DNA from: Rhodovarius crocodyli
GTDB taxonomy: Bacteria; Pseudomonadota; Alphaproteobacteria; Acetobacterales; Acetobacteraceae
NCBI RefSeq assembly: GCF_004005855.1
Contig: NZ_SACL01000001.1
Location: 434,001-498,000, forward strand
Length of the DNA stretch: 64,000 nt
Reading direction: 5' to 3'
The translations under genes and the position numbers were made by a program. The notes under the pieces are model-generated. The model worked only from the letters and a program-made list of their open reading frames with translations. It was not told the origin of the DNA and did not search any database. Below, in pieces: positions 1 through 64,000 of this stretch. Position 1 is the stretch's first letter. Each line of letters begins with the position of its first letter.

Positions 1-1
1 C

Positions 2-799
2 GCCGCGCAATCCATCCGCGCCGACGGGCCCGAGCTCGACAGCCTGCGCAAGGCCGCGCGGCGGCATGGCGTGCATGTCTCGGTGGGTTTCAGTGAGGCG
101 ACGGAGGCATCGCTCGGCTGCCTGTGGAACAGCAACATGCTGATCGGCCCCGACGGCACGGTGCTGAACCACCGCCGCAAGCTGGTGCCGACCTATTACG
201 AGAAGCTGGTCTGGGCGCCCGGCGATGCCGAGGGCCTGCGCGTGACGCAGACCCCCATCGGCCGCATCGGCGCGCTGATCTGCGGCGAGAACACCAACCC
301 GCTGGCCCGCTTCGCGCTGATGGCCGAGGGCGAGCAGCTGCACCTGGCTTCCTTCCCCCCCATCTGGCCCACCCGCATGCCGGGCGAAGCCGCCGCCTAC
401 GACATCGAGGAAGCCATCCGCATCCGCTGCGGCGCGCATTCCTTCGAGGCGAAATGCTTCACGCTGGTCGCTTCCTCCTACCTCGACGCACCGGCCGCCC
501 GGGCGCTGGCCGCGCTTTCGCCCGAGGCCGCGCGGGTGATCGAGGGCACGCCCCGCGCCGTCAGCCTGGCCATCGGCCCCGATGGCCGGCAGATCGGCCA
601 GAGCCAGCGCGACGAGGGGCTGCTGTTCGTCGAGATGAACCTGGCCGATTGCGTGGAGCCCAAGCAGTTCCACGATGTCGTCGGCTACTACAACCGCTTC
701 GACATCTTCCGCCTGACGGTGGACCGCACGCCCCGCCCGCCGATCCGCTTCCAGGACCTGGCGCCGGAAGCCCCGCCGCCGCCCGAACAGGCCGCTTGA
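2..799 (+). CDS. Nitrilase / carbon-nitrogen hydrolase family protein (5' end outside window)
   Basis: The frame is open from base 2, so the N-terminus and the catalytic Glu lie upstream of the window; about 265 residues are present. The catalytic Lys is visible in NHRRKLVPTYYEKLVWAPGD and the nucleophilic Cys in GALICGENTNPLAR. Together these fit nitrilase-superfamily branch 1 (nitrilase, cyanide hydratase or arylacetonitrilase type) rather than an amidase. True nitrilases usually have CWEN at the nucleophile; here it is CGEN. The predicted reaction is hydrolysis of a nitrile to acid and ammonia in the cytoplasm. A LysR gene follows 55 nt downstream on the same strand and may regulate it. 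The substrate cannot be inferred. Confidence 0.85.
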   Translation, partial: AAQSIRADGPELDSLRKAARRHGVHVSVGFSEATEASLGCLWNSNMLIGPDGTVLNHRRKLVPTYYEKLVWAPGDAEGLRVTQTPIGRIGALICGENTNPLARFALMAEGEQLHLASFPPIWPTRMPGEAAAYDIEEAIRIRCGAHSFEAKCFTLVASSYLDAPAARALAALSPEAARVIEGTPRAVSLAIGPDGRQIGQSQRDEGLLFVEMNLADCVEPKQFHDVVGYYNRFDIFRLTVDRTPRPPIRFQDLAPEAPPPPEQAA

Positions 800-854
800 C
801 CGGCGCTGCGCGGTGTTGGACGGATCGCCCTGCGATGCGGGAGCAGACCGGACC

Positions 855-1769
855 ATGCCGCGACAGCTCGACTGGAGCACCCTGCCCTTCTTCCTGGAAC
901 TGGCGCGCCAGGGCCGGCTGGCCCCTGCCGCGCGCCGCTTGCGCGTGGACCACACCACCGTCAGCCGCCGCGTGGCCGAGCTGGAGAAGTCGCTCGACCT
1001 CAAGCTGTTCGACCGCTCGGCCGAGGGGTTTTCACTGACCGAGGCCGGGCGTGGCCTGCTGCCGCATGCGGAGGCCATGGAAGCCCAGGCCCTGGCGATG
1101 ACCGATGGCCGGGATGATGCCTCCGCGGGCGTGCAGGGCCGCGTGCGGGTCGCCAGCATGGAAGGCATCGCGGCCCAGTATCTCGCCCGCCGGCTGCCGC
1201 GCCTGGCCCGCCGCCATCCGGGGCTGATGGTCGAGATCGTGACCAGCCCCGCCCTGTATAACCTGACCAAGCGCGAGGCCGACATCAGCCTCTCCTTCGC
1301 GCCGGTGCGCGGGCCGAAGCTGACCATCCGGCAGGTGGGCGGCTTCGGGCTGTTCCTCTATGCCGCGCCCTCCTATCTGGCCGAGCACGGCACCCCGGAA
1401 ACGCCGGCAGCGCTGGCCGAACACAGCTTCGTCGATTACGTCGAGGACCTGGTCCAGATCCCGGAGGTCCACTGGCTGCTGGACGCCGTGCCGGCGCCGC
1501 GCGTGGCGTTCCGGTCCTCCTCGATGTACGCGCAGGCCACGGCCGCGGCGAATGGCGCGGGGCTGGTGCTGCTGCCCTCCTTCGCCGGGGAATCCGACCC
1601 GCGGCTGGTGCCGGTGCTGAAGCCGCAGATCCGCGCTGAACGCCCGATCTACCTGGCGGTGCATGAGGATCTTGCCTGGGTGCCTCGCGTGCGGGAAACC
1701 GTGCGCTTCCTGGAGGAGACGCTGCGCGCGGACCGCGATTTCCTGATGGATGGCGCGCCCGAGAATTAG
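855..1769 (+). CDS. LysR-family transcriptional regulator
   Basis: This 304-residue protein has an N-terminal winged helix-turn-helix at about residues 5-62 (AARRLRVDHTTVSRRVAELE). An effector-binding domain similar to periplasmic binding proteins follows, from about residue 90 to the end. I chose ATG 855 because MPRQLDW fits the usual LysR N-terminus and GGGAG lies about 12 nt upstream; an in-frame start at 813 would add 14 non-conserved residues. The FDRS...L.LTEAGR segment is typical of the family. It sits between a nitrilase and a MATE exporter, either of which could be its target. An inverted repeat lies just after the gene. Confidence 0.9.
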   Translation: MPRQLDWSTLPFFLELARQGRLAPAARRLRVDHTTVSRRVAELEKSLDLKLFDRSAEGFSLTEAGRGLLPHAEAMEAQALAMTDGRDDASAGVQGRVRVASMEGIAAQYLARRLPRLARRHPGLMVEIVTSPALYNLTKREADISLSFAPVRGPKLTIRQVGGFGLFLYAAPSYLAEHGTPETPAALAEHSFVDYVEDLVQIPEVHWLLDAVPAPRVAFRSSSMYAQATAAANGAGLVLLPSFAGESDPRLVPVLKPQIRAERPIYLAVHEDLAWVPRVRETVRFLEETLRADRDFLMDGAPEN

Positions 1770-1789
1770 AGGCATATGCCCCTATTTGT

Positions 1790-1818
1790 CCGGAAATGAG
1801 GCGTCTGCGTCATTCCGG
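1790..1818. repeat. Inverted repeat in the MATE gene leader
   Basis: The arms CCGGAAATGA (1790-1799) and TCATTCCGG (1810-1818) pair with one bulged A around a 10-nt loop. The element lies 21 nt after the LysR stop codon and 30 nt before the MATE start. A perfect palindrome GGCATATGCC sits at 1771-1780. It could be a weak terminator for the regulator or an operator for the exporter; there is no U-tract. Confidence 0.45.
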
Positions 1819-1847
1819 CCAGGCACGCCCCGCCCGATCATGGGGGC

Positions 1848-3206
1848 ATGAGCGCCACCACCCTCTCGACCGACCTGCGCACCCGCCGCCTGCTCGAAGC
1901 ACCCATCGTGCCGCTGCTGCTGCGCATGGCCTGGCCCAACATCCTCATCATGCTCGCCCAGGCCTCCACCGGGCTGATCGAGACCTGGTGGGTTTCCCAT
2001 CTCGGCACCGACGCGCTGGCGGGCATGGCCCTGACCTTTCCGGCCGTGATGCTGATGACCATGATCTCCGGCGGGGCGATGGGGGGCGGCATCTCCGCCG
2101 CCGTCGCGCGCGCGCTGGGCGCCGGCAGGCGGGACGACGCCGATGCGCTGGTGCTGCATGCGGGCTTCATCAGCCTGGTGCTGGGGCTGTTCTTCTCCGC
2201 CCTGTTCCTGCTGTTCGGCGAGGATATCTATCGCGCCATGGGCGGCGAGGGCGAGGAACTGCGCGCCGCCATGGTCTACTCGAACACCGTGTTCAGCGGG
2301 GTCATCTTCGTCTGGCTGATGAACGGGCTGGCCAGCGTCATCCGCGGCACCGGCAACATGGCATTTCCGGCCACGGTCATCTGCGTGGGCGTGGTGTTCC
2401 TGGTGCCGCTGTCGCCGCTGCTGATCTTCGGCTGGGGGCCCATCCCGGCCATGGGCATCGCGGGCGGCGGCGTGGCGCTGATCCTGTTCTTCGTGGGCGG
2501 CACCATCGCCATGGCCTGGTACATCCTGTCCGGGCGCAATGTGGCGCGGTTCCGCTGGGTGCGGCTGCGCTGGGCGCCGCTGAAGGCCATCCTGCGCATC
2601 GGCGCCTTCTCGGCCATCACCTCGGTGCTGACCAACATCACGATCGGCGGCGCCACCGGGCTGGTGGCCATGACGGGCGGCGCGGGCGCCATCGCCGGCT
2701 TCGGCACCGGGGCCCGGCTGGAATACCTGCTGGTGCCGCTCAGCTTCGGCATCGGCGCGCCGCTGGTGGCCCTGGTCGGTACCAATATCGGCGCCGGGCA
2801 GCGCGACCGCGCGCTGCGCATCGCCCTGACCGGCGGGGGCATCGCCTTCCTCATCACCGAGACACTGGGCCTGGCCGCCGCCATCCGGCCCGAGCTGTGG
2901 CTGCGCCTGTTCAGCGATGAGCCCGCGATGCTGGCGGCCGGCGCGCAGTACCTGCGCATCGTGGGCCCGGCCTATGGCTTCTTCGGGCTGGGGCTGACGC
3001 TGTATTTCGCCTCGCAGGGGGCGGGCAAGCTGTTCTGGCCGCTGACGGCGGGGTTCATCCGCCTGGCCATCGCGCTGGGCGGCGGCTGGATCGCGATCCA
3101 GGCCACCGGCTCCATCGCGCTGCTCTACACCATGCTGGCCCTGGCGCTGGTGGTGTATGGCACCACCATCGCGGGGGCGGTGAAGTCCGGCGCCTGGTTC
3201 CGCTGA
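1848..3206 (+). CDS. MATE family efflux transporter
   Basis: A 452-residue polytopic inner-membrane protein with about 12 predicted membrane helices in two homologous halves, matching the usual MATE length. The N-terminal segment (residues 15-60: PIVPLLLRMAWPNILIMLAQ, then a helix with ETWWVSHLGTDALAGMALTFP) is characteristic of the family. MATE proteins export cationic drugs or metabolites using a Na+ or H+ gradient; the substrate here is unknown. The gene ends 1 nt before the convergent SDR gene. Confidence 0.92.
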   Translation: MSATTLSTDLRTRRLLEAPIVPLLLRMAWPNILIMLAQASTGLIETWWVSHLGTDALAGMALTFPAVMLMTMISGGAMGGGISAAVARALGAGRRDDADALVLHAGFISLVLGLFFSALFLLFGEDIYRAMGGEGEELRAAMVYSNTVFSGVIFVWLMNGLASVIRGTGNMAFPATVICVGVVFLVPLSPLLIFGWGPIPAMGIAGGGVALILFFVGGTIAMAWYILSGRNVARFRWVRLRWAPLKAILRIGAFSAITSVLTNITIGGATGLVAMTGGAGAIAGFGTGARLEYLLVPLSFGIGAPLVALVGTNIGAGQRDRALRIALTGGGIAFLITETLGLAAAIRPELWLRLFSDEPAMLAAGAQYLRIVGPAYGFFGLGLTLYFASQGAGKLFWPLTAGFIRLAIALGGGWIAIQATGSIALLYTMLALALVVYGTTIAGAVKSGAWFR

Positions 3207-3207
3207 A

Positions 3208-3966
3208 CTAGGCCACGAGCCCGCCGCTGACGTGCAGCAGCTGCCCGGTGACATAGGCCGCGCCGGGCGAGGCGAAATAGGCCACCGCCTGCGCCACGTC
3301 CTCCGGCGTGCCGATGCGGCCCATCGGGATCTTGGCGGCGATCGCCTTCCACTGTTCGGCCGTCATGGCGGTGTGGGTGCCAGGGTCCTTCTGGGTGAAG
3401 CCGGGGGCCACCGCATTCACCGTGGTGCCGGCCGGCGCCAGCTCGATGGCGACGGCGCGCAGCGTGGCCTCCAGCGCGCCCTTGGCGGCGGCGGTCGCCG
3501 GGAATGTCGTCACATCCGGCCGGAACACATGCGCCACGAAGGAGGATATGGCGATCAGCCGCCCGTTCTCGCTCGCAGCCAGCGCGGGCGCCGCCGCCTT
3601 GGCCAGCCGGATGAAGCCCCACAGGATGGTATCCAGGCTGCGGGTGATCACCTCATCCTCCAGCGCCATCAGCGGCGTGCGGTCCGCGAAGCCCGCATTG
3701 GCCACCACCACATCCAGCCCGCCGAAGGTCGCGACCGCCTGCTCCACCAGCCGCGCCGGCACGTCGGGCGCGCCGATGTCGCCCAGGGCGGTCACGGCCC
3801 GGCCGCCGCGTTCCTCAATGGCAGCGGCCGTGCGGGCCGCGCCTTCCTCGTTCTTGCGGGTATGCACCAGGAAGGCCGTGCCGGGCCCGGCCAGCGCGCG
3901 GCAGCACGCGGCCCCGATGCCGGAAGCAGCGCCGGTGACGAGAATGACGCGGGGGCGGTCTGACAT
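3208..3966 (-). CDS. SDR-family oxidoreductase lacking the catalytic tyrosine
   Basis: A 252-residue classical-length short-chain dehydrogenase. The Rossmann nucleotide-binding motif TGAASGIG is at about residues 11-18, NAG at about 90-92, the Ser region ISS at about 140-142, and VNAVAPG follows the active-site helix. ATG 3966 is preceded by GGAGAAACCC, a good ribosome binding site; a start at 4029 would be unsupported. In the YxxxK signature the Lys is present (residue 162) but the Tyr position holds Thr158 (FPATAAAKGAL). Ordinary SDR catalysis is therefore doubtful, and the protein may be a divergent reductase or a non-catalytic NAD(P)-binding member. Confidence 0.88.
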   Translation of the reverse strand: MSDRPRVILVTGAASGIGAACCRALAGPGTAFLVHTRKNEEGAARTAAAIEERGGRAVTALGDIGAPDVPARLVEQAVATFGGLDVVVANAGFADRTPLMALEDEVITRSLDTILWGFIRLAKAAAPALAASENGRLIAISSFVAHVFRPDVTTFPATAAAKGALEATLRAVAIELAPAGTTVNAVAPGFTQKDPGTHTAMTAEQWKAIAAKIPMGRIGTPEDVAQAVAYFASPGAAYVTGQLLHVSGGLVA

Positions 3967-4067
3967 GGGTTTCTCCGGATAAGCCTTTGCCCATGCTGCC
4001 CGGTCGCTTGCACACCGCAAGGGGGGCACCGTAGCTTTGCCGTATCGATTAGCCGGAGCTTACCCAC

Positions 4068-4532
4068 GTGACGATTCCCGCCCTGCCCGAAGCCAGCCCC
4101 GAACTGCGCGACGAGATCCTCGCCTGGCTCGACGCCTTCGCGGCCTGCGTCCAGAAGGTGGACTACAAGAGCGCCTATCCCTTCTGGCACGAGCAGGCCC
4201 TGGCCTTCGGCACCCACAAGCGCGTGCTGGAAGGCCTGTGGGACTGGCGCGACCGCCAGTGGGACAGCGTGTGGCCCAAGACCTCGGGCTTCACCTTCAT
4301 CCATGACCAGACCCGCGTGCTGGCCAGCCCGGACGGGCAGATGGCCGTCGCCATCACCCCGTGGGACAGCACCGGCTATAACCAGGACGGCACGCCCTTC
4401 GACCGGCCCGGCCGCGCCAGCATCATCCTGCTCAAGACCGGCGAGGGCTGGGTGGGTGTGCACAGCCACATGTCGCTGGAGCGCGGCGTGCCGCAGGAAA
4501 GCTACGGCAACCGCGAGGTGATCGCGCGCTGA
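4068..4532 (+). CDS. SnoaL / NTF2-like fold protein
   Basis: A 154-residue protein with the pattern of a SnoaL-like or DUF4440-type cone-shaped domain: an N-terminal helix (ELRDEILAWLDAFAACVQK), a W-rich middle and C-terminal beta strands (ASIILLKTGEGWVGVHSHMS). It begins with GTG at 4068, with GGAG about 12 nt upstream. Its TGA shares one base with the ATG of the downstream Bug-receptor gene, so the two are translationally coupled. Members of this fold include small enzymes and ligand-binding proteins; no catalytic residues could be assigned. Confidence 0.75.
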   Translation: MTIPALPEASPELRDEILAWLDAFAACVQKVDYKSAYPFWHEQALAFGTHKRVLEGLWDWRDRQWDSVWPKTSGFTFIHDQTRVLASPDGQMAVAITPWDSTGYNQDGTPFDRPGRASIILLKTGEGWVGVHSHMSLERGVPQESYGNREVIAR

Positions 4533-5485
4533 TGCGCCGGCGCGCCGTCATTTCCGCCGGGCTGCTGGCCGCACCCGGCATCGTGACGGCGCAATCCATG
4601 CGGCCCATCCGCATGATCGTGCCCTTCCCCCCGGGTGGGGCCACCGATGCGCTGTCCCGCATCGCCGCCCAGAAACTGCAGGAAAAGCTGGGCCAGACCG
4701 TGGTGGTCGAGAACCGCGCCGGCGGCAACGGCGTGGTGGGCGGCATGGCGCTGATCCAGTCGCAGCCGGATGGGCTGACCATCATGGCCTCCGCCTCCAT
4801 CCATGCCGTGCTGCACCGGGTGCTGCGGAACATCCCCTTCGACCCGCTGAACGATTTCGCCCCAATCGCCCGCACCGCCAAGGGGCCGCTGCTGTTCGTG
4901 GTGGACCCGCGCAAGCCGCAGCGCACCGTGGCCGAGGTCGCGGCCGCCGCCCATGCCAATGCGCGGGACTGGACCTTCACCACCTCCTCCCTGGGCTCGG
5001 CCGGGCATCTGGCGGCCATCGCCTTCGGTCAGGCGGCGCGGGCGGACATCCTGATGGTGCCGCAGCGCAGTTCCTCGGCGGGGCTGACGGATGTGGCGGC
5101 GGGCAATGTCTCGCTGATGTTCGACCCCGTGCTGGCGCCGCTGCCCATGGTGCGCGGCGGGCAGTTGCGCGGCCTGGCCATCACGAATGAGCGCCGCATT
5201 CCGGCCGCGCCCGAGATCCCGACCATGGCCGAAGCCGGCATGCCGGATTTCGTCTTCCATTCCTGGTACGGCATCTGGGGCCCCAAGGGCATGCCGCCCG
5301 CCATCGTCACCCGGATGAACCGCGCGCTCGCCGAGGGCATGCGCGAGCCCGACGTGATGCAGCGCCTCGCGGCGCTCGCCTTCGAGCCGGTGGACGAGGA
5401 CGCCGCGGCCTTCGATGCCGCCATCCGGCAGGAGGAAGCGCGCGGCACGCAACTGCTGGCACGCGTGAATTTCGAGGCGCAATAG
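4532..5485 (+). CDS. Bug-family (TctC-like) periplasmic solute-binding protein
   Basis: A 317-residue protein with an N-terminal signal ([21 protein letters not shown]). The Bug/TctC signature follows: [20 protein letters not shown], then [15 protein letters not shown], then the C-terminal [17 protein letters not shown]. These periplasmic receptors bind carboxylates or other small metabolites for the TctAB permease. No tctA or tctB gene is present nearby, as is common for solitary Bug receptors in Acetobacteraceae and Burkholderiales. It is coupled to the SnoaL-like gene by a 1-nt overlap. The ligand is unknown. Confidence 0.92.
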
Positions 5486-5561
5486 GGGTTTCACGCCGGG
5501 CGCACTTGCCCAAAACCCGCCATGCGGCTATGCCCCCGCGCGAAAACCCGAGGACTTTCCC

Positions 5562-5984
5562 ATGGCCACCGAGCAGACCTTCAGCATCCTGAAGCCCGAC
5601 GCGACCCGCCGCAACCTGACCGGCGCCATCAACGCCGTGTACGAGAAGGCCGGCCTGCGCATCGTCGCCCAGAAGCGCATCCAGATGAGCCAGGCGATGG
5701 CCGAGACCTTCTACGGCGTCCACAAGGAGCGTCCGTTCTTCAAGGACCTGGTGTCCTTCATGATCTCCGGCCCCGTGGTGGTGCAGGTTCTCGAGGGTGA
5801 GAACGCCGTGGCCCACCACCGTGAGCTGATGGGCGCCACCAACCCGGCGAACGCCGCCGAGGGCACCGTGCGCAAGCTGTTCGCCGAGAGCATCGAAGCC
5901 AACTCCGTGCACGGCTCCGACAGCCTGGAGAACGCCGCGATCGAGATCGCGTACTTCTTCGCGGGCTCCGAGATCGTCGGCTGA
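5562..5984 (+). CDS. ndk: Nucleoside diphosphate kinase
   Basis: A 140-residue protein of normal NDK length. It transfers the gamma-phosphate from ATP to nucleoside diphosphates through a phospho-histidine. The N-terminal TFSILKPDA contains the conserved Lys12. The active-site His117 lies in [10 protein letters not shown], and the conserved [17 protein letters not shown] segment precedes it. GAGGAC upstream of ATG 5562 is a plausible ribosome binding site. A strong intrinsic terminator follows, indicating a monocistronic unit. Confidence 0.98.
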
Positions 5985-6032
5985 AGGCCGCGGGCAGGTT
6001 CGGCTGACCAGCCGGGCGTTCTGCCGCTTTTG

Positions 6033-6066
6033 AAGGCCGTCGCGCTCCTGGCGCGGCGGCCTTTTT
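6033..6066 (+). terminator. Rho-independent terminator of ndk
   Basis: A 13-bp GC-rich stem (5' arm 6033-6045, 3' arm 6051-6063, one G-U pair) with the 5-nt loop TCCTG is followed by TTTTT at 6062-6066. It begins 49 nt after the ndk stop codon. Confidence 0.9.
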
Positions 6067-6139
6067 CATGCGCTTACCCCTGGCGGCAGTCCCGCCCCCT
6101 GCCCTACACCGGACGGGACCAATGAAAGGACTGCCCTGC

Positions 6140-6535
6140 ATGACCATCACGCGCTACGCCGAGGAACCCCGCCTGTCCGGCGCCGTCGCCCATAACGGCG
6201 TGCTGTACCTGGCCGGCCAGGTGGCCGACGACGCGACGCTGGATACCGAAGGCCAGACCGCCGACATCCTGGCGCAGATCGACGTGCTGCTGGCCGATGC
6301 CGGCACCGACAAGTCCCAGCTGCTGTCCATCACCTGCGTGCTGGCCGACATCAAGGACGCCCCCAAGATGAACGCCGCCTGGGACCGCTGGATGGACAAG
6401 GCCAACAAGCCGGCCCGCATGACCATCCAGGCGCCGCTGGTGAACCCCGACTGGAAGGTCGAGATCACGGGCATCGCCGCCATTCCGGGTGCGGCCGCGC
6501 TGCCGCCCAAGGCCGACGTCGGCACAGGTGGCTGA
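6140..6535 (+). CDS. RidA/YjgF-family protein
   Basis: A 131-residue protein matching the RidA (YjgF/YER057c/UK114) fold: VAHNGVLYLAGQVADD near the start, ILAQIDVLLADAGTDKSQLL in the middle, and PARMTIQAPLVNPDWKVEITGIAA at the end. The Arg that binds carboxylates in RidA is retained in PARMT. Family members hydrolyse reactive enamine/imine intermediates such as 2-aminoacrylate. ATG 6140 has AAAGGA about 10 nt upstream. The downstream channel gene appears to start inside its 3' end. Confidence 0.9.
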   Translation: MTITRYAEEPRLSGAVAHNGVLYLAGQVADDATLDTEGQTADILAQIDVLLADAGTDKSQLLSITCVLADIKDAPKMNAAWDRWMDKANKPARMTIQAPLVNPDWKVEITGIAAIPGAAALPPKADVGTGG

Positions 6536-7454
6536 AGGCCACCACCTTCGCCGGAAGCACCGCCGCACCGCCCTGATGAACGGGGCGGTGACGGCATCGC
6601 TGATGCTGCTGGTGGCGGCCGCCGCCGGCGACCAGGGCTGGCTGTTCAGCGTGGCGGCGCTCGGCGTGGCCGCTGCCACCGTGCTCGCGCTGTATGTCGT
6701 GTTCCCCCAGGGCATGCTGTTCGCCCTGGGCGTGGCCAACGGGTTGGCCGTGTACATGTGCCTTTATGTCGTGATCGGCCGCAGCGCCTTTCCCGATGCC
6801 CTGCCCTGGGCACGGCCGGTGGGCTTCGTCATGCCCGTCGCCGCCTTTCTGAGCGCCTGCCTGTACTGGCGCAGTTCGCTGCGACAGATCGCCTCCGAGG
6901 GATTGAACGAGGCCGACATCACCCATCTGCCGCGCTTCCTGCGCTGGTTCGTGCTGTGCGGCGTGGTGGGGGTGCTGTCGCTGTCCTCGCCCTTCAACCG
7001 CGAGAGCCCGCAGGTGCAGACCGCGACGCTGTTCCTGGCGATGGGCGTGATCTCGCTGATTTCCATCGTGTCGGTGCGCGATGTGGTGCGGCTGCTGGTG
7101 GATGTGGCCGCCATCCTGACGCTGGTCGCGCGCCGCCTGCGCTTCCTGATGGTGCCGATGGCCACCTATGTCAGCCTGTTCACCATGATGGCAGTGGCCT
7201 TCGGCTGCTTCTACCGCATCGCGGACGGGCTCTCGCGTGAGCCGCTGTTCCGCTCCCACGACGTGATGGCGCGCATCGACTTTTCCGAGGCGCTGCACTT
7301 CTCCGTCGTCACGCTGACAACGGTGGGCTACGGCGACATCATGCCGGTGGATGACGGCATCCGCATCCTGGCGGCCATCGAAATGGTGACCGGCCAGTTG
7401 CTGCTGCTGTTCGGCTTTGCCGAGATCATGAGAAGCCGCGGGCGCGCGGAGTAG
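6528..7454 (+). CDS. Ion channel family membrane protein (TVGYGD selectivity filter)
   Basis: About 308 residues with six or seven predicted membrane segments. The C-terminal pore module has an ALHFSVVTLTTVGYGDIMPV re-entrant loop followed by a final helix (GQLLLLFGFAEIM), the signature of the K+ channel pore domain. No RCK/TrkA-N domain follows, so gating is not evident. The start is ambiguous. GTG 6528, overlapping the ridA stop, keeps a basic cytoplasmic N-terminus (HHLRRKHRR); ATG 6576 has no convincing ribosome binding site. Confidence 0.8.
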   Translation: MAEGHHLRRKHRRTALMNGAVTASLMLLVAAAAGDQGWLFSVAALGVAAATVLALYVVFPQGMLFALGVANGLAVYMCLYVVIGRSAFPDALPWARPVGFVMPVAAFLSACLYWRSSLRQIASEGLNEADITHLPRFLRWFVLCGVVGVLSLSSPFNRESPQVQTATLFLAMGVISLISIVSVRDVVRLLVDVAAILTLVARRLRFLMVPMATYVSLFTMMAVAFGCFYRIADGLSREPLFRSHDVMARIDFSEALHFSVVTLTTVGYGDIMPVDDGIRILAAIEMVTGQLLLLFGFAEIMRSRGRAE

Positions 7455-7455
7455 A

Positions 7456-7490
7456 GTCCACGCCCATTCAGGTCCGGGATGGGCGTGGAC
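7456..7490. terminator. Perfect 12-bp inverted repeat between convergent genes
   Basis: GTCCACGCCCAT (7456-7467) and ATGGGCGTGGAC (7479-7490) form a perfect 12-bp stem with an 11-nt loop. It fills nearly all of the 37-nt gap between the convergent channel and binding-protein genes. There is no U-tract on either side, so it may act as a bidirectional transcript-end or RNA-stabilising hairpin rather than a classical terminator. Confidence 0.6.
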
Positions 7491-7491
7491 C

Positions 7492-9066
7492 CTAGGCGCG
7501 CCTCAGATTCCACACGAAGGGGTTCGGCCCCTGCAGCACGTCCTGCAATTCGCGGCGGAAGGCCGTGCGCAGGCGGAACAAGCCGGTCGGCGCGATGGGC
7601 ACCGCCTCCCACGCCAGTTCCTGCAAACGCTGCATGGCCTGGGCCTGGCCGGCGGCATCCGGTGCGTCGATCCAGGCCTGGACCTGCTCCTCCACCCCTG
7701 AATCCTCCGGCCAGCCGGGCCAGGCATTGGCGCCGTTCATGCGGATCACCCAGCTGACGGCCGGGTTGGCGATGGTGGCGGCGGGCGCGTTGGTGTTGTG
7801 CAGGTTCCAGCCGCCCTGCGGCCCGGGGGCCCGGTTCGCGCGCCGGGCCAGGATGCTGGGCCAGTCGCTCTCGACCGGCTGGATGTTCACCCCCAACCGG
7901 CGCATCAGCTCCACCGTGATGCGCCCCTGCTGGGTCACGGCCGGGAAGTCGGTGGGGTTGATGTGGATGATGGGCTCGCCGTTGTAGCCGGCCTCCCGCA
8001 GCGCCGCGCGGGCGCGGTCCATGGCGGCGTCACCACGGGGCGCGGGCGGGAACTCCATCGCACCCGGCAGGCCGCAGGGGAACATGGAATGGCATTCCTG
8101 CCAGTCCTGCGGCAGCGCCACCGCCTGCATGAAGTCCGGCTGCACGATCACGTCGCGGATGGCGCGGCGCACCCGCACATCGTTGAACGGCGCGTGCAGA
8201 TGGTTGAAGCGCAGGAAGCCGAGGAACCCGTTGGGATCATAGATCTGGGTGCGAGTGCCGCGATCGCGCTCCAGCACCGGCACCAGGTCAGGCAGCGGGT
8301 ACTCGATCCAGTCGATCTCGCCGGTGCGCAGGGCGGCGGCGGCGGTGCCGCCATCCGGGATCCAGACCAGCTCCAGCCGGTCGAAATGCACGCGCTTGCC
8401 GCCGCTGGCCGCATCGGCGGGCTCGTCGCGCGGCTTGTAGTCCTCGTTGCGCAGATAGACGGACCGGCTGCCCTGCACATATTCGGCGGGCTGGAAGCGC
8501 CAGGGGCCGCTGCCGATCATCGCATCCGGCCCCAGCGCGCGGTCGCCGGGCGTGCTAGCGAAGCGTTCCGGCATCATGAAGCAGGGTGAGGCCCCGGGCT
8601 TGGCCAGCGCATCGAACAGCGCGGGAAAGGGCCGGCGCAGGCGGAACTGGATAGTGCGGTCGCCGGTGGCGCTCAACTCCTCCGTCACCCGCATCAGCAC
8701 ACCGCCGAAGCCGTCGCGGCTGGCCCAGCGGCGGATGCTGGCCACGCAATCGGCGGCGCGCACCGGTTCGCCATCATGCCAGCGCAGGCCGTCGCGCAGC
8801 GTGATGGTCACGCGCCGGCCGCCATCCTCCACCGTATGGCCCTCGGCCATCTGCGGGTGGGCGCGCAGCGCGCGGTCGGCGCCATACAGCGTGTCGAACA
8901 CGCAATAGCCGTGGGTGGTGATGATGGTGCTGGGGTTGAAGATCGGGTCCAGCACGGCCAGCGAGGATTGCGGCATGAAGCGCAAGGTGCGCTGGCGCGG
9001 GCCCACGGTCTGGCCCCAGGCAGCGGGGGCAGCGAGCGCGGCCCCCAGAATCGAACGGCGCAGCAT
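7492..9066 (-). CDS. ABC transporter substrate-binding protein, family 5 (peptide/nickel type), TPP-riboswitch controlled
   Basis: A 524-residue periplasmic protein with a signal sequence (MLRRSILGAALAAPAAWGQ) and the SBP family 5 pattern: LAEGH-type early segment, TITLRDGLRWHDGEPVRAADC, then IGSGPWRF and NEDY. ATG 9066 is preceded by GGGAGGGAAG. No permease or ATPase gene is adjacent, so it must rely on components encoded elsewhere. A TPP riboswitch lies 60 nt upstream in the same transcript. This suggests that it binds thiamine, a thiamine precursor or breakdown product, or another ligand whose uptake is tied to thiamine status. Family 5 proteins usually bind peptides, nickel or opines, so the ligand is an open question. 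Confidence 0.9.
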   Translation of the reverse strand: MLRRSILGAALAAPAAWGQTVGPRQRTLRFMPQSSLAVLDPIFNPSTIITTHGYCVFDTLYGADRALRAHPQMAEGHTVEDGGRRVTITLRDGLRWHDGEPVRAADCVASIRRWASRDGFGGVLMRVTEELSATGDRTIQFRLRRPFPALFDALAKPGASPCFMMPERFASTPGDRALGPDAMIGSGPWRFQPAEYVQGSRSVYLRNEDYKPRDEPADAASGGKRVHFDRLELVWIPDGGTAAAALRTGEIDWIEYPLPDLVPVLERDRGTRTQIYDPNGFLGFLRFNHLHAPFNDVRVRRAIRDVIVQPDFMQAVALPQDWQECHSMFPCGLPGAMEFPPAPRGDAAMDRARAALREAGYNGEPIIHINPTDFPAVTQQGRITVELMRRLGVNIQPVESDWPSILARRANRAPGPQGGWNLHNTNAPAATIANPAVSWVIRMNGANAWPGWPEDSGVEEQVQAWIDAPDAAGQAQAMQRLQELAWEAVPIAPTGLFRLRTAFRRELQDVLQGPNPFVWNLRRA

Positions 9067-9074
9067 GCGCGCTT

Positions 9075-9100
9075 CCCTCCCAACGACGACGACAGGAGGG
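9075..9100 (-). promoter_or_regulatory. Putative Shine-Dalgarno-sequestering hairpin (riboswitch expression platform)
   Basis: On the minus strand CCCTCC (9100-9095) can pair with GGAGGG (9080-9075), which is the ribosome binding site of the ATG at 9066; the loop is 14 nt. The hairpin lies between the TPP aptamer and the start codon. That position fits translational control, with the binding site hidden when TPP is bound. An alternative pairing with the aptamer was not modelled. Confidence 0.5.
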
Positions 9101-9125
9101 GCGGATCGTGGCGGCCGCTGCGTCC

Positions 9126-9213
9126 CCATCCCTACGCCGGTATCAACCGGATCAGGTTCCGCGGGTCGCGAGGTAACACTCGCCTCTCAGCCCTGTCTCG
9201 GGCTCCCCGTGGT
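9126..9213 (-). promoter_or_regulatory. TPP (thiamine pyrophosphate) riboswitch
   Basis: The minus strand carries the conserved THI-element blocks in order: ACGGGGAGCC, GGGCTGAGAG, a P3 arm extended by a GGCGAG/CTCGC hairpin, ACCCGCGGAACCTGATC, then CCGGTTGATACCGG and CGTAGGGA. These match the CUGAGA and ACCUGAUC...GCGUAGGGA cores of the E. coli thiM aptamer. The element ends about 60 nt before the binding-protein start codon on the same strand. Confidence 0.95.
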
Positions 9214-9241
9214 GACCCGGCCATTGTGCGTGGGTGGGGTT

Positions 9242-9259
9242 GGGGGCGCAAGCGCCCCC
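9242..9259 (-). terminator. GC-rich hairpin downstream of pgk
   Basis: GGGGGCGC and GCGCCCCC form a compact hairpin starting 7 nt beyond the pgk stop codon on the minus strand. No clear U-tract follows, so termination is only suggested. It also lies just before the TPP riboswitch, separating pgk from the binding-protein transcript. Confidence 0.4.
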
Positions 9260-9265
9260 GGTACT

Positions 9266-10456
9266 TCAGGCGTTCAGCGCGGCCACGCCCGGCAGTTCCT
9301 TGCCTTCCAGCCACTCCAGGAAGGCACCGCCGGCGGCCGACACATAGGTCATGCGCTCGGCCACACCCGCATGGCGCAGGGCGGAGACGGTGTCGCCGCC
9401 GCCGCCGATGCTGGCCAGCTTGCCGGCCTCGGTCAGCTTCGCCACTTCCTGCGCGACCGTGACGGTCGCCTTGTCGAAGGGCTCGATCTCGAAGGCGCCG
9501 AAGGGGCCGTTCCACACCAGCGTCTTGCACTCGGCCAGCTTGGCGATGACCGCCGCGACCGAGGCCGGGCCGACATCGAGGGCCATCTGCCCGGCGGGCA
9601 CGGCGTTGGCGGGCACCACGGTGTTGGCGGCATTCGCCTTGAACTCGGCAGCGGCCACCAGGTCCACCGGCAGGATCACCTCGCAGCCGCGCGCCTTGGC
9701 CTTTTCCAGGATCTCGCGCGCGGTGTCGTGCATCTCGGCTTCCTGCAGGGACTTGCCGACATCGGCACCCTGCGCGGCCAGGAAGGTGTTGGCCATCGCA
9801 CCGCCGATGATCAGCACATCCACCTTGGCGGACAGGTTCCCCAGCAGGTCCAGCTTGGTGGAGACCTTGGCACCGCCCACGATGGCCGCCACCGGGCGCT
9901 GCGGGCTGCCGAGGGCCGCATCCAGCGCCTCCAGCTCGGCCTGCATCAGCCGGCCGGCATAGGCGGGCAGGATGCGGGCCACACCCTCGGTGCTGGCATG
10001 GGCGCGGTGGGCGGCCGAGAACGCGTCGTTCACGAAGGCATCGGCCAGCTTGGCCAGGCCCTGCGCCAGGGCCGGGTCGTTCTTTTCCTCGCCCTTATGG
10101 AAGCGGGTGTTCTCCAGCACCAGCACATCGCCGTCCTTCATGGCGGCGACGGCGGCCTCGGCATCCGGGCCCACGCAGTCATCGGCGAAGGCGACGGGCT
10201 GGCCCAGCACTTCGGACAGAGCGGTGGCCATGGGCTTCAGCGACATCTCGGGCACGCGCTGGCCCTTGGGGCGGTCGAAGTGGCTGCACACGATGACCTT
10301 GGCGCCCTTGCCCACCAATTCCCGAATGGTCGGCGCCAGGCGCTCGATACGGGTCAGGTCGGTAATGCGACCGTCGCGCACGGGCAGGTTCAGGTCGGCG
10401 CGCAGCAGCACGCGCGCGCCTTGGGCGTTCAGGGCATCGATGGTCTTGAAGGCCAT
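9266..10456 (-). CDS. pgk: Phosphoglycerate kinase
   Basis: This 396-residue protein has the normal PGK length. The enzyme interconverts 1,3-bisphosphoglycerate plus ADP and 3-phosphoglycerate plus ATP in glycolysis and gluconeogenesis. N-terminal substrate-binding motifs are visible (RADLNLPV, then CSHFDRPKG), followed by LLENTRFH-type [15 protein letters not shown]. The C-terminal nucleotide site includes [20 protein letters not shown] and [16 protein letters not shown] 10456 is preceded by GGAAGAACCC. A long in-frame upstream extension has no PGK similarity and was excluded. It lies downstream of gap and tkt in the same direction. Confidence 0.98.
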
Positions 10457-10533
10457 GGGTTCTTCCATCCGGGAATGAGGATTTTCTTGGTGAGAAGGCA
10501 GTAGCATTCGCGCCGGGGGGCTGCCAGCGGTGG

Positions 10534-11073
10534 CTAGGTCGCGCGATCGCGCGGTGCCTGCGGGGCAGGCGTAGCCCGCGGCGTCAGCTGCAGGATGGTC
10601 TGCAATTGCCCCGCGGTGTTGCCGTTGACCACCGCGCTGTAAGGCCGCCCGGCCTCCAGCAGGAATTGCTGGGACCGCACATGCGGGCTGTTGCCCACCG
10701 TTCCGATCTGGAAGCGGATGTTCGCCTCGCGCAGCCGTGCCTCGAGCTGGGTGATGACCGCGCCCGCATCGGCGCGCGGCACGATCAGGGTGCAGATGCC
10801 GTTCTCCTCCACCGCCAGGATCATGCCCGCATCGGGAACGGAGACATTGTAGACGGTGGGCGGCATGACGCCGCGCCAAAGGCGCTGGGCGTATTCCGGC
10901 GGAACCGGGCGGATGCCGGTGCGGGCCAGCATGTCCCGCAGCGTGTCCGGACGCCCGGCATGGCGCACGCAATGGGTGACGAAGGTGGCGGCACCCCGTT
11001 CAGAGGTGCTCTCGGGGGTGCCCTGCGCCAAGGCCGCCACGGGCACCAAAACGAGCAGCAGGCCCAGGCGCAT
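10534..11073 (-). CDS. Secreted hypothetical protein
   Basis: A 179-residue protein with a clear signal peptide ([17 protein letters not shown], cleavage after residue 17). I do not recognise the family with confidence. Features: a pair of Cys residues (THCVRHAG and NGICTLIV), a segment [20 protein letters not shown], and a Pro-rich C-terminus. ATG 11073 is preceded by a GGGGGGACT stretch. It sits between gap and pgk, behind the gap terminator, so it may have its own promoter or be a later insertion into a tkt-gap-pgk block. Location is probably periplasmic. Confidence 0.7.
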
Positions 11074-11086
11074 CGCCAGTCCCCCC

Positions 11087-11115
11087 AAAAGAAAAGGGGG
11101 CGTTTCCGCCCCCTT
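11087..11115 (-). terminator. Rho-independent terminator downstream of gap
   Basis: On the minus strand, AAGGGGGCG (11115-11107) pairs with CGCCCCCTT (11102-11094) across a GAAA tetraloop-like turn, and TTTTCTTTT runs from 11095 to 11087. The stem starts 6 nt after the gap stop codon. Confidence 0.88.
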
Positions 11116-11120
11116 CCGTC

Positions 11121-12140
<1,020 letters not shown>

Positions 12141-12153
12141 AGTCCGTCTCTCC

Positions 12154-14193
12154 TCAGAGTCGTTTCTGTACCGCCGCGACCACCGCGGCGGGGGTAATTC
12201 CGAAATGCTCGTACAGGGTCTCGGCCGGGGCCGAGGCACCGAAGCCGGTCATGCCGATGAACACGCCATCGGGGCCCAGCAGGCTGTCCCAGCCGAAGCC
12301 GAGAGCTGCCTCGATGCCGACGCGCAGCGCGGTGCCCAGCACCTCGGCGCGGTATTCGGGCGCCTGGGCGTTGAACAGCTCCCAGCAGGGCAGAGAGACG
12401 ACGGCGGTCGGAATGCCCTCGGCCTCCAGCGTCGCGCGGGCGGTCATGGCCAGCGAGACCTCGCTGCCGGTCGCGATCAGCGTGGCGCGGCGCGGGCCCG
12501 AAGCCTCGGCCAGCACATAGCCGCCGCGGGCGGAGCGGTTCTCACCGGCATCGTCGCGCAACGCCGGCAGGCCCTGGCGGGACAGCGCCATGATGGACGG
12601 GCCATCCGCGCGGCGCAGCGCCAGTTCCCAGCACTCGGCCGTCTCCATGGCATCCGCCGGGCGGAACACATGCAGGTTCGGAATGGCGCGCAGGGCGGGC
12701 AGGATCTCGACGGGCTGGTGGGTCGGCCCATCCTCGCCCAGGCCGATGCTGTCATGCGTGCCGACATGGATCACCCGCGTGCCCATCAGCGCCGCCAGGC
12801 GCAGGGAGGGACGGAGGTAATCCGAGAAGATCAGGAAGGTGCCGGAATACGGGATGATGCCGCCATGCAGCGCCATGCCGTTCATCGCGGCGGCCATGCC
12901 GTGCTCGCGCACGCCCCAATGGACATAGCGGCCGGAAAAATCGCCCGGACGCACGGGCGGGATGCCCTTCACGTCCGTGTTGTTGGAACCGGTGAGGTCG
13001 GCGGAACCGCCCACCATCTCCGGCACGTTCGGCACCAGGGCGGTCAGGGCCTGCTGGCTGGCCACGCGGGTGGCGAGCTTGGGCTTGGTCTCGGCCAGCT
13101 TCTGGCGGTGGGCGGTCAGCGCCTCCTGCCAGTTGTCCGGCAGCTTGCCGGCCATGGCGCGCTCGAACTCCGCGCGCATCGGGTGCTTGGCCAGGCGCTT
13201 CAGCCAGGAACGGCGGGTGCCGCTGCCACGGCTGCCGGCCTGCTCCCACAGGGCCTTGATACCCTCCGGGATCTCGAAGGGCGGGTGGTTCCAGCCCAGC
13301 GCCGTGCGCACGCCCGCGATTTCCTCGGCACCCAGCGGCGCGCCATGGCTGCCGGCGGTACCGGCCTTCTTCGGCGCGGCGAAGCCGATGATGGTGCGGC
13401 AGGCGATGATGCTGGGCTTGCTGCTGCGCTGCGCCCAGCCGAGCGCGCCGGCCAGTTCCTCGGGGTTATGCCCGTCGATGCGCTTCACCGCCCAGCCATA
13501 GGCCTGGAAGCGCTTCAGCACGTCCTCGGTGAAGGAGACGGCGGTGTCGCCGTCGATCGAGATGTGGTTGTCGTCCCACAGCACGCACAGCTTGTTCAGC
13601 TTGTAGTGGCCCGCCAGCGACGCGGCCTCGTGGCTGATGCCTTCCTGCAGGTCACCGTCGGAGGCGATGACCCAGGTGCGGTGGTCCACCAGAGACTTGC
13701 CGAAGCGCGCGGCCAGCATGCGCTCGGCCATCGCCATGCCCACGGCGGTGGAGATGCCCTGGCCCAGCGGGCCGGTCGTCATCTCAATGGCCGGGTGCTC
13801 CCCGAACTCGGGGTGGCCGGCGGTCGGGCTGTGCAGCTGGCGGAAGTTCTTGATGTCCTCGATGCCCATGCCGGCATGGCCGGTCAGGTGCAGCAGGGAA
13901 TACAGCAGCATGGACCCATGGCCGGCCGACAGCACGAAGCGGTCCCGGTCGGGCCAGCGCGGGTCGGCGGCGTCGAACTTCAGGGCCTTCGTGAACAGGG
14001 CGGTGGCGGCATCGGCCATGCCCATCGGCATGCCGGGGTGGCCGGACTTGGCTTTCTCGACCGCATCCATGGCGAGTACCCGGATGGCATCGGCCATGCG
14101 GCGTTCCTCGGTCACGGGTCGGGCCAGCAGCACGGCCTGGGCCGCCAGAGCGGCGCTGTTGTCAGAGGGGATGTCGGAGGCGGCCAAATTCAT
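12154..14193 (-). CDS. tkt: Transketolase
   Basis: A 679-residue TPP-dependent enzyme transferring two-carbon ketol units in the pentose phosphate and Calvin-type pathways. Motifs: [13 protein letters not shown] near the N-terminus, the TPP/Mg site [10 protein letters not shown]-like [15 protein letters not shown] with [10 protein letters not shown], and the pyrimidine-domain segments [13 protein letters not shown] and [18 protein letters not shown] 14193 is preceded by GAGAGAGTG. It is the first gene of the tkt-gap pair. As a TPP enzyme it gives a loose link to the thiamine riboswitch further along the strand. Confidence 0.97.
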
Positions 14194-14301
14194 CACTCTC
14201 TCGGGTGCGCGCGGTTCTAGTAGCGGCGCAATGGGCCTTGGGCAACCACATGGCTGGTGCCACAAACCCGCAAAGCCGCGTGATCATTGAAGGAGAGCCC
14301 C

Positions 14302-15381
14302 ATGACCGTGCCCGCAGCCCAGGTTTTCCGTGTGCCGATGCGCCATCCGGGCGATGTCTCGGGCATCGAGGCACTGTTCGAGGCGGGGGCTGCGATTCCC
14401 GCCCAGGTTGTAGCCATCCTGGCCAAGACCGAGGGCAACGGCTGCGTGAACGACTTCACCCGCGCCTACGCCGTGCAGTCGCTGGAGATGATGCTGCACA
14501 GGCATGGGGTCACGGCCGACGTCGCCCTGGTCATGTCCGGCGGCACGGAGGGCGGGCTTTCCCCACACTGGATCGTGTTCGCGGTGGGTGAGGCAGCGGC
14601 CCCCGCGCCGGGCGGCGCCCTGGCCATCGCCAGCGCCTTCACCCGCGACTTCCTGCCCGAGGAGCTGGGCCGCATGCCCCAGATCCGGGAGACGGCTGCC
14701 GCCGTGCGCGCGGCCATCGCCCAGGCCGGCATCACCCGGGCCCATTATGTGCAGGTCAAATGCCCCCTGCTGACCAATGAGCGCATGGCCGATGCCGCGG
14801 CGCGCGGGCAGAGCGTGGCCACCACCGACACCTATGCCTCCATGGGCCTGTCGCGCGGTGCCTCGGCGCTGGGCGTGGCGCTGGCGCTGGGCGAGGTGGA
14901 CGAGGCCGCACTGTCGGACGCCGTGGTGGGTGAGGACTGGTCGCTGTTCTCCGGCGTCGCCAGCGCCTCGGCCGGGGTGGAGCTGACACGGAACGAGGTG
15001 GTGGTGATGGGCATGGCCCCGGGCTGGGGCGGGGATTTGGCGATCGCCCATGACGTGATGGCGGATGGCATCGACTTCCCCGCCGTGCAGCGCGCGCTGG
15101 CCGCCGCCGGGCTCGGCGCCCCCGGCCAGCTTTCCGAGGCACAGCAGGCACAGGCGGTGGCGGTGCTGGCCAAGGCCGAACCCAGCACCACCGGCCGCAT
15201 CCGCGGCGCGCGCCACATCATGAACGACGACAGCGACATCAACGCCACCCGCCATGCCCGCGCGCTGGTGGGCGGCGTGATCGCGGCGGCGGTGGGCCGG
15301 ACGGAGCTGTTCGTCTCGGGCGGCGCGGAACACCAGGGGCCGGATGGCGGCGGGCCCGTCGCCGTGATCGTGCGGCGTTAG
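14302..15381 (+). CDS. Cyanuric acid amidohydrolase / barbiturase family ring-opening hydrolase
   Basis: A 359-residue protein with the three-fold repeated architecture of the AtzD/TrzD/barbiturase family. Each repeat supplies a Ser-Lys pair: Lys42 (LAKTEGNGCVNDFTR) with Ser79 (MSGGTEGGLSPH), Lys153 (VQVKCPLLT) with Ser223 (ASASAGVEL), and Lys291 (LAKAEPS) with Ser339 (FVSGGAEHQGPDGGG). The predicted reaction is hydrolytic opening of cyanuric acid to carboxybiuret, or of barbiturate to ureidomalonate. ATG 14302 follows AGGAGAGCCCC. No biuret or allophanate hydrolase is adjacent, so the physiological pathway is not shown by context. The C-terminus resembles cyanuric acid hydrolases more than barbiturases. 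Confidence 0.92.
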   Translation: MTVPAAQVFRVPMRHPGDVSGIEALFEAGAAIPAQVVAILAKTEGNGCVNDFTRAYAVQSLEMMLHRHGVTADVALVMSGGTEGGLSPHWIVFAVGEAAAPAPGGALAIASAFTRDFLPEELGRMPQIRETAAAVRAAIAQAGITRAHYVQVKCPLLTNERMADAAARGQSVATTDTYASMGLSRGASALGVALALGEVDEAALSDAVVGEDWSLFSGVASASAGVELTRNEVVVMGMAPGWGGDLAIAHDVMADGIDFPAVQRALAAAGLGAPGQLSEAQQAQAVAVLAKAEPSTTGRIRGARHIMNDDSDINATRHARALVGGVIAAAVGRTELFVSGGAEHQGPDGGGPVAVIVRR

Positions 15382-16952
15382 AGGAAAGCGGCCTGCATCA
15401 GGCGCTGGGTATATTCCTCACGCGGGGTCGCGGTCAGCGCCACGGCCTCGCCTTCCTCCACCATGCGCCCGTCCTTCATCACCATGATCCGGTGCGCCAT
15501 GGCGCGCACCACGCGCAGGTCATGGGAGATGAACAGATAGGCCAGCCCATGCTTCGCCTGCAGCCCGCGCAGCAGTTCCACCACCTGCGCCTGCACCGAG
15601 ACATCCAGCGCCGAGGTGGGTTCATCCAGCACCAGCAGGCGCGGCTTCAGCACCAGGGCGCGGGCGATGGCGATACGCTGGCGCTGCCCGCCCGAGAACT
15701 CATGCGGGTAGCGATGCACCATCTCGGGTGAGAGGCCGACCTCACGCAGCGCCTCGACCACGCGGGCCTCGCGCGCCGCCGCCGACAGGCCGGGCTCATG
15801 CACGGCCAGCCCCTCGCCGATGATCTCCCCGGCGGACATGCGGGGGGACAGGCTGCCATAGGGGTCCTGGAACACGATCTGCATGCGTGAGCGCAGCGGG
15901 CGCAGCTCCGCGCGCGACAGGCCCTGGGTCTGGCGCCCCTCCAGCGTGATGGCGCCGGTGCTGTCCTCCAGCCGCAGCAGCGCCAGGCCCAGCGTGGTCT
16001 TGCCGCTGCCCGATTCGCCCACGATGCCGAGTGTCTCGCCGGCGCGCAGGTCGAGCGAGACGCCGTCCACCGCCTTCACATGCCCCACCACCCGGCGCAG
16101 CAGCCCGCGCTTGATGGGGAAATGCACCGCCACCTCGCGTGCCTGCATCACCACGGGGGCGTCGGCGGGCACCGGCTCCGGGCGGCCGCTGGGCTCAGTG
16201 GCCAGCAGCATGCGGGTATAGGGGTGCTGCGGGTTGGCGAAGACCTCGGCGACAACGCCCTGCTCCACCACGCGGCCATCTTTCATCACCACCACCCGGT
16301 CGGCCTGGCGGCGGACGATGCCCAGGTCATGGGTGATGAGCAGCATGGCCATGTTCAGCTCGGATTTGAGCTGCTTCAGCAGGGCCAGGATCTGCGCCTG
16401 GATGGTCACGTCCAGCGCCGTGGTAGGCTCATCCGCGATCAGCAGGCGCGGGTTGTTGGCCAGCGCCGCCGCGATCATCACCCGCTGCCGCTGCCCGCCA
16501 GACAGCTGGTGCGGAAAGGCGCCGAGGCGGTCCGTCAGCTGCGGCAGGCCCGCGCGGGTCAGGGCGGCCTTCACCTCGGCCTCCAGCGCGGCGCCGGAGA
16601 CATCGCGATGCAAGGTGATGGCTTCGGAGACCTGGCGGCCGATGCTGTGCAGCGGGTTCAGGCTGGTCATGGGTTCCTGGAACACCATGCCGGCCACGCC
16701 GCCGCGCAGGCGGCGCAGGGCGGCCCCATCGGCCTTCAGCACCTCCACCCCATCCAGGGTGATGCGCCCCTGCGGGTTGCTGCCGCCTTGCGGCAGCAGG
16801 CCCAGGCAGGACAGCGCGGTGACGGATTTGCCCGAACCGGATTCGCCGACCAGCGCCACCACCTCACCGGGTTCGACGGTGAAGGAGACGCCCTCCACCA
16901 CGGTGCGGCCGCGAAAAGCGACGGAGAGGTTCTCGACCGAGAGCAGGGTCAT
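15378..16952 (-). CDS. yejF: ABC transporter ATP-binding protein with two fused ATPase domains (YejF-like)
   Basis: A 524-residue protein with two complete ABC ATPase domains in tandem. Domain 1 has Walker A GESGSGKSV and signature LSGGQRQRV; domain 2 has Walker A GESGSGKTT and signature FSGGQRQRI. Both have Walker B ...LLIADEP or LLVLDEP followed by TTALDV or TSALDV. The fusion is characteristic of YejF, which energises the YejABE importer for peptides and microcin C-type compounds. ATG 16952 shares one base with the yejE stop (TGATG), so it is translationally coupled. Its 3' end overlaps the convergent cyanuric acid hydrolase gene by 4 nt. Confidence 0.93.
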   Translation of the reverse strand: MTLLSVENLSVAFRGRTVVEGVSFTVEPGEVVALVGESGSGKSVTALSCLGLLPQGGSNPQGRITLDGVEVLKADGAALRRLRGGVAGMVFQEPMTSLNPLHSIGRQVSEAITLHRDVSGAALEAEVKAALTRAGLPQLTDRLGAFPHQLSGGQRQRVMIAAALANNPRLLIADEPTTALDVTIQAQILALLKQLKSELNMAMLLITHDLGIVRRQADRVVVMKDGRVVEQGVVAEVFANPQHPYTRMLLATEPSGRPEPVPADAPVVMQAREVAVHFPIKRGLLRRVVGHVKAVDGVSLDLRAGETLGIVGESGSGKTTLGLALLRLEDSTGAITLEGRQTQGLSRAELRPLRSRMQIVFQDPYGSLSPRMSAGEIIGEGLAVHEPGLSAAAREARVVEALREVGLSPEMVHRYPHEFSGGQRQRIAIARALVLKPRLLVLDEPTSALDVSVQAQVVELLRGLQAKHGLAYLFISHDLRVVRAMAHRIMVMKDGRMVEEGEAVALTATPREEYTQRLMQAAFL

Positions 16953-17983
16953 CACAGCCCTCCTGTCTTGCGGGGGTCGAAGGCGTCACGCACGGCCTCG
17001 CCCACGAAGGTCAGCAGGGACAGCACGCCGCCCAGCACCACGAAGCCGGTGAAGGCCAGCCAGGGCGCCTGCAGGTTGTTCTTGCCCTGGTTCAGCAGCT
17101 CACCCAGCGAGGGCGACCCCGGCGGCAGGCCGAAGCCCAGAAAGTCCAACGAGGCCAGCGCCGTGACGGAGCCGGACAGCGTGAAGGGCAGGAAGGTCAG
17201 CGTGGCCACCATGGCGTTGGGCAGGATGTGGCGGAACATGATGGAACGGTCCCCCACGCCCAGCGCCCGGGCCGCGCGCACATAGTCCAGGTTGCGCCCG
17301 CGCAGGAACTCCGCGCGGACCACCCCGGTCAGGCTCATCCACGAAAAGATCAGCAGGAAGACCAGCAGCGTCCAGAACCCCGGCTGGATCACGCTGGACA
17401 GGATGATCAGCAGGAACAGCTGCGGCATGCCGGACCAGATCTCGATGAAGCGCTGGAACAGCAGATCCGTCGTGCCGCCGTAATAGCCCTGGACGGCGCC
17501 CGCCGCGATGCCGATGGCGCTGGCGATGATGGTGAGCGTGAAGCCGAACAGCACCGAGATGCGGAAGCCGTAGATCACCCGGGCCGCGACATCACGCGCC
17601 TGGTCGTCCGTGCCCAGCCAGTTGCGGGCGCTGGGCGGGCTCGGCGCCGGGCGCCCCAGGTCCCGAACCACCGTCGCGTAGGAATACCGAATGGGCGGCC
17701 ACAGCGCCCAGCCGTGCTCCGCCACCTGGCGCTGCAGCTCGGGGTCATGCCAGTCCGCATCGGTGGGCAGGCCGTCGGGCAGGACGTCGCTCTCGGCATA
17801 GTTCACCGCGACCGGGAACAGCCAGTTGCCGTCGACCCGCGCGACCAGCGGGCGGTCATTGGCCACCACCTCGGCGCAGAGTGTCACGGCGAACAGCGCC
17901 AGGAAGATCCACATGGACCACCAGCCCCGCCGGTTGGCGCGGAAGTTCTGCAGGCGGCGGCGCGTCAGCGGGGAAAGCGTCAT
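16952..17983 (-). CDS. yejE: ABC transporter permease (YejE-like)
   Basis: A 343-residue inner-membrane permease. The N-terminus (LTRRRLQNFRANRRGWWSMWIFLALF) and the long periplasmic insert WHDPELQRQVAEHGWALWPPIRYSY, followed by NWLGTDDQARDVAARVIYGFR, are typical of YejE. The DppC-type core follows, with the EAA loop VRAARALGVGDRSIMFRHILPN. The start overlaps the DUF3891 stop by 4 nt (ATGA). Confidence 0.95.
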   Translation of the reverse strand: MTLSPLTRRRLQNFRANRRGWWSMWIFLALFAVTLCAEVVANDRPLVARVDGNWLFPVAVNYAESDVLPDGLPTDADWHDPELQRQVAEHGWALWPPIRYSYATVVRDLGRPAPSPPSARNWLGTDDQARDVAARVIYGFRISVLFGFTLTIIASAIGIAAGAVQGYYGGTTDLLFQRFIEIWSGMPQLFLLIILSSVIQPGFWTLLVFLLIFSWMSLTGVVRAEFLRGRNLDYVRAARALGVGDRSIMFRHILPNAMVATLTFLPFTLSGSVTALASLDFLGFGLPPGSPSLGELLNQGKNNLQAPWLAFTGFVVLGGVLSLLTFVGEAVRDAFDPRKTGGL

Positions 17984-18699
17984 GCGGGCGTCAGCCGGAA
18001 GCTGAGGGTCTCACGCGGGGCATCCGCCAACGCCGCCCGCATCGCCTCGGCATCGGCATAGGGGCCGCGCAGGCGCAGCGCCTCGCAGGAGACGGTGAAT
18101 TCGGGCACCGCCAGCGGCCAGGGGTCCAGCACGGCATGGAAGGGCGACACGCGCGTCAGGGTCGGCCCGCCGCAGGGGAAGCTCTGCTTGCCCCAGCACA
18201 GGCCGAGCGCGATCGCATCCACCATGGCCAGGTTCAGCGACAGGGGCGCCACCTGCTCCTCCGTCACGCCCAGCTTCTGCATGATCTCGGCGCCCCAGAC
18301 GCTTTCGCGCGCGATGTAGCCCAGCAGGGCCGCCGTCGATTCCGGGCTGGGGTCACGCAGGATGCCCATGCGGTAGATGTGGCTGCCATGGCGCAGGACC
18401 AGCAGCCCCGCCCACAGCCCCCAATTGGCCAGGGCGAGGCGCACCCCGTTCTCCCACATCGGCACGTGCTGGAAGCCGGGCACGGCGTTGAAGGCGCGCG
18501 GCAGCCCGGTCGAGGCATCGAATTGCGGCGCCTGTTCCCAGCCCTGCCAGGCGACATCGTGCTGCACGGCGGCGTTCACGACATGGGAGAAGGGTTCCGG
18601 CCGTTCGGCCAGGTTCGCCATCAGCGCGCCCGCCATCACGGCATGGGCGGGCTGCGGGGTGGCCAGGGTGCTGCCGTCGGGTTGGGGCCACAAAATCAT
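17980..18699 (-). CDS. DUF3891 family protein inserted in the yej operon
   Basis: A 239-residue soluble protein. The DUF3891 pattern is visible: an early QPAHAVMAGALMANLAE, HDVAWQGWEQAPQFDASTGLPRAF with conserved His/Asp and Trp residues, and HGSHIYRMG in the middle. The His-rich all-helical pattern suggests a metal-dependent (HD-like) fold, which is inference. The biochemical function is unknown. It abuts the yejB stop upstream and overlaps yejE downstream by 4 nt, so it is made from the importer mRNA. It has no signal peptide and is predicted to be cytoplasmic. Confidence 0.8.
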   Translation of the reverse strand: MILWPQPDGSTLATPQPAHAVMAGALMANLAERPEPFSHVVNAAVQHDVAWQGWEQAPQFDASTGLPRAFNAVPGFQHVPMWENGVRLALANWGLWAGLLVLRHGSHIYRMGILRDPSPESTAALLGYIARESVWGAEIMQKLGVTEEQVAPLSLNLAMVDAIALGLCWGKQSFPCGGPTLTRVSPFHAVLDPWPLAVPEFTVSCEALRLRGPYADAEAMRAALADAPRETLSFRLTPA

Positions 18700-19788
18700 T
18701 CAGCGCCGCCCTTCGAAATCTATACGCGGGTCCACCAGCGTGTAGGTGAAGTCGCTGACGATCTGCATCAGCAGCCCCATGAGCGTGAAGAAATACAGCG
18801 TGCCGAACATCAGCGGATAATCGCGCCGGATCGCCGCCTCGAAGCCCAGCAGGCCGAGGCCGTCCAGCGAGAAGATGATCTCCACCAGCAGCGCGCCGGT
18901 GAACAGGATGCCGATGAAGGCCGCGGGAAAGCCCGCGATGATGATCAGCATCGCGTTGCGGAACACATGGCCGTACAGCACGCGGTGTTCCGTCGCGCCC
19001 TTGGCGCGGGCGGTCTGGACATACTGCTTGCCGATCTCCTCCATGAAGGAGTTCTTGGTCAGCATGGTCAGCCCCGCGAAGCCGCCGATCACCAGCGCCA
19101 CGGTGGGCAGCACCATGTGCCAGGCATAGTCCAGCGCCTGCTGCCACCAGGGCCAGTCCTCGGCGCCGGAGCTCAACAGCCCGCGCAGCGGAAACCACTG
19201 GAAGAAGCTGCCGCCGGCGAACAGCACGACCAGCAGCACCGCGAACAGGAAGCCCGGAATGGCATAGCCCACCAGCACCACCGCCGAAGTCCAGAGATCG
19301 AACTTCGACCCATCATGCACCGCCTTGCGGATGCCGAGCGGGATGGACACCAGATAGATGATGAGCGTGGACCACAGCCCCAGTGAGATGGAGACCGGCA
19401 TCTTCTCCCACACCAGGTCCCAGACCGGGCGGTCCCGGAACAGCGAGCGGCCCAGGTCGAAGCGCAGATAGCCCTTCAGCATCTCCCAGAAGCGCACATG
19501 GGCAGGCTTGTCGAAGCCGAAGGTGCGCTCGATCTCGCGGATCACGGCGGGGTCCAGGCCCCGGGCGCCGCGATAGCCGCTGTTCTCGTTGTTGCCGGTC
19601 GGGCGCCGCACCTCGCCCCCGCCCTCGCCGGTCAGCCGGCCCATGGTCTGGCCCTGGCCGCGCAGCTCCTGGATGGCCTGTTCCACAGGCCCGCCCGGCG
19701 CGAATTGCGCGACCGCGAAATTGATCAGGATGATCCCGAACAGTGTCGGGACCAGCAGGGCCAGCCGGCGAAGGAGATAGGCGCCCAC
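18700..19788 (-). CDS. yejB: ABC transporter permease (YejB-like)
   Basis: A 362-residue inner-membrane permease beginning [20 protein letters not shown], as in DppB/YejB proteins. The YejB-specific insertion after the first helix ([13 protein letters not shown], then about 40 variable residues before [19 protein letters not shown]) is present. The EAA loop is [25 protein letters not shown]. Six membrane segments are predicted. It starts 6 nt after the yejA stop. Confidence 0.95.
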
Positions 19789-19794
19789 CCGGAA

Positions 19795-21636
19795 TTACCG
19801 CCGGGCTTCCTGCAGCGCCCTGTCCTTGGCCGCATCGACCCACCAGGCGGACGGGAAGCCCAGCCCGTAGCGCGGGTTGCGCTCCGGCTTGCCGAAGCGG
19901 TCCCACCAGGCCAGCAGGAACTCGCGGCTGTGCCAGTTGGGAATGACGTAGTGGCCCCACAGCAGCACGCGGTCCAGCGCATGGGTGCGCACCAGCAGCT
20001 CCTCGCGGCTGGGGGCGTTGATCACCTGTTCCACCAGCGCGTCGATCACGGGGGTGCAGATGCCCGGAATGTTCTGGCTGCCGTGCTCATTGGCCTTGCC
20101 GCAGCTGAAATAGTCCCGCTGCTCGTTGCCCGGCGACAGGGACTGGCCCATCACGTCCACGGTCATGTCGAAGTCGAAGGCGTCGATCCGCACGCGGTAC
20201 TGCGCGGGGTCCACCGTGCGCACGCTGGCCTCGATGCCCAGGCGCTGCAGCCATTGCACGAAGGGCAGGGCCACGCGCTCGAAGGTGGGGCTGTCCAGCA
20301 GGATCTCGAAGCGGAACTGCTGGCCCTGGGCATTCACCAGCTTGCGGTCGCGCACCGTCCAGCCCGCCTGGCGCAGCAGGTCCAGCGCACGGCGCAGCCC
20401 CTCGCGGTTGTTGCCGGAACCGTCGGTGACCGGCACGCGGAAGGGTTCGGTGAACAGGCGCTCCGGCAGTTGCGCGCGGAAGGGCGCCAGGATCTCAAGC
20501 TCACGCCCCTCGGGCACGCCGCTCGAGGCCAGTTCGCTGTTCGAGAAATAGCTGGTGGTGCGGGCGTAGCTGCCGAAGAAGATGTTGGCGTTCAGCCATT
20601 CGAAGTCGAAGACCTGCACCAGCGCCTCACGCACGCGCACATCCTGGAAGATGGGCCGGCGGTTGTTGAAGGAGAAGGACTGCATGCCGGTCGGGATCTC
20701 GTGGCGGATCGCCTCGCGCTTCACAAGGCCCCGGCGCATGGCCGGGAAATCGTAGCCCGTGGCCCAGTCGCGGGCCACGTTCTCGCGCCGTGCGTCCACC
20801 TGGCCGGCCTTGAAGGCCTCAAAGGCCACGGTGCTGTCGCGGAAATACTCGAACCGCATGGAGGCGAAGTTGTTGAGCCCCTTCGCCGTGCCCAGGTTGC
20901 GCGCCCAATAGTCGTCGACGCGCCGATAGGTGACGGAACGGCCGCTTTCGAAACGCTCCAGCCGGTAGGGGCCGCTGCCGAGCGGGATTTCCGTCAGCGG
21001 GCGGGCGAAATCGCGGCCCTCCCACCAGTGCTTCGGCAGCACGGGCATCTGGCCCAGCACCTGGGCCAGCTCGCGGTTCTCGTTGTTCTTGAAGCGGTAG
21101 ACCACGCGGCGCTCGCCCTCGGCGCGCACCGATTCCACATCGCCCCAATAGGCGCGGTAGAAGGGCCGGCCCTGGCGCACCAGCGTCTCGAAGGTCCAGA
21201 CGACATCGGCGGCGGTGATGGCGCGGCCATCATGCCAGCGAGCCTCGGGCCGCAGCTCATAGGTCACGCCCAGCCCGTCGGCCGGCAGCTCGATCACGGC
21301 GGCCAGATGGGCGTATTCCGTGCTGGCCTCATCCTGGGAGGAGGAGGTGAGCGTGTCGTAGAGCAGGCTGGAACCCGCCGCCGGCGCGCCGCGCAGGATA
21401 TAGGGGTTGAAGCTGTCGAAGCTGCCCACGGCCCCGAAGGTGACATCGCCGCCCGAGGGCGCCGCGGGGTTCACCCAGGGCCAGTGCGGGAAGTCCGCAG
21501 GCAGGGCCGGGTCACCCTGCAGGGAGATCGCGTGCACCCGCCGTGGTGCCGTCCCGCCCTGCGCCAGGGCTGGGGTGGCCAACGGGGCAGCCAACGGGGC
21601 AACCAGGGGTGTCGCGAGCAGGGCACGGCGTTTCAT
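19795..21636 (-). CDS. yejA: Extracellular solute-binding protein, family 5 (YejA-like)
   Basis: A 613-residue periplasmic receptor for the Yej importer. The signal peptide is MKRRALLATPLVAPLAAPLATPALAQ. YejA markers are present: AISLQGDPALPADFPHWPWVNP, GGDVTFGAVGSFDSFNPYILRG, LYDTLTSSSQDEASTEYAHLA, and FEYFRDSTVAFEAFKAGQVD. Proteins of this class bind oligopeptides and microcin C-like peptides. I placed the start at ATG 21636; an in-frame upstream Met (21672) would put a non-signal extension in front. It is the first gene of the five-gene operon. Confidence 0.94.
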   Translation of the reverse strand: MKRRALLATPLVAPLAAPLATPALAQGGTAPRRVHAISLQGDPALPADFPHWPWVNPAAPSGGDVTFGAVGSFDSFNPYILRGAPAAGSSLLYDTLTSSSQDEASTEYAHLAAVIELPADGLGVTYELRPEARWHDGRAITAADVVWTFETLVRQGRPFYRAYWGDVESVRAEGERRVVYRFKNNENRELAQVLGQMPVLPKHWWEGRDFARPLTEIPLGSGPYRLERFESGRSVTYRRVDDYWARNLGTAKGLNNFASMRFEYFRDSTVAFEAFKAGQVDARRENVARDWATGYDFPAMRRGLVKREAIRHEIPTGMQSFSFNNRRPIFQDVRVREALVQVFDFEWLNANIFFGSYARTTSYFSNSELASSGVPEGRELEILAPFRAQLPERLFTEPFRVPVTDGSGNNREGLRRALDLLRQAGWTVRDRKLVNAQGQQFRFEILLDSPTFERVALPFVQWLQRLGIEASVRTVDPAQYRVRIDAFDFDMTVDVMGQSLSPGNEQRDYFSCGKANEHGSQNIPGICTPVIDALVEQVINAPSREELLVRTHALDRVLLWGHYVIPNWHSREFLLAWWDRFGKPERNPRYGLGFPSAWWVDAAKDRALQEARR

Positions 21637-21706
21637 GCTGGAAGAATTGGCCTTTCCCGGCGGCGGGCGCAACCGCCGGATGGAAATCCCTCCACTTTCG
21701 CGCGGC

Positions 21707-22144
21707 TCAGTGGCTGTGCCGCGCGCCCGCCCCCTGCACCGGCAATTGCACGGTGATGCTGCCCGCGCGCTCGAACACCAGCGTCACCGGCACCTGGGCG
21801 CCCTGCTCGAAGGGCTGCTTCAGCCCGATGAACATCAGGTGGTTCCCGCCCGGCTGCAGAGTCACGGCGGTGCCGGCCGGCAGCTCGATGTTCTCCACCG
21901 GGCGCATGCGCATCACGTCCCCGTCGCGCATGTGGGTGTGCAGTTCCACCCGGTTCGCGGCGGGCGAGGAAGCGGAGAGCAGGCGGTCACCGGCGGCGCT
22001 GCGCAGGGTCAGGAAGCCCGCGCCCTGCCCGCCCGCGCGCGCGGCGCGGGTCCAGGGGCTTTCCACCGTCACGGCGGGGGTCTGAGCCTGGGCGGCGAGG
22101 GGGGCCAGCAAGGTGGCGCCCAGCAGCAGGCGGCGAGTGGTCAT
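21707..22144 (-). CDS. PCu(A)C-family periplasmic copper chaperone
   Basis: A 145-residue protein with a signal peptide (MTTRRLLLGATLLAPLAAQAQ). The copper-binding pattern is visible: ELHTHMRDGDVMRMRPVE, followed by LQPGGNHLMFIGL, matching the H-M...M...H-x-M layout of the family. The C-terminal HSH may add ligands. PCu(A)C proteins carry Cu(I)/Cu(II) in the periplasm, often for cytochrome oxidase assembly. It is the last gene of the copper locus and starts 12 nt after the preceding stop codon. Confidence 0.93.
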   Translation of the reverse strand: MTTRRLLLGATLLAPLAAQAQTPAVTVESPWTRAARAGGQGAGFLTLRSAAGDRLLSASSPAANRVELHTHMRDGDVMRMRPVENIELPAGTAVTLQPGGNHLMFIGLKQPFEQGAQVPVTLVFERAGSITVQLPVQGAGARHSH

Positions 22145-22156
22145 GGTGTGGTCCTT

Positions 22157-22480
22157 TCAGAAACTGGCATTGGCCGGGCGGTCGCCGCGGGCCTCGATAC
22201 GGGCGGCGGCACGGGCCAGGCGGACGGTGTCGGCGGCGGCCTTCATGGGGTCACCGGCGGCGCATTGCTGGCGCAGATCATGCAGCCGGGCGGTCATGGG
22301 CGCCATCTCCCCCTCTCGGGCATGGGGGGTGGCGGCGTCCAGCGCCTCCTGCGCGGCCGAGATTCCGGCGGCGCAGACCTCGGTCATGGCACGGTCCATC
22401 TCCTCCGGGTCGCAGGCGGCGGCCGGGACGGAGAGCAGCAGGGCCAGGGCCAGCAGACGCTTCATGGGCAGGCGCTTCAT
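22157..22480 (-). CDS. Small secreted hypothetical protein in the copper locus
   Basis: A 107-residue protein with a signal peptide (KRLLALALLLSVPAAA) followed by a helical domain with Cys residues (ACDPEEMDRAMTEVCAAG and LRQQCAAGD) that could form disulfides or bind metal. I do not recognise the family. Two in-frame starts exist, 22480 and 22465, created by a 15-nt direct duplication (MKRLPMKRLL). The first overlaps the ycnI-like stop by 4 nt and is preferred. Its position between YcnI and PCu(A)C genes suggests a role in copper handling. Confidence 0.7.
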   Translation of the reverse strand: MKRLPMKRLLALALLLSVPAAACDPEEMDRAMTEVCAAGISAAQEALDAATPHAREGEMAPMTARLHDLRQQCAAGDPMKAAADTVRLARAAARIEARGDRPANASF

Positions 22481-22956
22481 GGGCGGTTTCCTATCCGCAG
22501 GATGGGGGCGGGGCTGCGGCTGCCGGCGGGTTCCACCCAGTCATGGCGGGCGCCGCCCTCGCACAGCTGCACGACCGGAAAGGCCAGGCTGGCGCCCGGC
22601 GCGTCAGGCGTGCGGATCATCAGCACGAACTCGTCGTAATGGGCATCGGGCAGCGGGCCGCCCTGCCAGGTGATGGTGGCCGGCGCCTCACGCGTCAGGC
22701 CGTGGCCGGTCGAGGTCGGGCGTTCCAGCGCGCGGGTCGTGATGGCGATGGTCCAGCCCGGCTTCACCATGGGCCGGGCCTGCACCACGCCCTCGGGAAG
22801 GCGGATCTCGATGCCCGTGGTCGCGGCCCCCGCGCAGCCGTGGCCCACGCGGAAGGCGATGCGCTGGTAGGTCGCGGCGGGCAGTTCCGCCGCATCCATC
22901 ACGACATGGGCCTGCGCCGGCAGGGCGACGATCAGGGGAAGAAGATATTTCCACAT
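22477..22956 (-). CDS. YcnI-family (DUF1775) copper-associated protein
   Basis: A 159-residue exported protein. The signal peptide MWKYLLPLIVALPAQA is followed directly by His in the mature protein (HVVMDAAELPAATYQRIAFR). The N-terminal His-type copper site is the hallmark of YcnI. Further family markers are RVGHGCAGAATTGIEIRLPEG and MVKPGWTI. No C-terminal transmembrane helix is evident, so it is probably soluble or weakly anchored in the periplasm. It starts 3 nt after the TonB receptor stop. Confidence 0.9.
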   Translation of the reverse strand: MWKYLLPLIVALPAQAHVVMDAAELPAATYQRIAFRVGHGCAGAATTGIEIRLPEGVVQARPMVKPGWTIAITTRALERPTSTGHGLTREAPATITWQGGPLPDAHYDEFVLMIRTPDAPGASLAFPVVQLCEGGARHDWVEPAGSRSPAPILRIGNRP

Positions 22957-22959
22957 GGT

Positions 22960-25023
22960 TCAGTACCTTACCTGCACGCCGGCATAGATGGTCCGGCCAT
23001 AGCCGGCCTCGAACAGCGCGGATGTGGGTGATGCCAGCGTGGTGACGGAGGCGGAGGAGATGTAGCGGCGGTCGCCCAGGTTGCGGGCATCGAGGAATAC
23101 CCCCACCCGGCCGTCGAGCAGATCCGCCCCGGCCCGCAGGCCGAACAGCGCATAGGGATTGCTGCGCAGGGTGTTGGCGTTGTCGGCGTAGAAGCCCTCC
23201 GGCACCACATCGACGTTCGGCGCGATCCAGAAGCCGCTGGCATGGCGATAGCGCAGCTCACCGCGCAGCACGTGGCGCGGCACGCCCGGCAGCTGGTTGT
23301 TGCGGTAGGTCCGGTCGCCGTCGAACTGGAAATCGCTGTAGGTGTAGGTCACGCGGCCGGACAGCGTGTCGTTCTCGCTCAGCACGCCGCGCCCCAGCGT
23401 GGCGCCCAGCCCCAGCTCGATGCCGCGATGGATGGTGCGCCCGGCATTCTGCGCGTAGCTGCTGCCGGAGGTCGGGCCCGCCAGCAGCTGGATCTCATCC
23501 CGCAGCCAGGAGTGATAGGCCGCCACCTCCCAGTTGACGGCGCCGTAGCTGCCGCGCGAGCCCAGCTCCACCGTCGCCGCCCGCTGCGCCTTGAGGCCCG
23601 AGAAGCCGCCGCCCAGCGGCAGGATGCCGGTCAGGTCGGTGATGGTCGGTGCCTCGGTGGACCAGGTGACGTTGGCATAGGCCTGGGCCTGCGGCGTGAT
23701 CTGGTACAGCACGCCGAAACGCGGGTTCACCCAATCCCAGTTGCCCGAGCCGCTGGAAGCCGGCGTCAGCAGGTTGCGGCTGGAGCGATAGGCGGAACCG
23801 GCCTGCAGCCCGGCCACCAGGCCCAGGTTCGGCAGCACATATAGCGTGTTCTCGAAGAAGCCGTCCGCCGTGCGGGCGCTGTTCTCGGCGGCATAGGTCT
23901 GCGCGCCGCGACTGCCATAGACATTGACGAAGCGGCGGTCGTTGATCGTGCCCTCGGTGTAGTTCACGCCGAAGGTGGTGACGTTGCGCAGGCCGAGGAT
24001 GGAGGTCTCGACCGCGCCGCGCGCGAACAGCACCCAATCCACCGTGTGGTTGTCCAGCACCTGGAAGATCGGATGGTTCAGGTGGCGGTCGACCAGGCTG
24101 GCGCCGACCTCGAAGCGCACGCCCTCGGCCGGGCGGATCGAGGTGATGGTGCCGAAGCGGTAGCTTTCGACATTGCGCTGGTAGTTGAGCGCCTCATTGT
24201 TCGCCAGCGGCCGCTTCGGCGCCCGCAGCGCTGCCTGACGCGACACCGCGCCGGGGATTTCCTGCCAGATGTTGTTGTAGCCGAAGACAACCCGTGTCTC
24301 GACCTGATCGTTCCAGCGGTACAGCACATTGGCGTTCAGCCGCCGCTGCTGGCCGGAGCTGTGCCGGCGGAACCCGTCATCGTAGGCGTTGGTATAGCTG
24401 ACATAGGCATCCACCGGCCCGAACACGCCGCCATAGGCCAGTTGCCCGCGCGCGAACCCGTAGCTGCCGCCCTCTGCCCGCGCCGAGAAGCCGCGCGCCG
24501 AGGACCCGGTGTTGGTCACGAAATTGACCGCGCCGCCCAGCGTGTTCGCGCCCAGCCAGAAGGCATTGCCGCCGCGATAGACCTCGGCCCGCTGGTAGGC
24601 GAGGGGGTCGATCTCCGCCAGGTCGCCGCTGCCATCGGCCTGGTTGAGCGGAATGCCGTCCTGATAGAAGCGGATGCCCCGGATGTGGTTGTTGCGGGCC
24701 AGGCCCGAGCCGCGGATCGAGATGCGCGAATCCTGCCCCCATTTCGGTTGGGCAAACACGCCCGGCGTATTCTCGAAGATTTCCCGCACGCCGGTCCCGC
24801 CGGCGATCTCCTGGAATTCCTGCGCGGGAACCACGGTGTTGTTGCCAGGGCTGGACCACAGGCGCAGCCGGGCGGTGGTGTTGTCCTCCACCGCGCCATA
24901 GTTCGTCAGGCTGGGGGCGGGGGCGGTGACTTCCAGCGCGGGAATGGCGGTCTGGGCGAAAGCGCCGGAAGCCAGCGCGAATGGCAGTGGCGCGGCCAGC
25001 AGCGCGCGCTTGAGCATGGACAT
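22960..25023 (-). CDS. TonB-dependent outer-membrane receptor, probably for copper
   Basis: A 687-residue receptor: signal peptide (residues 1-23), plug domain at about 45-165 (VREIFENTPGVFAQPKWGQDSRISIRGSG, AEVYRGGNAFWLGANTLGGAVNF), then a beta-barrel ending in a terminal aromatic-rich strand (GYGRTIYAGVQVRY). The barrel segment GVPRHVLRGELRYRH is typical of the family. Direct co-transcription with YcnI, PCu(A)C and DUF2946 genes makes copper or a copper chelate the most likely ligand; this is inferred from context, not from binding residues. Confidence 0.92.
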   Translation of the reverse strand: MSMLKRALLAAPLPFALASGAFAQTAIPALEVTAPAPSLTNYGAVEDNTTARLRLWSSPGNNTVVPAQEFQEIAGGTGVREIFENTPGVFAQPKWGQDSRISIRGSGLARNNHIRGIRFYQDGIPLNQADGSGDLAEIDPLAYQRAEVYRGGNAFWLGANTLGGAVNFVTNTGSSARGFSARAEGGSYGFARGQLAYGGVFGPVDAYVSYTNAYDDGFRRHSSGQQRRLNANVLYRWNDQVETRVVFGYNNIWQEIPGAVSRQAALRAPKRPLANNEALNYQRNVESYRFGTITSIRPAEGVRFEVGASLVDRHLNHPIFQVLDNHTVDWVLFARGAVETSILGLRNVTTFGVNYTEGTINDRRFVNVYGSRGAQTYAAENSARTADGFFENTLYVLPNLGLVAGLQAGSAYRSSRNLLTPASSGSGNWDWVNPRFGVLYQITPQAQAYANVTWSTEAPTITDLTGILPLGGGFSGLKAQRAATVELGSRGSYGAVNWEVAAYHSWLRDEIQLLAGPTSGSSYAQNAGRTIHRGIELGLGATLGRGVLSENDTLSGRVTYTYSDFQFDGDRTYRNNQLPGVPRHVLRGELRYRHASGFWIAPNVDVVPEGFYADNANTLRSNPYALFGLRAGADLLDGRVGVFLDARNLGDRRYISSASVTTLASPTSALFEAGYGRTIYAGVQVRY

Positions 25024-25101
25024 GGTGTGTGCGTTTCCAACAGGACTGAACTGGCGCGCCGCCCACCCCGGAAAGGGCGGCGATCGCGCGGTGAGCGGTG
25101 T

Positions 25102-25473
25102 TCAGCCGATGGAAGGTGGGGCCCTGGGTTGGGCCGGGGGGGCGCGCGCCTGCGCCGGCAGCGCATGGGCCGGGGCAGCCACCCAGGCGATGCCCAGGCG
25201 GATCCAGGCCGGGCGCGGCAGCACGGGCGCCGGCAGGTCCGCCACGGCGGGCAGCGCGGCGCAGAGCGGGCAGAAGCCGTGCATCGCCTGGGCCGCGTCG
25301 TCAGGGTCGCCCAGCGCGATGGAGATGCTGCGGCCGGAACTGTCAGGCCCGCAGATCACGCCATGCAGCGTGTTGGCGTTGATCGCCCCGATGCACAGCG
25401 CAGGCGCCAGCACGGCCTGGAGCAGAAGCACCAGTGCCAGCAGCCGCGCGAGAGGGAGCGGGGTGCGCCTCAT
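25102..25473 (-). CDS. DUF2946 family protein
   Basis: A 123-residue protein with an N-terminal signal or anchor helix (RLLALVLLLQAVLAPAL), a conserved HGFCPLCAALP Cys motif typical of DUF2946, and a second hydrophobic segment (ARLGIAWVAAP-like). The C-terminal 30 residues are Pro/Ala-rich. DUF2946 genes commonly precede TonB receptor and copper chaperone genes, as here, and a role in sensing or binding copper is inferred. It is the probable first gene of the copper operon. Confidence 0.82.
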   Translation of the reverse strand: MRRTPLPLARLLALVLLLQAVLAPALCIGAINANTLHGVICGPDSSGRSISIALGDPDDAAQAMHGFCPLCAALPAVADLPAPVLPRPAWIRLGIAWVAAPAHALPAQARAPPAQPRAPPSIG

Positions 25474-25504
25474 TCCGCCTTGTTAGCGGGATGCGGCGGG
25501 GCGC

Positions 25505-26110
25505 TCAACCGGCGAAGGCGTATGGATGCGGCGGGATCAGCCGGGCGGGCCGTTCGGGAAGCTCCCTCCGCTGCGCCAACTCATAGTCGACCTCGGGCAC
25601 ATAGGTCGCGCATTCCTTGCCCAGCAGCGAGGAGAACAGCGTGAAGCTCTCCACCTCCACCGGCCGGGCGCGGAACAGGTTGTGCGTCTGCAGATAGGAG
25701 ACGACCTTGCCGGGGTCGGCCTGCTCCACCCTTGCCAGCGAGACGTGCGGGGCAAAGCGCCTGCGCTCGGCCGAAAGGCCCGCGCGGCGCAGCGCCGTCT
25801 CTATCTTGTTCTGCAGATGGGTCAGGCTGTCATTGCGTTCGGCCCCCACCCACAGGGTGCTCGGCCGGCCCAGCCGCTCGAACAGGCCCAGGCCATGCAG
25901 GGAAAGCTCGAAACCCCGGGCACGGATGCCGGCCAGCGCCTCGTCGATCTCCTCGGCCTGCCAGTTCTGGACCTCGCCGATGAAGCGCAGTGTCAGGTGG
26001 TAGTTGGCGGGGCGGATCCACTTCGCGCCCGAGATGCCCGTGGCGATGGCGGACAGTTCCTCACGGAGCTGATCCGGTAGGGAGAGGGCGACGAACAGTC
26101 GCAGTGGCAT
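25505..26110 (-). CDS. thpR: RNA 2',3'-cyclic phosphodiesterase
   Basis: A 201-residue member of the 2H phosphoesterase superfamily. The two HxTx motifs are HLTL (residues 39-42, NYHLTLRFIGEV) and HVSL (about residue 124, FAPHVSLARV). The enzyme opens 2',3'-cyclic phosphates in RNA; the former name 2'-5' RNA ligase reflects an in vitro activity. The start at 26110 (MPLRLFVALSLPDQL) matches family N-termini. It is followed by DUF2946 after 31 nt on the same strand. Confidence 0.93.
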   Translation of the reverse strand: MPLRLFVALSLPDQLREELSAIATGISGAKWIRPANYHLTLRFIGEVQNWQAEEIDEALAGIRARGFELSLHGLGLFERLGRPSTLWVGAERNDSLTHLQNKIETALRRAGLSAERRRFAPHVSLARVEQADPGKVVSYLQTHNLFRARPVEVESFTLFSSLLGKECATYVPEVDYELAQRRELPERPARLIPPHPYAFAG

Positions 26111-26189
26111 GGCAGCCTCCTTAACCCGATTCGCAGCCCGATTGTGCGGTGCAGGGTGGGAAGGGTTCAAGCAAAGTTATTGAGTGGTC

Positions 26190-26847
26190 CTACCGCGCCA
26201 CCCGGTCCAGCAGCCGCTCCACATGGGGCAATATGCCATCCACAACGATCCCCACCCCCTGCTGGTTGGGGTGAATGCCGTCGGCCTGGTTCAGCGCCGG
26301 ATTGCCCGCGACGCCTTCCAGAAAGAACGGATACAGCATCGTGCCCGGTCGGGCGGCGGCCAGCTCCGGATAGATCGCGTTGAATTCACGGCCGTAATCG
26401 GCGCCGAGGTTCGGCGGGGCCAGCATGCCGGCCAGCAGCACCGGCAGGTTGCGGGCGGCCAGCTTGTACAGGATGCCGGCCAGGTTCTGCCGCGTGGAGG
26501 CCGGCGGCAGCCCCCGCAGCCCGTCATTCGCGCCCAGTTCCAGGATCACGGCCTGCGGGTTCTCGGCCAGCGACCATTCGACCCGCGCGAGCCCGCCCGC
26601 GCTCGTATCGCCCGACACGCCGCCGTCCAGCACCCTCACCTGGCGGCCCTTGGCGGCCAGCGCGGCCTGCAGCCGCGGCACGAAGCCCTGGCCGGGAGGC
26701 AGGCCATAGCCGGCGGTCAGGCTGTCACCCAATGCCAGCAGCCTGACGGGCTCCTGGCCTGTCCCTTGGGCGGAAACCGCCAGCGGAAACACAGAGAAAC
26801 CGATCACGACCTTTTGCAGCGCAACGCGCCGCCCATATCCTGTCCTC

Positions 26848-26849
<2 letters not shown>
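26190..26849 (-). CDS. tesA: GDSL-family arylesterase / lysophospholipase (TesA-like)
   Basis: A 219-residue exported SGNH hydrolase. Block I is LLALGDSLTAGYGL (nucleophilic Ser), block III is GANDGLRG, and block V is DGIHPN (catalytic Asp and His). The N-terminus MRTGYGRRVALQKVVIGFSVFPLAVSAQG looks like a signal peptide. Its ATG (26849-26847) overlaps the ATG of the divergent ybbA-like gene (26848) within a single CATG. The tesA-ybbAP head-to-head arrangement is also known in enterobacteria. It probably acts on lysophospholipids, acyl esters or thioesters in the periplasm. Confidence 0.9.
26814..26841 (+). promoter_or_regulatory. Candidate promoter giving a leaderless ybbA transcript
   Basis: TTGCAG (26814-26819), a 16-nt spacer and TATCCT (26836-26841) resemble a sigma-70 promoter. 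The expected transcription start is at or next to the A of ATG 26848. No Shine-Dalgarno sequence precedes that ATG. Confidence 0.35.
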
Positions 26850-27560
<711 letters not shown>

Positions 27561-27564
<4 letters not shown>

Positions 27565-30062
27565 AGAACTGGCTTCTGGGCCTGAAGCTCGCGGGGCGGG
27601 AACTGCGCGGCGGCACGCGCGGCCTGCGGGTGGTGCTGGCCTGCCTGGCGCTGGGCGTGGCCGCCATCGCCGCCGTAGGGTCGCTTCGCGCCGGCATCCA
27701 GGCCGGCATGCAGGCCGATGGCGCCCGCATCCTGGGCGGCGATTTCGAGATCCGCGGCGGCTACCAGCCGGTGCCCCAGGATGTGATCGCCTGGGCCACG
27801 GCACGGGGCGCCCGGCCTTCTCATGTGCTGATGACGCGCGCGATGCTCATCGCGCCCTCGGGCGAGCGCACGCTGGTCGAGCTGAAACTGGTGGATGACG
27901 CCTATCCGCTCTATGGCGCGCTGGCGCTGGAGCCGGCAGGCAATATCGCCCCGGGCACGCTGGCCGTGGAACCGGCCGTGATGGAGCGCCTGGGCCTGCA
28001 GCTGGGCCAGGAAATGCGCGTGGGCGAGGCCCGGCTGCGCCTGGCCGCCGTGATCGCCGAGGAACCGGACAAGGTCGCCTCCCCCACCATTTTCGGCCCG
28101 CGCGCCATGATGTCGCTGGCCGATCTGCCGGCCAGCGGCCTGGCCCAGCCCGGCAGCCTGATCAACCACGAGATCCGCTTCCGCCTGCCGCCGGGCGCCG
28201 ATGCCGCCGCCTTCACCCGTGACCTGCGCGCGGCCTTCCCCGGTGCGCCATGGCGCCTGCGCCTGGCCAGCCAGGCGGAGCCGGGCGTGAACCGCTTCCT
28301 GGACCGCGCCGCCAGCTTCCTGACGCTGGCCGGGCTGACGGCCCTGCTGGTGGGCGGCATTGGGGTCGCCACCGGGGTGCGCGCCTGGCTCGACAGCCGG
28401 GCACGCACCATCGCCACCCTGCGCTGCATGGGCGCCCCCGCCGGGCTGATCTTCGCCACCTATCTGTGGCAGATGCTGGCGCTCGCGGTGCTGGGCATCG
28501 TGATCGGGCTGGTCGCCGGCTGGGGGCTGACGGCGCTGGCCGCCTGGGCGCTGTCCGGCGTGCTGCCGGTGCCGCCCTCTCTGCGGCCCTATCCGGAGCC
28601 GCTGCTGCTCGCCTCGCTCTACGGGTTGCTGACGGCGCTCACCTTCTCGCTGTGGCCGCTCGGGCGCGCGCGGGAAGTGCCGGGTGCGGCCCTGTTCCGT
28701 GAGGGCGCGAGCCTGGAGGCCAAGGGCTGGCCGCGCTGGTGGCTGGTGGCGCTGAACCTGGCGCTGGTGGCCGCCCTGGTCTGGCTGGTGGTCGCCACCG
28801 CGGAGCAACGGGCCTTCGCCCTGTGGTTCTGCCTGGGCGCCGCCGCCGCGCTGGCGCTGTTCAGGGCCAGCGGCTGGGCGCTGATGCGGGGTGTCACCGC
28901 CCTGCCCCGGCCGCGCACCGCCGCCTGGCGCATGGGCCTCGCGAACCTGCATCGGCCCGGCGCGCCCACGCCCATCATGGTCATCGCGCTGGGCATCGGG
29001 CTGACCACCCTGGCCGCCATCGGGCAGATCCAGGGCAATCTGCGCGCCGCCATTTCCGACGAGATGCCGGCCGCCGCCCCCAACTTCTTCTTCATCGACA
29101 TCCAGCCCAGCCAGGTGGAGCAGTTCGAAGGGCTGGTCCGCCGCGAGCCGAGCGTGACCGAGATCCGCCGGGTGCCCTCCCTGCGCGCGCGCATCGTCTC
29201 GGTGAACGGCGTGCCGGCCGACCAGGTGCGCGCCACGCCCGAGACCGCCTGGGCGCTGAACGGCGACCGGGGCCTGACCTATACCGGCCCCATGCCGGCC
29301 AATACCCGCCTGGTGGAGGGCGAATGGTGGGCGCCCGACTATCGCGGCACGCCGCTCGTCTCCTTCGATGCGGTGGTGGCGCGGGGCTGGGGCCTGGGCG
29401 TGGGCGGCACCGTGGTGGTGAATGTGCTGGGCCGCGACGTGACGCTGCAGGTCGCGAACCTGCGCCAGGTGGATTGGCGGGGGCTGGGCCTGAACTTCAC
29501 CATGGTCGCCTCGCCGGGGCTGCTGGAGGCAGCCCCCCACACCCACATCGCCACCGTCCGCAACGATCCGGCGCGCGATGTCTCCCTGCTGCGGACCGTG
29601 ACGGACGCCCTGCCCAATGTCTCGGGCGTGCGCGTGCGTGATGCGCTGGAGGCGGTGGCCGGCCTGCTGGGCCGTCTGGGCGGCGCGTTGACGGCGGTGG
29701 GCAGCGTCACGCTGCTGGCCGGCATGCTGGTGCTGGGCGGCGCGGTCGCGGCCGGCCAACGCCGCCGCGTGCGAGAGGCCGTGGTGCTCAAGACCGTGGG
29801 CGCCACCCGCGCCCAGATCCGCCATGCCTTCCTGGTGGAGTTCGGGGTGCTGGGCGTCGTGGCCGGGTTGCTGGCCGCACTGGCCGGCACCGCCGCCGCC
29901 TGGGGGGTGGTGCGTTTCGTGATGCGGCAGGACTGGGTGTTCCTGCCCGGCGTGCTCGGCACCACCGTGCTGCTGTGCCTCGGCCTCACCCTCGCCTTCG
30001 GCTATGCCGGGACCGCGCTGGCGTTGCGGGTCAAACCGGCGCCTCTGCTGCGCAACGAATGA
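27561..30062 (+). CDS. ybbP: FtsX-like permease of an ABC exporter (YbbP-like)
   Basis: An 833-residue inner-membrane protein with duplicated FtsX/MacB-type permease modules, as in YbbP. An N-terminal helix (residues 20-45) precedes a large periplasmic domain; a first helical block lies at about 255-480 (ARTIATLRCMGAPAGLIFATYLWQ), then a second periplasmic domain (about 500-680), and a terminal block with REAVVLKTVGATRAQIRHAFLVEFG. The two copies of the R-T-I/V-x-L-K/R-x-x-G-A motif are the family signature. Its ATG overlaps the ybbA stop by 4 nt. Confidence 0.93.
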
Positions 30063-30199
30063 GCAGCATCTCATCAGGCCGTAGGATTTCCGGCTCAACC
30101 TCAGCGGGAAATCCGACCGCGACGCTTGAGAACAAGCGGCAAAACGCGCATCTGGGTCTGGCTTACAGCGGCGCTTCGATGCATCGCGATTAATCGGCG

Positions 30200-30229
30200 T
30201 TGATTCTCATTACAGGTTCTCCATATAAT
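30200..30229 (+). promoter_or_regulatory. Near-consensus sigma-70 promoter of the Bax inhibitor-1 gene
   Basis: TTGATT (30200-30205), an 18-nt spacer and a perfect TATAAT (30224-30229) lie in an unusually AT-rich patch. The predicted start is near 30236, leaving a leader of about 44 nt. The leader carries a small hairpin (GGGG CTGAAT CCCC, 30241-30254) and AAGGAAGA before ATG 30280. The rest of the 30063-30279 gap shows nothing else I can name. Confidence 0.75.
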
Positions 30230-30279
30230 GGACCTGAACCGGGGCTGAATCCCCGTCTGGATAAGGAAGATCGAGAGCC

Positions 30280-31065
30280 ATGGCTCTTCAACCCGACTAC
30301 CGCTACGGCGCCGCTCCTGGCTGGGGCCGCGCCTCCGCCGCCGACGCAGCCAGCATCGACGCCGGGCTGCGGAGCTATATGCTGCGCGTATACAACTGGA
30401 TGGCCAGCGGCCTGCTGCTGACCGCCATCGTTGCCTACGCGATCGCCTCCATCCCCGAGGTCGCCCAGCTGTTCTACACCGTGGTGCGCACCCCGCGCGG
30501 CATCGGCGTGGCGCCGACCATCCTGGGCTGGGCCGCCGTCTTCGCGCCGCTCGCCTTCGTGCTGGTGCTGAGCTTCGGCATCAACCGCATGAACAAGACG
30601 ACGGCGCAGGCGCTGTTCTGGCTGTTCGCGGCCGCCATGGGCGCCAGCATGTCCAACATCTTCGTGGTCTACACGAAGACCAGCGTGGCAAGCACCTTCT
30701 TCGCCACCTCCGGCATGTTCGCGGCGATGAGCCTGTGGGGCTACACCACCAAGTCGGACCTGACCCGCATGGGCAGCATCATGATGATGGGCCTGTTCGG
30801 CATCATCATCGCCACGCTGATCAACATCTGGCTGGCCAGCCCCGCGCTCGCCTTCGCCGTGTCGATCATCGGCGTGGTCGTGTTCTGTGGCCTGACCGCC
30901 TACGACACGCAGCGCATCAAGGCCGACTACGTCGAGTACAGCTACGCCGAGGGCACGGATGAGGCCGCGAAGCGTTCCGTCATGGACGCGCTGGGCCTGT
31001 ACCTGAACTTCGTGAACCTGTTCCAGCTGATGCTGCAGTTCATGGGCGTCCGCAACCAGGACTGA
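30280..31065 (+). CDS. Bax inhibitor-1 / YccA family membrane protein
   Basis: A 261-residue inner-membrane protein with seven predicted membrane helices. The BI-1/TMBIM core is visible: the helix starting YNWMASGLLLTAIVAYAIAS, the segment ALFWLFAAAMGASMSNIFVVY, and the C-terminal TAYDTQRIKADY signature. The homologue YccA interacts with the FtsH protease and BI-1 proteins leak Ca2+ or H+; the role here is not shown by context. It is a single-gene unit with a strong promoter and a strong terminator. Confidence 0.93.
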   Translation: MALQPDYRYGAAPGWGRASAADAASIDAGLRSYMLRVYNWMASGLLLTAIVAYAIASIPEVAQLFYTVVRTPRGIGVAPTILGWAAVFAPLAFVLVLSFGINRMNKTTAQALFWLFAAAMGASMSNIFVVYTKTSVASTFFATSGMFAAMSLWGYTTKSDLTRMGSIMMMGLFGIIIATLINIWLASPALAFAVSIIGVVVFCGLTAYDTQRIKADYVEYSYAEGTDEAAKRSVMDALGLYLNFVNLFQLMLQFMGVRNQD

Positions 31066-31090
31066 TCCCTGGCGCCGGCGCGGCATACCG

Positions 31091-31124
31091 GCCCCGGAGA
31101 GGCGAAAGCTTCTCCGGGGCTTTT
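31091..31124 (+). terminator. Rho-independent terminator of the Bax inhibitor-1 gene
   Basis: GCCCCGGAGAG (31091-31101) pairs with TTCTCCGGGGC (31110-31120); an inner GC/GC extension is capped by a GAAA tetraloop (31104-31107). TTTTCTATTT follows immediately. It begins 25 nt after the stop codon. Confidence 0.92.
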
Positions 31125-31508
31125 CTATTTCCGGGCACCTTAAATGCGCTCAAGCCCGCGCGGGCCAAAGGTCACGGATGGTCATCCTTCTTCATGACGA
31201 CGATCACGGGATGCGCGGCCCGATGACCGAAGCAGACGGTTCGTGAAGCCGGCACCCCGAGGAAGATGACCTCGGCATATGATGAGCGCCCATATTACCG
31301 CCCCACCATCAGCGGTCCGTCCGCGGGATCGGACATCGTTGACCTGCCCTCCCGCGCCATTGTCTTACTCCCCGGATCAGGAGGAAGTGCCGATGCCACG
31401 GATCAGGCCTTGTTCCGCGCCCAGCCCCCGCAGCCGCAGCCCGGCGCGGTCTTGCCGCCTCGGGAAACCCGTGCCACAACCGGCGGGAAGGCGGACACGG
31501 CTTCCCGC
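31125..31508. other. Intergenic region upstream of tRNA-Gly
   Basis: No gene could be supported here. TTGACC (31339-31344) with a weak GTCTTA 17 nt downstream is a candidate promoter for the tRNA. After it comes AGGAGGAA and then ATG 31393, which opens a 41-codon frame (start MPRIRPCSAP) that runs into the tRNA. Another frame from 31266 also overlaps the tRNA. Both are Arg/Pro-rich with no recognisable domain, so neither is called as a gene. Confidence 0.4.
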
Positions 31509-31583
31509 GCGGGCGTAGTTCAGAGGTAGAACGTCAGCTTCCCAAGCTGAATGTCGTGGGTTCGATTCCCATCGCCCGCTCCA
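31509..31583 (+). tRNA. tRNA-Gly (anticodon CCC)
   Basis: A complete 75-nt cloverleaf. The acceptor stem GCGGGCG (31509-31515) pairs with CGCCCGC (31573-31579). The D-arm includes GTTCAGAGGTAGAAC, the anticodon stem TCAGC/GCTGA encloses the loop TTCCCAA with anticodon CCC, and the T-arm contains GGTTCGATTCC. The 3' CCA (31581-31583) is encoded. It reads GGG glycine codons, common in this GC-rich genome. Confidence 0.97.
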
Positions 31584-31687
31584 CCGCCCTTCCCGGCCCA
31601 GAAACTTCTGATTTTCCTCGCAACCTGACGCTCGCTCGCGCATTGTCATGCTGCGGAGCGTACGTCTCCGTCTTTCAGCCGGTAGAC

Positions 31688-33712
31688 ATGCCCTTCATGC
31701 CCAAGGACTCCCAGGACGACGAAGAGGCGCGTCTTGCCGAACTTCTCTCCTACGACATTCTCGACAGCGCACCCGACCCGGCCTTCGACGCGATCGTCGA
31801 GCTGGCAGCCGCCCTGTGCCTGGCCCCGATCTCCCTCGTCAGCCTGGTCGAGCATGACCGGCAGTGGTTCAAGGCCAAGCTGGGCATCATGGTGCCCGAG
31901 ACGCCCATCGCGCAGTCCGTCTGCACCCACGGGCTGCGGCAGGACGACCTGCTGATCATCACCGACCTGACGCAGGACCCGCGCACTGCCACCAATACGT
32001 TGGTGACGGAGGAACCGCATATGCGGTTCTACGCCGGCGCGCCGCTGCGCACCGCGGGCGGCCACGCGCTGGGCATGCTCTGCGTCATCGACACCACACC
32101 GCGGCCGCAGGGCCTGTCGGACGAACAGGCCCGCATGCTGCGCCTTCTGGCGGACCAGGCCATGTCGCTGATCGACATGCGGCGGCGCATGCACGAAAGC
32201 AGCTGGCGCTTCGAGGAAGCCCGGCGCCTCGGCGCTGCCTCCCTGGCCCGCGCGCGCGACAGCCACACCCTGCGCGAGGATGTGGCCCGCGCCCGCCTGG
32301 CCCAGGAGGCCGGGCGCATCGGCACCTTCGAGATGGAAGTGGCGACCGGCGCGATGATCGTGTCGGACGAGTTCTGCCGCATCTTCGGCATTGAGCCCGG
32401 CCGCGGCTGGAGCGCCGCGCGGATCGAACCCATCGTGCTGCCCCAGCACACCGGGGACCGTTCCAGCACCCACACCCGCGCCGACGGCAGCGCAAGTCTG
32501 GACACGGAATACCGCATCCGCCGCCCCGATGACGGCGCCCTGCGCTGGATTTCACGCCGGGCCGAATTCACCCGCGACGGCTCAGGGCGGCCCGTTCGGA
32601 TGTTCGGCGCCGTGCAGGATATCACGGAACGCAAGCTGGCCGAGTTGCGCCTGCGCGCGCTGGTGCGGCTGGGCGACGCCCTGCACCAGGCCGAGACCGA
32701 AACCGAAGTGCTGGCCGCCGCCGGTGAGGCTTTGGGCACCACGCTGGGTGCCGCCCGCGCCGGCTATGCCGAGGCTGATCTGGTCGGCGGCGCCTTCATC
32801 ATCCACCACGACTGGAACGCGCCCGGCCACCCCGGCATGCATGGTGAACCCGCGCTGGAGGTCATCGCCGACCGTCTGGCCCGCATGCGTGCCGGCGAGG
32901 TGCTGACCGTGCCGGATGTGGAGGAGGAGGAGTTTCTTGCCGACAAGCTCGCCCGCTACCGGCGCTTCGGCATCCGTTCCAAGCTGAACGTGCCCGTCAG
33001 CCTGCGTGGGGAGCTGGTGGGAATCCTGTTCGTGCATGATTCCGCGCCACGCGACTGGACGGGCGAGGAAATCGGCTTCGCGCGCGGCGTGGCCGAGCGC
33101 ATCCACACCACCATCGCTCGGCTGCGCGGCGACGCGGCCCGCCGCGTGCTGAACCAGGAACTCAGCCACCGGCTGAAGAACACGCTTGCCATGGTGCAGG
33201 CCCTGGTGCGGCAGACGCTGGCCACGGTGGAACCCCGCACCCAGGTGGAGGCGCTGGAGAAGCGCCTGGTCGCACTCGGCGGTGCCCATGATGAATTGCT
33301 GCAGCAAAGCTGGCAGGGCGCCTGCATCCTGGATGTCGTGCGCCGCATGCTGCGCGCGCTGAGCCTGCAGGGGCGCGTCACGCTCAAGGGCCCGGCCGTC
33401 ACGCTGGCGCCGCGCGCCGCCATGTCGATGACGATGCTGCTGCACGAACTGAGCACCAACGCCATCAAGCACGGCGCGCTGTCGACCCGTCACGGGACGG
33501 TCGCGCTGGAATGGGCGATCGAAGGCGAGCGCTTCCGTCTCTCCTGGCGGGAACGCAACGGGCCGCCGACCCAGCCGCCGGCCCAGGAGGGCTTCGGCTC
33601 CGCGCTCATTCAGATGGGTCTGGTCGGCAATGGCGGCGTCAGCCTGGAATATGCGCCGGAAGGGCTGTCGGCCCGCTTCGACTCCCCGCTGAACGAGCTG
33701 ACCGAGCCCTGA
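31688..33712 (+). CDS. HWE-family sensor histidine kinase (GAF-PAS-GAF-HWE)
   Basis: A 674-residue protein without membrane segments. Domains in order: GAF at about residues 20-165 (FDAIVELAAALCLAPISLVSLVEHDRQWFKA), PAS/PAC at about 203-318 (RIGTFEMEVATGAMIVSDEFCRIFG), a second GAF at about 325-475, then an HWE/HisKA_2 kinase module with phospho-acceptor His494 (ELSHRLKNTLAMVQALVRQ) and an ATPase domain containing ELSTNAIKHGAL and LSWRERNGPP (the W-x-E hallmark). Such kinases commonly feed the general stress or light response in alphaproteobacteria. No response regulator is adjacent. I chose ATG 31688; the frame extends upstream into the tRNA, which rules out earlier starts. Confidence 0.9.
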   Translation: MPFMPKDSQDDEEARLAELLSYDILDSAPDPAFDAIVELAAALCLAPISLVSLVEHDRQWFKAKLGIMVPETPIAQSVCTHGLRQDDLLIITDLTQDPRTATNTLVTEEPHMRFYAGAPLRTAGGHALGMLCVIDTTPRPQGLSDEQARMLRLLADQAMSLIDMRRRMHESSWRFEEARRLGAASLARARDSHTLREDVARARLAQEAGRIGTFEMEVATGAMIVSDEFCRIFGIEPGRGWSAARIEPIVLPQHTGDRSSTHTRADGSASLDTEYRIRRPDDGALRWISRRAEFTRDGSGRPVRMFGAVQDITERKLAELRLRALVRLGDALHQAETETEVLAAAGEALGTTLGAARAGYAEADLVGGAFIIHHDWNAPGHPGMHGEPALEVIADRLARMRAGEVLTVPDVEEEEFLADKLARYRRFGIRSKLNVPVSLRGELVGILFVHDSAPRDWTGEEIGFARGVAERIHTTIARLRGDAARRVLNQELSHRLKNTLAMVQALVRQTLATVEPRTQVEALEKRLVALGGAHDELLQQSWQGACILDVVRRMLRALSLQGRVTLKGPAVTLAPRAAMSMTMLLHELSTNAIKHGALSTRHGTVALEWAIEGERFRLSWRERNGPPTQPPAQEGFGSALIQMGLVGNGGVSLEYAPEGLSARFDSPLNELTEP

Positions 33713-33749
33713 TCGGCGCCTACTGCTATTGGCGCCTTGGCGAAGATGC

Positions 33750-34391
33750 TCAGCCGGTGCCGGCGGCACGGGCGATGTTTTCCGGCACCGCATCCCCGAT
33801 AAAGCGGCTCGGGCGAAAGCTCTGGGGGTCACCGAAGATGGTGGCCGGATCAACGCGCCCGCCCAAACCCTTCCCAGGGCGGGGAGTCGTACGGAACTCG
33901 AAGTGCAGATGCGGGTAGCGGGGATACTTGCCGGCATTGCCGCTTAATCCCGTTTCCGCCACCTCCTGCCCTCCACGCACGAAGTCTCCTGTTCCCACGC
34001 AGACATTCGACAGATGCGCATAGGCCGCGTAGATCTCGCCGGAATACTGCTTCAGTCCCAGCAATCTGATGACCAGTACATTCCCGTAGTCGGTTGACTC
34101 ATAAACCTTCGTCACGATGCCGCCGGAGACTGCGTAACAAGGCGTGCCGCTCATCGCGAAGAAATCCCAGCCCTGATGCGCTCGGGTGCCTCCAGCGCGG
34201 ACCATGCCGAAAGTCGCACCTTTCCAGGAGGCAAGCTGCCCGGCCGATTTCGGATGGGCCTTGTCGAAGACGATATCATCCTCACGCAGAATGGGCTTGG
34301 CGACGGGCATGAAGAATGCGGCCTCGCTGAAGCTGATCAGCTTCTTCACGAAGCCCTCCAGGACATAAGCCGTGATCGGACTGAGCGGCAT
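33750..34391 (-). CDS. M23-family (LytM-like) metallopeptidase
   Basis: A 213-residue protein with the M23 zinc site: His72 and Asp76 in RAHQGWDFF, His126 (YAAYAHLSN), and His161/His163 in PHLHFEF, so all expected ligands are present. The preceding SGTPCYAVSGGIV and VRGGQEVAETGLSGNAG match the LytM core. These enzymes cut peptidoglycan cross-bridges or act as EnvC-type activators. There is no obvious signal peptide, which is unusual for a wall hydrolase. The gene and its surroundings (33.7-34.5 kb) look less GC-rich than the rest of the window, so recent acquisition is possible. Confidence 0.85.
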   Translation of the reverse strand: MPLSPITAYVLEGFVKKLISFSEAAFFMPVAKPILREDDIVFDKAHPKSAGQLASWKGATFGMVRAGGTRAHQGWDFFAMSGTPCYAVSGGIVTKVYESTDYGNVLVIRLLGLKQYSGEIYAAYAHLSNVCVGTGDFVRGGQEVAETGLSGNAGKYPRYPHLHFEFRTTPRPGKGLGGRVDPATIFGDPQSFRPSRFIGDAVPENIARAAGTG

Positions 34392-34499
34392 CGGCCAGCC
34401 TTCCCGTATGCCATTCCAGCATGCCTACTTCACGAAGCCGCGAGCAAGACAATTCCGTTCCGATAGAGGAACAGGAACGCGTTTAGCCGCCACGGCGAA

Positions 34500-36035
34500 T
34501 TACCGCCCCAATTGCTCCACCATCGCGTCTTCTACCGCGGGGCCCTGGTCATAGGCCTCCAGCGCCTGGTCGCGGAACATGGTGTAGCCGTCGCCACCCT
34601 TGCGGCTGAAGTCATTGGTCGCGACCACATAGGCGCGCTCCATCTCCAGCGGCCGCCACCGCCCGTCCTCGCGCACTTCCACCTCCTGGGCGCGCTGGCC
34701 GATTGGCGCCTCGGCCACCAGCCGATAGCGCAGACCGGACACCTGCGGAAAACGCCCGTCGGGGTCGGGCAGGCGTGATAGGCCGGATTCCAGCGCGTCC
34801 TTCACCACATGCCCGCGCAGCACCATGCGCGCGACCGTGTTCTGGAACGGCAGCATGGTCAGCACATCGCCCCAGGTGACGGTGCCGCCCGGCAGGCCCG
34901 CGCGCATGCCGCCGCCGTTCATCCAGCCGATCTGCGCATGAGGCACGGCCTGGCGGACCGCCTCCGCGGTCAGGATGCCCAGTTCGCAGGCCTCCAGGCG
35001 GCAGCGCGCCAGCGAAAGCTCACCGGGCAGCCGTGCCACGGGGCGGCGGCGCCATTCCTCCAGCGGTGCCGCCAGTTCGGCCACCAGCGCGGCCACCTGC
35101 GGGTCCTGCGGAATATCGCTCGTCAGTTCGCGCATCACGCCATGCGTCGCCGCGATGCTGCCGTCGGCCGCCACGTCCAGGTCCAGCCGGCCCAGATACC
35201 GCCCATGGCAACCGGCCTGGAGGATACGCGCGCCGTGCTGCTCGACGGGGTAAGGCCCTTCCGCCCCCGCCAGCCCGTTCGCCAGCAGGGAGTGGCTGTG
35301 CCCGCCGATGATGACGTCGATGCCCTGCACGTCATCCGCCAGGCGGCGGTCGTTGGTCAGGCCCAGATGGCTGAGCGCGACCACCACGCAGGGCCCTTGC
35401 CGGCGGGCCTCGAACACCGCGCGGTCCATGGTCTCGGCCGGGTCCAGGAAGTGCAGGTTGGGCCCCGGAGAGGAGAGGCCCGGTGTCTCGGGCGTGGCCA
35501 GCCCCACCACCACCAGCCGCATCCCGCCCAGCATGGTCGTGATGCCGGCGCGCAGCTTGCCGGCCAGCGCGGGTTCGGTGCTGGCGTCGATATTCGCGGC
35601 CAGCACCGGGTGGCTGACCCGATCGACATAGCGCGCCAGGGTTTCGGGCCCGTTGTCGAATTCGTGGTTGCCCGTGGTCATGGCGGCGGGGCGCAGCAGG
35701 GCCTGCACCCTCGCCTCGGCCTCGCCGCGGTAGCGCGTGTAGAACAGGCTGCCCATGAACTGGTCGCCGGCGTCGAGCAGGATGGGTGCGCGGCCTTCGG
35801 CCGTCGCGGCCTCCCGCCCCTGGCGGATGGCGGTGGCCAGCCTGGCCGCGCCGCCGTAGCAGGGCCGGCCCTCGACACAGGCCGTGCTGCTGGCGCTGAT
35901 CGGCTCATGCCGGCTGTGGAAGTCGTTCATGTGCAGCAGGCTGAGGCGATGCGCCGCCTCGGCCCGCGCAGGCGCCAGGAAGGGAGAGGCCAGCAGCCCC
36001 AGGGCAGCGCGACGCGCGACGTTGAACGAAACCAT
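34500..36035 (-). CDS. Bifunctional metallophosphatase / 5'-nucleotidase family protein
   Basis: A 511-residue exported protein with a signal segment (RRAALGLLASPFLAPARAEA). The N-terminal metallophosphoesterase domain has LLHMNDFHSR, DAGDQFMGS, TTGNHEFDNGPE and IGGHSH. The C-terminal 5'-nucleotidase domain has NGGGMRAGLPGGTVTWGDVLTMLPFQN and ATNDFSRKGGDGYTMF. Members are periplasmic UDP-sugar hydrolases, 5'-nucleotidases or cyclic phosphodiesterases. The start at ATG 36035 avoids a basic upstream extension. The gene is divergent from the tauE-like operon. Confidence 0.93.
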   Translation of the reverse strand: MVSFNVARRAALGLLASPFLAPARAEAAHRLSLLHMNDFHSRHEPISASSTACVEGRPCYGGAARLATAIRQGREAATAEGRAPILLDAGDQFMGSLFYTRYRGEAEARVQALLRPAAMTTGNHEFDNGPETLARYVDRVSHPVLAANIDASTEPALAGKLRAGITTMLGGMRLVVVGLATPETPGLSSPGPNLHFLDPAETMDRAVFEARRQGPCVVVALSHLGLTNDRRLADDVQGIDVIIGGHSHSLLANGLAGAEGPYPVEQHGARILQAGCHGRYLGRLDLDVAADGSIAATHGVMRELTSDIPQDPQVAALVAELAAPLEEWRRRPVARLPGELSLARCRLEACELGILTAEAVRQAVPHAQIGWMNGGGMRAGLPGGTVTWGDVLTMLPFQNTVARMVLRGHVVKDALESGLSRLPDPDGRFPQVSGLRYRLVAEAPIGQRAQEVEVREDGRWRPLEMERAYVVATNDFSRKGGDGYTMFRDQALEAYDQGPAVEDAMVEQLGR

Positions 36036-36172
36036 GCCTGCATCAAGCGCAAGCCGCCCCGCCCGTGCAAGTCTTCCGGTATCCCATATGAATTTTCGGC
36101 ACCCGCTGCCCTTATCGCGCCGCAATGATGGGCGCATAACAAACCACCCGAGTGTGCCGGAGCCGGTTAGCG

Positions 36173-37081
36173 ATGCAGGTCTATCTGCCCATCGCCGAAA
36201 TGAGCGTGAATGCCTTTCTTCTGATGGGCATCGGCTTCGGCGTGGGCTGGCTGTCGGGGCTGTTCGGCGTCGGCGGCGGCTTCCTCCTCACCCCTTCCCT
36301 GCTGCTTCTGGGCGTGCCCGCGCCGGTCGCCGTGGCCTCGGGCGCCAACCAGGTGCTGGGTGCCTCCGTCTCTGGCCTGATCGCCCAATGGCGGCGCGGC
36401 AATGTCGACTGGGTGATGGGCATCGTGCTGGTGGTGGGCGGCCTGATCGGCAGCGCCATCGGCACCCAGTTCTTCGCCTGGCTGCGCACGCTGGGCCTGG
36501 TCGATGCGGTCGTCGCCATCTTCTACATCGTGGTGCTGGGCAGCCTGGGCAGCCTGATGGTGATGGAAAGCGTGCGCGCCATCCTGCGCCGCCGTGCCAG
36601 CGTGCCGCGCCGCCTGCACCAGCATTTCTGGATGCACGGCCTGCCGCTGAAGCTGCGCTTCCGCAAGTCGCGCCTGTTCATCTCGGTCATTCCGCCGGCG
36701 CTGGTCGGTGTCGTCATCGGCCTGCTTTCGGCCGTGATGGGCGTGGGCGGCGGCTTCATGCTGGTCCCGGCCATGATCTACCTGATCGGCATGCCGACCT
36801 CGGTGGTCATCGGCACCTCCCTGTTCCAGATCGTGTGCGTCACGGCCGGCGTCACGGTCCTGGCCTCGGTGCAGATGGGGTCGGTGGACATCGTGCTGAC
36901 GCTGCTGCTGCTGATCGGCGGCGTGGTGGGCGCGCAGTTCGGCGCGGCGCTGGGCGGGCGCCTGCGGGGCGAGGAAACCCGCTTCCTGCTGGGCCTGCTC
37001 GTGCTCGCCGTGGCCCTTCTGCTGGGCTGGGGCCTGGTCGAGGCACCGGACCGCCTGTTCAGCCTCAGCTTCGACAAATGA
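36173..37081 (+). CDS. Sulfite exporter TauE/SafE family membrane protein
   Basis: A 302-residue membrane protein with about eight helices in two repeats. Each repeat carries the TauE glycine motif: GWLSGLFGVGGGFLLTPSLL and LLSAVMGVGGGFMLVPAMIY. The family moves sulfite, sulfoacetate or other organosulfur anions; the substrate here is unknown. ATG 36173 follows CCGGAGC. Its TGA overlaps the ATG of the TIGR02186 gene by 4 nt, and a Usp gene follows, making a tight three-gene operon. Confidence 0.93.
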   Translation: MQVYLPIAEMSVNAFLLMGIGFGVGWLSGLFGVGGGFLLTPSLLLLGVPAPVAVASGANQVLGASVSGLIAQWRRGNVDWVMGIVLVVGGLIGSAIGTQFFAWLRTLGLVDAVVAIFYIVVLGSLGSLMVMESVRAILRRRASVPRRLHQHFWMHGLPLKLRFRKSRLFISVIPPALVGVVIGLLSAVMGVGGGFMLVPAMIYLIGMPTSVVIGTSLFQIVCVTAGVTVLASVQMGSVDIVLTLLLLIGGVVGAQFGAALGGRLRGEETRFLLGLLVLAVALLLGWGLVEAPDRLFSLSFDK

Positions 37082-37890
37082 GGCGGCTGCTTCTCGCCCT
37101 CATGCTGTTCTGGGCGCTGCCGGTCGCCGCCCAGACGCCGCCGGGCGAGCCTCGGGTGGTGCTGCCGCTCGACCCGCCCCTGGCCGCCGCGCGCCCCGCC
37201 GCCGCTCCGGAATCACCCCTGATCGCCCATCTCAGCCAAGCCTCGGCCGAGATCTCGACCACCTTCTCCGGCTCCTCGATCTTCGTCTTCGGCACCTCTG
37301 CGGTGCCGCTCGGCCTGGATGGCGGGGACATCGTGGTGGTGGTGCGCGGCCCGACCGATGCCGTGACGGTGCGCCGGAAGGTGCGTGTGCTGGGCATGTG
37401 GTTCAACGGACCGTCGACGCGGTTCGAGAACGTGCCCGGCTTCTACGGCGTGGCCGGGACCATGCCTGCCTGGCACGTGCTGCCGGAGGATCTACGCAGG
37501 CGCTACGGCATCGGGCTGGATGCGCTGGAGTTCCAGCGCAGCGGCGCCAGCAGCGGCAACTTCCGAGAGGCCCTGGAGGAACTGCATCGCGAGCAGCAGC
37601 TCTGGCTCGAGGACAGCGCGCCCGTGCGCGTGGAGGGCAACCGCCTGTTCTATGTGCGCCTGCCGCTGCCGGCCACGGTTCCCGCCGGGCGCTATGGGGT
37701 GGAGGTGATGCTGGTGCGGAACCAGCAGGTCATCGCGCATCAGGAACTCGCCTTCGCCGTCGAGCGCGTCGGCACGGCCGCCACCATCGCGGATGTTTCG
37801 CGAGAGCGCCCCTTGCTCTACGGTGTGATGTGCGTGCTGCTGGCGGCCGTCGCCGGCTGGCTCGGCAGCGTGTTGTTCCGGAGAGGTTGA
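37078..37890 (+). CDS. TIGR02186-family envelope protein
   Basis: A 270-residue protein: signal peptide (MRRLLLALMLFWALPVAAQ), a Pro/Ala-rich linker, a beta-rich domain (about residues 55-245, with ISTTFSGSSIFVFGTS and GMWFNGPSTRFENVPGFY) and a C-terminal membrane anchor (LYGVMCVLLAAVAGWLGSVLF). This matches the alphaproteobacterial TIGR02186 proteins, nearly always encoded next to a TauE/SafE permease; a partner role for the permease is inferred. The function is unproven. Confidence 0.88.
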   Translation: MRRLLLALMLFWALPVAAQTPPGEPRVVLPLDPPLAAARPAAAPESPLIAHLSQASAEISTTFSGSSIFVFGTSAVPLGLDGGDIVVVVRGPTDAVTVRRKVRVLGMWFNGPSTRFENVPGFYGVAGTMPAWHVLPEDLRRRYGIGLDALEFQRSGASSGNFREALEELHREQQLWLEDSAPVRVEGNRLFYVRLPLPATVPAGRYGVEVMLVRNQQVIAHQELAFAVERVGTAATIADVSRERPLLYGVMCVLLAAVAGWLGSVLFRRG

Positions 37891-38373
37891 GTGCCCGAAA
37901 ACGAGGCCCGCAGGAATCGCGTCTTCCTGGTGGTGGTGGATGACAGCCCAGAGCGCGCGGTGGCGCTGCAATACGCCTGCCTGCGCGTGAAGCATTCGGG
38001 CGGCCATGTCGCGCTGCTGCGCGTGCTGGAACCGGCAGGGCAGACCGAATGGGCCGGCATCGGCGCGCTGATGGCCGAGGAACGCCGGGCCGAGGCGGAA
38101 CAGCTGATGAACGGCCTGGCGGCCCAGGTGAATGAGATCACCGGCGGCCTGCCGATCATCCTGATCCGCGAGGGCGATGCGCGCGAGGAACTGTTGAAGC
38201 TGCTGGGCGAGGATCCACGCATGTCGATCCTGGTGCTGGCGGCTGCCAGCGGCGGCAGCGGGCCGGGCCCACTGATCTCTGCCTTGACGGGGCGGCACGC
38301 CAACCGGCTCAAGGTGCCGATGACCATCGTGCCGCCGGGCATGACGCCGGAAGACCTTCAGCGGGTCACCTGA
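37891..38373 (+). CDS. Universal stress protein (UspA family)
   Basis: A 160-residue single Usp domain: the N-terminal strand VFLVVVDDSPERAVALQYAC, a middle VALLRVLEP, and C-terminal SILVLAAASGGSGPGPLISAL followed by VPMTIVPPG. The ATP-binding G-x2-G-x9-G pattern is only partly matched. The GTG start immediately follows the TIGR02186 stop, so it is the third gene of the TauE operon. The conserved grouping hints at a stress link to the exporter. Confidence 0.88.
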   Translation: MPENEARRNRVFLVVVDDSPERAVALQYACLRVKHSGGHVALLRVLEPAGQTEWAGIGALMAEERRAEAEQLMNGLAAQVNEITGGLPIILIREGDAREELLKLLGEDPRMSILVLAAASGGSGPGPLISALTGRHANRLKVPMTIVPPGMTPEDLQRVT

Positions 38374-38383
38374 CCCGCCGGCC

Positions 38384-38974
38384 TCAGACCATCTGGCAGG
38401 CTTCGTAGAAGCCGAGGCGCGGCAGGCGCTCCTGCACGCCCTCGGCGTCGCCATAGCCCAGGTTCACCAGGAAATTCGCCTTCCAGCCGGTCTCGGAGAG
38501 GAAAACCTCCTCGACCTTCGCCGAATCGAAGCCGCTCATGGCGCCCACATCCAGGCCCATGGCGCGGGCCGCCAACATCAGATAGGCGCCTTGCAGGCTG
38601 CCGTTGCGGAAGGCGGTCTGCTCGGCCAGCGTGTAGTTGCCGCTGAACCAGGGCTTGGCATCCACATGCGGGAACAGCCCCGGCAGCTGGTCGTAGAATT
38701 TGGGGTCATGGGCGACGATCACGGTCACGGGGGCCGTCATCGTCTTCTCGATGTTGCCGGCGGACAGGGCCTGCTTCAGCTTGGCCTTGGCTTCCGGCGT
38801 GCGGATGAACACGAAGCGCGCGGGGCTGCTGTTGGCGCTGGTCGGGCCCCATTTCAGAAGCTCATACAGCTCCTGGATCTGCTCATCGCTGACAGGCTTG
38901 TCCTGCCACTTGTTCTGGGTGCGCGCGGTGCGGAACAGCTGGTCCAGCGCTTCGGAGGAAAGGGCTTCGGTCAT
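38384..38974 (-). CDS. Nitroreductase-family protein, malonic semialdehyde reductase (RutE) type
   Basis: A 196-residue flavoprotein. The family signature [44 protein letters not shown] closely resembles RutE/HadB proteins, which reduce malonic semialdehyde to 3-hydroxypropionate in Rut pyrimidine degradation. Further marks are [29 protein letters not shown]. No other rut genes are near; a ring-amide hydrolase with possible pyrimidine links lies 23 kb away. A general NAD(P)H:FMN reductase role cannot be excluded. Confidence 0.87.
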
Positions 38975-38986
38975 CGTGATCCTTGA

Positions 38987-39394
38987 TCAGCCGGGCGCGC
39001 CGCTACGGGTCAGCCGCATTTCCCAGGCGCAGATACGCGTCTGGTAGCGGGCGGAGAAGGTGTTGTCGTTGAAGCGGCCCGGGGCGCGCTCCGACGCGTC
39101 CAGATTGCCGCGCAGGATCATGGTGTTGTCGGCCAGCACGGTGCCGCCCGCGGGCCCCTGCCCCGGCAGCCCCGCGCGGGCGCGGCCCTGCGCGATCGTC
39201 ATGGTCATGGGGAAGGATTCGGGGCCGCAGCTTGCACGCTGGTCGGCATAGACGCGCGTCATGGTGCCGGACCACACACCGTCGAAGCGAGACGGCGGCG
39301 GTGGCGGCGCGCCGACCAGGGCGCTGGCGGGCGGCGGCGCGGTGTCGCTGCAGGCAGCCAGCAGCACCACAGGAATGGCAAGCAGAACACGCAT
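38987..39394 (-). CDS. Putative lipoprotein
   Basis: A 135-residue protein starting MRVLLAIPVVLLAACSD; the lipobox LLAAC puts the lipidated Cys at about residue 15. After a Pro-rich linker comes a small beta-type domain (FDGVWSGTMTRVYADQRASCGPESFPMTMTIAQG, then ILRGNLDASE) resembling exported lipocalin-like proteins. Function unknown. It starts inside the end of the upstream small gene. Confidence 0.75.
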   Translation of the reverse strand: MRVLLAIPVVLLAACSDTAPPPASALVGAPPPPPSRFDGVWSGTMTRVYADQRASCGPESFPMTMTIAQGRARAGLPGQGPAGGTVLADNTMILRGNLDASERAPGRFNDNTFSARYQTRICAWEMRLTRSGAPG

Positions 39395-39399
39395 GTCGA

Positions 39400-39720
39400 T
39401 CAACGGCGACGAATCAGGTCGCCTTCCCAGTCCCGGCGGAGGTTGAAATAAGGCGCGACGTCGCGGTCGCGCTCACCGATCTTGTCGGTCTGGCGCTCAA
39501 CCCACTCACGGGCGGCGCCGAGAATGCCGCCCACCGCTTCCCGGGCTTCCTCGCCCGAGGTGCGGGGGTTGTCGTCCGCCGCGAAACGATCGAAGGCGCC
39601 GACGGCGCCACGAAAGCTGTCACGCCCGAGCCCGCCGTCATTCGGCCAGGCCTGGGCAGATGCACCCACCGGGGCCAGCCCGGGCATGAGAAGCATCAGC
39701 AGGAACGGCAGGGCGCGCAT
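39400..39720 (-). CDS. Small secreted hypothetical protein
   Basis: A 106-residue protein with a signal peptide (MRALPFLLMLLMPGLAPVGASA) and a charged helical mature part (EEAREAVGGILGAAREWVERQTDKIGERDRDV) ending in basic residues. The family is not recognised. It lies between the DUF3775 gene and a lipoprotein gene on the same strand. ATG 39720 was chosen because it begins the signal peptide directly. Confidence 0.65.
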   Translation of the reverse strand: MRALPFLLMLLMPGLAPVGASAQAWPNDGGLGRDSFRGAVGAFDRFAADDNPRTSGEEAREAVGGILGAAREWVERQTDKIGERDRDVAPYFNLRRDWEGDLIRRR

Positions 39721-39761
39721 GGGCGCCAGGATGGGGCCAGGGCGCCCGCCGTTCAAGCCTT

Positions 39762-40184
39762 TCACCGTTCGATATCCTCGATGCTGATGCCGAAGGCGGA
39801 AAGCCCTTCCTCCAGCAGCTCACCGGCGCCTTCCAGACCCAGCAGATACTGGGCGGGATCGGACTTGCGGTTGCGGGCGGCGGCGGCCTTCACCGCGTTC
39901 TCCCACTCCTCGGCCTCATGGTCGCCGCGGCCGATCAGGGCCAGCGCCACCAGGGCCGCCTGCTCGTCCTCGGTCAGCTCGTTGATGATTTCCTCGACGA
40001 GTTCGGGCGTCAGCTCATCGTCAGCGTCATCGCCGCCCTCATCGGCCTCCTCGTCCTCGTCATCGTCGAGGTCGAGCTCCTCGTCGTCGTCTTCTTCCAG
40101 CGCGGTCAGCAGCTCCGCGATGGTAGCGACGACTTCCAGCGGCACGCCGAGGTCGGGGGTGTCGTCGTCATCCATGTCGGCCAT
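39762..40184 (-). CDS. DUF3775-domain protein with a strongly acidic linker
   Basis: A 140-residue protein. An N-terminal helix (VPLEVVATIAELLTALEE) is followed by about 30 residues that are almost all Asp/Glu (roughly 30-62). The C-terminal DUF3775 domain (LTEDEQAALVALALIGRGDHEAEEWENAVKAA, then AQYLLGLEGAGELLEEGLSAFG) completes it. Function is unknown. Acidic stretches of this kind often bind basic proteins or divalent metals, which is inference. No signal peptide. Confidence 0.82.
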   Translation of the reverse strand: MADMDDDDTPDLGVPLEVVATIAELLTALEEDDDEELDLDDDEDEEADEGGDDADDELTPELVEEIINELTEDEQAALVALALIGRGDHEAEEWENAVKAAAARNRKSDPAQYLLGLEGAGELLEEGLSAFGISIEDIER

Positions 40185-40273
40185 GGTGCATTCCTTGTTC
40201 CGTGTGCCTGCGCGGCTAATGCCCTGGGGAGGGGTAGCCGCGCAAGCGGGTTCAGGCGACGGCTGGAAGACGT

Positions 40274-41131
40274 TCAGTCATTCCAGTTTGGCCGGAAGTC
40301 CGGGTTCACCATCCGCTGGTCCTTGGGCAGGGCATCGATGGCGGCCAGGTCGGCCTCCGACAGAAACACGCCGGCGGCCCCCAGGTTTTCCGTCTGCCGG
40401 GCGGTACCGGCTGCCTTCGGAATCACGGAAACCTGCGCCCCGTGGCGCGGCCCCTGGGCCAGCGCATAGGCCAGCGCGACCTGGCCCGGCATGACGCCCA
40501 GCCGCGCCGCGATGCCGGCCACCACCGGATGCTCACCCACGCGCCCCTTGCCGAGCGGGGTGTAGCTGGTCAGCACCACGTCATGCGCGGCGCAGACCTT
40601 CAGCAGCTTCTCCTGGCTCAACAGCGCGTGGTGTTCCACCTGGTCGCAGGCGATGGGCGCGATGCCGAGCGCCAGCGCGCGCGACAGCAGCCCGGCGGGG
40701 AAGTTCGCCACGCCCACGGCCTTGGCCAGACCATCCTGCTGCAGCTTCGCCAGCGCCTCCAGCAGCCCAGGCAGATCCATCTGCGGCGAGGGCCAATGGA
40801 TCAGGTACAGGTCCAGATAAGGGGTCGACAGCCGGTCCAGGCTTGCCTCGGCCGCCGCCCGCAGCGCGGGGCCGGTGGACTTGTCCCACCAGCCCTTGGT
40901 CGTGAGGAACACCTCCTCACGCTTGAGGCCGGAGGCCTTGAGGCCGCGCCCCACCTCCACCTCATTGCCGTACATCTCGGCCGTATCCAGGTGGCGATAG
41001 CCGAGCCCCAGCGCGCCTTCGACCGCCGCCTCGCATTCCGCGCCCTTCATGGGCCAGGTGCCGAGCCCGATCGAGGGCATCCGCATCCGCGAGGTTTCCA
41101 GCAGCTTCACCGCGCCGAGAAGTCCAGCCAT
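40274..41131 (-). CDS. Aldo/keto reductase
   Basis: A 285-residue TIM-barrel oxidoreductase using NADPH. The family pattern is intact: MPSIGLGTWPMKG, then GYRHLDTAEMYGNE (catalytic Asp and Tyr), FLTTKGWW (catalytic Lys), and LYLIHWPSP (His). The C-terminal VSVIPKAAGTARQTENL binds the cofactor phosphate. It resembles 2,5-diketo-gluconate reductase-type enzymes; the substrate is unknown. Start ATG 41131 overlaps the WD40 gene by 25 nt, so it probably belongs to the CobW operon. Confidence 0.9.
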   Translation of the reverse strand: MAGLLGAVKLLETSRMRMPSIGLGTWPMKGAECEAAVEGALGLGYRHLDTAEMYGNEVEVGRGLKASGLKREEVFLTTKGWWDKSTGPALRAAAEASLDRLSTPYLDLYLIHWPSPQMDLPGLLEALAKLQQDGLAKAVGVANFPAGLLSRALALGIAPIACDQVEHHALLSQEKLLKVCAAHDVVLTSYTPLGKGRVGEHPVVAGIAARLGVMPGQVALAYALAQGPRHGAQVSVIPKAAGTARQTENLGAAGVFLSEADLAAIDALPKDQRMVNPDFRPNWND

Positions 41132-42117
41132 CCGATCAATCCCTTTTCGGTTCCGAAGGCCAACATGTTGCCGGATGCATTCCATGCAATGGCCGAGACC
41201 GGAGATTCCGAGGGCGGCGCCACGGGCAGCACCTTGCCCGAACCGATCTCCGCGATCAGCACCAGCCCGTCATCGAAACCGGCCGCCACGACCTCATGCT
41301 GCGGATGGCACGCGAGCGCCGAGCAGAACACGCCGTCCCCGCCCGCCAGCTCCGTGGGCGGCTTGCCCATCGGCCCGCCGCCGAAGAAGGGCCACATCAC
41401 GATGGATTCGGCACCCGCCGTCGCCAGCCAGCGGCCCTTGGCGGTGAACTCCATGCTGCGCGTCTTGGTGGGGTAGCCGGACATACGCATGTGCTGGCCA
41501 TCGGCCAGGCGCCAGCCGTGCAGCGCGTTCTCCTGCATGGCCGTCACCACATGAGTGCCGTCGGGGCTGAAGCGCACCAGGCCGTGGCTGCCCTTCCATT
41601 CCAGGAAGCGCGGCTTGTCTTCCTTCGCGTTCACGAACCAGACGGAGGCACCATTGTAATGGCTGGCCACCACGCGCTTGCCCTTGGCATCGAAGGCGAT
41701 ACCGGCGACGGAGGACGGGTGGTTCAGGCTTTTCAGCGCCTCGCCCTTGCCGTCCAGCAGATGCAGGGCCTTGCCCACGCTGGCCGCACGCAGCCCGTCC
41801 GGGTGGGCCGCCACCTGGTCCACCCAGCGGGAACCGTATTTCGCCAGCGTCACCGCCTCGGCGGCGGTGGATACCAGCCGGCCATCGTCGCCGCCGGTCA
41901 GGAAGCCGGCCTTGGCATCCGGGCAGAAGGCCAGGACCGCGCCTTCATGCGCCTGATGGGTGACGAGGTCGGTGCCGATCCGCACCGTGCCGTCACCCAG
42001 CCCCGCGCCCAACGTACCGGTGGCCCGGCAGAAACCGAGGCCCACCACATAGGCATCGGTTTCGCGCGTCGTGCCGCGGCTGTCGATCAGGAACTCGGGT
42101 TGCGTGGTGGTGCTCAA
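41107..42117 (-). CDS. WD40-repeat protein coupled to a CobW-type GTPase
   Basis: A 336-residue beta-propeller-type protein with about seven repeated blade motifs (for example AHEGAVLAFCPDAKAGFLTGGDDGRL, SVAGIAFDAKGKRVVASHYNGASVW, SMEFTAKGRWLATAGAESIVMW). No signal peptide, so probably a cytoplasmic scaffold. It overlaps the CobW-family stop by 4 nt (ATGA), implying joint expression and a linked role, perhaps as a partner of the metal chaperone. The partner claim is inference. Confidence 0.85.
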   Translation of the reverse strand: MSTTTQPEFLIDSRGTTRETDAYVVGLGFCRATGTLGAGLGDGTVRIGTDLVTHQAHEGAVLAFCPDAKAGFLTGGDDGRLVSTAAEAVTLAKYGSRWVDQVAAHPDGLRAASVGKALHLLDGKGEALKSLNHPSSVAGIAFDAKGKRVVASHYNGASVWFVNAKEDKPRFLEWKGSHGLVRFSPDGTHVVTAMQENALHGWRLADGQHMRMSGYPTKTRSMEFTAKGRWLATAGAESIVMWPFFGGGPMGKPPTELAGGDGVFCSALACHPQHEVVAAGFDDGLVLIAEIGSGKVLPVAPPSESPVSAIAWNASGNMLAFGTEKGLIGWLDFSAR

Positions 42118-43133
42118 GCCTCCGGGCTCCAGCGCGCCAGCTCGCTCTCATAGGCCGCGGTCGCGGCCTCGGCCGTGCAGCTCTCGAAACCCTTGCGCAG
42201 CTTCGGGCGGTTCAGGTCGCGGCCAATGAAGACGATACGGCTGACGCGCGGCTCGCCTTCCTTCCAGTCGCGGATGAAGTCACCGTCGGCCAGCATGTGC
42301 ACGGCCTGGAAGGCGAACACCCGGTCCTCACCCTGGTAGGAGAGGATGCCCTTGGTGCGCAGCAGGTCCTGCCCCTTCACCGCCAGCACCTGCCCGATCC
42401 AGGCGTTGAAACGCTCCGGGTCCAGCGGCTTGTCGGTGGACAGAGAGATGCTCATCACCTCGCTGTCGTGGCTGTGGTGGTCCTCGCCGTTCAGGAACTC
42501 CGGCTCGCGCTCCAGCACCTTCTCCAGGTTGAAGCTCTCGCGGCCCAGCACGGCCGTGACCGGCACGTCGGACTTCACGCTGTGGCGCAGCTCGGCCCAA
42601 GGGTTGATGGCGCGGATGCGGCGCTCGACCTCGGCGGCCTCCTCCGGCGTCACCAGATCCATCTTGTTCAGGATGATCAGGTCGGCAAAGGCGATCTGCT
42701 CCTCGGCCTCACTGCTGTCACCCAGCCGCGCGATCAGGTTCTTGGCGTCCGCCACGGTCACGATGCTGTCCAGATGGGCGGCCTTCTTCACATCGTCGTC
42801 GGCGAAGAAGGTCTGCGCCACCGGCGCGGGGTCCGCGAGGCCCGTCGTCTCGACGATGATGCCGTCCAGCTGGCCCTTGCGCTTCACAAGGCCGTTGATG
42901 ATGCGGATCAGGTCACCGCGCACGGTGCAGCAGATGCAGCCGTTGTTCATCTCGAACACTTCCTCGTCGGCATCCACCACGAGGTCGTTGTCCACGCCGA
43001 GTTCACCGAACTCGTTGATCACCACGGCGTACTTCTTGCCGTGATCCTCCGAGAGGATGCGGTTCAGCAGCGTCGTCTTGCCGGCGCCGAGATAACCGGT
43101 CAGCACCGTCACAGGGATATTGGTCTGGCTCAT
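42114..43133 (-). CDS. CobW/COG0523-family GTP-dependent metal chaperone
   Basis: A 339-residue P-loop GTPase. Walker A is GYLGAGKTT (about residues 13-21), the metal motif is GCICC (NNGCICCTVRGDL), GTP-specificity is ILNKMD, and the C-terminal CobW_C domain contains the FAFQAVHMLADGDF and FIGRDLNR segments. It groups with ZNG1/YeiR-type zinc chaperones more than cobalamin CobW, since no cobalamin genes are nearby. His residues between the domains (GEDHHSHDSE) could add metal ligands. A stable hairpin precedes the start codon. Confidence 0.93.
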   Translation of the reverse strand: MSQTNIPVTVLTGYLGAGKTTLLNRILSEDHGKKYAVVINEFGELGVDNDLVVDADEEVFEMNNGCICCTVRGDLIRIINGLVKRKGQLDGIIVETTGLADPAPVAQTFFADDDVKKAAHLDSIVTVADAKNLIARLGDSSEAEEQIAFADLIILNKMDLVTPEEAAEVERRIRAINPWAELRHSVKSDVPVTAVLGRESFNLEKVLEREPEFLNGEDHHSHDSEVMSISLSTDKPLDPERFNAWIGQVLAVKGQDLLRTKGILSYQGEDRVFAFQAVHMLADGDFIRDWKEGEPRVSRIVFIGRDLNRPKLRKGFESCTAEAATAAYESELARWSPEA

Positions 43134-43138
43134 TGGGG

Positions 43139-43173
43139 CCCCTCGATACGAGAGAGTGCATTCGTTCGAGGGG
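43139..43173 (-). promoter_or_regulatory. Hairpin covering the cobW ribosome binding site
   Basis: CCCCTCGA (43139-43146) and TCGAGGGG (43166-43173) form an 8-bp stem extended inward by CGA/TCG with small bulges. In the mRNA the arm nearest the gene (GAGGGG) is also the probable Shine-Dalgarno sequence, 6-10 nt before ATG 43133. The hairpin could therefore hide it. Whether it responds to a metal or a protein is unknown. Confidence 0.45.
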
Positions 43174-43214
43174 CAATATGAGGCGCGAAGGCCGGATCGG
43201 CCAGGGGTGGGCGG

Positions 43215-46178
43215 CTACGCGGCGAACATGAAGTCCTGGGCGGCCAGGTTCGTCACCCCATACACATCCATCCGGTCCTCACCGATGAGGATCACCGTGT
43301 TCCCGCCGATGACCTGAATGGACATGCCCTCCAGGCCCGTCACGCCGCGCGCGCCTACGCTGATCAGGTCGCCTTCGGCCCGGCTGAAGTCGAACAGCTC
43401 ATCATGGCCGGCGCTGAACACGAAGGTATCCGCCCCGGTGCCGCCCACCAGCTGGTCGTTGCCCGCCCCGCCATTCAGCACGTCATCGCCGGCGCCGCCG
43501 CGCAGGATGTCGTTGCCCTCGTCACCGAACAGGTTGTCGTTGCCGGCCTGGCCCCAGAGCACGTCTTGGCCGCCGCCGCCATGCAACGTGCCGCCCAGCA
43601 CGGCGTCGGCGACGATCACCTCGTCGCTGGCGCTGCCGGTGATGCTGGTCGCGCCGTACAGGTAGGTCAGCTCGATACCAGCACCCAGCGTGAAGCCGTT
43701 GACGGTGACGAAGGCGGTATCATTGCCGCCGCCCGCTTCCTCGATCACGCGGTCGCCGATGTCGTCGACGACATAGGTGTCGTCACCGGTGCCGCCGGTC
43801 ATGGTGTCGGCCCCCGCACCGCCGATCAGCACGTCGTCACCACCCCCGCCGTTCAGCACGTCATCCGCGCTGCCGCCCCACAGCACATCATGGCCGATGC
43901 CCCCCGTCAGCGTGCTGGCGATGGTGGGGTTGGCCACCAGAATGGCGCCGGTGTCATTGCCGGTCAGCCGCGTGGCCAGGATGGCGAGGTACAGGATCTC
44001 GACATGGGCTGCGGCCACCCAGTCATTGAAGGCGACATAGGCGGTGTCCGTGCCGCCATCGGCGGCCTCGACCACCGTATCGGCGTCATCCAGCGCGTAG
44101 GTGTCGTTGCCGCTGCCGCCGACCAGCGTGTCGTGCCCGGTGCCGCCGATGAGCAGGTCGTCGCCTTCCCCGCCGGTCAGGGTATCGTCGCCGGTGCCGC
44201 CCAGCAGCGTGTCATGCCCGATGCCGCCATCCAGCGCGTCGTCGCCGGCACCACCGTGGATGTAGTCGTCGCCCCAGCCGCCGAACAGGCGGTTCGCCGC
44301 GCCGCTGCCGATCAGCATGTCGTTGCCCGCGCCGCCCCAGGCGTCGGTGATGGTGCTGCCAGAGAAGGTGACCGCCTGGGAGCCGATGTAGGAAGGCAGG
44401 GTCTGGTTGCCGTCCAGCGCGCCCAGGTCGATGGTGACGGCGGTGCTGAGACCCGCCGCGTTCAGCCCCGTTTCACCGAAGCGGCCCAGGATGGCGCGGC
44501 TGGCGTCCAGCCCCGCGAGCCGCGCGAAATCATCGGTGAACACCTGCATCTTCGACGCCGCATCCTGCGCGGCACCGTCGCCCAGCAGCTTCAGCTCGGC
44601 GCCGGTGAAGCTGGCGGCCTGCGCGCCGGCGGCGGCGGTGATGACCAGCTGCCACTCGCCGACGCCGCTCTCCCCCCAGAAGGCCGGCGAGGAGAACAGC
44701 CAGCCGTTGCTTTCCCAGGCGACCGGCCGCGTCGGGTCGGCCACATCCTCGGCCAGCTGCGCATAGAGCAGGCCGCTGTTGGCCAGCAGCATCGTCACGC
44801 TGGTGCCGCCCGGCGAGGTCAAAACCAGGCTGATATCGGCGGCTTTCAGCGTGGACAGCTCAAGCCCCAGCTCGACGGAATTGATGCGGAAGCCGGTGGA
44901 GGCCCCGACCGGCGCCGTCGCGTTGAAGGTCAGCGTCAGGGTCTGCGCGGCGGGCAGCCCACCCGCCGTGATGCTGGTGCCGGAGGGCGTGGAGACCGGC
45001 CCCAGCGCAGTCGTGATGTAGTTCGTCTCGGTCCGCTGCAGGGTCCAGGTTTCGGCCAGGCGCACCGCCGCCCCGGCATCGACGATGCCGAACCCATAGT
45101 CGCGGCTGAAGTTCAGCCCGCCGCCATTCGCGTTGGTGGCTGTGTTGGTCAGCCAGGGCGTGCGGCTCATGGAAGCGTCCGCGCCGATGCCCGCATTGTA
45201 GTCGGTCTGGCGCGCGGTATAGGCCAGGATCTCCTGCACGTCCCGATAGCCGAGCCGCGCATTGGCTTCCAGCATCAGCGCCACGACGCCAGACACGATC
45301 GGCGCGGCGGCGGAGGTGCCGTTGAAGCCCGTGTAGTCGCCATCGCTATACCCGTTCACGGGCCCCGCCCGGTCGGTCGAGACGATGCTGTTCCTGGCCG
45401 TCAGTTCGCTGTCGCCCGGGCCGCCGAAGGCCGAGACGAAGACATTCGCGCCAGGTGTCGAGTAGCTGGAAATGACCCCGGTGTTGTCGAGCGCGGCCAC
45501 GACGATCGAGGCATGGGAGGCGGCGACGATATCGAGGTTGGCGTCGGCCGGGGCCGGCTGATCCTCGAGCATGATGGTGCGCGAATTGCCCGCGGACTTC
45601 ACGATCACCGCGCCCAGCCCGGCGCGCCCCTCCGTCACCACCCGAATCGCCGCGAACAGGTCGGCGGTGTTCAGCACCATCCCCGCGGTGGCACCCCAGG
45701 AGTTGTTCAGCACCTGCACGCCGTCCGCCAGGGCCTGCAGGAAGGCCTTGTCCGTGTCGGCCGGCTCCTCGCCCAGTATGCGGTAGGAGACGATCTGGGC
45801 ATCCGGGGCGACGCCCACCCCGCCGATGCCGTTGTTCGCGACACCGGCGATGACGCCGGCGACCGAGGTGCCGTGATTGTCGCCCGCCGCGTCGCGCCCG
45901 CTGCTGACCGGCAGGCCGTTTGCCAGGTTCGGGTCACTGGGGGTGGCGATGCTGCCCGGCCGTGTCCACATGTTGGCGGCCAGATCCGGGTGGCTGGCCT
46001 CCACGCCGTCATCCAGCACGGCGACCAGCACATTCTTGCCGGTATAGCGCATCCAGGCCTGCTCGGCGCGGATGTCCACCCCCGCCACGCCGTTACCCTG
46101 GTCCGCACCGCCGACGTTCTTGAGGTGCCATGCGTACAGATACAGAGGATCCGTCGGCAGGAATGGGGTGCTGACCAT
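43215..46178 (-). CDS. S8 subtilisin/kexin-like protease with P domain and RTX repeats
   Basis: A 987-residue predicted secreted protease. The S8 domain spans residues 30-375, with catalytic Asp56 (VAVLDDGVEASHPDL), His102 (DNHGTSVAGVIAG) and Ser289 (NGTSAAAPIVSGV). A proprotein-convertase P domain lies at about 410-545 (VELGLELSTLKAADISLVLTSPGGT, GVGEWQLVITAAAG). Glycine-rich nonapeptide RTX calcium-binding repeats (GGxGxDxLx) run from about 620 to 930 in several blocks. The end ...AAQDFMFAA has no N-terminal signal, so type I secretion is predicted. No hlyBD/tolC-like secretion genes are adjacent. Confidence 0.93.
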   Translation of the reverse strand: MVSTPFLPTDPLYLYAWHLKNVGGADQGNGVAGVDIRAEQAWMRYTGKNVLVAVLDDGVEASHPDLAANMWTRPGSIATPSDPNLANGLPVSSGRDAAGDNHGTSVAGVIAGVANNGIGGVGVAPDAQIVSYRILGEEPADTDKAFLQALADGVQVLNNSWGATAGMVLNTADLFAAIRVVTEGRAGLGAVIVKSAGNSRTIMLEDQPAPADANLDIVAASHASIVVAALDNTGVISSYSTPGANVFVSAFGGPGDSELTARNSIVSTDRAGPVNGYSDGDYTGFNGTSAAAPIVSGVVALMLEANARLGYRDVQEILAYTARQTDYNAGIGADASMSRTPWLTNTATNANGGGLNFSRDYGFGIVDAGAAVRLAETWTLQRTETNYITTALGPVSTPSGTSITAGGLPAAQTLTLTFNATAPVGASTGFRINSVELGLELSTLKAADISLVLTSPGGTSVTMLLANSGLLYAQLAEDVADPTRPVAWESNGWLFSSPAFWGESGVGEWQLVITAAAGAQAASFTGAELKLLGDGAAQDAASKMQVFTDDFARLAGLDASRAILGRFGETGLNAAGLSTAVTIDLGALDGNQTLPSYIGSQAVTFSGSTITDAWGGAGNDMLIGSGAANRLFGGWGDDYIHGGAGDDALDGGIGHDTLLGGTGDDTLTGGEGDDLLIGGTGHDTLVGGSGNDTYALDDADTVVEAADGGTDTAYVAFNDWVAAAHVEILYLAILATRLTGNDTGAILVANPTIASTLTGGIGHDVLWGGSADDVLNGGGGDDVLIGGAGADTMTGGTGDDTYVVDDIGDRVIEEAGGGNDTAFVTVNGFTLGAGIELTYLYGATSITGSASDEVIVADAVLGGTLHGGGGQDVLWGQAGNDNLFGDEGNDILRGGAGDDVLNGGAGNDQLVGGTGADTFVFSAGHDELFDFSRAEGDLISVGARGVTGLEGMSIQVIGGNTVILIGEDRMDVYGVTNLAAQDFMFAA

Positions 46179-46296
46179 GATGAACGTCCCGGACGCTGAA
46201 ATTGATGCCGGGTGGATTCGAACGCCGCCCGGAAGACCGGCGGCATCTTCGCTATGACGTGACGCTAGGCAAGACTTAACGGATATTTCTTAACCT

Positions 46297-46332
46297 ATGA
46301 CAGCGATTGTCGAACTCGATGACTGCTGTCAT
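46297..46332. repeat. ATGACAGC/GCTGTCAT inverted repeat in the S8 protease upstream region
   Basis: Perfect 8-bp arms at 46297-46304 and 46325-46332 flank a 20-nt centre that itself contains the palindrome TCGAACTCGA. The site lies 119 nt upstream of the protease start and 67 nt past the MFS stop, in the AT-richest part of the 46179-46398 gap. It could be an operator for the protease gene or a transcript-end structure for the MFS gene. Confidence 0.4.
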
Positions 46333-46398
46333 TCCGTTACCGCAACAGGAATGCGCGCCTGGCGGCCTCTGGAGCGGAAAGCGCGGGTATTTTTTACG

Positions 46399-47568
46399 TC
46401 AGGCGGCTTCGCGCACCGGCGCCTGGCGGCACCAGAACGCCACCGCAACCATCCCGAGCCCTGCGAGCGCAAAGGCGGCGCGATAACCGGCCATCGCCAT
46501 CACCCCGGCAAAGACCAGCGCGCCCAGCGATTGCCCCAGGAACAGCGACATGGCGAAGGCCGCCATGCTGGTCGCGCGGGAATCGGGCAGCGCCTCGGTA
46601 CCGCGCGCCTGCAGAACGCCATGGAAGGAATAGAACAGGAAGCCCGAGGCGATCTCGGCCACCAGGATCACGCCCCAATGCGGGGCAGCCGCCGTGATGA
46701 ACAGGCAGATCGCCAGGCCGAGCCCGCCCATGACCAGGAGGTTGGACTCGCCCAGCCGCCCCACCAGGCGCCGCGCCATGCGCGAGTAGATCATGGCCCC
46801 CAGCCCGAAGCTGGCCACGATCAGCCCCGCCCAGGCCGCCGAGAGGTGGAAGTCCTCAATGAGGAAGGAGGGGATGAAGGGGAAGGCACCCCCCATCAGC
46901 AGCGCGCCGTCCAGCGCCGCGGCCAGCATCAGGCGGCGCGCAAACGGGCTTTTCAGCAGACGGGCATAGCCCGCGAAGCCCCCGGCCCCGCCCGTGCCCA
47001 TGGGCGCCAGCATGGACCGCCCGAGCAGCGCCATCAGCACCAGCCCGATGGAGGCGGTGAAGGCGCCGAAGCAGATGAAGGTGCCGCGCCAGCCGAAATG
47101 CTCGCCGATCAGCCCCGACATCGGCCCGCCCAGCAGCTGGGCCATGACATTGCCCATCAGGAACTGGCCCAGCACCGCCTGCCGCTCATTATACGGCACC
47201 GTGTCGCCGATATGCGCCATCAGCATGGGGATGATCGCGCCCGAAGCGAGGCCCGCGATCATGCGCATCCACACCAGCTCATTCAGCCCGCCGGCGAATT
47301 CACCCAGGATGGAGACGATGCCGAAAGCCAGCAGCGAGATCGCGGCCAGGCGCAACTTGCCGAAGCGGTCCCCGATCAGCCCGGTGCCGAGCTGGCTGCC
47401 GCCATAGGTCAGCTGGAAGGCCGCGATCAGGATGGCGGCCTGGCTGGTCTGTACCCCGAAATCGCCCGCGATCATGGGCAGCAACGGGTCCACCATCCGC
47501 ATCCCGATGCCGGAGGCAAAGCCCGCCAGCGCGATCAGCCAGATGTTGACCCGGGGCGCTGCGCTCAC
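46399..47568 (-). CDS. MFS transporter
   Basis: A 389-residue inner-membrane protein with 12 predicted helices. MFS signatures are present: [20 protein letters not shown] after helix 2, and the early helix [29 protein letters not shown]. Length and layout fit the drug/sugar MFS subfamily; the substrate is unknown. Its start overlaps the rlmN stop by 4 nt, so it is co-expressed with rlmN and the upstream ialB-like gene. Confidence 0.92.
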
Positions 47569-48794
47569 GCCCTCCGCGCCCTCTCGGACTCGGTCTTGAG
47601 CTGACCGCAGGCGGCCAGGATGTCACGCCCGCGCGGGCGCCGCACCGGGCAGGAGATGCCGGCCGCGAGCAGGATCTCCGAGAATTCGCGGATCTGCTCC
47701 GGGCGGCTCGTCTGATAGTCGCTGCCCGGCCACGGGTTGAACGGGATCAGGTTCACCTTGGCGGGGATGCCCTTGAGCAGCCGGGCCAATTCACGCGCCT
47801 CGGCCGCGCTGTCGTTCACGCCCCGCAGCATCACGTATTCGAAGGTGATGCGCCGCGCGTTCGACACGCCGGGATAGCGACGGCAGGCCGCCAGCAATTC
47901 ATCGATCGGGTATTTGCGGTTCAGCGGGACCAGTATGTCGCGCAGGTCGTTGCGCACGGCGTGCAGCGACACCGCCAGGTTCACGCCCAACTCCTGCCCG
48001 CAGATGTCCATCACCGGCACGACGCCCGAGGTCGACAGCGTGATCCGCCGGCGCGACAGCGCGATGCCCTCATGGTCCATGATGATGATCAGGGCCTTGC
48101 GGACGGCCTCGTAATTATACAGCGGCTCGCCCATGCCCATGACGACGATGTTGGACAGGCGCCTACCGTCCTCATCCTCGCCGCCGGTGGGGGTGGGCCA
48201 TTCGCCGTAGCTGTCGCGCGCGGCCATGAACTGGCCGACGATCTCGGCCGCGCCCAGGTTGCGCACCAGCTTCTGCGTGCCGGTGTGGCAGAAGGAACAG
48301 GAAAGCGTGCAGCCCACCTGGGTCGAGATGCAGACCGACCCGCGATCGTCGTCGGGGATGTAGACCGTCTCGACCTGCTGGGTGTCGCGGAACTTGAACA
48401 GCCACTTACGGGTGCCGTCGGTGCTGGTCTGCTCGGTCCCCACATCGGGGCGGCCGATGACGAAACGCTCCGCCAGCTTCTGCTGGAAGGGGCGGGCGAT
48501 GTTGGACATGCGCGAGAAATCGCGCTCACCCTGGTGGTAGATCCAGTGCCACAGTTGCTTGGCGCGGAACGCCTTCTCGCCCATGGCCACCATCTCGGCG
48601 GCCAGTTCCTCACGCGACAGCCCCACTAGGTCCTTGCGGCCGTCGGGCAGCGTTGCCTCGGGCGGGGCAAACAGCGCGGATTTCGCCAGGATGCGGCCGC
48701 GCTCCTCCTCGTTCAGCAGCGCCTCGGGCGAGAGCGGGCGCGGTGCAGCGGGAAAGGCCTTGTGGCCCTGCGGGTGGGGGGCGGCGATGCTCAT
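47565..48794 (-). CDS. rlmN: Dual-specificity 23S rRNA/tRNA adenine-C2 methyltransferase
   Basis: A 409-residue radical-SAM enzyme methylating A2503 of 23S rRNA and A37 of some tRNAs. The CxxxCxxC cluster is [15 protein letters not shown]. The catalytic Cys pair is represented by the Cys in the C-terminal AACGQL and by the radical-SAM region. Further marks are KWLFKF, ETVYIP and [13 protein letters not shown] chose ATG 48794 (MSIAAPH); an earlier Met lies inside the upstream gene. The upstream ialB-like stop overlaps by 4 nt. Confidence 0.96.
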
Positions 48795-49348
48795 CTGCGG
48801 GCTGGGGCAGCGGGGGCGGGGGCAGGAGACGCCGGGCATTCGCGGCTGATGGCGTCATAGGCCGCCGAGAAACCGGCAAGCGGGAACAGGTCCTGCGCCT
48901 GACCGCGCCCGTTCGGGCCGGGGGCGCGCAGCATGGCCTCGCGGCCGCTGCGCATGGCCGTCGTCGCCGCGCGACCGTCGCGCAGGAAGGCGCTGTCGCG
49001 GCTGGTATAGGCGGGCAGGTCGGTCTGGCCGACGATCAGCCGGGCCTCGGCCCCGCGCCCATGGGTGTAGCCGTTGCGGATGGCCACCTGGTCCCGGCCC
49101 TGGGGGCGGTGGGTGACCATCAGCGTGACGTTCTGGGCATTGCGGCCGGGAACGCCCTCGGCACGCGTCGCCCGCGTGAAGGCGAAGCAGATCTTCTGGC
49201 CGTTTTCCGTGTGGGTCGCGGCGGTCCAGCTCTGATAGGTACCGAGTGGTCTGGGCTGCGCGGGGCGGTTCTGCGCCCAGGCGGGCAGCGCGGCAGGCAT
49301 CGCGACCAGGACGGCCAGCATCGTCACGGCAGGGATCGGGAAACGCAT
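48791..49348 (-). CDS. Invasion-associated locus B (IalB) family protein
   Basis: A 185-residue exported protein with signal peptide ([25 protein letters not shown]). The family pattern is visible: [43 protein letters not shown], then [20 protein letters not shown]. IalB was described in Bartonella invasion, but the family is widespread in free-living alphaproteobacteria with unknown function. Start ATG 49348. It overlaps the rlmN start by 4 nt and likely leads the ialB-rlmN-MFS transcript. Confidence 0.88.
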
Positions 49349-49518
49349 CCCCGAATGGATACGCCAGCATGCGCCATCAGACCAGATGCGACATCCGCGC
49401 CCCTGCATCCCGGCGGAGGCAGACGAAGCACACGGCAACGTCACTCATCCGCCTGTTTGTCGCGCCGTCCGCTTCCGCCCATGATGAGCCGCAGCAGGCC
49501 GGGGCGAGGTGGCGATCC

Positions 49519-51309
49519 ATGTTCCAAGATGTGCGGCTCGTCATCTGGGATCTCGACGAAACCTTCTGGGACGGCACCCTGACCGAGGGCGGCATCGCCT
49601 GGCGTGAGGATCACGCCGCCCTGGTCAAGACCCTGGCCGAGCGCGGAATCATCAGTTCCATCTGCTCACGCAACGACATGGAACCTGTCCGCGACATCAT
49701 GCGAAAGCATGAGTTGTGGGATTATTTCGTCTTCCCCAGCGTCGACTGGCGCCCGAAGCCCGAACGCGTGGCGGAAATCGTGGAAGCGGCCCAGCTGCGC
49801 CCCGCCACCGTGCTGTTCGTGGACGACCATCCCGGCAATCGTGCAGCGGTGGCCGATGCGCTTCCCGGCATCCAGGTCGCTGATGAGACGATGATCGCGG
49901 ACTTCCTCGCCGACCCAGGCTTTCGCGGGAAGGACGACCGCGCGCTGACACGCCTGAACCAGTATCGCCTGCTGGAGCAGAAGCAGCACGAGATGCGCCA
50001 GACCGTCGACAGCCGGGACTTCCTGCGCCGCAGCCATATCCGCGTCACGCTGGTCCATGACATCGAACCGTACATTGATCGCGCGGTGGAACTGGTGAAC
50101 CGCACCAACCAGCTGAACTTCACCAAGGAACGCCTGCCGGACGACGCGGCGGCCGCCCGCACCGCGCTGCGTGAGCAGGCCGGCCGCTACTATGCGCGCG
50201 CCGGTCTGGTGTCCGCGCAGGACCGCTATGGCGATTACGGGCTGGTCGGCTTCTTCCTGCTGGAGGGGCTCGTAACCTGGGGCCAGCCGCGCCTGCGGCA
50301 TTTCTGCTTCTCCTGCCGCACGCTCGGCATGGGGGTGGAGCAATGGGTCTATGAGTTGCTCGGCCGGCCGCAACTGCATGTGGTGGGTGACGTGCTGTCC
50401 GACCCCGGCTCACCGGTGGACTGGATCAATCAGCCCGGCGAGGCGGATGCCCCAGGCGCCGCCGAGCGACGTTTCGGCCAGGTCCGCATTCGCGGCGGCT
50501 GTGAGCTGGAGGTGCTGGAGCACTTCTTCCGCGCGGAGGCCGAGAGCGTCGCGATGGAGGTCGTGACACCGGAACCCGCCCTTTATCTGCACCGCAACCA
50601 CAGCATGATGTTGAGCTATGCGCTGAAGGGCCTGAGCGAAGGCGAGCGCGACCTGGCGCATCGGCTGGGCATGACGGACGACTTCTACCAATCCCGAACA
50701 CTGGCGCCCTGCCCGCCCGGAACGCTGATCGTGTTCAGCCCGGCGGCCGATGCGGCGCTGGCGGCGTATCGGCACCGGCAGAGCGGCTTCAGCTGCCCCA
50801 TCGGATTGCGCGATGTCCTGCAGCCCGATCACCCGAACCGCACGCCCGAACGGGCGGCGCTGCACGCCTCCATCACCGGCCTGCTGGCGGCGGAGTTCGA
50901 CCAGATCCCGTTCGGTGACGTCGAGGCCTTCCGCCCGCATTACGAGGCCATCCTGGATGCCGTCCCCAAGGGGGCGTTGCTGGTGGTGATCCTGCCCAAC
51001 CATCGGCTTAACCTGGGCAACGGCCAGGAAACGGAAGTGGCGCCGCAACGGGCCTTGAACGATGCGTTTCGGGCGGCCGGCGCCGGGCGCGCCAATGTGG
51101 TCTTCATCGAGGCCGGCGCCCTGATCCGCGACATCGCGGAGGTGAACGCCGACATCTACCTGCACTTCGACAGGGCCGTGTATCTGCGCCTCTATGAGGC
51201 GATCGGCATGTGCTACGGCGAATGGCGGGCGAGGCCGGCGCCTGAGCCGGCCCCGCCGCCGGCACCGCGGGTCTCCCCGCTGGCCCGGTTGCTCAGTGTG
51301 TTCCGCTAG
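49519..51309 (+). CDS. FkbH-like HAD-IIIC protein
   Basis: A 596-residue protein. The N-terminal HAD domain of the FkbH type has Asp11/Asp13 in VIWDLDETFWDGTL, VDDHPGNRAAV further on, then the GNAT-like RVTLVHDIEPYIDRAVELVNRTNQLNFTKERL region and DRYGDYGLVGFFLL at about 220-250. The second half (about 300-590) has an SGNH-like look (LYLHRNHSMMLSYALKG, VVILPNHRLNLGNGQE) and is not a standard FkbH part. FkbH proteins load glyceryl units onto carrier proteins; no polyketide or carrier-protein genes are nearby, so the target is unknown. Confidence 0.85.
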   Translation: MFQDVRLVIWDLDETFWDGTLTEGGIAWREDHAALVKTLAERGIISSICSRNDMEPVRDIMRKHELWDYFVFPSVDWRPKPERVAEIVEAAQLRPATVLFVDDHPGNRAAVADALPGIQVADETMIADFLADPGFRGKDDRALTRLNQYRLLEQKQHEMRQTVDSRDFLRRSHIRVTLVHDIEPYIDRAVELVNRTNQLNFTKERLPDDAAAARTALREQAGRYYARAGLVSAQDRYGDYGLVGFFLLEGLVTWGQPRLRHFCFSCRTLGMGVEQWVYELLGRPQLHVVGDVLSDPGSPVDWINQPGEADAPGAAERRFGQVRIRGGCELEVLEHFFRAEAESVAMEVVTPEPALYLHRNHSMMLSYALKGLSEGERDLAHRLGMTDDFYQSRTLAPCPPGTLIVFSPAADAALAAYRHRQSGFSCPIGLRDVLQPDHPNRTPERAALHASITGLLAAEFDQIPFGDVEAFRPHYEAILDAVPKGALLVVILPNHRLNLGNGQETEVAPQRALNDAFRAAGAGRANVVFIEAGALIRDIAEVNADIYLHFDRAVYLRLYEAIGMCYGEWRARPAPEPAPPPAPRVSPLARLLSVFR

Positions 51310-53321
51310 GCAAAGCGCGGCTCAGGCCGCTTGATCTGCCAGGCCATGAAGACTGCCCCGGCCAGAACACCCCACCAATGCGGGTGCGGCAGGCTCAGTA
51401 CCGCCTCGAACAGGGCGGGGAACAGCAGCAGCAGACCCACCAGGGTCAGCACCCCGCGCTCCCACCCGGCCAGGATATGCCGGGCGAAGCCCTGCGCGGC
51501 GGCGGCCAGCGCCGCCAGGCCGGCAGTCGCCAGGAAGATCTGCCAGGCCACGTCGCCCCAGCCCATGCCTTCCGTCGGGCGCAACAGCAGGCCCACGCCG
51601 TCCGGATCGGTCACGAAGATGAAGGGCAGCACGAAGGCCGGCAGCGTGTACTTCCAGGCCATCAGCGTGGTGCGGTAGGGCCCCGCCCCCGTGATCGCCG
51701 CCGCCGCGAAGGGGCTGAGCGCCGTGGGGGGCGAAACCTCGCTGAGCACCGCATAGTAGAAGACGAACATATGCGCCGCGTAGTCCGGCACGCCCAGCTT
51801 GATCAGCGCCGGCGCCGCCACGACGGCGCAGATGATGTAGCTGGCCGTCACCGGCACCGCGAGGCCCACCACCCAAACGATCAGCGCCGTATAGATGGCC
51901 GTGATGACCAGTGAGCCACCGGCCGCCTGGATGGCGATGTCGCTGAACTTGAGCCCGAGCCCGGTCAGCGTGATGCAGCCCACGATGATGCCCGCCGAGG
52001 CGCAGGTGGCCGCGATGCCGATGGACTGATAGGCGCCGTCGGCCAGCGTCTTGATCAGCTTGCGGGGCCACAGCGCATGCTCCTTCGACAGGAAGGAGAG
52101 CGCGACCGCCAGAAGCATGGCGTAAAGCACGGACAGCGTGGCGGAATAGCCGATCGCCATGAAGCCGATGATCGCGACCAGGCTCGTGAAGTGGTACCAG
52201 CCGCGGCGGAACATGGCGCCCACGCTCTCGACCACCATGCCCTTGGCCGCGTTGGGGTTGCCCCCGCGCGCCGCGATCCGGCGCTGGTCCAGCTCAACCA
52301 TGAACAGCAGCCCGGCGTAGTACAGCACCGTCGGCACCGTCGCCATCAGCAGCACCTCAAGATAGCTGATCTTGAGGTATTCAGCGATCAGGAAGGCAGC
52401 CGCGCCCATGATCGGCGGCGAGATGATGGCACCAAGACCACCAGCCGCCAGAAGGCCGCCCGCGTCATCGGCGCGATAGCCCACCTGCCGCATCATCGGC
52501 CAGGCCACGGTGCCGATCGTGACGGTGGTGGCCACGCCGGAGCCCGAGGGCCCGCCCAGCAGGAAGGCCGACAGCACCACGGTCCGCCCCGCCGAGGACG
52601 GCTTGCCGCCCGTCGCCGCGAAGCTGAAATCCACGAAGTACTTGCCCGCGCCCGAGGCCGACAGGATCGCCCCATAGATGGTGAACAGGATGATCAGCGT
52701 GGCCGAGACGTCCACCGCGGAGCCGAAGATGCCTTCCAGCGTGATGGATAGATGCGGCACCAGGCGTTCCGCGTCATAGCCCCGATGCGTCCAAGGCGCC
52801 GGCAGGTGATTGCCGAAGAAAGCGTAGAGGATGAAGCAGATGGAGACCACGGGCATCACCCAGCCGGTGGCGCGCCGCGCGGCCTCCAGCACCAGGGCGA
52901 TCAGCAGCCAGCCCACGACGATGTCCATGGGCTCGGGGAAGATCACCCGGTCCTGCAGGTCATCGCCGCCGGAAATGAGATACCAGGTGACATAGGCACC
53001 CGCCGCGATCAGCGCCCAGTCCCAAGGCATGAAGCGGTGACGGAACCGCCGCGCGGCCGGAAACAGCAGGAAGCCGAGGACGAGGGTGAAGCCCACATGC
53101 GCGAAGCGCAGCGTGGTGGTGGGCACGATGTCCCAGGCCGCCCAGAGATGGAACAACGACATCGCCACCGCGATACCGACCGACGTATAGCCGAGCCACC
53201 CCGTGTACTTGTTGGTGACGCCTTCCTCGCTCTCGATCAGCTCCGTAAGGCGTTCCGCTGTAGCGGCATCGACCGAGTTCGGGTCGATGTCGGGCGGCAA
53301 AGTGCTGTGGCTCCCTGACAT
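51306..53321 (-). CDS. TRAP transporter fused permease (DctQ-DctM type, 4TM/12TM)
   Basis: A 671-residue inner-membrane protein with about 17 predicted helices: a small N-terminal DctQ-like part and a large DctM part (SAFLLGGPSGSGVATTVTIGTVAWPMMRQVGY; GLGAIISPPIMGAAAFLIAEYL; SPPTALSPFAAAAITGAGPYRT). Fused permeases of this type normally work with a TAXI-type receptor, which is absent here. AAGAAGG lies 7 nt before ATG 53321 but only 1 nt before ATG 53327, so 53321 is the better start. It overlaps the FkbH-like gene end by 4 nt (convergent). Confidence 0.93.
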   Translation of the reverse strand: MSGSHSTLPPDIDPNSVDAATAERLTELIESEEGVTNKYTGWLGYTSVGIAVAMSLFHLWAAWDIVPTTTLRFAHVGFTLVLGFLLFPAARRFRHRFMPWDWALIAAGAYVTWYLISGGDDLQDRVIFPEPMDIVVGWLLIALVLEAARRATGWVMPVVSICFILYAFFGNHLPAPWTHRGYDAERLVPHLSITLEGIFGSAVDVSATLIILFTIYGAILSASGAGKYFVDFSFAATGGKPSSAGRTVVLSAFLLGGPSGSGVATTVTIGTVAWPMMRQVGYRADDAGGLLAAGGLGAIISPPIMGAAAFLIAEYLKISYLEVLLMATVPTVLYYAGLLFMVELDQRRIAARGGNPNAAKGMVVESVGAMFRRGWYHFTSLVAIIGFMAIGYSATLSVLYAMLLAVALSFLSKEHALWPRKLIKTLADGAYQSIGIAATCASAGIIVGCITLTGLGLKFSDIAIQAAGGSLVITAIYTALIVWVVGLAVPVTASYIICAVVAAPALIKLGVPDYAAHMFVFYYAVLSEVSPPTALSPFAAAAITGAGPYRTTLMAWKYTLPAFVLPFIFVTDPDGVGLLLRPTEGMGWGDVAWQIFLATAGLAALAAAAQGFARHILAGWERGVLTLVGLLLLFPALFEAVLSLPHPHWWGVLAGAVFMAWQIKRPEPRFA

Positions 53322-53425
53322 AGACATACCTTCTTGGATTTCCTCTGCCTGATGTCATGCAACCTCGGGCGGGATTTGTCACCCAGGCAATCGCAATCAT
53401 GCATGGAAGGCATTATGTCGGGGCC

Positions 53426-55063
53426 ATGCTGGCTGTGCGACGCGCCGTGTTCTTCGTTCTGGTGATGGTGCTGGCGACCGTGCTGGTGGCGCTGGCGGCC
53501 TGCGCCGTGGCGCCGGGCGGCGTGACGACGTTCGAATGGCTGACGCTCATCGCCTTTGCCGGCACCGCGCCGTGGACCGCGCTCTGCGGCGCCAATGCGC
53601 TGATCGGCCTTGCGCTGCTGCTGGGCGCGCGGGATCCGGCACGCGCGGTCCTTCCCGCGCTTGCCCACACCGCGCCCGGCCTGCCGCGCGCGCATACCGC
53701 CATCGCCGTCTGCATCCGCAACGAGGACATGGCGGAGGTGCTGCCCCCGCTGCGGCGCCTGGTCTGCGGCCTGGCGGAAGCCGGCGCCGAGGCGCGGTTC
53801 ACCCTGTGGTTCCTGTCCGACACCCGCGACACAGCGACCGCCATCGCCGAGGAAGCGGCCATCCGCACCATTCCCGGCGCGCGCTATCGCCGCCGTGCCG
53901 ACAACAGCGGCTTCAAGGCCGGCAATGTGATGGAGTTCCTGGACCATCACGCCGGAGAGGCCGAGTTCATGATCTGCCTGGATGCCGACAGCGAGATGTC
54001 GGCCGAGGCCGTGCTGCGGCTGGTCGCGATCATGGAGGCGGATACAAAACTGGCCATCGTCCAGCAGCTGATCGTGGGCCGCCCGGCCAGCGCGGCCTTT
54101 CCGCGCCTGTTCCAGTTCGGCATGCGGGCGGGCATGAGGGCCTGGGCCACCGGCCAGGCGTGGTGGCAGGCTGACCAGGGCCCCTATTGGGGCCACAACG
54201 CCATCATCCGCATCGCGCCCTTCCGGCAGCACGCGCGGCTGGAACCCCTGCCCGACGGCAGCCCCATTTTGAGCCACGACCAGGTGGAGGCCACCCGCCT
54301 GACCCATGCGGGCTGGAAGGTGATGGCCCTGCCGATCGAGGACGGCAGCATGGAAGGCAACCCGCCCGCCCTGCCCGAATTCATGGCGCGCGACATGCGC
54401 TGGGGTGCCGGCAATATGCAGTACTGGGCATTGCTGAAGCTGCCCCGGCTGACCGCCCTCGGTCGCTGGCAGCTGGTGCAGGCCATTCTTCTGTTCGCGG
54501 GCACCCCGCTCTGGACGCTGGCCCTGCTCTTCGCCGTGCTGAACGCCGCGACCGGCGGCGGACTGGGCACAGACAGCGCCTGGCTCGCCGCCGCCATGGC
54601 CGGCTGCTGGGCCTGTATCCACGCACCGAAACTCTGCGGCTATGCCGAGGTGCTGCTGAAGCCGGGCCTGGCCGCCCGGTATGGCGGGCGGGCGCGCTTT
54701 CTGCGCGGGGCGGCGGCGGAGCTGCTGTTCACCACCCTGCTGGACCCCGTCAGCACCTTCAACAAGGCCCTGTTCCTGGCGGTGCTGCCCTTCAGGCGGC
54801 TGCGCGGCTGGGCGCCGCAGAACCGCGCCGACCGCGGCGTGGGCTGGGGCGATGCCGCGCGGCTGCTGTGGCCGCATACGCTGTTCGGGGCGCTGTGCTT
54901 CGCGCTGGTGCCCGTGGCGGCCTGGCCATGGCTGGCACCCTGGGCGTTGGGGCTTGTGCTGGCCGTCCCCTTCTGTGTGATGACGTCTTCGCCCGGCTTC
55001 TCCGCCCGGCTGCGCAGCCGCCGCGTGGCGGCGACCCCCGAGGAACTAGCCCAGAACCAATAG
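53426..55063 (+). CDS. OpgH/MdoH-like glucans glucosyltransferase
   Basis: A 545-residue membrane glycosyltransferase (GT2). Two N-terminal helices and a loop are followed by the catalytic domain (TAIAVCIRNEDMAEVLPPLRRL, then RRADNSGFKAGN, then LDADSEM with the metal-binding Asp residues, then SHDQVEA) and FMARDMRWGAGNMQY, the Q/R-x-R-W motif. C-terminal membrane helices complete it. OpgH polymerises beta-glucan from UDP-glucose. No opgG is adjacent, which is unusual. Starts at 53357 and 53399 are also possible; 53426 gives the best N-terminus. Confidence 0.9.
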   Translation: MLAVRRAVFFVLVMVLATVLVALAACAVAPGGVTTFEWLTLIAFAGTAPWTALCGANALIGLALLLGARDPARAVLPALAHTAPGLPRAHTAIAVCIRNEDMAEVLPPLRRLVCGLAEAGAEARFTLWFLSDTRDTATAIAEEAAIRTIPGARYRRRADNSGFKAGNVMEFLDHHAGEAEFMICLDADSEMSAEAVLRLVAIMEADTKLAIVQQLIVGRPASAAFPRLFQFGMRAGMRAWATGQAWWQADQGPYWGHNAIIRIAPFRQHARLEPLPDGSPILSHDQVEATRLTHAGWKVMALPIEDGSMEGNPPALPEFMARDMRWGAGNMQYWALLKLPRLTALGRWQLVQAILLFAGTPLWTLALLFAVLNAATGGGLGTDSAWLAAAMAGCWACIHAPKLCGYAEVLLKPGLAARYGGRARFLRGAAAELLFTTLLDPVSTFNKALFLAVLPFRRLRGWAPQNRADRGVGWGDAARLLWPHTLFGALCFALVPVAAWPWLAPWALGLVLAVPFCVMTSSPGFSARLRSRRVAATPEELAQNQ

Positions 55064-56242
55064 CGTGCCGGCGACAGGCTTGCCGCGTTCCATGCGCAGC
55101 GTCACCTCGCTCTCGGCCCGCGGCGTCAGGCCCACGGCTTCGGCCAGGGCGCGCACATGGGCGGCGTTGTGGCGATAGCGCATGCCCTGGCCCAGCTCAT
55201 ACGGCACGGCCTCACCCGTCTCCAGGCTGAAGGCGATGATGCCGCCGGGGCGAAGCGCGGCCCGCATCGCGCCGAGCACAGGGCCCAGATCACCCAGGTA
55301 GTTCAGCACATCCGCTGCCGCGATCACGTCCCACGCCGCAGGCTTGCGCGGCAGGAAGGCCAGCAGGTCCATCTCATGCAGGGCCGCATAGAGGCCCCGG
55401 GCGCGGGCCGCATCCAGCATGCGTGGTGACAGGTCCACCCCTTCCATGCGCCGGGCGAAGGGGGCCAGCGCCACACCGGACAAGCCGGTGCCGCAGCCCA
55501 GGTCCAGAACAGCCGCAGAGCCATCCGCCGGCACACCGGCCGCGAGCATGGCCTGGGCCAGCAGCGCGGGCGTGCGGTATTCCAGATTACCTTCCAGCTC
55601 CGCATCGAAGCGCGGTGCAAAGGCATCGAACAGCTGGCGCACATAGGCCGCAGGCGCACGGTCCGGCGCCTCGCCACCACCGAGGGCGGCCAGCAGGAAG
55701 CGCGCCTGCTCTGCCAGGCTCTTGTCGCGCCCGGCCAGTTCCAGGGCGCGAACCGCGGCGGGATGCGCCGCCGAGGGGTTGCCGGCCTCGGACTGGGCAT
55801 GGGCCAGGCCCAGCCAGGCCTCGGCCATGGTGGGGGCGATCTGGGTGGCGGTGGTCAAGGGGCCGACCGCATCGGCGGCACGCCCGGCGGCGGCGAGTGC
55901 CTGGCCCAGATTGCGCCAGGTGACGGCATCGCCGGGGGCGGCGGCCAGGCATTGCTGCATGGCGCTGATGGCTTCGGGCAGGCGCCCGGCCTCGGCCAGC
56001 GCGGCGCCGTGGTTGGCCAGCATCAGCGGATGCCCCGGCGCCAGCGCCACGGCGCGGGCGGAGGCAGCCAGTGCTTCCTCCAGCGCCCCGCGTGAGCGCA
56101 GGGCGACACTCAGCAGGTTGTGCGCATCGGGCTGATTGGGGTTCAGCTTCAGGGCGCGTCGATACAGGCTCTCGGCCTCCATCAGCTTGCCCTGCTTGTG
56201 GCGCTGCGCGCCGCGCGCCACCAGATCATTCGCCGTCGTCAT
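55046..56242 (-). CDS. TPR-repeat protein with SAM-dependent methyltransferase domain
   Basis: A 398-residue fusion. About four tetratricopeptide repeats occupy residues 5-170 (KQGKLMEAESLYRRALKLNPNQPDAHNLL, and so on). A class I methyltransferase domain follows at about 190-390, with motif I AAVLDLGCGTGLSG, EGVDLSPRMLDAARARG (acidic residue), and AADVLNYLGDL. The fusion is seen in proteobacterial TPR methyltransferases of unknown target. Its end overlaps the convergent opgH-like gene by 18 nt. Confidence 0.9.
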   Translation of the reverse strand: MTTANDLVARGAQRHKQGKLMEAESLYRRALKLNPNQPDAHNLLSVALRSRGALEEALAASARAVALAPGHPLMLANHGAALAEAGRLPEAISAMQQCLAAAPGDAVTWRNLGQALAAAGRAADAVGPLTTATQIAPTMAEAWLGLAHAQSEAGNPSAAHPAAVRALELAGRDKSLAEQARFLLAALGGGEAPDRAPAAYVRQLFDAFAPRFDAELEGNLEYRTPALLAQAMLAAGVPADGSAAVLDLGCGTGLSGVALAPFARRMEGVDLSPRMLDAARARGLYAALHEMDLLAFLPRKPAAWDVIAAADVLNYLGDLGPVLGAMRAALRPGGIIAFSLETGEAVPYELGQGMRYRHNAAHVRALAEAVGLTPRAESEVTLRMERGKPVAGTLLVLG

Positions 56243-56280
56243 GGGCACGGCATGGGGCAGCGCGGCGCCGCGCGCAAGGG

Positions 56281-56919
56281 CTACTCGGCGCCGGGAAGCG
56301 GCTTGTAGGGCAGGCCGACCAGCCGGGTGCCCCAGCGTTCCACCCGCGACCAGACGCCATCCTTGATATAGGGGTCCTCGGCCCACCAGGCCTCGGCCTC
56401 GGCATCGGAGGCATGGGCCGTGACGGCGATGGAGCCGCGCATCTTGCCCTGGCCGTCCAGGATGGCCCCACCGATGGTAATGATACCGTCACGCGCGGCC
56501 TGGGTCACGCGCTCGAAATGCGGGGGGCGGGCCTTGGCACGGCGCGCCGGGGCCTCGGCATCATCGGCATCCCAGCCGATGGAGACCGTGTGCGTGCGGC
56601 TGGCGGAAACCGGCGCGCCCGGCTGCGGCAACGGCCGGTAGGGCAGCGAGGCGATGGCATAGGGAAACACGTCGAAGCCGGTCCAGACGCCCTCACGCGC
56701 GAAGGGCTCCTCGCTGATGTACTCCTTCACATGCGTCTCATCGGGCACGTTCAGGATCATCAGGCTGCCGGCGACCTTCCAATCCTTGTCGAAGATGGGC
56801 GCGCCGAAGGCCATGCGCCCGTCGGCGCACCAGCTCTGCAATACCGCGAGATGCCGGTCGCGGGCGTTCATGCGCAGGGAAGGGTCGGCGCCGTCGCGCG
56901 CCAGGATGGCATAGCCCAT
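56281..56919 (-). CDS. Protein with two tandem YciI-like domains
   Basis: A 212-residue protein composed of two similar halves: residues 1-100 (MGYAILARDGADPSLRMNARDRHLAVLQSW, then GAPIFDKDWKVAGSLMILNVPDETHVKEYISEEPFAREGVW) and about 110-205 (RTHTVSIGW, then GGAILDGQGKMRGSIAVTAHASDAEAEAWWAEDPYIKDGVW). Each matches the YciI/DGPF-like ferredoxin-like fold, normally one domain of about 95 residues. Start ATG 56919 follows GAGGACCCTCC. It lies behind the GNAT gene at the end of the glm operon. Function unknown. Confidence 0.85.
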   Translation of the reverse strand: MGYAILARDGADPSLRMNARDRHLAVLQSWCADGRMAFGAPIFDKDWKVAGSLMILNVPDETHVKEYISEEPFAREGVWTGFDVFPYAIASLPYRPLPQPGAPVSASRTHTVSIGWDADDAEAPARRAKARPPHFERVTQAARDGIITIGGAILDGQGKMRGSIAVTAHASDAEAEAWWAEDPYIKDGVWSRVERWGTRLVGLPYKPLPGAE

Positions 56920-56966
56920 GGAGGGTCCTCCGGTTTGGCCGGCAGGTTGCCCCCATGTGCCCGGCG

Positions 56967-57421
56967 TCACAAGTCGCGACCGAGATAGATCACGTCCGGA
57001 TACGGGTTGAACACATAGGGCTCAGTCGGGGTGAAGCCGAGGTCACGGTACAGCGCGACGGCCGAGGCCATCATCGGCCGGGTATCCAGGCACAGCCGTG
57101 TGTAGCCGAGGGCGCGGGCCTGCTCGATCAGCGCTTCCATCAGCCGCCGGCCCCAGCGGCCGCCACGGGCGGTGCCGCGCACGTAAAGTCGCTTTACCTC
57201 GCCGGTCGTGCCTTCGACGGGCCGCAGCGCGACGATCCCCACAGCCTCACCATCCGCCCAGGCCAGCAGCACCTGGCCATGCGGCGGGGCGTATTTGCCG
57301 GGCAGGGCCGCCAGGTCTTCCTCGAAGCCCTGGAAACCCAGGTCGAAGCCGAGCCCGGCCGCGTATTCCCGGAACAGGCCGCGCACCAGATCGAGGTCGC
57401 GCGGCCATTCGGCCGGGGTGA

Positions 57422-57425
<4 letters not shown>
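56967..57425 (-). CDS. GNAT-family N-acetyltransferase
   Basis: A 152-residue acetyltransferase. Motif A, the acetyl-CoA site, is VKRLYVRGTARGGRWGRRLMEALIEQARALGY (R-G-x-x-x-G-R/G-x-L layout), with strand VGIVALRPVE before it and LYRDLGFTPTEPY after. The substrate is unknown. The start overlaps the glmS stop by 4 nt. The placement next to amino-sugar genes suggests but does not prove an amino-sugar substrate. Confidence 0.9.
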
Positions 57426-59248
<1,823 letters not shown>

Positions 59249-59254
59249 TAAACG

Positions 59255-59269
59255 GCGCCCTCCGGGCGC
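59255..59269 (-). promoter_or_regulatory. Start-site hairpin of glmS holding the Shine-Dalgarno sequence
   Basis: On the mRNA GCGCCC-GGA-GGGCGC folds into a 6-bp stem with a 3-nt loop. It lies 6 nt before the glmS ATG (59248). The probable Shine-Dalgarno GGAGGG spans the loop and the 3' arm, so the structure can limit ribosome access. Confidence 0.55.
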
Positions 59270-59271
59270 GC

Positions 59272-59426
59272 CGGCCGATTCACGCCTACGCGCCCCTGGG
59301 CGCTCCGGCGATCGGACGCAGCTCCCGGCCGATTCACGCCTACGCGCCCCTGGGCGCTCCGGCGATCGGACGCAGCTCCCGGCCGATTCACGCCTACGCG
59401 CCCCTGGGCGCTCCGGCGATCGGACG
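59272..59426. repeat. Three tandem 54-bp hairpin repeats between glmU and glmS
   Basis: The same 54-bp unit occurs at 59272-59325, 59326-59379 and 59380-59426 (the last ends after 47 bp). I saw no mismatches between copies. Each unit forms a hairpin: outer arms CCGAT/ATCGG, then CGCC/GGCG, then GCGCCC/GGGCGC with a 2-nt turn, with a 3-nt bulge and a small internal loop. The array fills most of the 196-nt gap between the glmU stop and the glmS start. The unit length is a multiple of 3, so the frame stays open in the glmS phase, but translation into GlmS would bury Cys1. Confidence 0.9.
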
Positions 59427-59444
59427 GCTGGCTGATCATTCGCA

Positions 59445-60743
59445 TCACTTCTTCTTTCCCCTGAAGCCGCGGCCGGGCTTGTTGGTCTGGCGCCCCCGCG
59501 CCAGGGCCAGCGTGTCCGCGGGCACATCCTCGGTAATGGTTGATCCAGCGGCGACCAGGGCGCGGTCCCCCACCTTCACAGGTGCGACCAGCGCCGTGTT
59601 GCTGCCAATGAAGGAACCTGCCCCGATCTCGGTGCGGTGCTTGTTCACCCCGTCATAGTTGCAGGTGATGGTCCCCGCGCCGATGTTGCTGCCCGGGCCG
59701 ATGCTGGCATCGCCCAGATAGGTCAGGTGGTTGGCCTTGGCCCCCGCACCCAGCGTCGTGGCCTTGAGCTCCACGAAATTGCCGACATGCGCGCCCTCAC
59801 CCACATCGGCACCGGGGCGCAGCCGGGCATAGGGGCCGATGATGGCCCCGCCGCGCACCACGCAGCCTTCCAGATGGCTGAAAGCGCGGATCACCGCCCC
59901 GGATTCCACCCGCACGCCGGGGCCGAACACCACGTTCTGCTCAACCAGCACGTCATTCGCGATGACGGTGTCGTGGCTGAAGAACACCGTCTCGGGCGCC
60001 AGCAGCGTGACGCCGGCATCCAGCGCGGCGCTGCGCCACTGCCCCTGCAGCCGAGCCTCGGACGCCGCGAGTTCCGCCCGGCTGTTGATGCCGGCCAGCT
60101 CCGCCTCGGGCGCTTCCACCGCCACGCAACGCGATTGCGCGGCCGCCAGGGCCACCACATCGGTCAGGTAATACTCGCCGGCCGCGTTGTCGTTCGTCAC
60201 CGCGTCAAGCCAGCGCAGCATCAGCGGGCCTTCGGCGCAGATCACGCCGGCATTGCACAGGCCGATGGCACGCTCGGCCTCCGTCGCGTCCTTCCATTCG
60301 ACGATGCGCTGCACGTCCCCGGCCGCATCGGTTACGACGCGCCCGTATTTGGCCGGGTCCGCCGGACGCATGGCGAGCATGGCAAGCCCCGCTTCCTGCC
60401 GGGCCGCAACTAGGCGCTTCAGCGTCGCCTCGGAAATCAGCGGGTTGTCGGCATACAGCACCGCGACATCGCCGGCGTAGCCAGCGAGCAAGGGGGCGGC
60501 CATGCGCGCGGCATGGGCGGTGCCCAGGCGTTCTTCCTGCACCACGGTCGCGTGGGGGGCCGCCAGCTTGGCCAGCGCCTCCATCCCCGGGCCGACGACC
60601 ACGATAACGCGGTCGAACACCGCCGACACGGCGGCCAGCAGATGCGTCAGCATCGGCCTTCCGCCCAGCGGGTGCATCGCCTTGGGCAGGGAGGATTTCA
60701 TGCGGGTGCCCATCCCCGCGGCCAGGATCACAGCGGCTGCCAT
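59445..60743 (-). CDS. glmU: Bifunctional N-acetylglucosamine-1-phosphate uridyltransferase / glucosamine-1-phosphate acetyltransferase
   Basis: This 432-residue enzyme makes UDP-GlcNAc for peptidoglycan and lipopolysaccharide. The N-terminal pyrophosphorylase domain has ILAAGMGTRMKSSLPKAMHPLGG (residues 6-28) and VLYADNPLI. The C-terminal left-handed beta-helix has hexapeptide repeats (VVFGPGVRVESGAVIRAFSHLEGC, YARLRPGADVGEGAHVGNFVELK, NHLTYLGDASIGPGSNIGAGTITCNYDG with the catalytic His). The C-terminal tail RGFRGKKK is short. ATG 60743 is chosen because it gives MAAAVILAAG. It leads the glmU-glmS-GNAT-YciI transcript, divergent from gph. Confidence 0.96.
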   Translation of the reverse strand: MAAAVILAAGMGTRMKSSLPKAMHPLGGRPMLTHLLAAVSAVFDRVIVVVGPGMEALAKLAAPHATVVQEERLGTAHAARMAAPLLAGYAGDVAVLYADNPLISEATLKRLVAARQEAGLAMLAMRPADPAKYGRVVTDAAGDVQRIVEWKDATEAERAIGLCNAGVICAEGPLMLRWLDAVTNDNAAGEYYLTDVVALAAAQSRCVAVEAPEAELAGINSRAELAASEARLQGQWRSAALDAGVTLLAPETVFFSHDTVIANDVLVEQNVVFGPGVRVESGAVIRAFSHLEGCVVRGGAIIGPYARLRPGADVGEGAHVGNFVELKATTLGAGAKANHLTYLGDASIGPGSNIGAGTITCNYDGVNKHRTEIGAGSFIGSNTALVAPVKVGDRALVAAGSTITEDVPADTLALARGRQTNKPGRGFRGKKK

Positions 60744-60862
60744 GGCCCATGGGTGCCTCAGGCGACCGTGCCGCTGCAACCCTGGCGGCGATGAATAAAG
60801 GTTACGCGGTGCTGCCCGCCCCCGCTTGGCGCCCACAGGCAGCGCCACTAGGGTGCCGGCCC

Positions 60863-61498
60863 ATGACACGCCTCGCCGTTTTCGACCTCGACGGAACCCT
60901 GGTGGACACCGCCCCGGACCTGGCCGCCGCCCTGAACCGCCAGATGACGGCACGCGGCCTAGCGGAGATTCCGCTGCCGAAGGTGACCCGCATGATCGGT
61001 GACGGCGCGCGCGTGTTGCTGGAGCGCGGTTTCGCCTTCCACGACCGCCCCTTCGAGGAAGCGGCCCTGGAAGCCTTCCTGGAGGACCCGGACCTGGAAG
61101 GCGGCGCGCTGACCACGGTGTTCGCCGGCATCCCTGAACTGCTGGCACATCTGCAGGCCGAAGGCTGGCGCATGGCCGTCTGCACCAACAAGCCGGAGAA
61201 GGCGGCGCGCGGCCTGCTGGCGAACCTCGGGGTGGACCATTATTTCCGCGCCATCGGCGGGGGCGACAGCTTCCCCACCCGCAAGCCCGACCCCGCGCAT
61301 CTGCTGCACACCATGGGCGCCGCCGGGGGTGGCCGCGCCGTGATGATCGGCGACCACATGAACGACATGCTGGCCGCGCGCGGGGCCGGCATCCCGGCCA
61401 TCTTCGTCACCTATGGCTATGGCCCGGTCGAGATGGCCGGCGGCAACCCGACCGCCGCCAGCACCGAAGCCGTGACGGAGATGCTCGCGGCCTTCTAA
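60863..61498 (+). CDS. gph: HAD-family phosphoglycolate phosphatase
   Basis: A 211-residue HAD hydrolase: motif I FDLDGTLVDT (residues 6-15), a helical cap (about 18-85), motif II VCTNKP, motif III KPDP with the Lys, and motif IV GDHMNDMLAARGAG. This layout fits Gph, which dephosphorylates 2-phosphoglycolate arising from DNA repair or photorespiration-like reactions. It could also act on other small phosphates. ATG 60863 starts MTRLAVFDL; an upstream frame extension is not conserved. It ends overlapping the convergent TRAP receptor gene by 3 nt. Confidence 0.9.
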   Translation: MTRLAVFDLDGTLVDTAPDLAAALNRQMTARGLAEIPLPKVTRMIGDGARVLLERGFAFHDRPFEEAALEAFLEDPDLEGGALTTVFAGIPELLAHLQAEGWRMAVCTNKPEKAARGLLANLGVDHYFRAIGGGDSFPTRKPDPAHLLHTMGAAGGGRAVMIGDHMNDMLAARGAGIPAIFVTYGYGPVEMAGGNPTAASTEAVTEMLAAF

Positions 61499-62583
61499 CG
61501 CCGCCGCAGCCGCAACATCATCGCGTCGAACTGGAAGTCCGCCACCTGGTGATAGGCGTAGTTGCGGTCACGCACCGCGATCTGCGCCTCCAGGATCTTC
61601 TTGAAGTTGGCGTTGGTGGCGGAAATCTCGTTGTACATCTCCTCCGTCGAGCGATAGAGCGCGGCCAGCACGTCGTTCGGGAAGGCCCGCAGCTGCGTGC
61701 CCGAGGCCAATAGACGCATCAGCGCATCCGGGTTCTTGGTGTCATAGGCCGACATCATCATCAGGGTGGAGGCCTCGCTGGCCACGGCGATGGCGGTTTT
61801 GTAGAGGCGCGGCAGGGCCTCATACTTTTCCTTGTTGAACATGCCGTGGAAGACGGTGCCGCCCTCACCCCAGCCCGGATAGTAATAGTAGCGGGCCACG
61901 CGGTTCAGCCCGAGCTTCTCGTCGTCATGCGGGCCGATGTATTCCACGGCGTCGATCACGCCGCGCTCCAGGGCGGGATAGATATCGCCGGGCGCGATCT
62001 GCTGCGGCACGGTACCGAGCTTCTGCATCACATTGCCCGCCAGCCCCGCAACCCGCATCTTCAGGCCGCGCAGGTTCTCCACCGTGCGGATCTCGTTGCG
62101 GAACCAGCCGCCCCACTGGTTGCCGGTCTGGCCGAAGGGGAAGGCCACGACATTGTAGTTGGCGAAGAACTCATTGAGCATTTCGTTGCCGCCCTGCTGC
62201 CACAGCCAGGCGTGCTGCTGGCGCGGGTTCAGCATGAAGGGGGTGGCGGCGGCCAGCGCGAAGGTCGGGTCCTTGCCGATGAAGAACAGCGCCCCGGTCG
62301 CGGCGGCTTCCACCGATCCCTGCTGCACCGCGTCCAGCGCCTGCAACCCGCCCACGATCTCGCCGGCCGCGAATTGCTGGATCTGAAACTGGCCATCCGT
62401 CAGCTCAGACACCCGGCGGCAGAAATAGTCGGCCGCGCCATAGGTCACGTCCAGCACGCGGGTGAAGGAGGAGGTCATGCGCCAGCGGATGGCGGGGTTG
62501 CTCTGTGCCAGGGCGGGGCTGGCCAGGGTGGCGGCCCCGGCACCTGCCATCAGGGACTGCTGCAAGACGGATCTGCGCTGCAT
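61495..62583 (-). CDS. TRAP transporter substrate-binding protein (DctP type)
   Basis: A 362-residue periplasmic receptor with a twin-Arg-like signal (MQRRSVLQQSLMAGAGAATLASPALAQ). The DctP fold signature is RWRMTSSFTRVLDVTYGAADYFCRRVSELTDGQFQIQQFAAGEIVGGLQALDAVQQGSVE and GLKMRVAGLAGNVMQKLG, with the conserved Arg of the carboxylate site. ATG 62583 follows AAGGACCTCCACCG. It resembles the aromatic/alpha-keto-acid binding branch. No permease genes lie next to it; the fused TRAP permease 8 kb away is usually served by a different receptor class. Confidence 0.92.
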   Translation of the reverse strand: MQRRSVLQQSLMAGAGAATLASPALAQSNPAIRWRMTSSFTRVLDVTYGAADYFCRRVSELTDGQFQIQQFAAGEIVGGLQALDAVQQGSVEAAATGALFFIGKDPTFALAAATPFMLNPRQQHAWLWQQGGNEMLNEFFANYNVVAFPFGQTGNQWGGWFRNEIRTVENLRGLKMRVAGLAGNVMQKLGTVPQQIAPGDIYPALERGVIDAVEYIGPHDDEKLGLNRVARYYYYPGWGEGGTVFHGMFNKEKYEALPRLYKTAIAVASEASTLMMMSAYDTKNPDALMRLLASGTQLRAFPNDVLAALYRSTEEMYNEISATNANFKKILEAQIAVRDRNYAYHQVADFQFDAMMLRLRRR

Positions 62584-62736
62584 CGGTGGAGGTCCTTCCC
62601 GGTTCTTCCACCAGAATGGAAACATATCCACTAATGGGGATGCAGCGCCGAAAATTCCCGCCTCGGTATGATTTGCGAGGCCTTCTCATCGCTTCTGCCA
62701 ATGCCGGGGGCAGAAGCCGCCAGCGAAGCGTGCAGA

Positions 62737-63684
62737 TCACAGTTCCAGCGTCACACCCACCCGGGCACGGCTGACGCAGGGTGTCATGCGGTGCTGACGT
62801 GCGGCCACCGGCAGCACCTTGTCACGGTGCAGCACGATGCCGTCGCGATATTCGCAGATGCAGGCGCCGCAGATCCCCAGCTCGCAGGAGGACGGCATGG
62901 ACAGCCCTGCCTCGCGCAGCACCTCCAGTGCCGAGCGGTCAGCCGGCACCAGCAGGCGCTGCCCGGTCGAGGCCAGGGTTATCTCGAATGGCTCGGCCTT
63001 GAAGTTCTCGTCCGGGGTGGCCTGGAAATGCTCCGCGTGGAGGTTCTCCTCCGCCCAGCCGCCGGCGCGCGCGTGGTCCAGCACGGCCTCGGTCAGGCGC
63101 TCCGGTCCGCAGGCATAAAGATGCGCGCCGGCCTCTGCCGGGCCGATCAGCGCGGCGTCGAAGCGCCGGCCCTCATCGGCGAACCAGGTGACCAGCCTGT
63201 CGCCGCATACGGCCCGCGCCTCTGCCAGCAGCGGGGCCAGCGCGGCCGAGCGCGCGCAGAAGTGCAACGTGAACGCCTCGCCGCGCGCTGCCAGCACCCG
63301 TGCCATGGCCAGCAGCGGCGTGACGCCGATGCCGCCCGCCACCAGCACATGCCGGCCGGCGCCTTCGGCCACCGGAAAGTTGTTGCGCGGCGCAGAGACC
63401 ATCAGATCCCCGCCCGCCGTGACCTCACCATGCAGCCAGCGTGAGACGCCGCGCCCGGCATCCTCCCGCTTGATCGCCAGTTGCCAGGTCTCGGCCTCGC
63501 CGGGTTCGCCGCACAGGGAATATTGCCGCGTACGTCCGTCAGGCAGGCGCACATCCACATGCGCCCCCGCCGTGAAGGCGGGCAGAAGGGGCCTGCGCGG
63601 ATGGCGCAGCGTCAGGCGCAGCACCTCGGGCGTGTCGGCCTCCAGGGCCTCCACGCGCAGGCGCATGATGATGCGGGCGGTCAT
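62737..63684 (-). CDS. PDR/VanB-type ferredoxin-reductase fusion (FMN, NAD, plant-type 2Fe-2S)
   Basis: A 315-residue protein of the phthalate dioxygenase reductase/VanB type. The flavin domain has RQYSLCGEP (residues 50-60), the NAD-binding domain has LVAGGIGVTPLLAMARVL and LYACGPERL, and the C-terminal ferredoxin domain has the cluster SCELGICGACICEYRDG with a fourth Cys in MTPCVSRA. It would pass electrons from NAD(P)H to a Rieske oxygenase or other partner. A MOSC gene lies 4 nt upstream on the same strand; no oxygenase gene is inside the window. Confidence 0.93.
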   Translation of the reverse strand: MTARIIMRLRVEALEADTPEVLRLTLRHPRRPLLPAFTAGAHVDVRLPDGRTRQYSLCGEPGEAETWQLAIKREDAGRGVSRWLHGEVTAGGDLMVSAPRNNFPVAEGAGRHVLVAGGIGVTPLLAMARVLAARGEAFTLHFCARSAALAPLLAEARAVCGDRLVTWFADEGRRFDAALIGPAEAGAHLYACGPERLTEAVLDHARAGGWAEENLHAEHFQATPDENFKAEPFEITLASTGQRLLVPADRSALEVLREAGLSMPSSCELGICGACICEYRDGIVLHRDKVLPVAARQHRMTPCVSRARVGVTLEL

Positions 63685-63688
63685 CGGC

Positions 63689-64000
63689 TCAATCGAGCGG
63701 CAGGATGATGTCGCCGGGGCGGATCACCCCGCCGTGCTCGATCGAGCAGTTGAGGCCGGAACGGTTGTAGAGCGGCAGGAACACGGGCGAGCCCAGCAGC
63801 TCCTCCAGATACTTGCAGGGGAAGTTCAGCCGCCCGCCGCGCAGGATCACCTCGCCCACCTGGAAGCGCCGGCCCACCAGGTGGTTCAGCGGCACGCCGC
63901 GCACCGTCAGGTTGCGGCGATGCTCCTCCGGCTTCAAGGTGATGGGGCCGTCCTGCAGCGGCGGATCATTGCGGGAAAGCGCGTCCAGCGCCTCCTGCTC
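63689..64000 (-). CDS. MOSC-domain protein (5' end outside window)
   Basis: The reading frame continues to the window edge, so the N-terminus is missing; about 103 residues are present. The MOSC core is visible: EHRRNLTVRGVPLNHLVGRRFQVGEVILRGGRLNFPCKYLEELLG with the conserved Cys, then NRSGLNCSIEHGGVIRPGDII. MOSC domains bind molybdenum-cofactor sulfur or act in YiiM-type reductases. The gene precedes the PDR-type reductase by 4 nt, so the pair probably forms an electron-transfer module, as in YiiM-like systems. Confidence 0.87.
   Translation of the reverse strand, partial: EQEALDALSRNDPPLQDGPITLKPEEHRRNLTVRGVPLNHLVGRRFQVGEVILRGGRLNFPCKYLEELLGSPVFLPLYNRSGLNCSIEHGGVIRPGDIILPLD

Follow-up and report, generated by a model that had tools for sequence, protein, structure and literature searches.

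A 54-bp repeat array between glmU and glmS of Rhodovarius crocodyli, probably a local triplication of a dispersed, REP-like palindromic element

Known controls of glmS include the glmS ribozyme and the GlmY/GlmZ-RapZ system, with which the repeat array described here shares its position next to the gene, but from which it differs in being made of an element that is not specific to glmS. The closest described elements are the REPs, which the accessible portion of a broad survey (PMC3733652) describes as short dispersed palindromes near gene 3′ ends, mainly in codirectional or convergent gaps and rarely in divergent ones, that sometimes lie in frame inside genes and can provide stop codons. That portion of the survey covers the GTAG REPs with their RAYT transposases as well as the CGTC REPs of alphaproteobacteria, a group that lacks a dedicated transposase and that, according to the survey, does not occur in Acetobacteraceae. 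Translation in E. coli is reportedly reduced by REPs that lie no more than 15 nt from a stop codon (a study cited in PMC12306157, available in part).

The window, a stretch of 64,000 nucleotides of Rhodovarius crocodyli contig NZ_SACL01000001.1, contains three head-to-tail repeat units between glmS and an upstream gene that we take, from its sequence, to be glmU. The features of the locus, in the order of transcription, are the following.

59445 to 60749, minus strand: glmU, the upstream gene, from the listing of open reading frames and a gene call; its start is unsettled, the open reading frame beginning at 61148 and the gene call at 60731.
59249 to 59444, between minus-strand genes: the glmU-glmS spacer, with three head-to-tail 54-bp units at 59271-59432.
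59379 to 59432, minus strand: repeat unit on the glmU side, the first to be transcribed; core hairpin at 59383-59423; unit deviating at its outer edge; 60.3 bits with covariance model R1.
59325 to 59378, minus strand: middle repeat unit; core hairpin 59329-59369; 54 of 54 nt the same as in 59271 to 59324; 60.3 bits with R1.
59271 to 59324, minus strand: repeat unit next to glmS, third in the transcript, a direct repeat; core hairpin 59275-59315; 60.3 bits with R1, in which this copy is included.
59249 to 59275, minus strand: small hairpin with the likely glmS ribosome binding site (GGAGG near the loop); −14.1 kcal/mol folded alone.
59248 to 59445, minus strand: mini-ORF of 65 codons through the array, 18 per unit, from translation; its ATG overlaps the glmU stop (TGATG) and its TAA overlaps the glmS start (TAATG).
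57422 to 59248, minus strand: glmS, the downstream gene; 75-77% identity to its ten best named GlmS relatives, of which seven are titled Roseomonas, Neoroseomonas, Falsiroseomonas, or Pseudoroseomonas.

The three direct 54-bp copies that a sequence-only reading of this DNA had placed between glmU and glmS do lie exactly in that spacer. The same reading saw no differences among them, and this holds for the two units nearer glmS, which are identical with a period of 54, and for a run of 48 nt common to all three, but not for the unit next to glmU, which is only 91% identical to the others over 54 nt because its last bases deviate. Tandem Repeats Finder describes the array as 2.9 copies with 100% matches and a score of 312, the top of its six rows in the window. 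Tandem repeats of 27 and 81 bp also occur at 43806-44282, probably within a protein gene with repeated motifs.

In the transcript sense the core of the unit reads CCGAT-CGCC-GGA-GCGCC-CAGG-GGCGC-GTA-GGCG-TGA-ATCGG and is predicted to form a hairpin with a 3×3 loop and a TGA bulge. The long hairpin proposed for each copy is recovered, in interrupted form, when a single unit is folded alone (−25.8 kcal/mol), but it is no more stable than dinucleotide shuffles (z −0.80; 34 of 200 equally good), and in the minimum-energy fold of the whole spacer the copies pair with one another. The whole spacer is more stable than its shuffles (z −2.28; 3 of 200 as good). Similarly, a fourth, small hairpin holding the glmS ribosome binding site can be folded in isolation, but as a separate hairpin it is absent from the minimum-energy fold of the full spacer. 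Family-wide covariation is better evidence for the fold of the unit than the unit's own stability.

Copies in relatives have a common build, with an outer stem, a 1×1 mismatch, a CCGAT/ATCGG box, a TGA bulge, a variable but compensated inner stem, and often a GNA/GNA loop, the core being 38-42 nt long in most. The ends of the element are near-constant, and the inner stem varies by locus yet pairs. It should be noted that R1 was built from an alignment of 28 copies hand-picked for canonical form among 80 matches; the changes on both sides in 8 of its 14 pairs are subject to selection bias, and pairing in this alignment is overstated because of the way its copies were picked. A fairer test of covariation uses 75 distinct matches picked by their ends only, in which 80.4% of pairs within the fixed box are standard as compared with 54.5% after shuffling, and 75.3% of those outside it as compared with 43.2%, both values exceeding all of 1000 shuffles. 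The fixed box also co-varies, for example as CAGAT/ATCTG, CGGAT/ATCCG, GCGAT/ATCGC, and CCGGT/ACCGG. Beyond the 1×1 mismatch, the outer stem has three further pairs that are formed in 85-92% of 212 R1 copies (47-58% expected) and a weak fourth (58%; 38% expected). Of 172 distinct copies, 164 have the TGA bulge and 113 the GNA/GNA loop, R1 having been trained on copies with these features. In a wobble comparison for selection at the RNA level, G·U pairs outnumber A·C mismatches 50 to 24 overall, but the excess is confined to one inner stem (34 to 11, against 8 to 8 in the outer and 8 to 5 in the tip stem). A methylation site, GANTC, was rejected as the purpose of the ends, as the CCGGT...ACCGG subfamilies lose GANTC and retain pairing.

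The array had at first the appearance of a glmS-only element, since an exact search with the hairpin tip gave four places in the R. crocodyli genome, three of them the array; this was rejected because the tip is the variable part, and gapped end patterns revealed the family. With the spacer as a DNA query, loci other than glm were matched in four of eight congeners. End-pattern matches per congener genome number 1 to 72, as compared with 0-2 in a reversed control; they stand out in G003, G005, G007, and G008 and are near chance in G004 (10, against 2 in the reversed control) and G006 (1). Of 299 genomes in the window's GTDB family, the Acetobacteraceae, 160 match the pattern CCGATSN{19,34}STGAATCGG; 17 of these have at least 20 matches, with a maximum of 99 (G131), whereas the reversed control gives four altogether. 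A survey of the class yields matches in 121 of 385 genomes (5 of the 385 being from the same family), mostly one to three times and, where listed, often with no visible hairpin; in both surveys single matches in a genome, of which some were inspected, are partly due to chance. The clearest multi-copy case outside the family is G574, with 15. The end motif recurs in this genome, G480, and G327, in up to 15 copies per genome and there with long inner stems that pair perfectly, so the frame of the element may extend past the family.

Scoring with R1 was applied to up to 150 candidates per genome and gives, at E ≤ 1e-4, at least 138 matches in G095, a genome of another genus, at least 83 in G023, and at least 60 in G131. 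A genome-wide search for the unit, which the sequence-only reading had proposed, finds 8 R1 copies in R. crocodyli at E ≤ 0.05 among the candidates scored, those outside the array reaching at most 41.5 bits; at the same threshold, and again among the candidates scored, the congeners have at least 52 (G008), at least 51 (G007), 15, 12, 7, 7, 2, and 0 (G004). At what is apparently one site (G000:C5:67457 and G002:C5:77167), R. crocodyli has a single unit where the sister species has a tandem of at least two.

The location of the element relative to genes was analyzed in 1.59 Mb of G095, G023, and G209, containing 127 R1 copies at E ≤ 0.01 in 90 sites. The stretches of G095 were placed on known matches in 48 of 60 cases and not in the other 12, and those of G023 and G209 are contiguous; genes were called with a home-made codon-usage gene finder, which assigns 85% as coding and reproduces glmS and the end of glmU. 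Of these sites 42 are codirectional, 32 convergent, and 2 divergent, 13 overlap a gene call, and 1 is without both neighbors. Divergent placement is rare (2 of 76 intergenic sites) by comparison with all gaps of at least 40 nt (223 of 866, the others being 504 codirectional and 139 convergent). The element begins 0-12 nt after a stop codon on the same strand at 63 of the 90 sites, as compared with 9.6% for random placement and with 3 of 90 in the antisense sense of the same interval; 48 of the 63 are at 2, 5, or 6 nt, which by arithmetic puts the start of the helix about 0-2 nt after the stop once the outer stem is counted. Eleven of the 12 sites at 2 nt represent one G095 subfamily whose own end supplies TAG. 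A longer repeat of G095 (L264, L294, L298, L283, L268, L266, L295, L275, L305, L284, and others), which consists of TAGAG-CRGATC...GAATCYG-CTCT and some 40 conserved nt after it, provides the TAG stop of the preceding gene.

At 17 sites of other family members the same proximity is found 9 times in the sense and 0 times in the antisense orientation (11.4% for random placement), but 53 sites of the genus itself, which include orthologous sites of different species, have 11 sense and 19 antisense placements (30 of 53 on both strands together; 19.5% expected at random for a random strand), 13 of the 19 being at exactly 6 nt. Closeness to stop codons is general; sense orientation, because of these antisense sites in the genus, is not. 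The stops ahead of elements are 44 TGA, 20 TAG, and 1 TAA, the TAG count including the subfamily that brings its own, as compared with 1014, 378, and 88 in all gene calls; on these counts a strong target preference for TGA was rejected. With regard to replication-strand bias, the strand of the element relative to the GC skew of 20-kb pieces is 37 to 20 at positive and 16 to 17 at negative skew.

Neighboring copies within 120 nt are head-to-tail in 58 of 58 pairs and opposite in 0, some pairs being counted twice as a few loci overlap, and their spacing in arrays is mostly 54-60 nt. Neighbor units of other arrays are 95.2% identical on average, as compared with 80.6% between first copies of different G095 loci. 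In the glmUS array two copies agree at all 54 positions and a run of 48 nt is common to all three; set beside that 95.2%, this makes the recent expansion suggested for the array plausible.

Like REPs generally, as described in the accessible portion of PMC3733652, the element is short, palindromic, dispersed, and near gene 3′ ends; it differs in having only head-to-tail neighbors, a hypervariable inner stem, and a TGA bulge, and in the lack of a Y1 transposase in the genus. Many copies of the extragenic palindrome are found in element-rich relatives, R. crocodyli having its 8 R1 matches among the candidates scored, and the location near gene 3′ ends and rarely in divergent gaps is found in G095, G023, and G209 and more weakly in the genus. 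The element was not found described in the literature searched, most subscription papers lying outside its coverage. A general REP-finding tool gave a count of 1,369 REPs for Lichenicola cladoniae (PMC12306157, available in part), which is an Acetobacteraceae species, and copies of this element may therefore already sit undescribed inside such counts.

The glmUS array probably arose when a REP-like dispersed palindromic element was triplicated in place, and it would then be a passenger that tunes glmS mildly at most rather than a dedicated switch. The element is best classed as REP-like with an unusual architecture, and we infer for it a mobile origin and a function at message ends. Transcription would place it at the 3′ edge of the preceding gene's message, where it might act like E. 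coli REPs near stops, hindering the terminating ribosome and/or shielding the end of the message, with a modest effect. Copies would spread by being inserted now and then behind stop codons and by duplicating in tandem. Against this reading, proximity to stops in the sense orientation is weaker in the genus itself, and at glmUS the first core begins 21 nt after the glmU stop, beyond the usual spacing. The glmUS operon may tolerate the array because one reading frame runs open through it between overlapping stop/start pairs: a ribosome that has finished glmU could reinitiate at the overlapping ATG, read through the 18-codon repeats, and reinitiate again at glmS. Of the three options that the sequence-only reading had offered, a mobile palindromic repeat fits better than a new control element or an RNA-processing site, in that the family is dispersed and palindromic, but mobility itself is our inference, as a clean pair of filled and empty sites was not found; glmUS varies among congeners but the sister species G002 retains half a unit.

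A broader reading, which we regard as possible although rather unlikely, is that of an element spread through the family and possibly the class, with near-constant ends (CCGAT ... TGA-ATCGG) and a freely changing, compensated inner stem, for which a process that recognizes stop codons or terminating ribosomes and acts without a Y1 transposase would choose positions almost exactly where reading frames end, the glmS array being an amplified case and a translated relay.

The glmUS locus of relatives bears on the remaining possibilities. Among nine genomes of the genus the intact array precedes glmS only in R. crocodyli. In G002 (GlmS 94% identical) the spacer measures 43 nt and contains the first half of a unit (19 of 21 nt); in G004 (GlmS 86% identical) it measures 160 nt and contains two decayed units, of which one gives a weak R1 match of 22 bits. 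In the other six (G001, G003, and G005-G008) there is no array and glmU and glmS overlap or are 1 nt apart; the older arrangement of the two genes was probably a stop/start overlap. In G095 the end of glmU contains two units in frame, and glmS follows directly. One congener has a second full-length glmS copy (L144, G008:C236; 71% identity) away from glmU.

It is unlikely that the array is kept for the sake of the mini-ORF, or of its peptide repeat, as a useful relay of translation between glmU and glmS. One open frame with stop/start overlaps on both sides is found in three species, with 14 codons in G002 and 53 in G004, and in G095 the units prolong glmU, read in that same element frame, but the three species may share a single ancestral insertion, the mini-ORF is not called by the codon-usage gene finder, and a comparable bridging ORF is present at only 1 of 26 other sites. 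Long chance ORFs are, moreover, common in GC-rich DNA.

That the element is a classical REP moved by a Y1 transposase (RAYT or IS200-like), which has been lost here or acts from elsewhere, is improbable. Dispersal near gene 3′ ends is shared with REPs, and the proximity to stop codons and the TAG brought by the G095 subfamily with the GTAG REPs in particular, as far as these are described in the accessible portion of PMC3733652. However, the ends differ from those of GTAG REPs, the copies inspected have no GTAG tag, and neighbors are head-to-tail only. PF01797, the Y1 transposase family, was found in 0 of 9 genomes of the genus and in 1 (G274) of the 17 family genomes with at least 20 pattern matches, as compared with 35 of 299 overall, and a link to a Y1 transposase was rejected on these counts. 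Identity with CGTC REPs was also rejected, on the basis of tag and tail, stem, and dimer orientation as given in that portion of the survey. An alphaproteobacterial host and the lack of a dedicated transposase are common to both, and CGT precedes the first stem C in 26 of 212 element copies, but there is no regular CGTC tag and a CCA tail occurs in 3 of 212. The CGTC REP stem of 8-9 bp opens with A-T pairs and has a loop of 4-5, whereas that of the element opens with C-G, C-G and has a mismatch, a bulge, and an internal loop; head-to-head dimers are dominant and head-to-tail ones negligible among CGTC REPs, in contrast to the orientation of neighbors reported above.

A dedicated control element, in which the array would bind a metabolite, small RNA, or protein and set the translation of glmS relative to glmU, is very unlikely. 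The location before glmS, the predicted pairing around the ribosome binding site, the pair of units before glmS in G095, and the remnants in G002 and G004 are consistent with such a role, but the element stands behind many unrelated genes and the array is missing from six congeners. R1 at E ≤ 0.1 has no match in 80 named GlmS loci, four of them with less than 300 nt of upstream DNA, and no array is visible by eye in 29 spacers of named GlmS loci. Rfam models give no match in 58900-59700 at E ≤ 1, in agreement with the earlier judgment that the array resembles neither the glmS ribozyme nor GlmY/GlmZ; they give one chance match at L273 (E 0.79) and, at the gathering threshold on 11 loci, a tRNA only. 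The proposal of a new glmS control element has against it the scattering of the same family at unrelated loci and its variation or absence before glmS in congeners, although the hundreds of sites that the sequence-only reading had named as counting against control are not seen in R. crocodyli itself, given its few, mostly weaker R1 matches among the candidates scored. The comparison of close relatives that it recommended shows the intact array in this genome alone. An array of transcription terminators or attenuators is the least probable explanation, since, although hairpins lie behind stop codons and one terminator-like match is present at 59269-59255 on the minus strand, this match overlaps the glmS start with a tail requirement of just TTTAATGT, and a T run of at least 4 within 20 nt downstream occurs at 0 of 90 sites, on which ground intrinsic termination was rejected.

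The array therefore has an ordinary explanation and no glmS riboregulator is indicated, but the family of repeats to which it belongs is sufficiently unusual to merit description. A false lead for a glmS riboregulator is removed and replaced by a repeat family that was not found described in the literature searched, and which occurs in the Acetobacteraceae, a family stated by the accessible portion of a broad survey to lack CGTC REPs (PMC3733652). With its spacing from stop codons, its arrays that run one way, and a stem that is hypervariable yet compensated, it is well suited to studying how palindromes without a Y1 transposase spread and how they affect the ends of messages.
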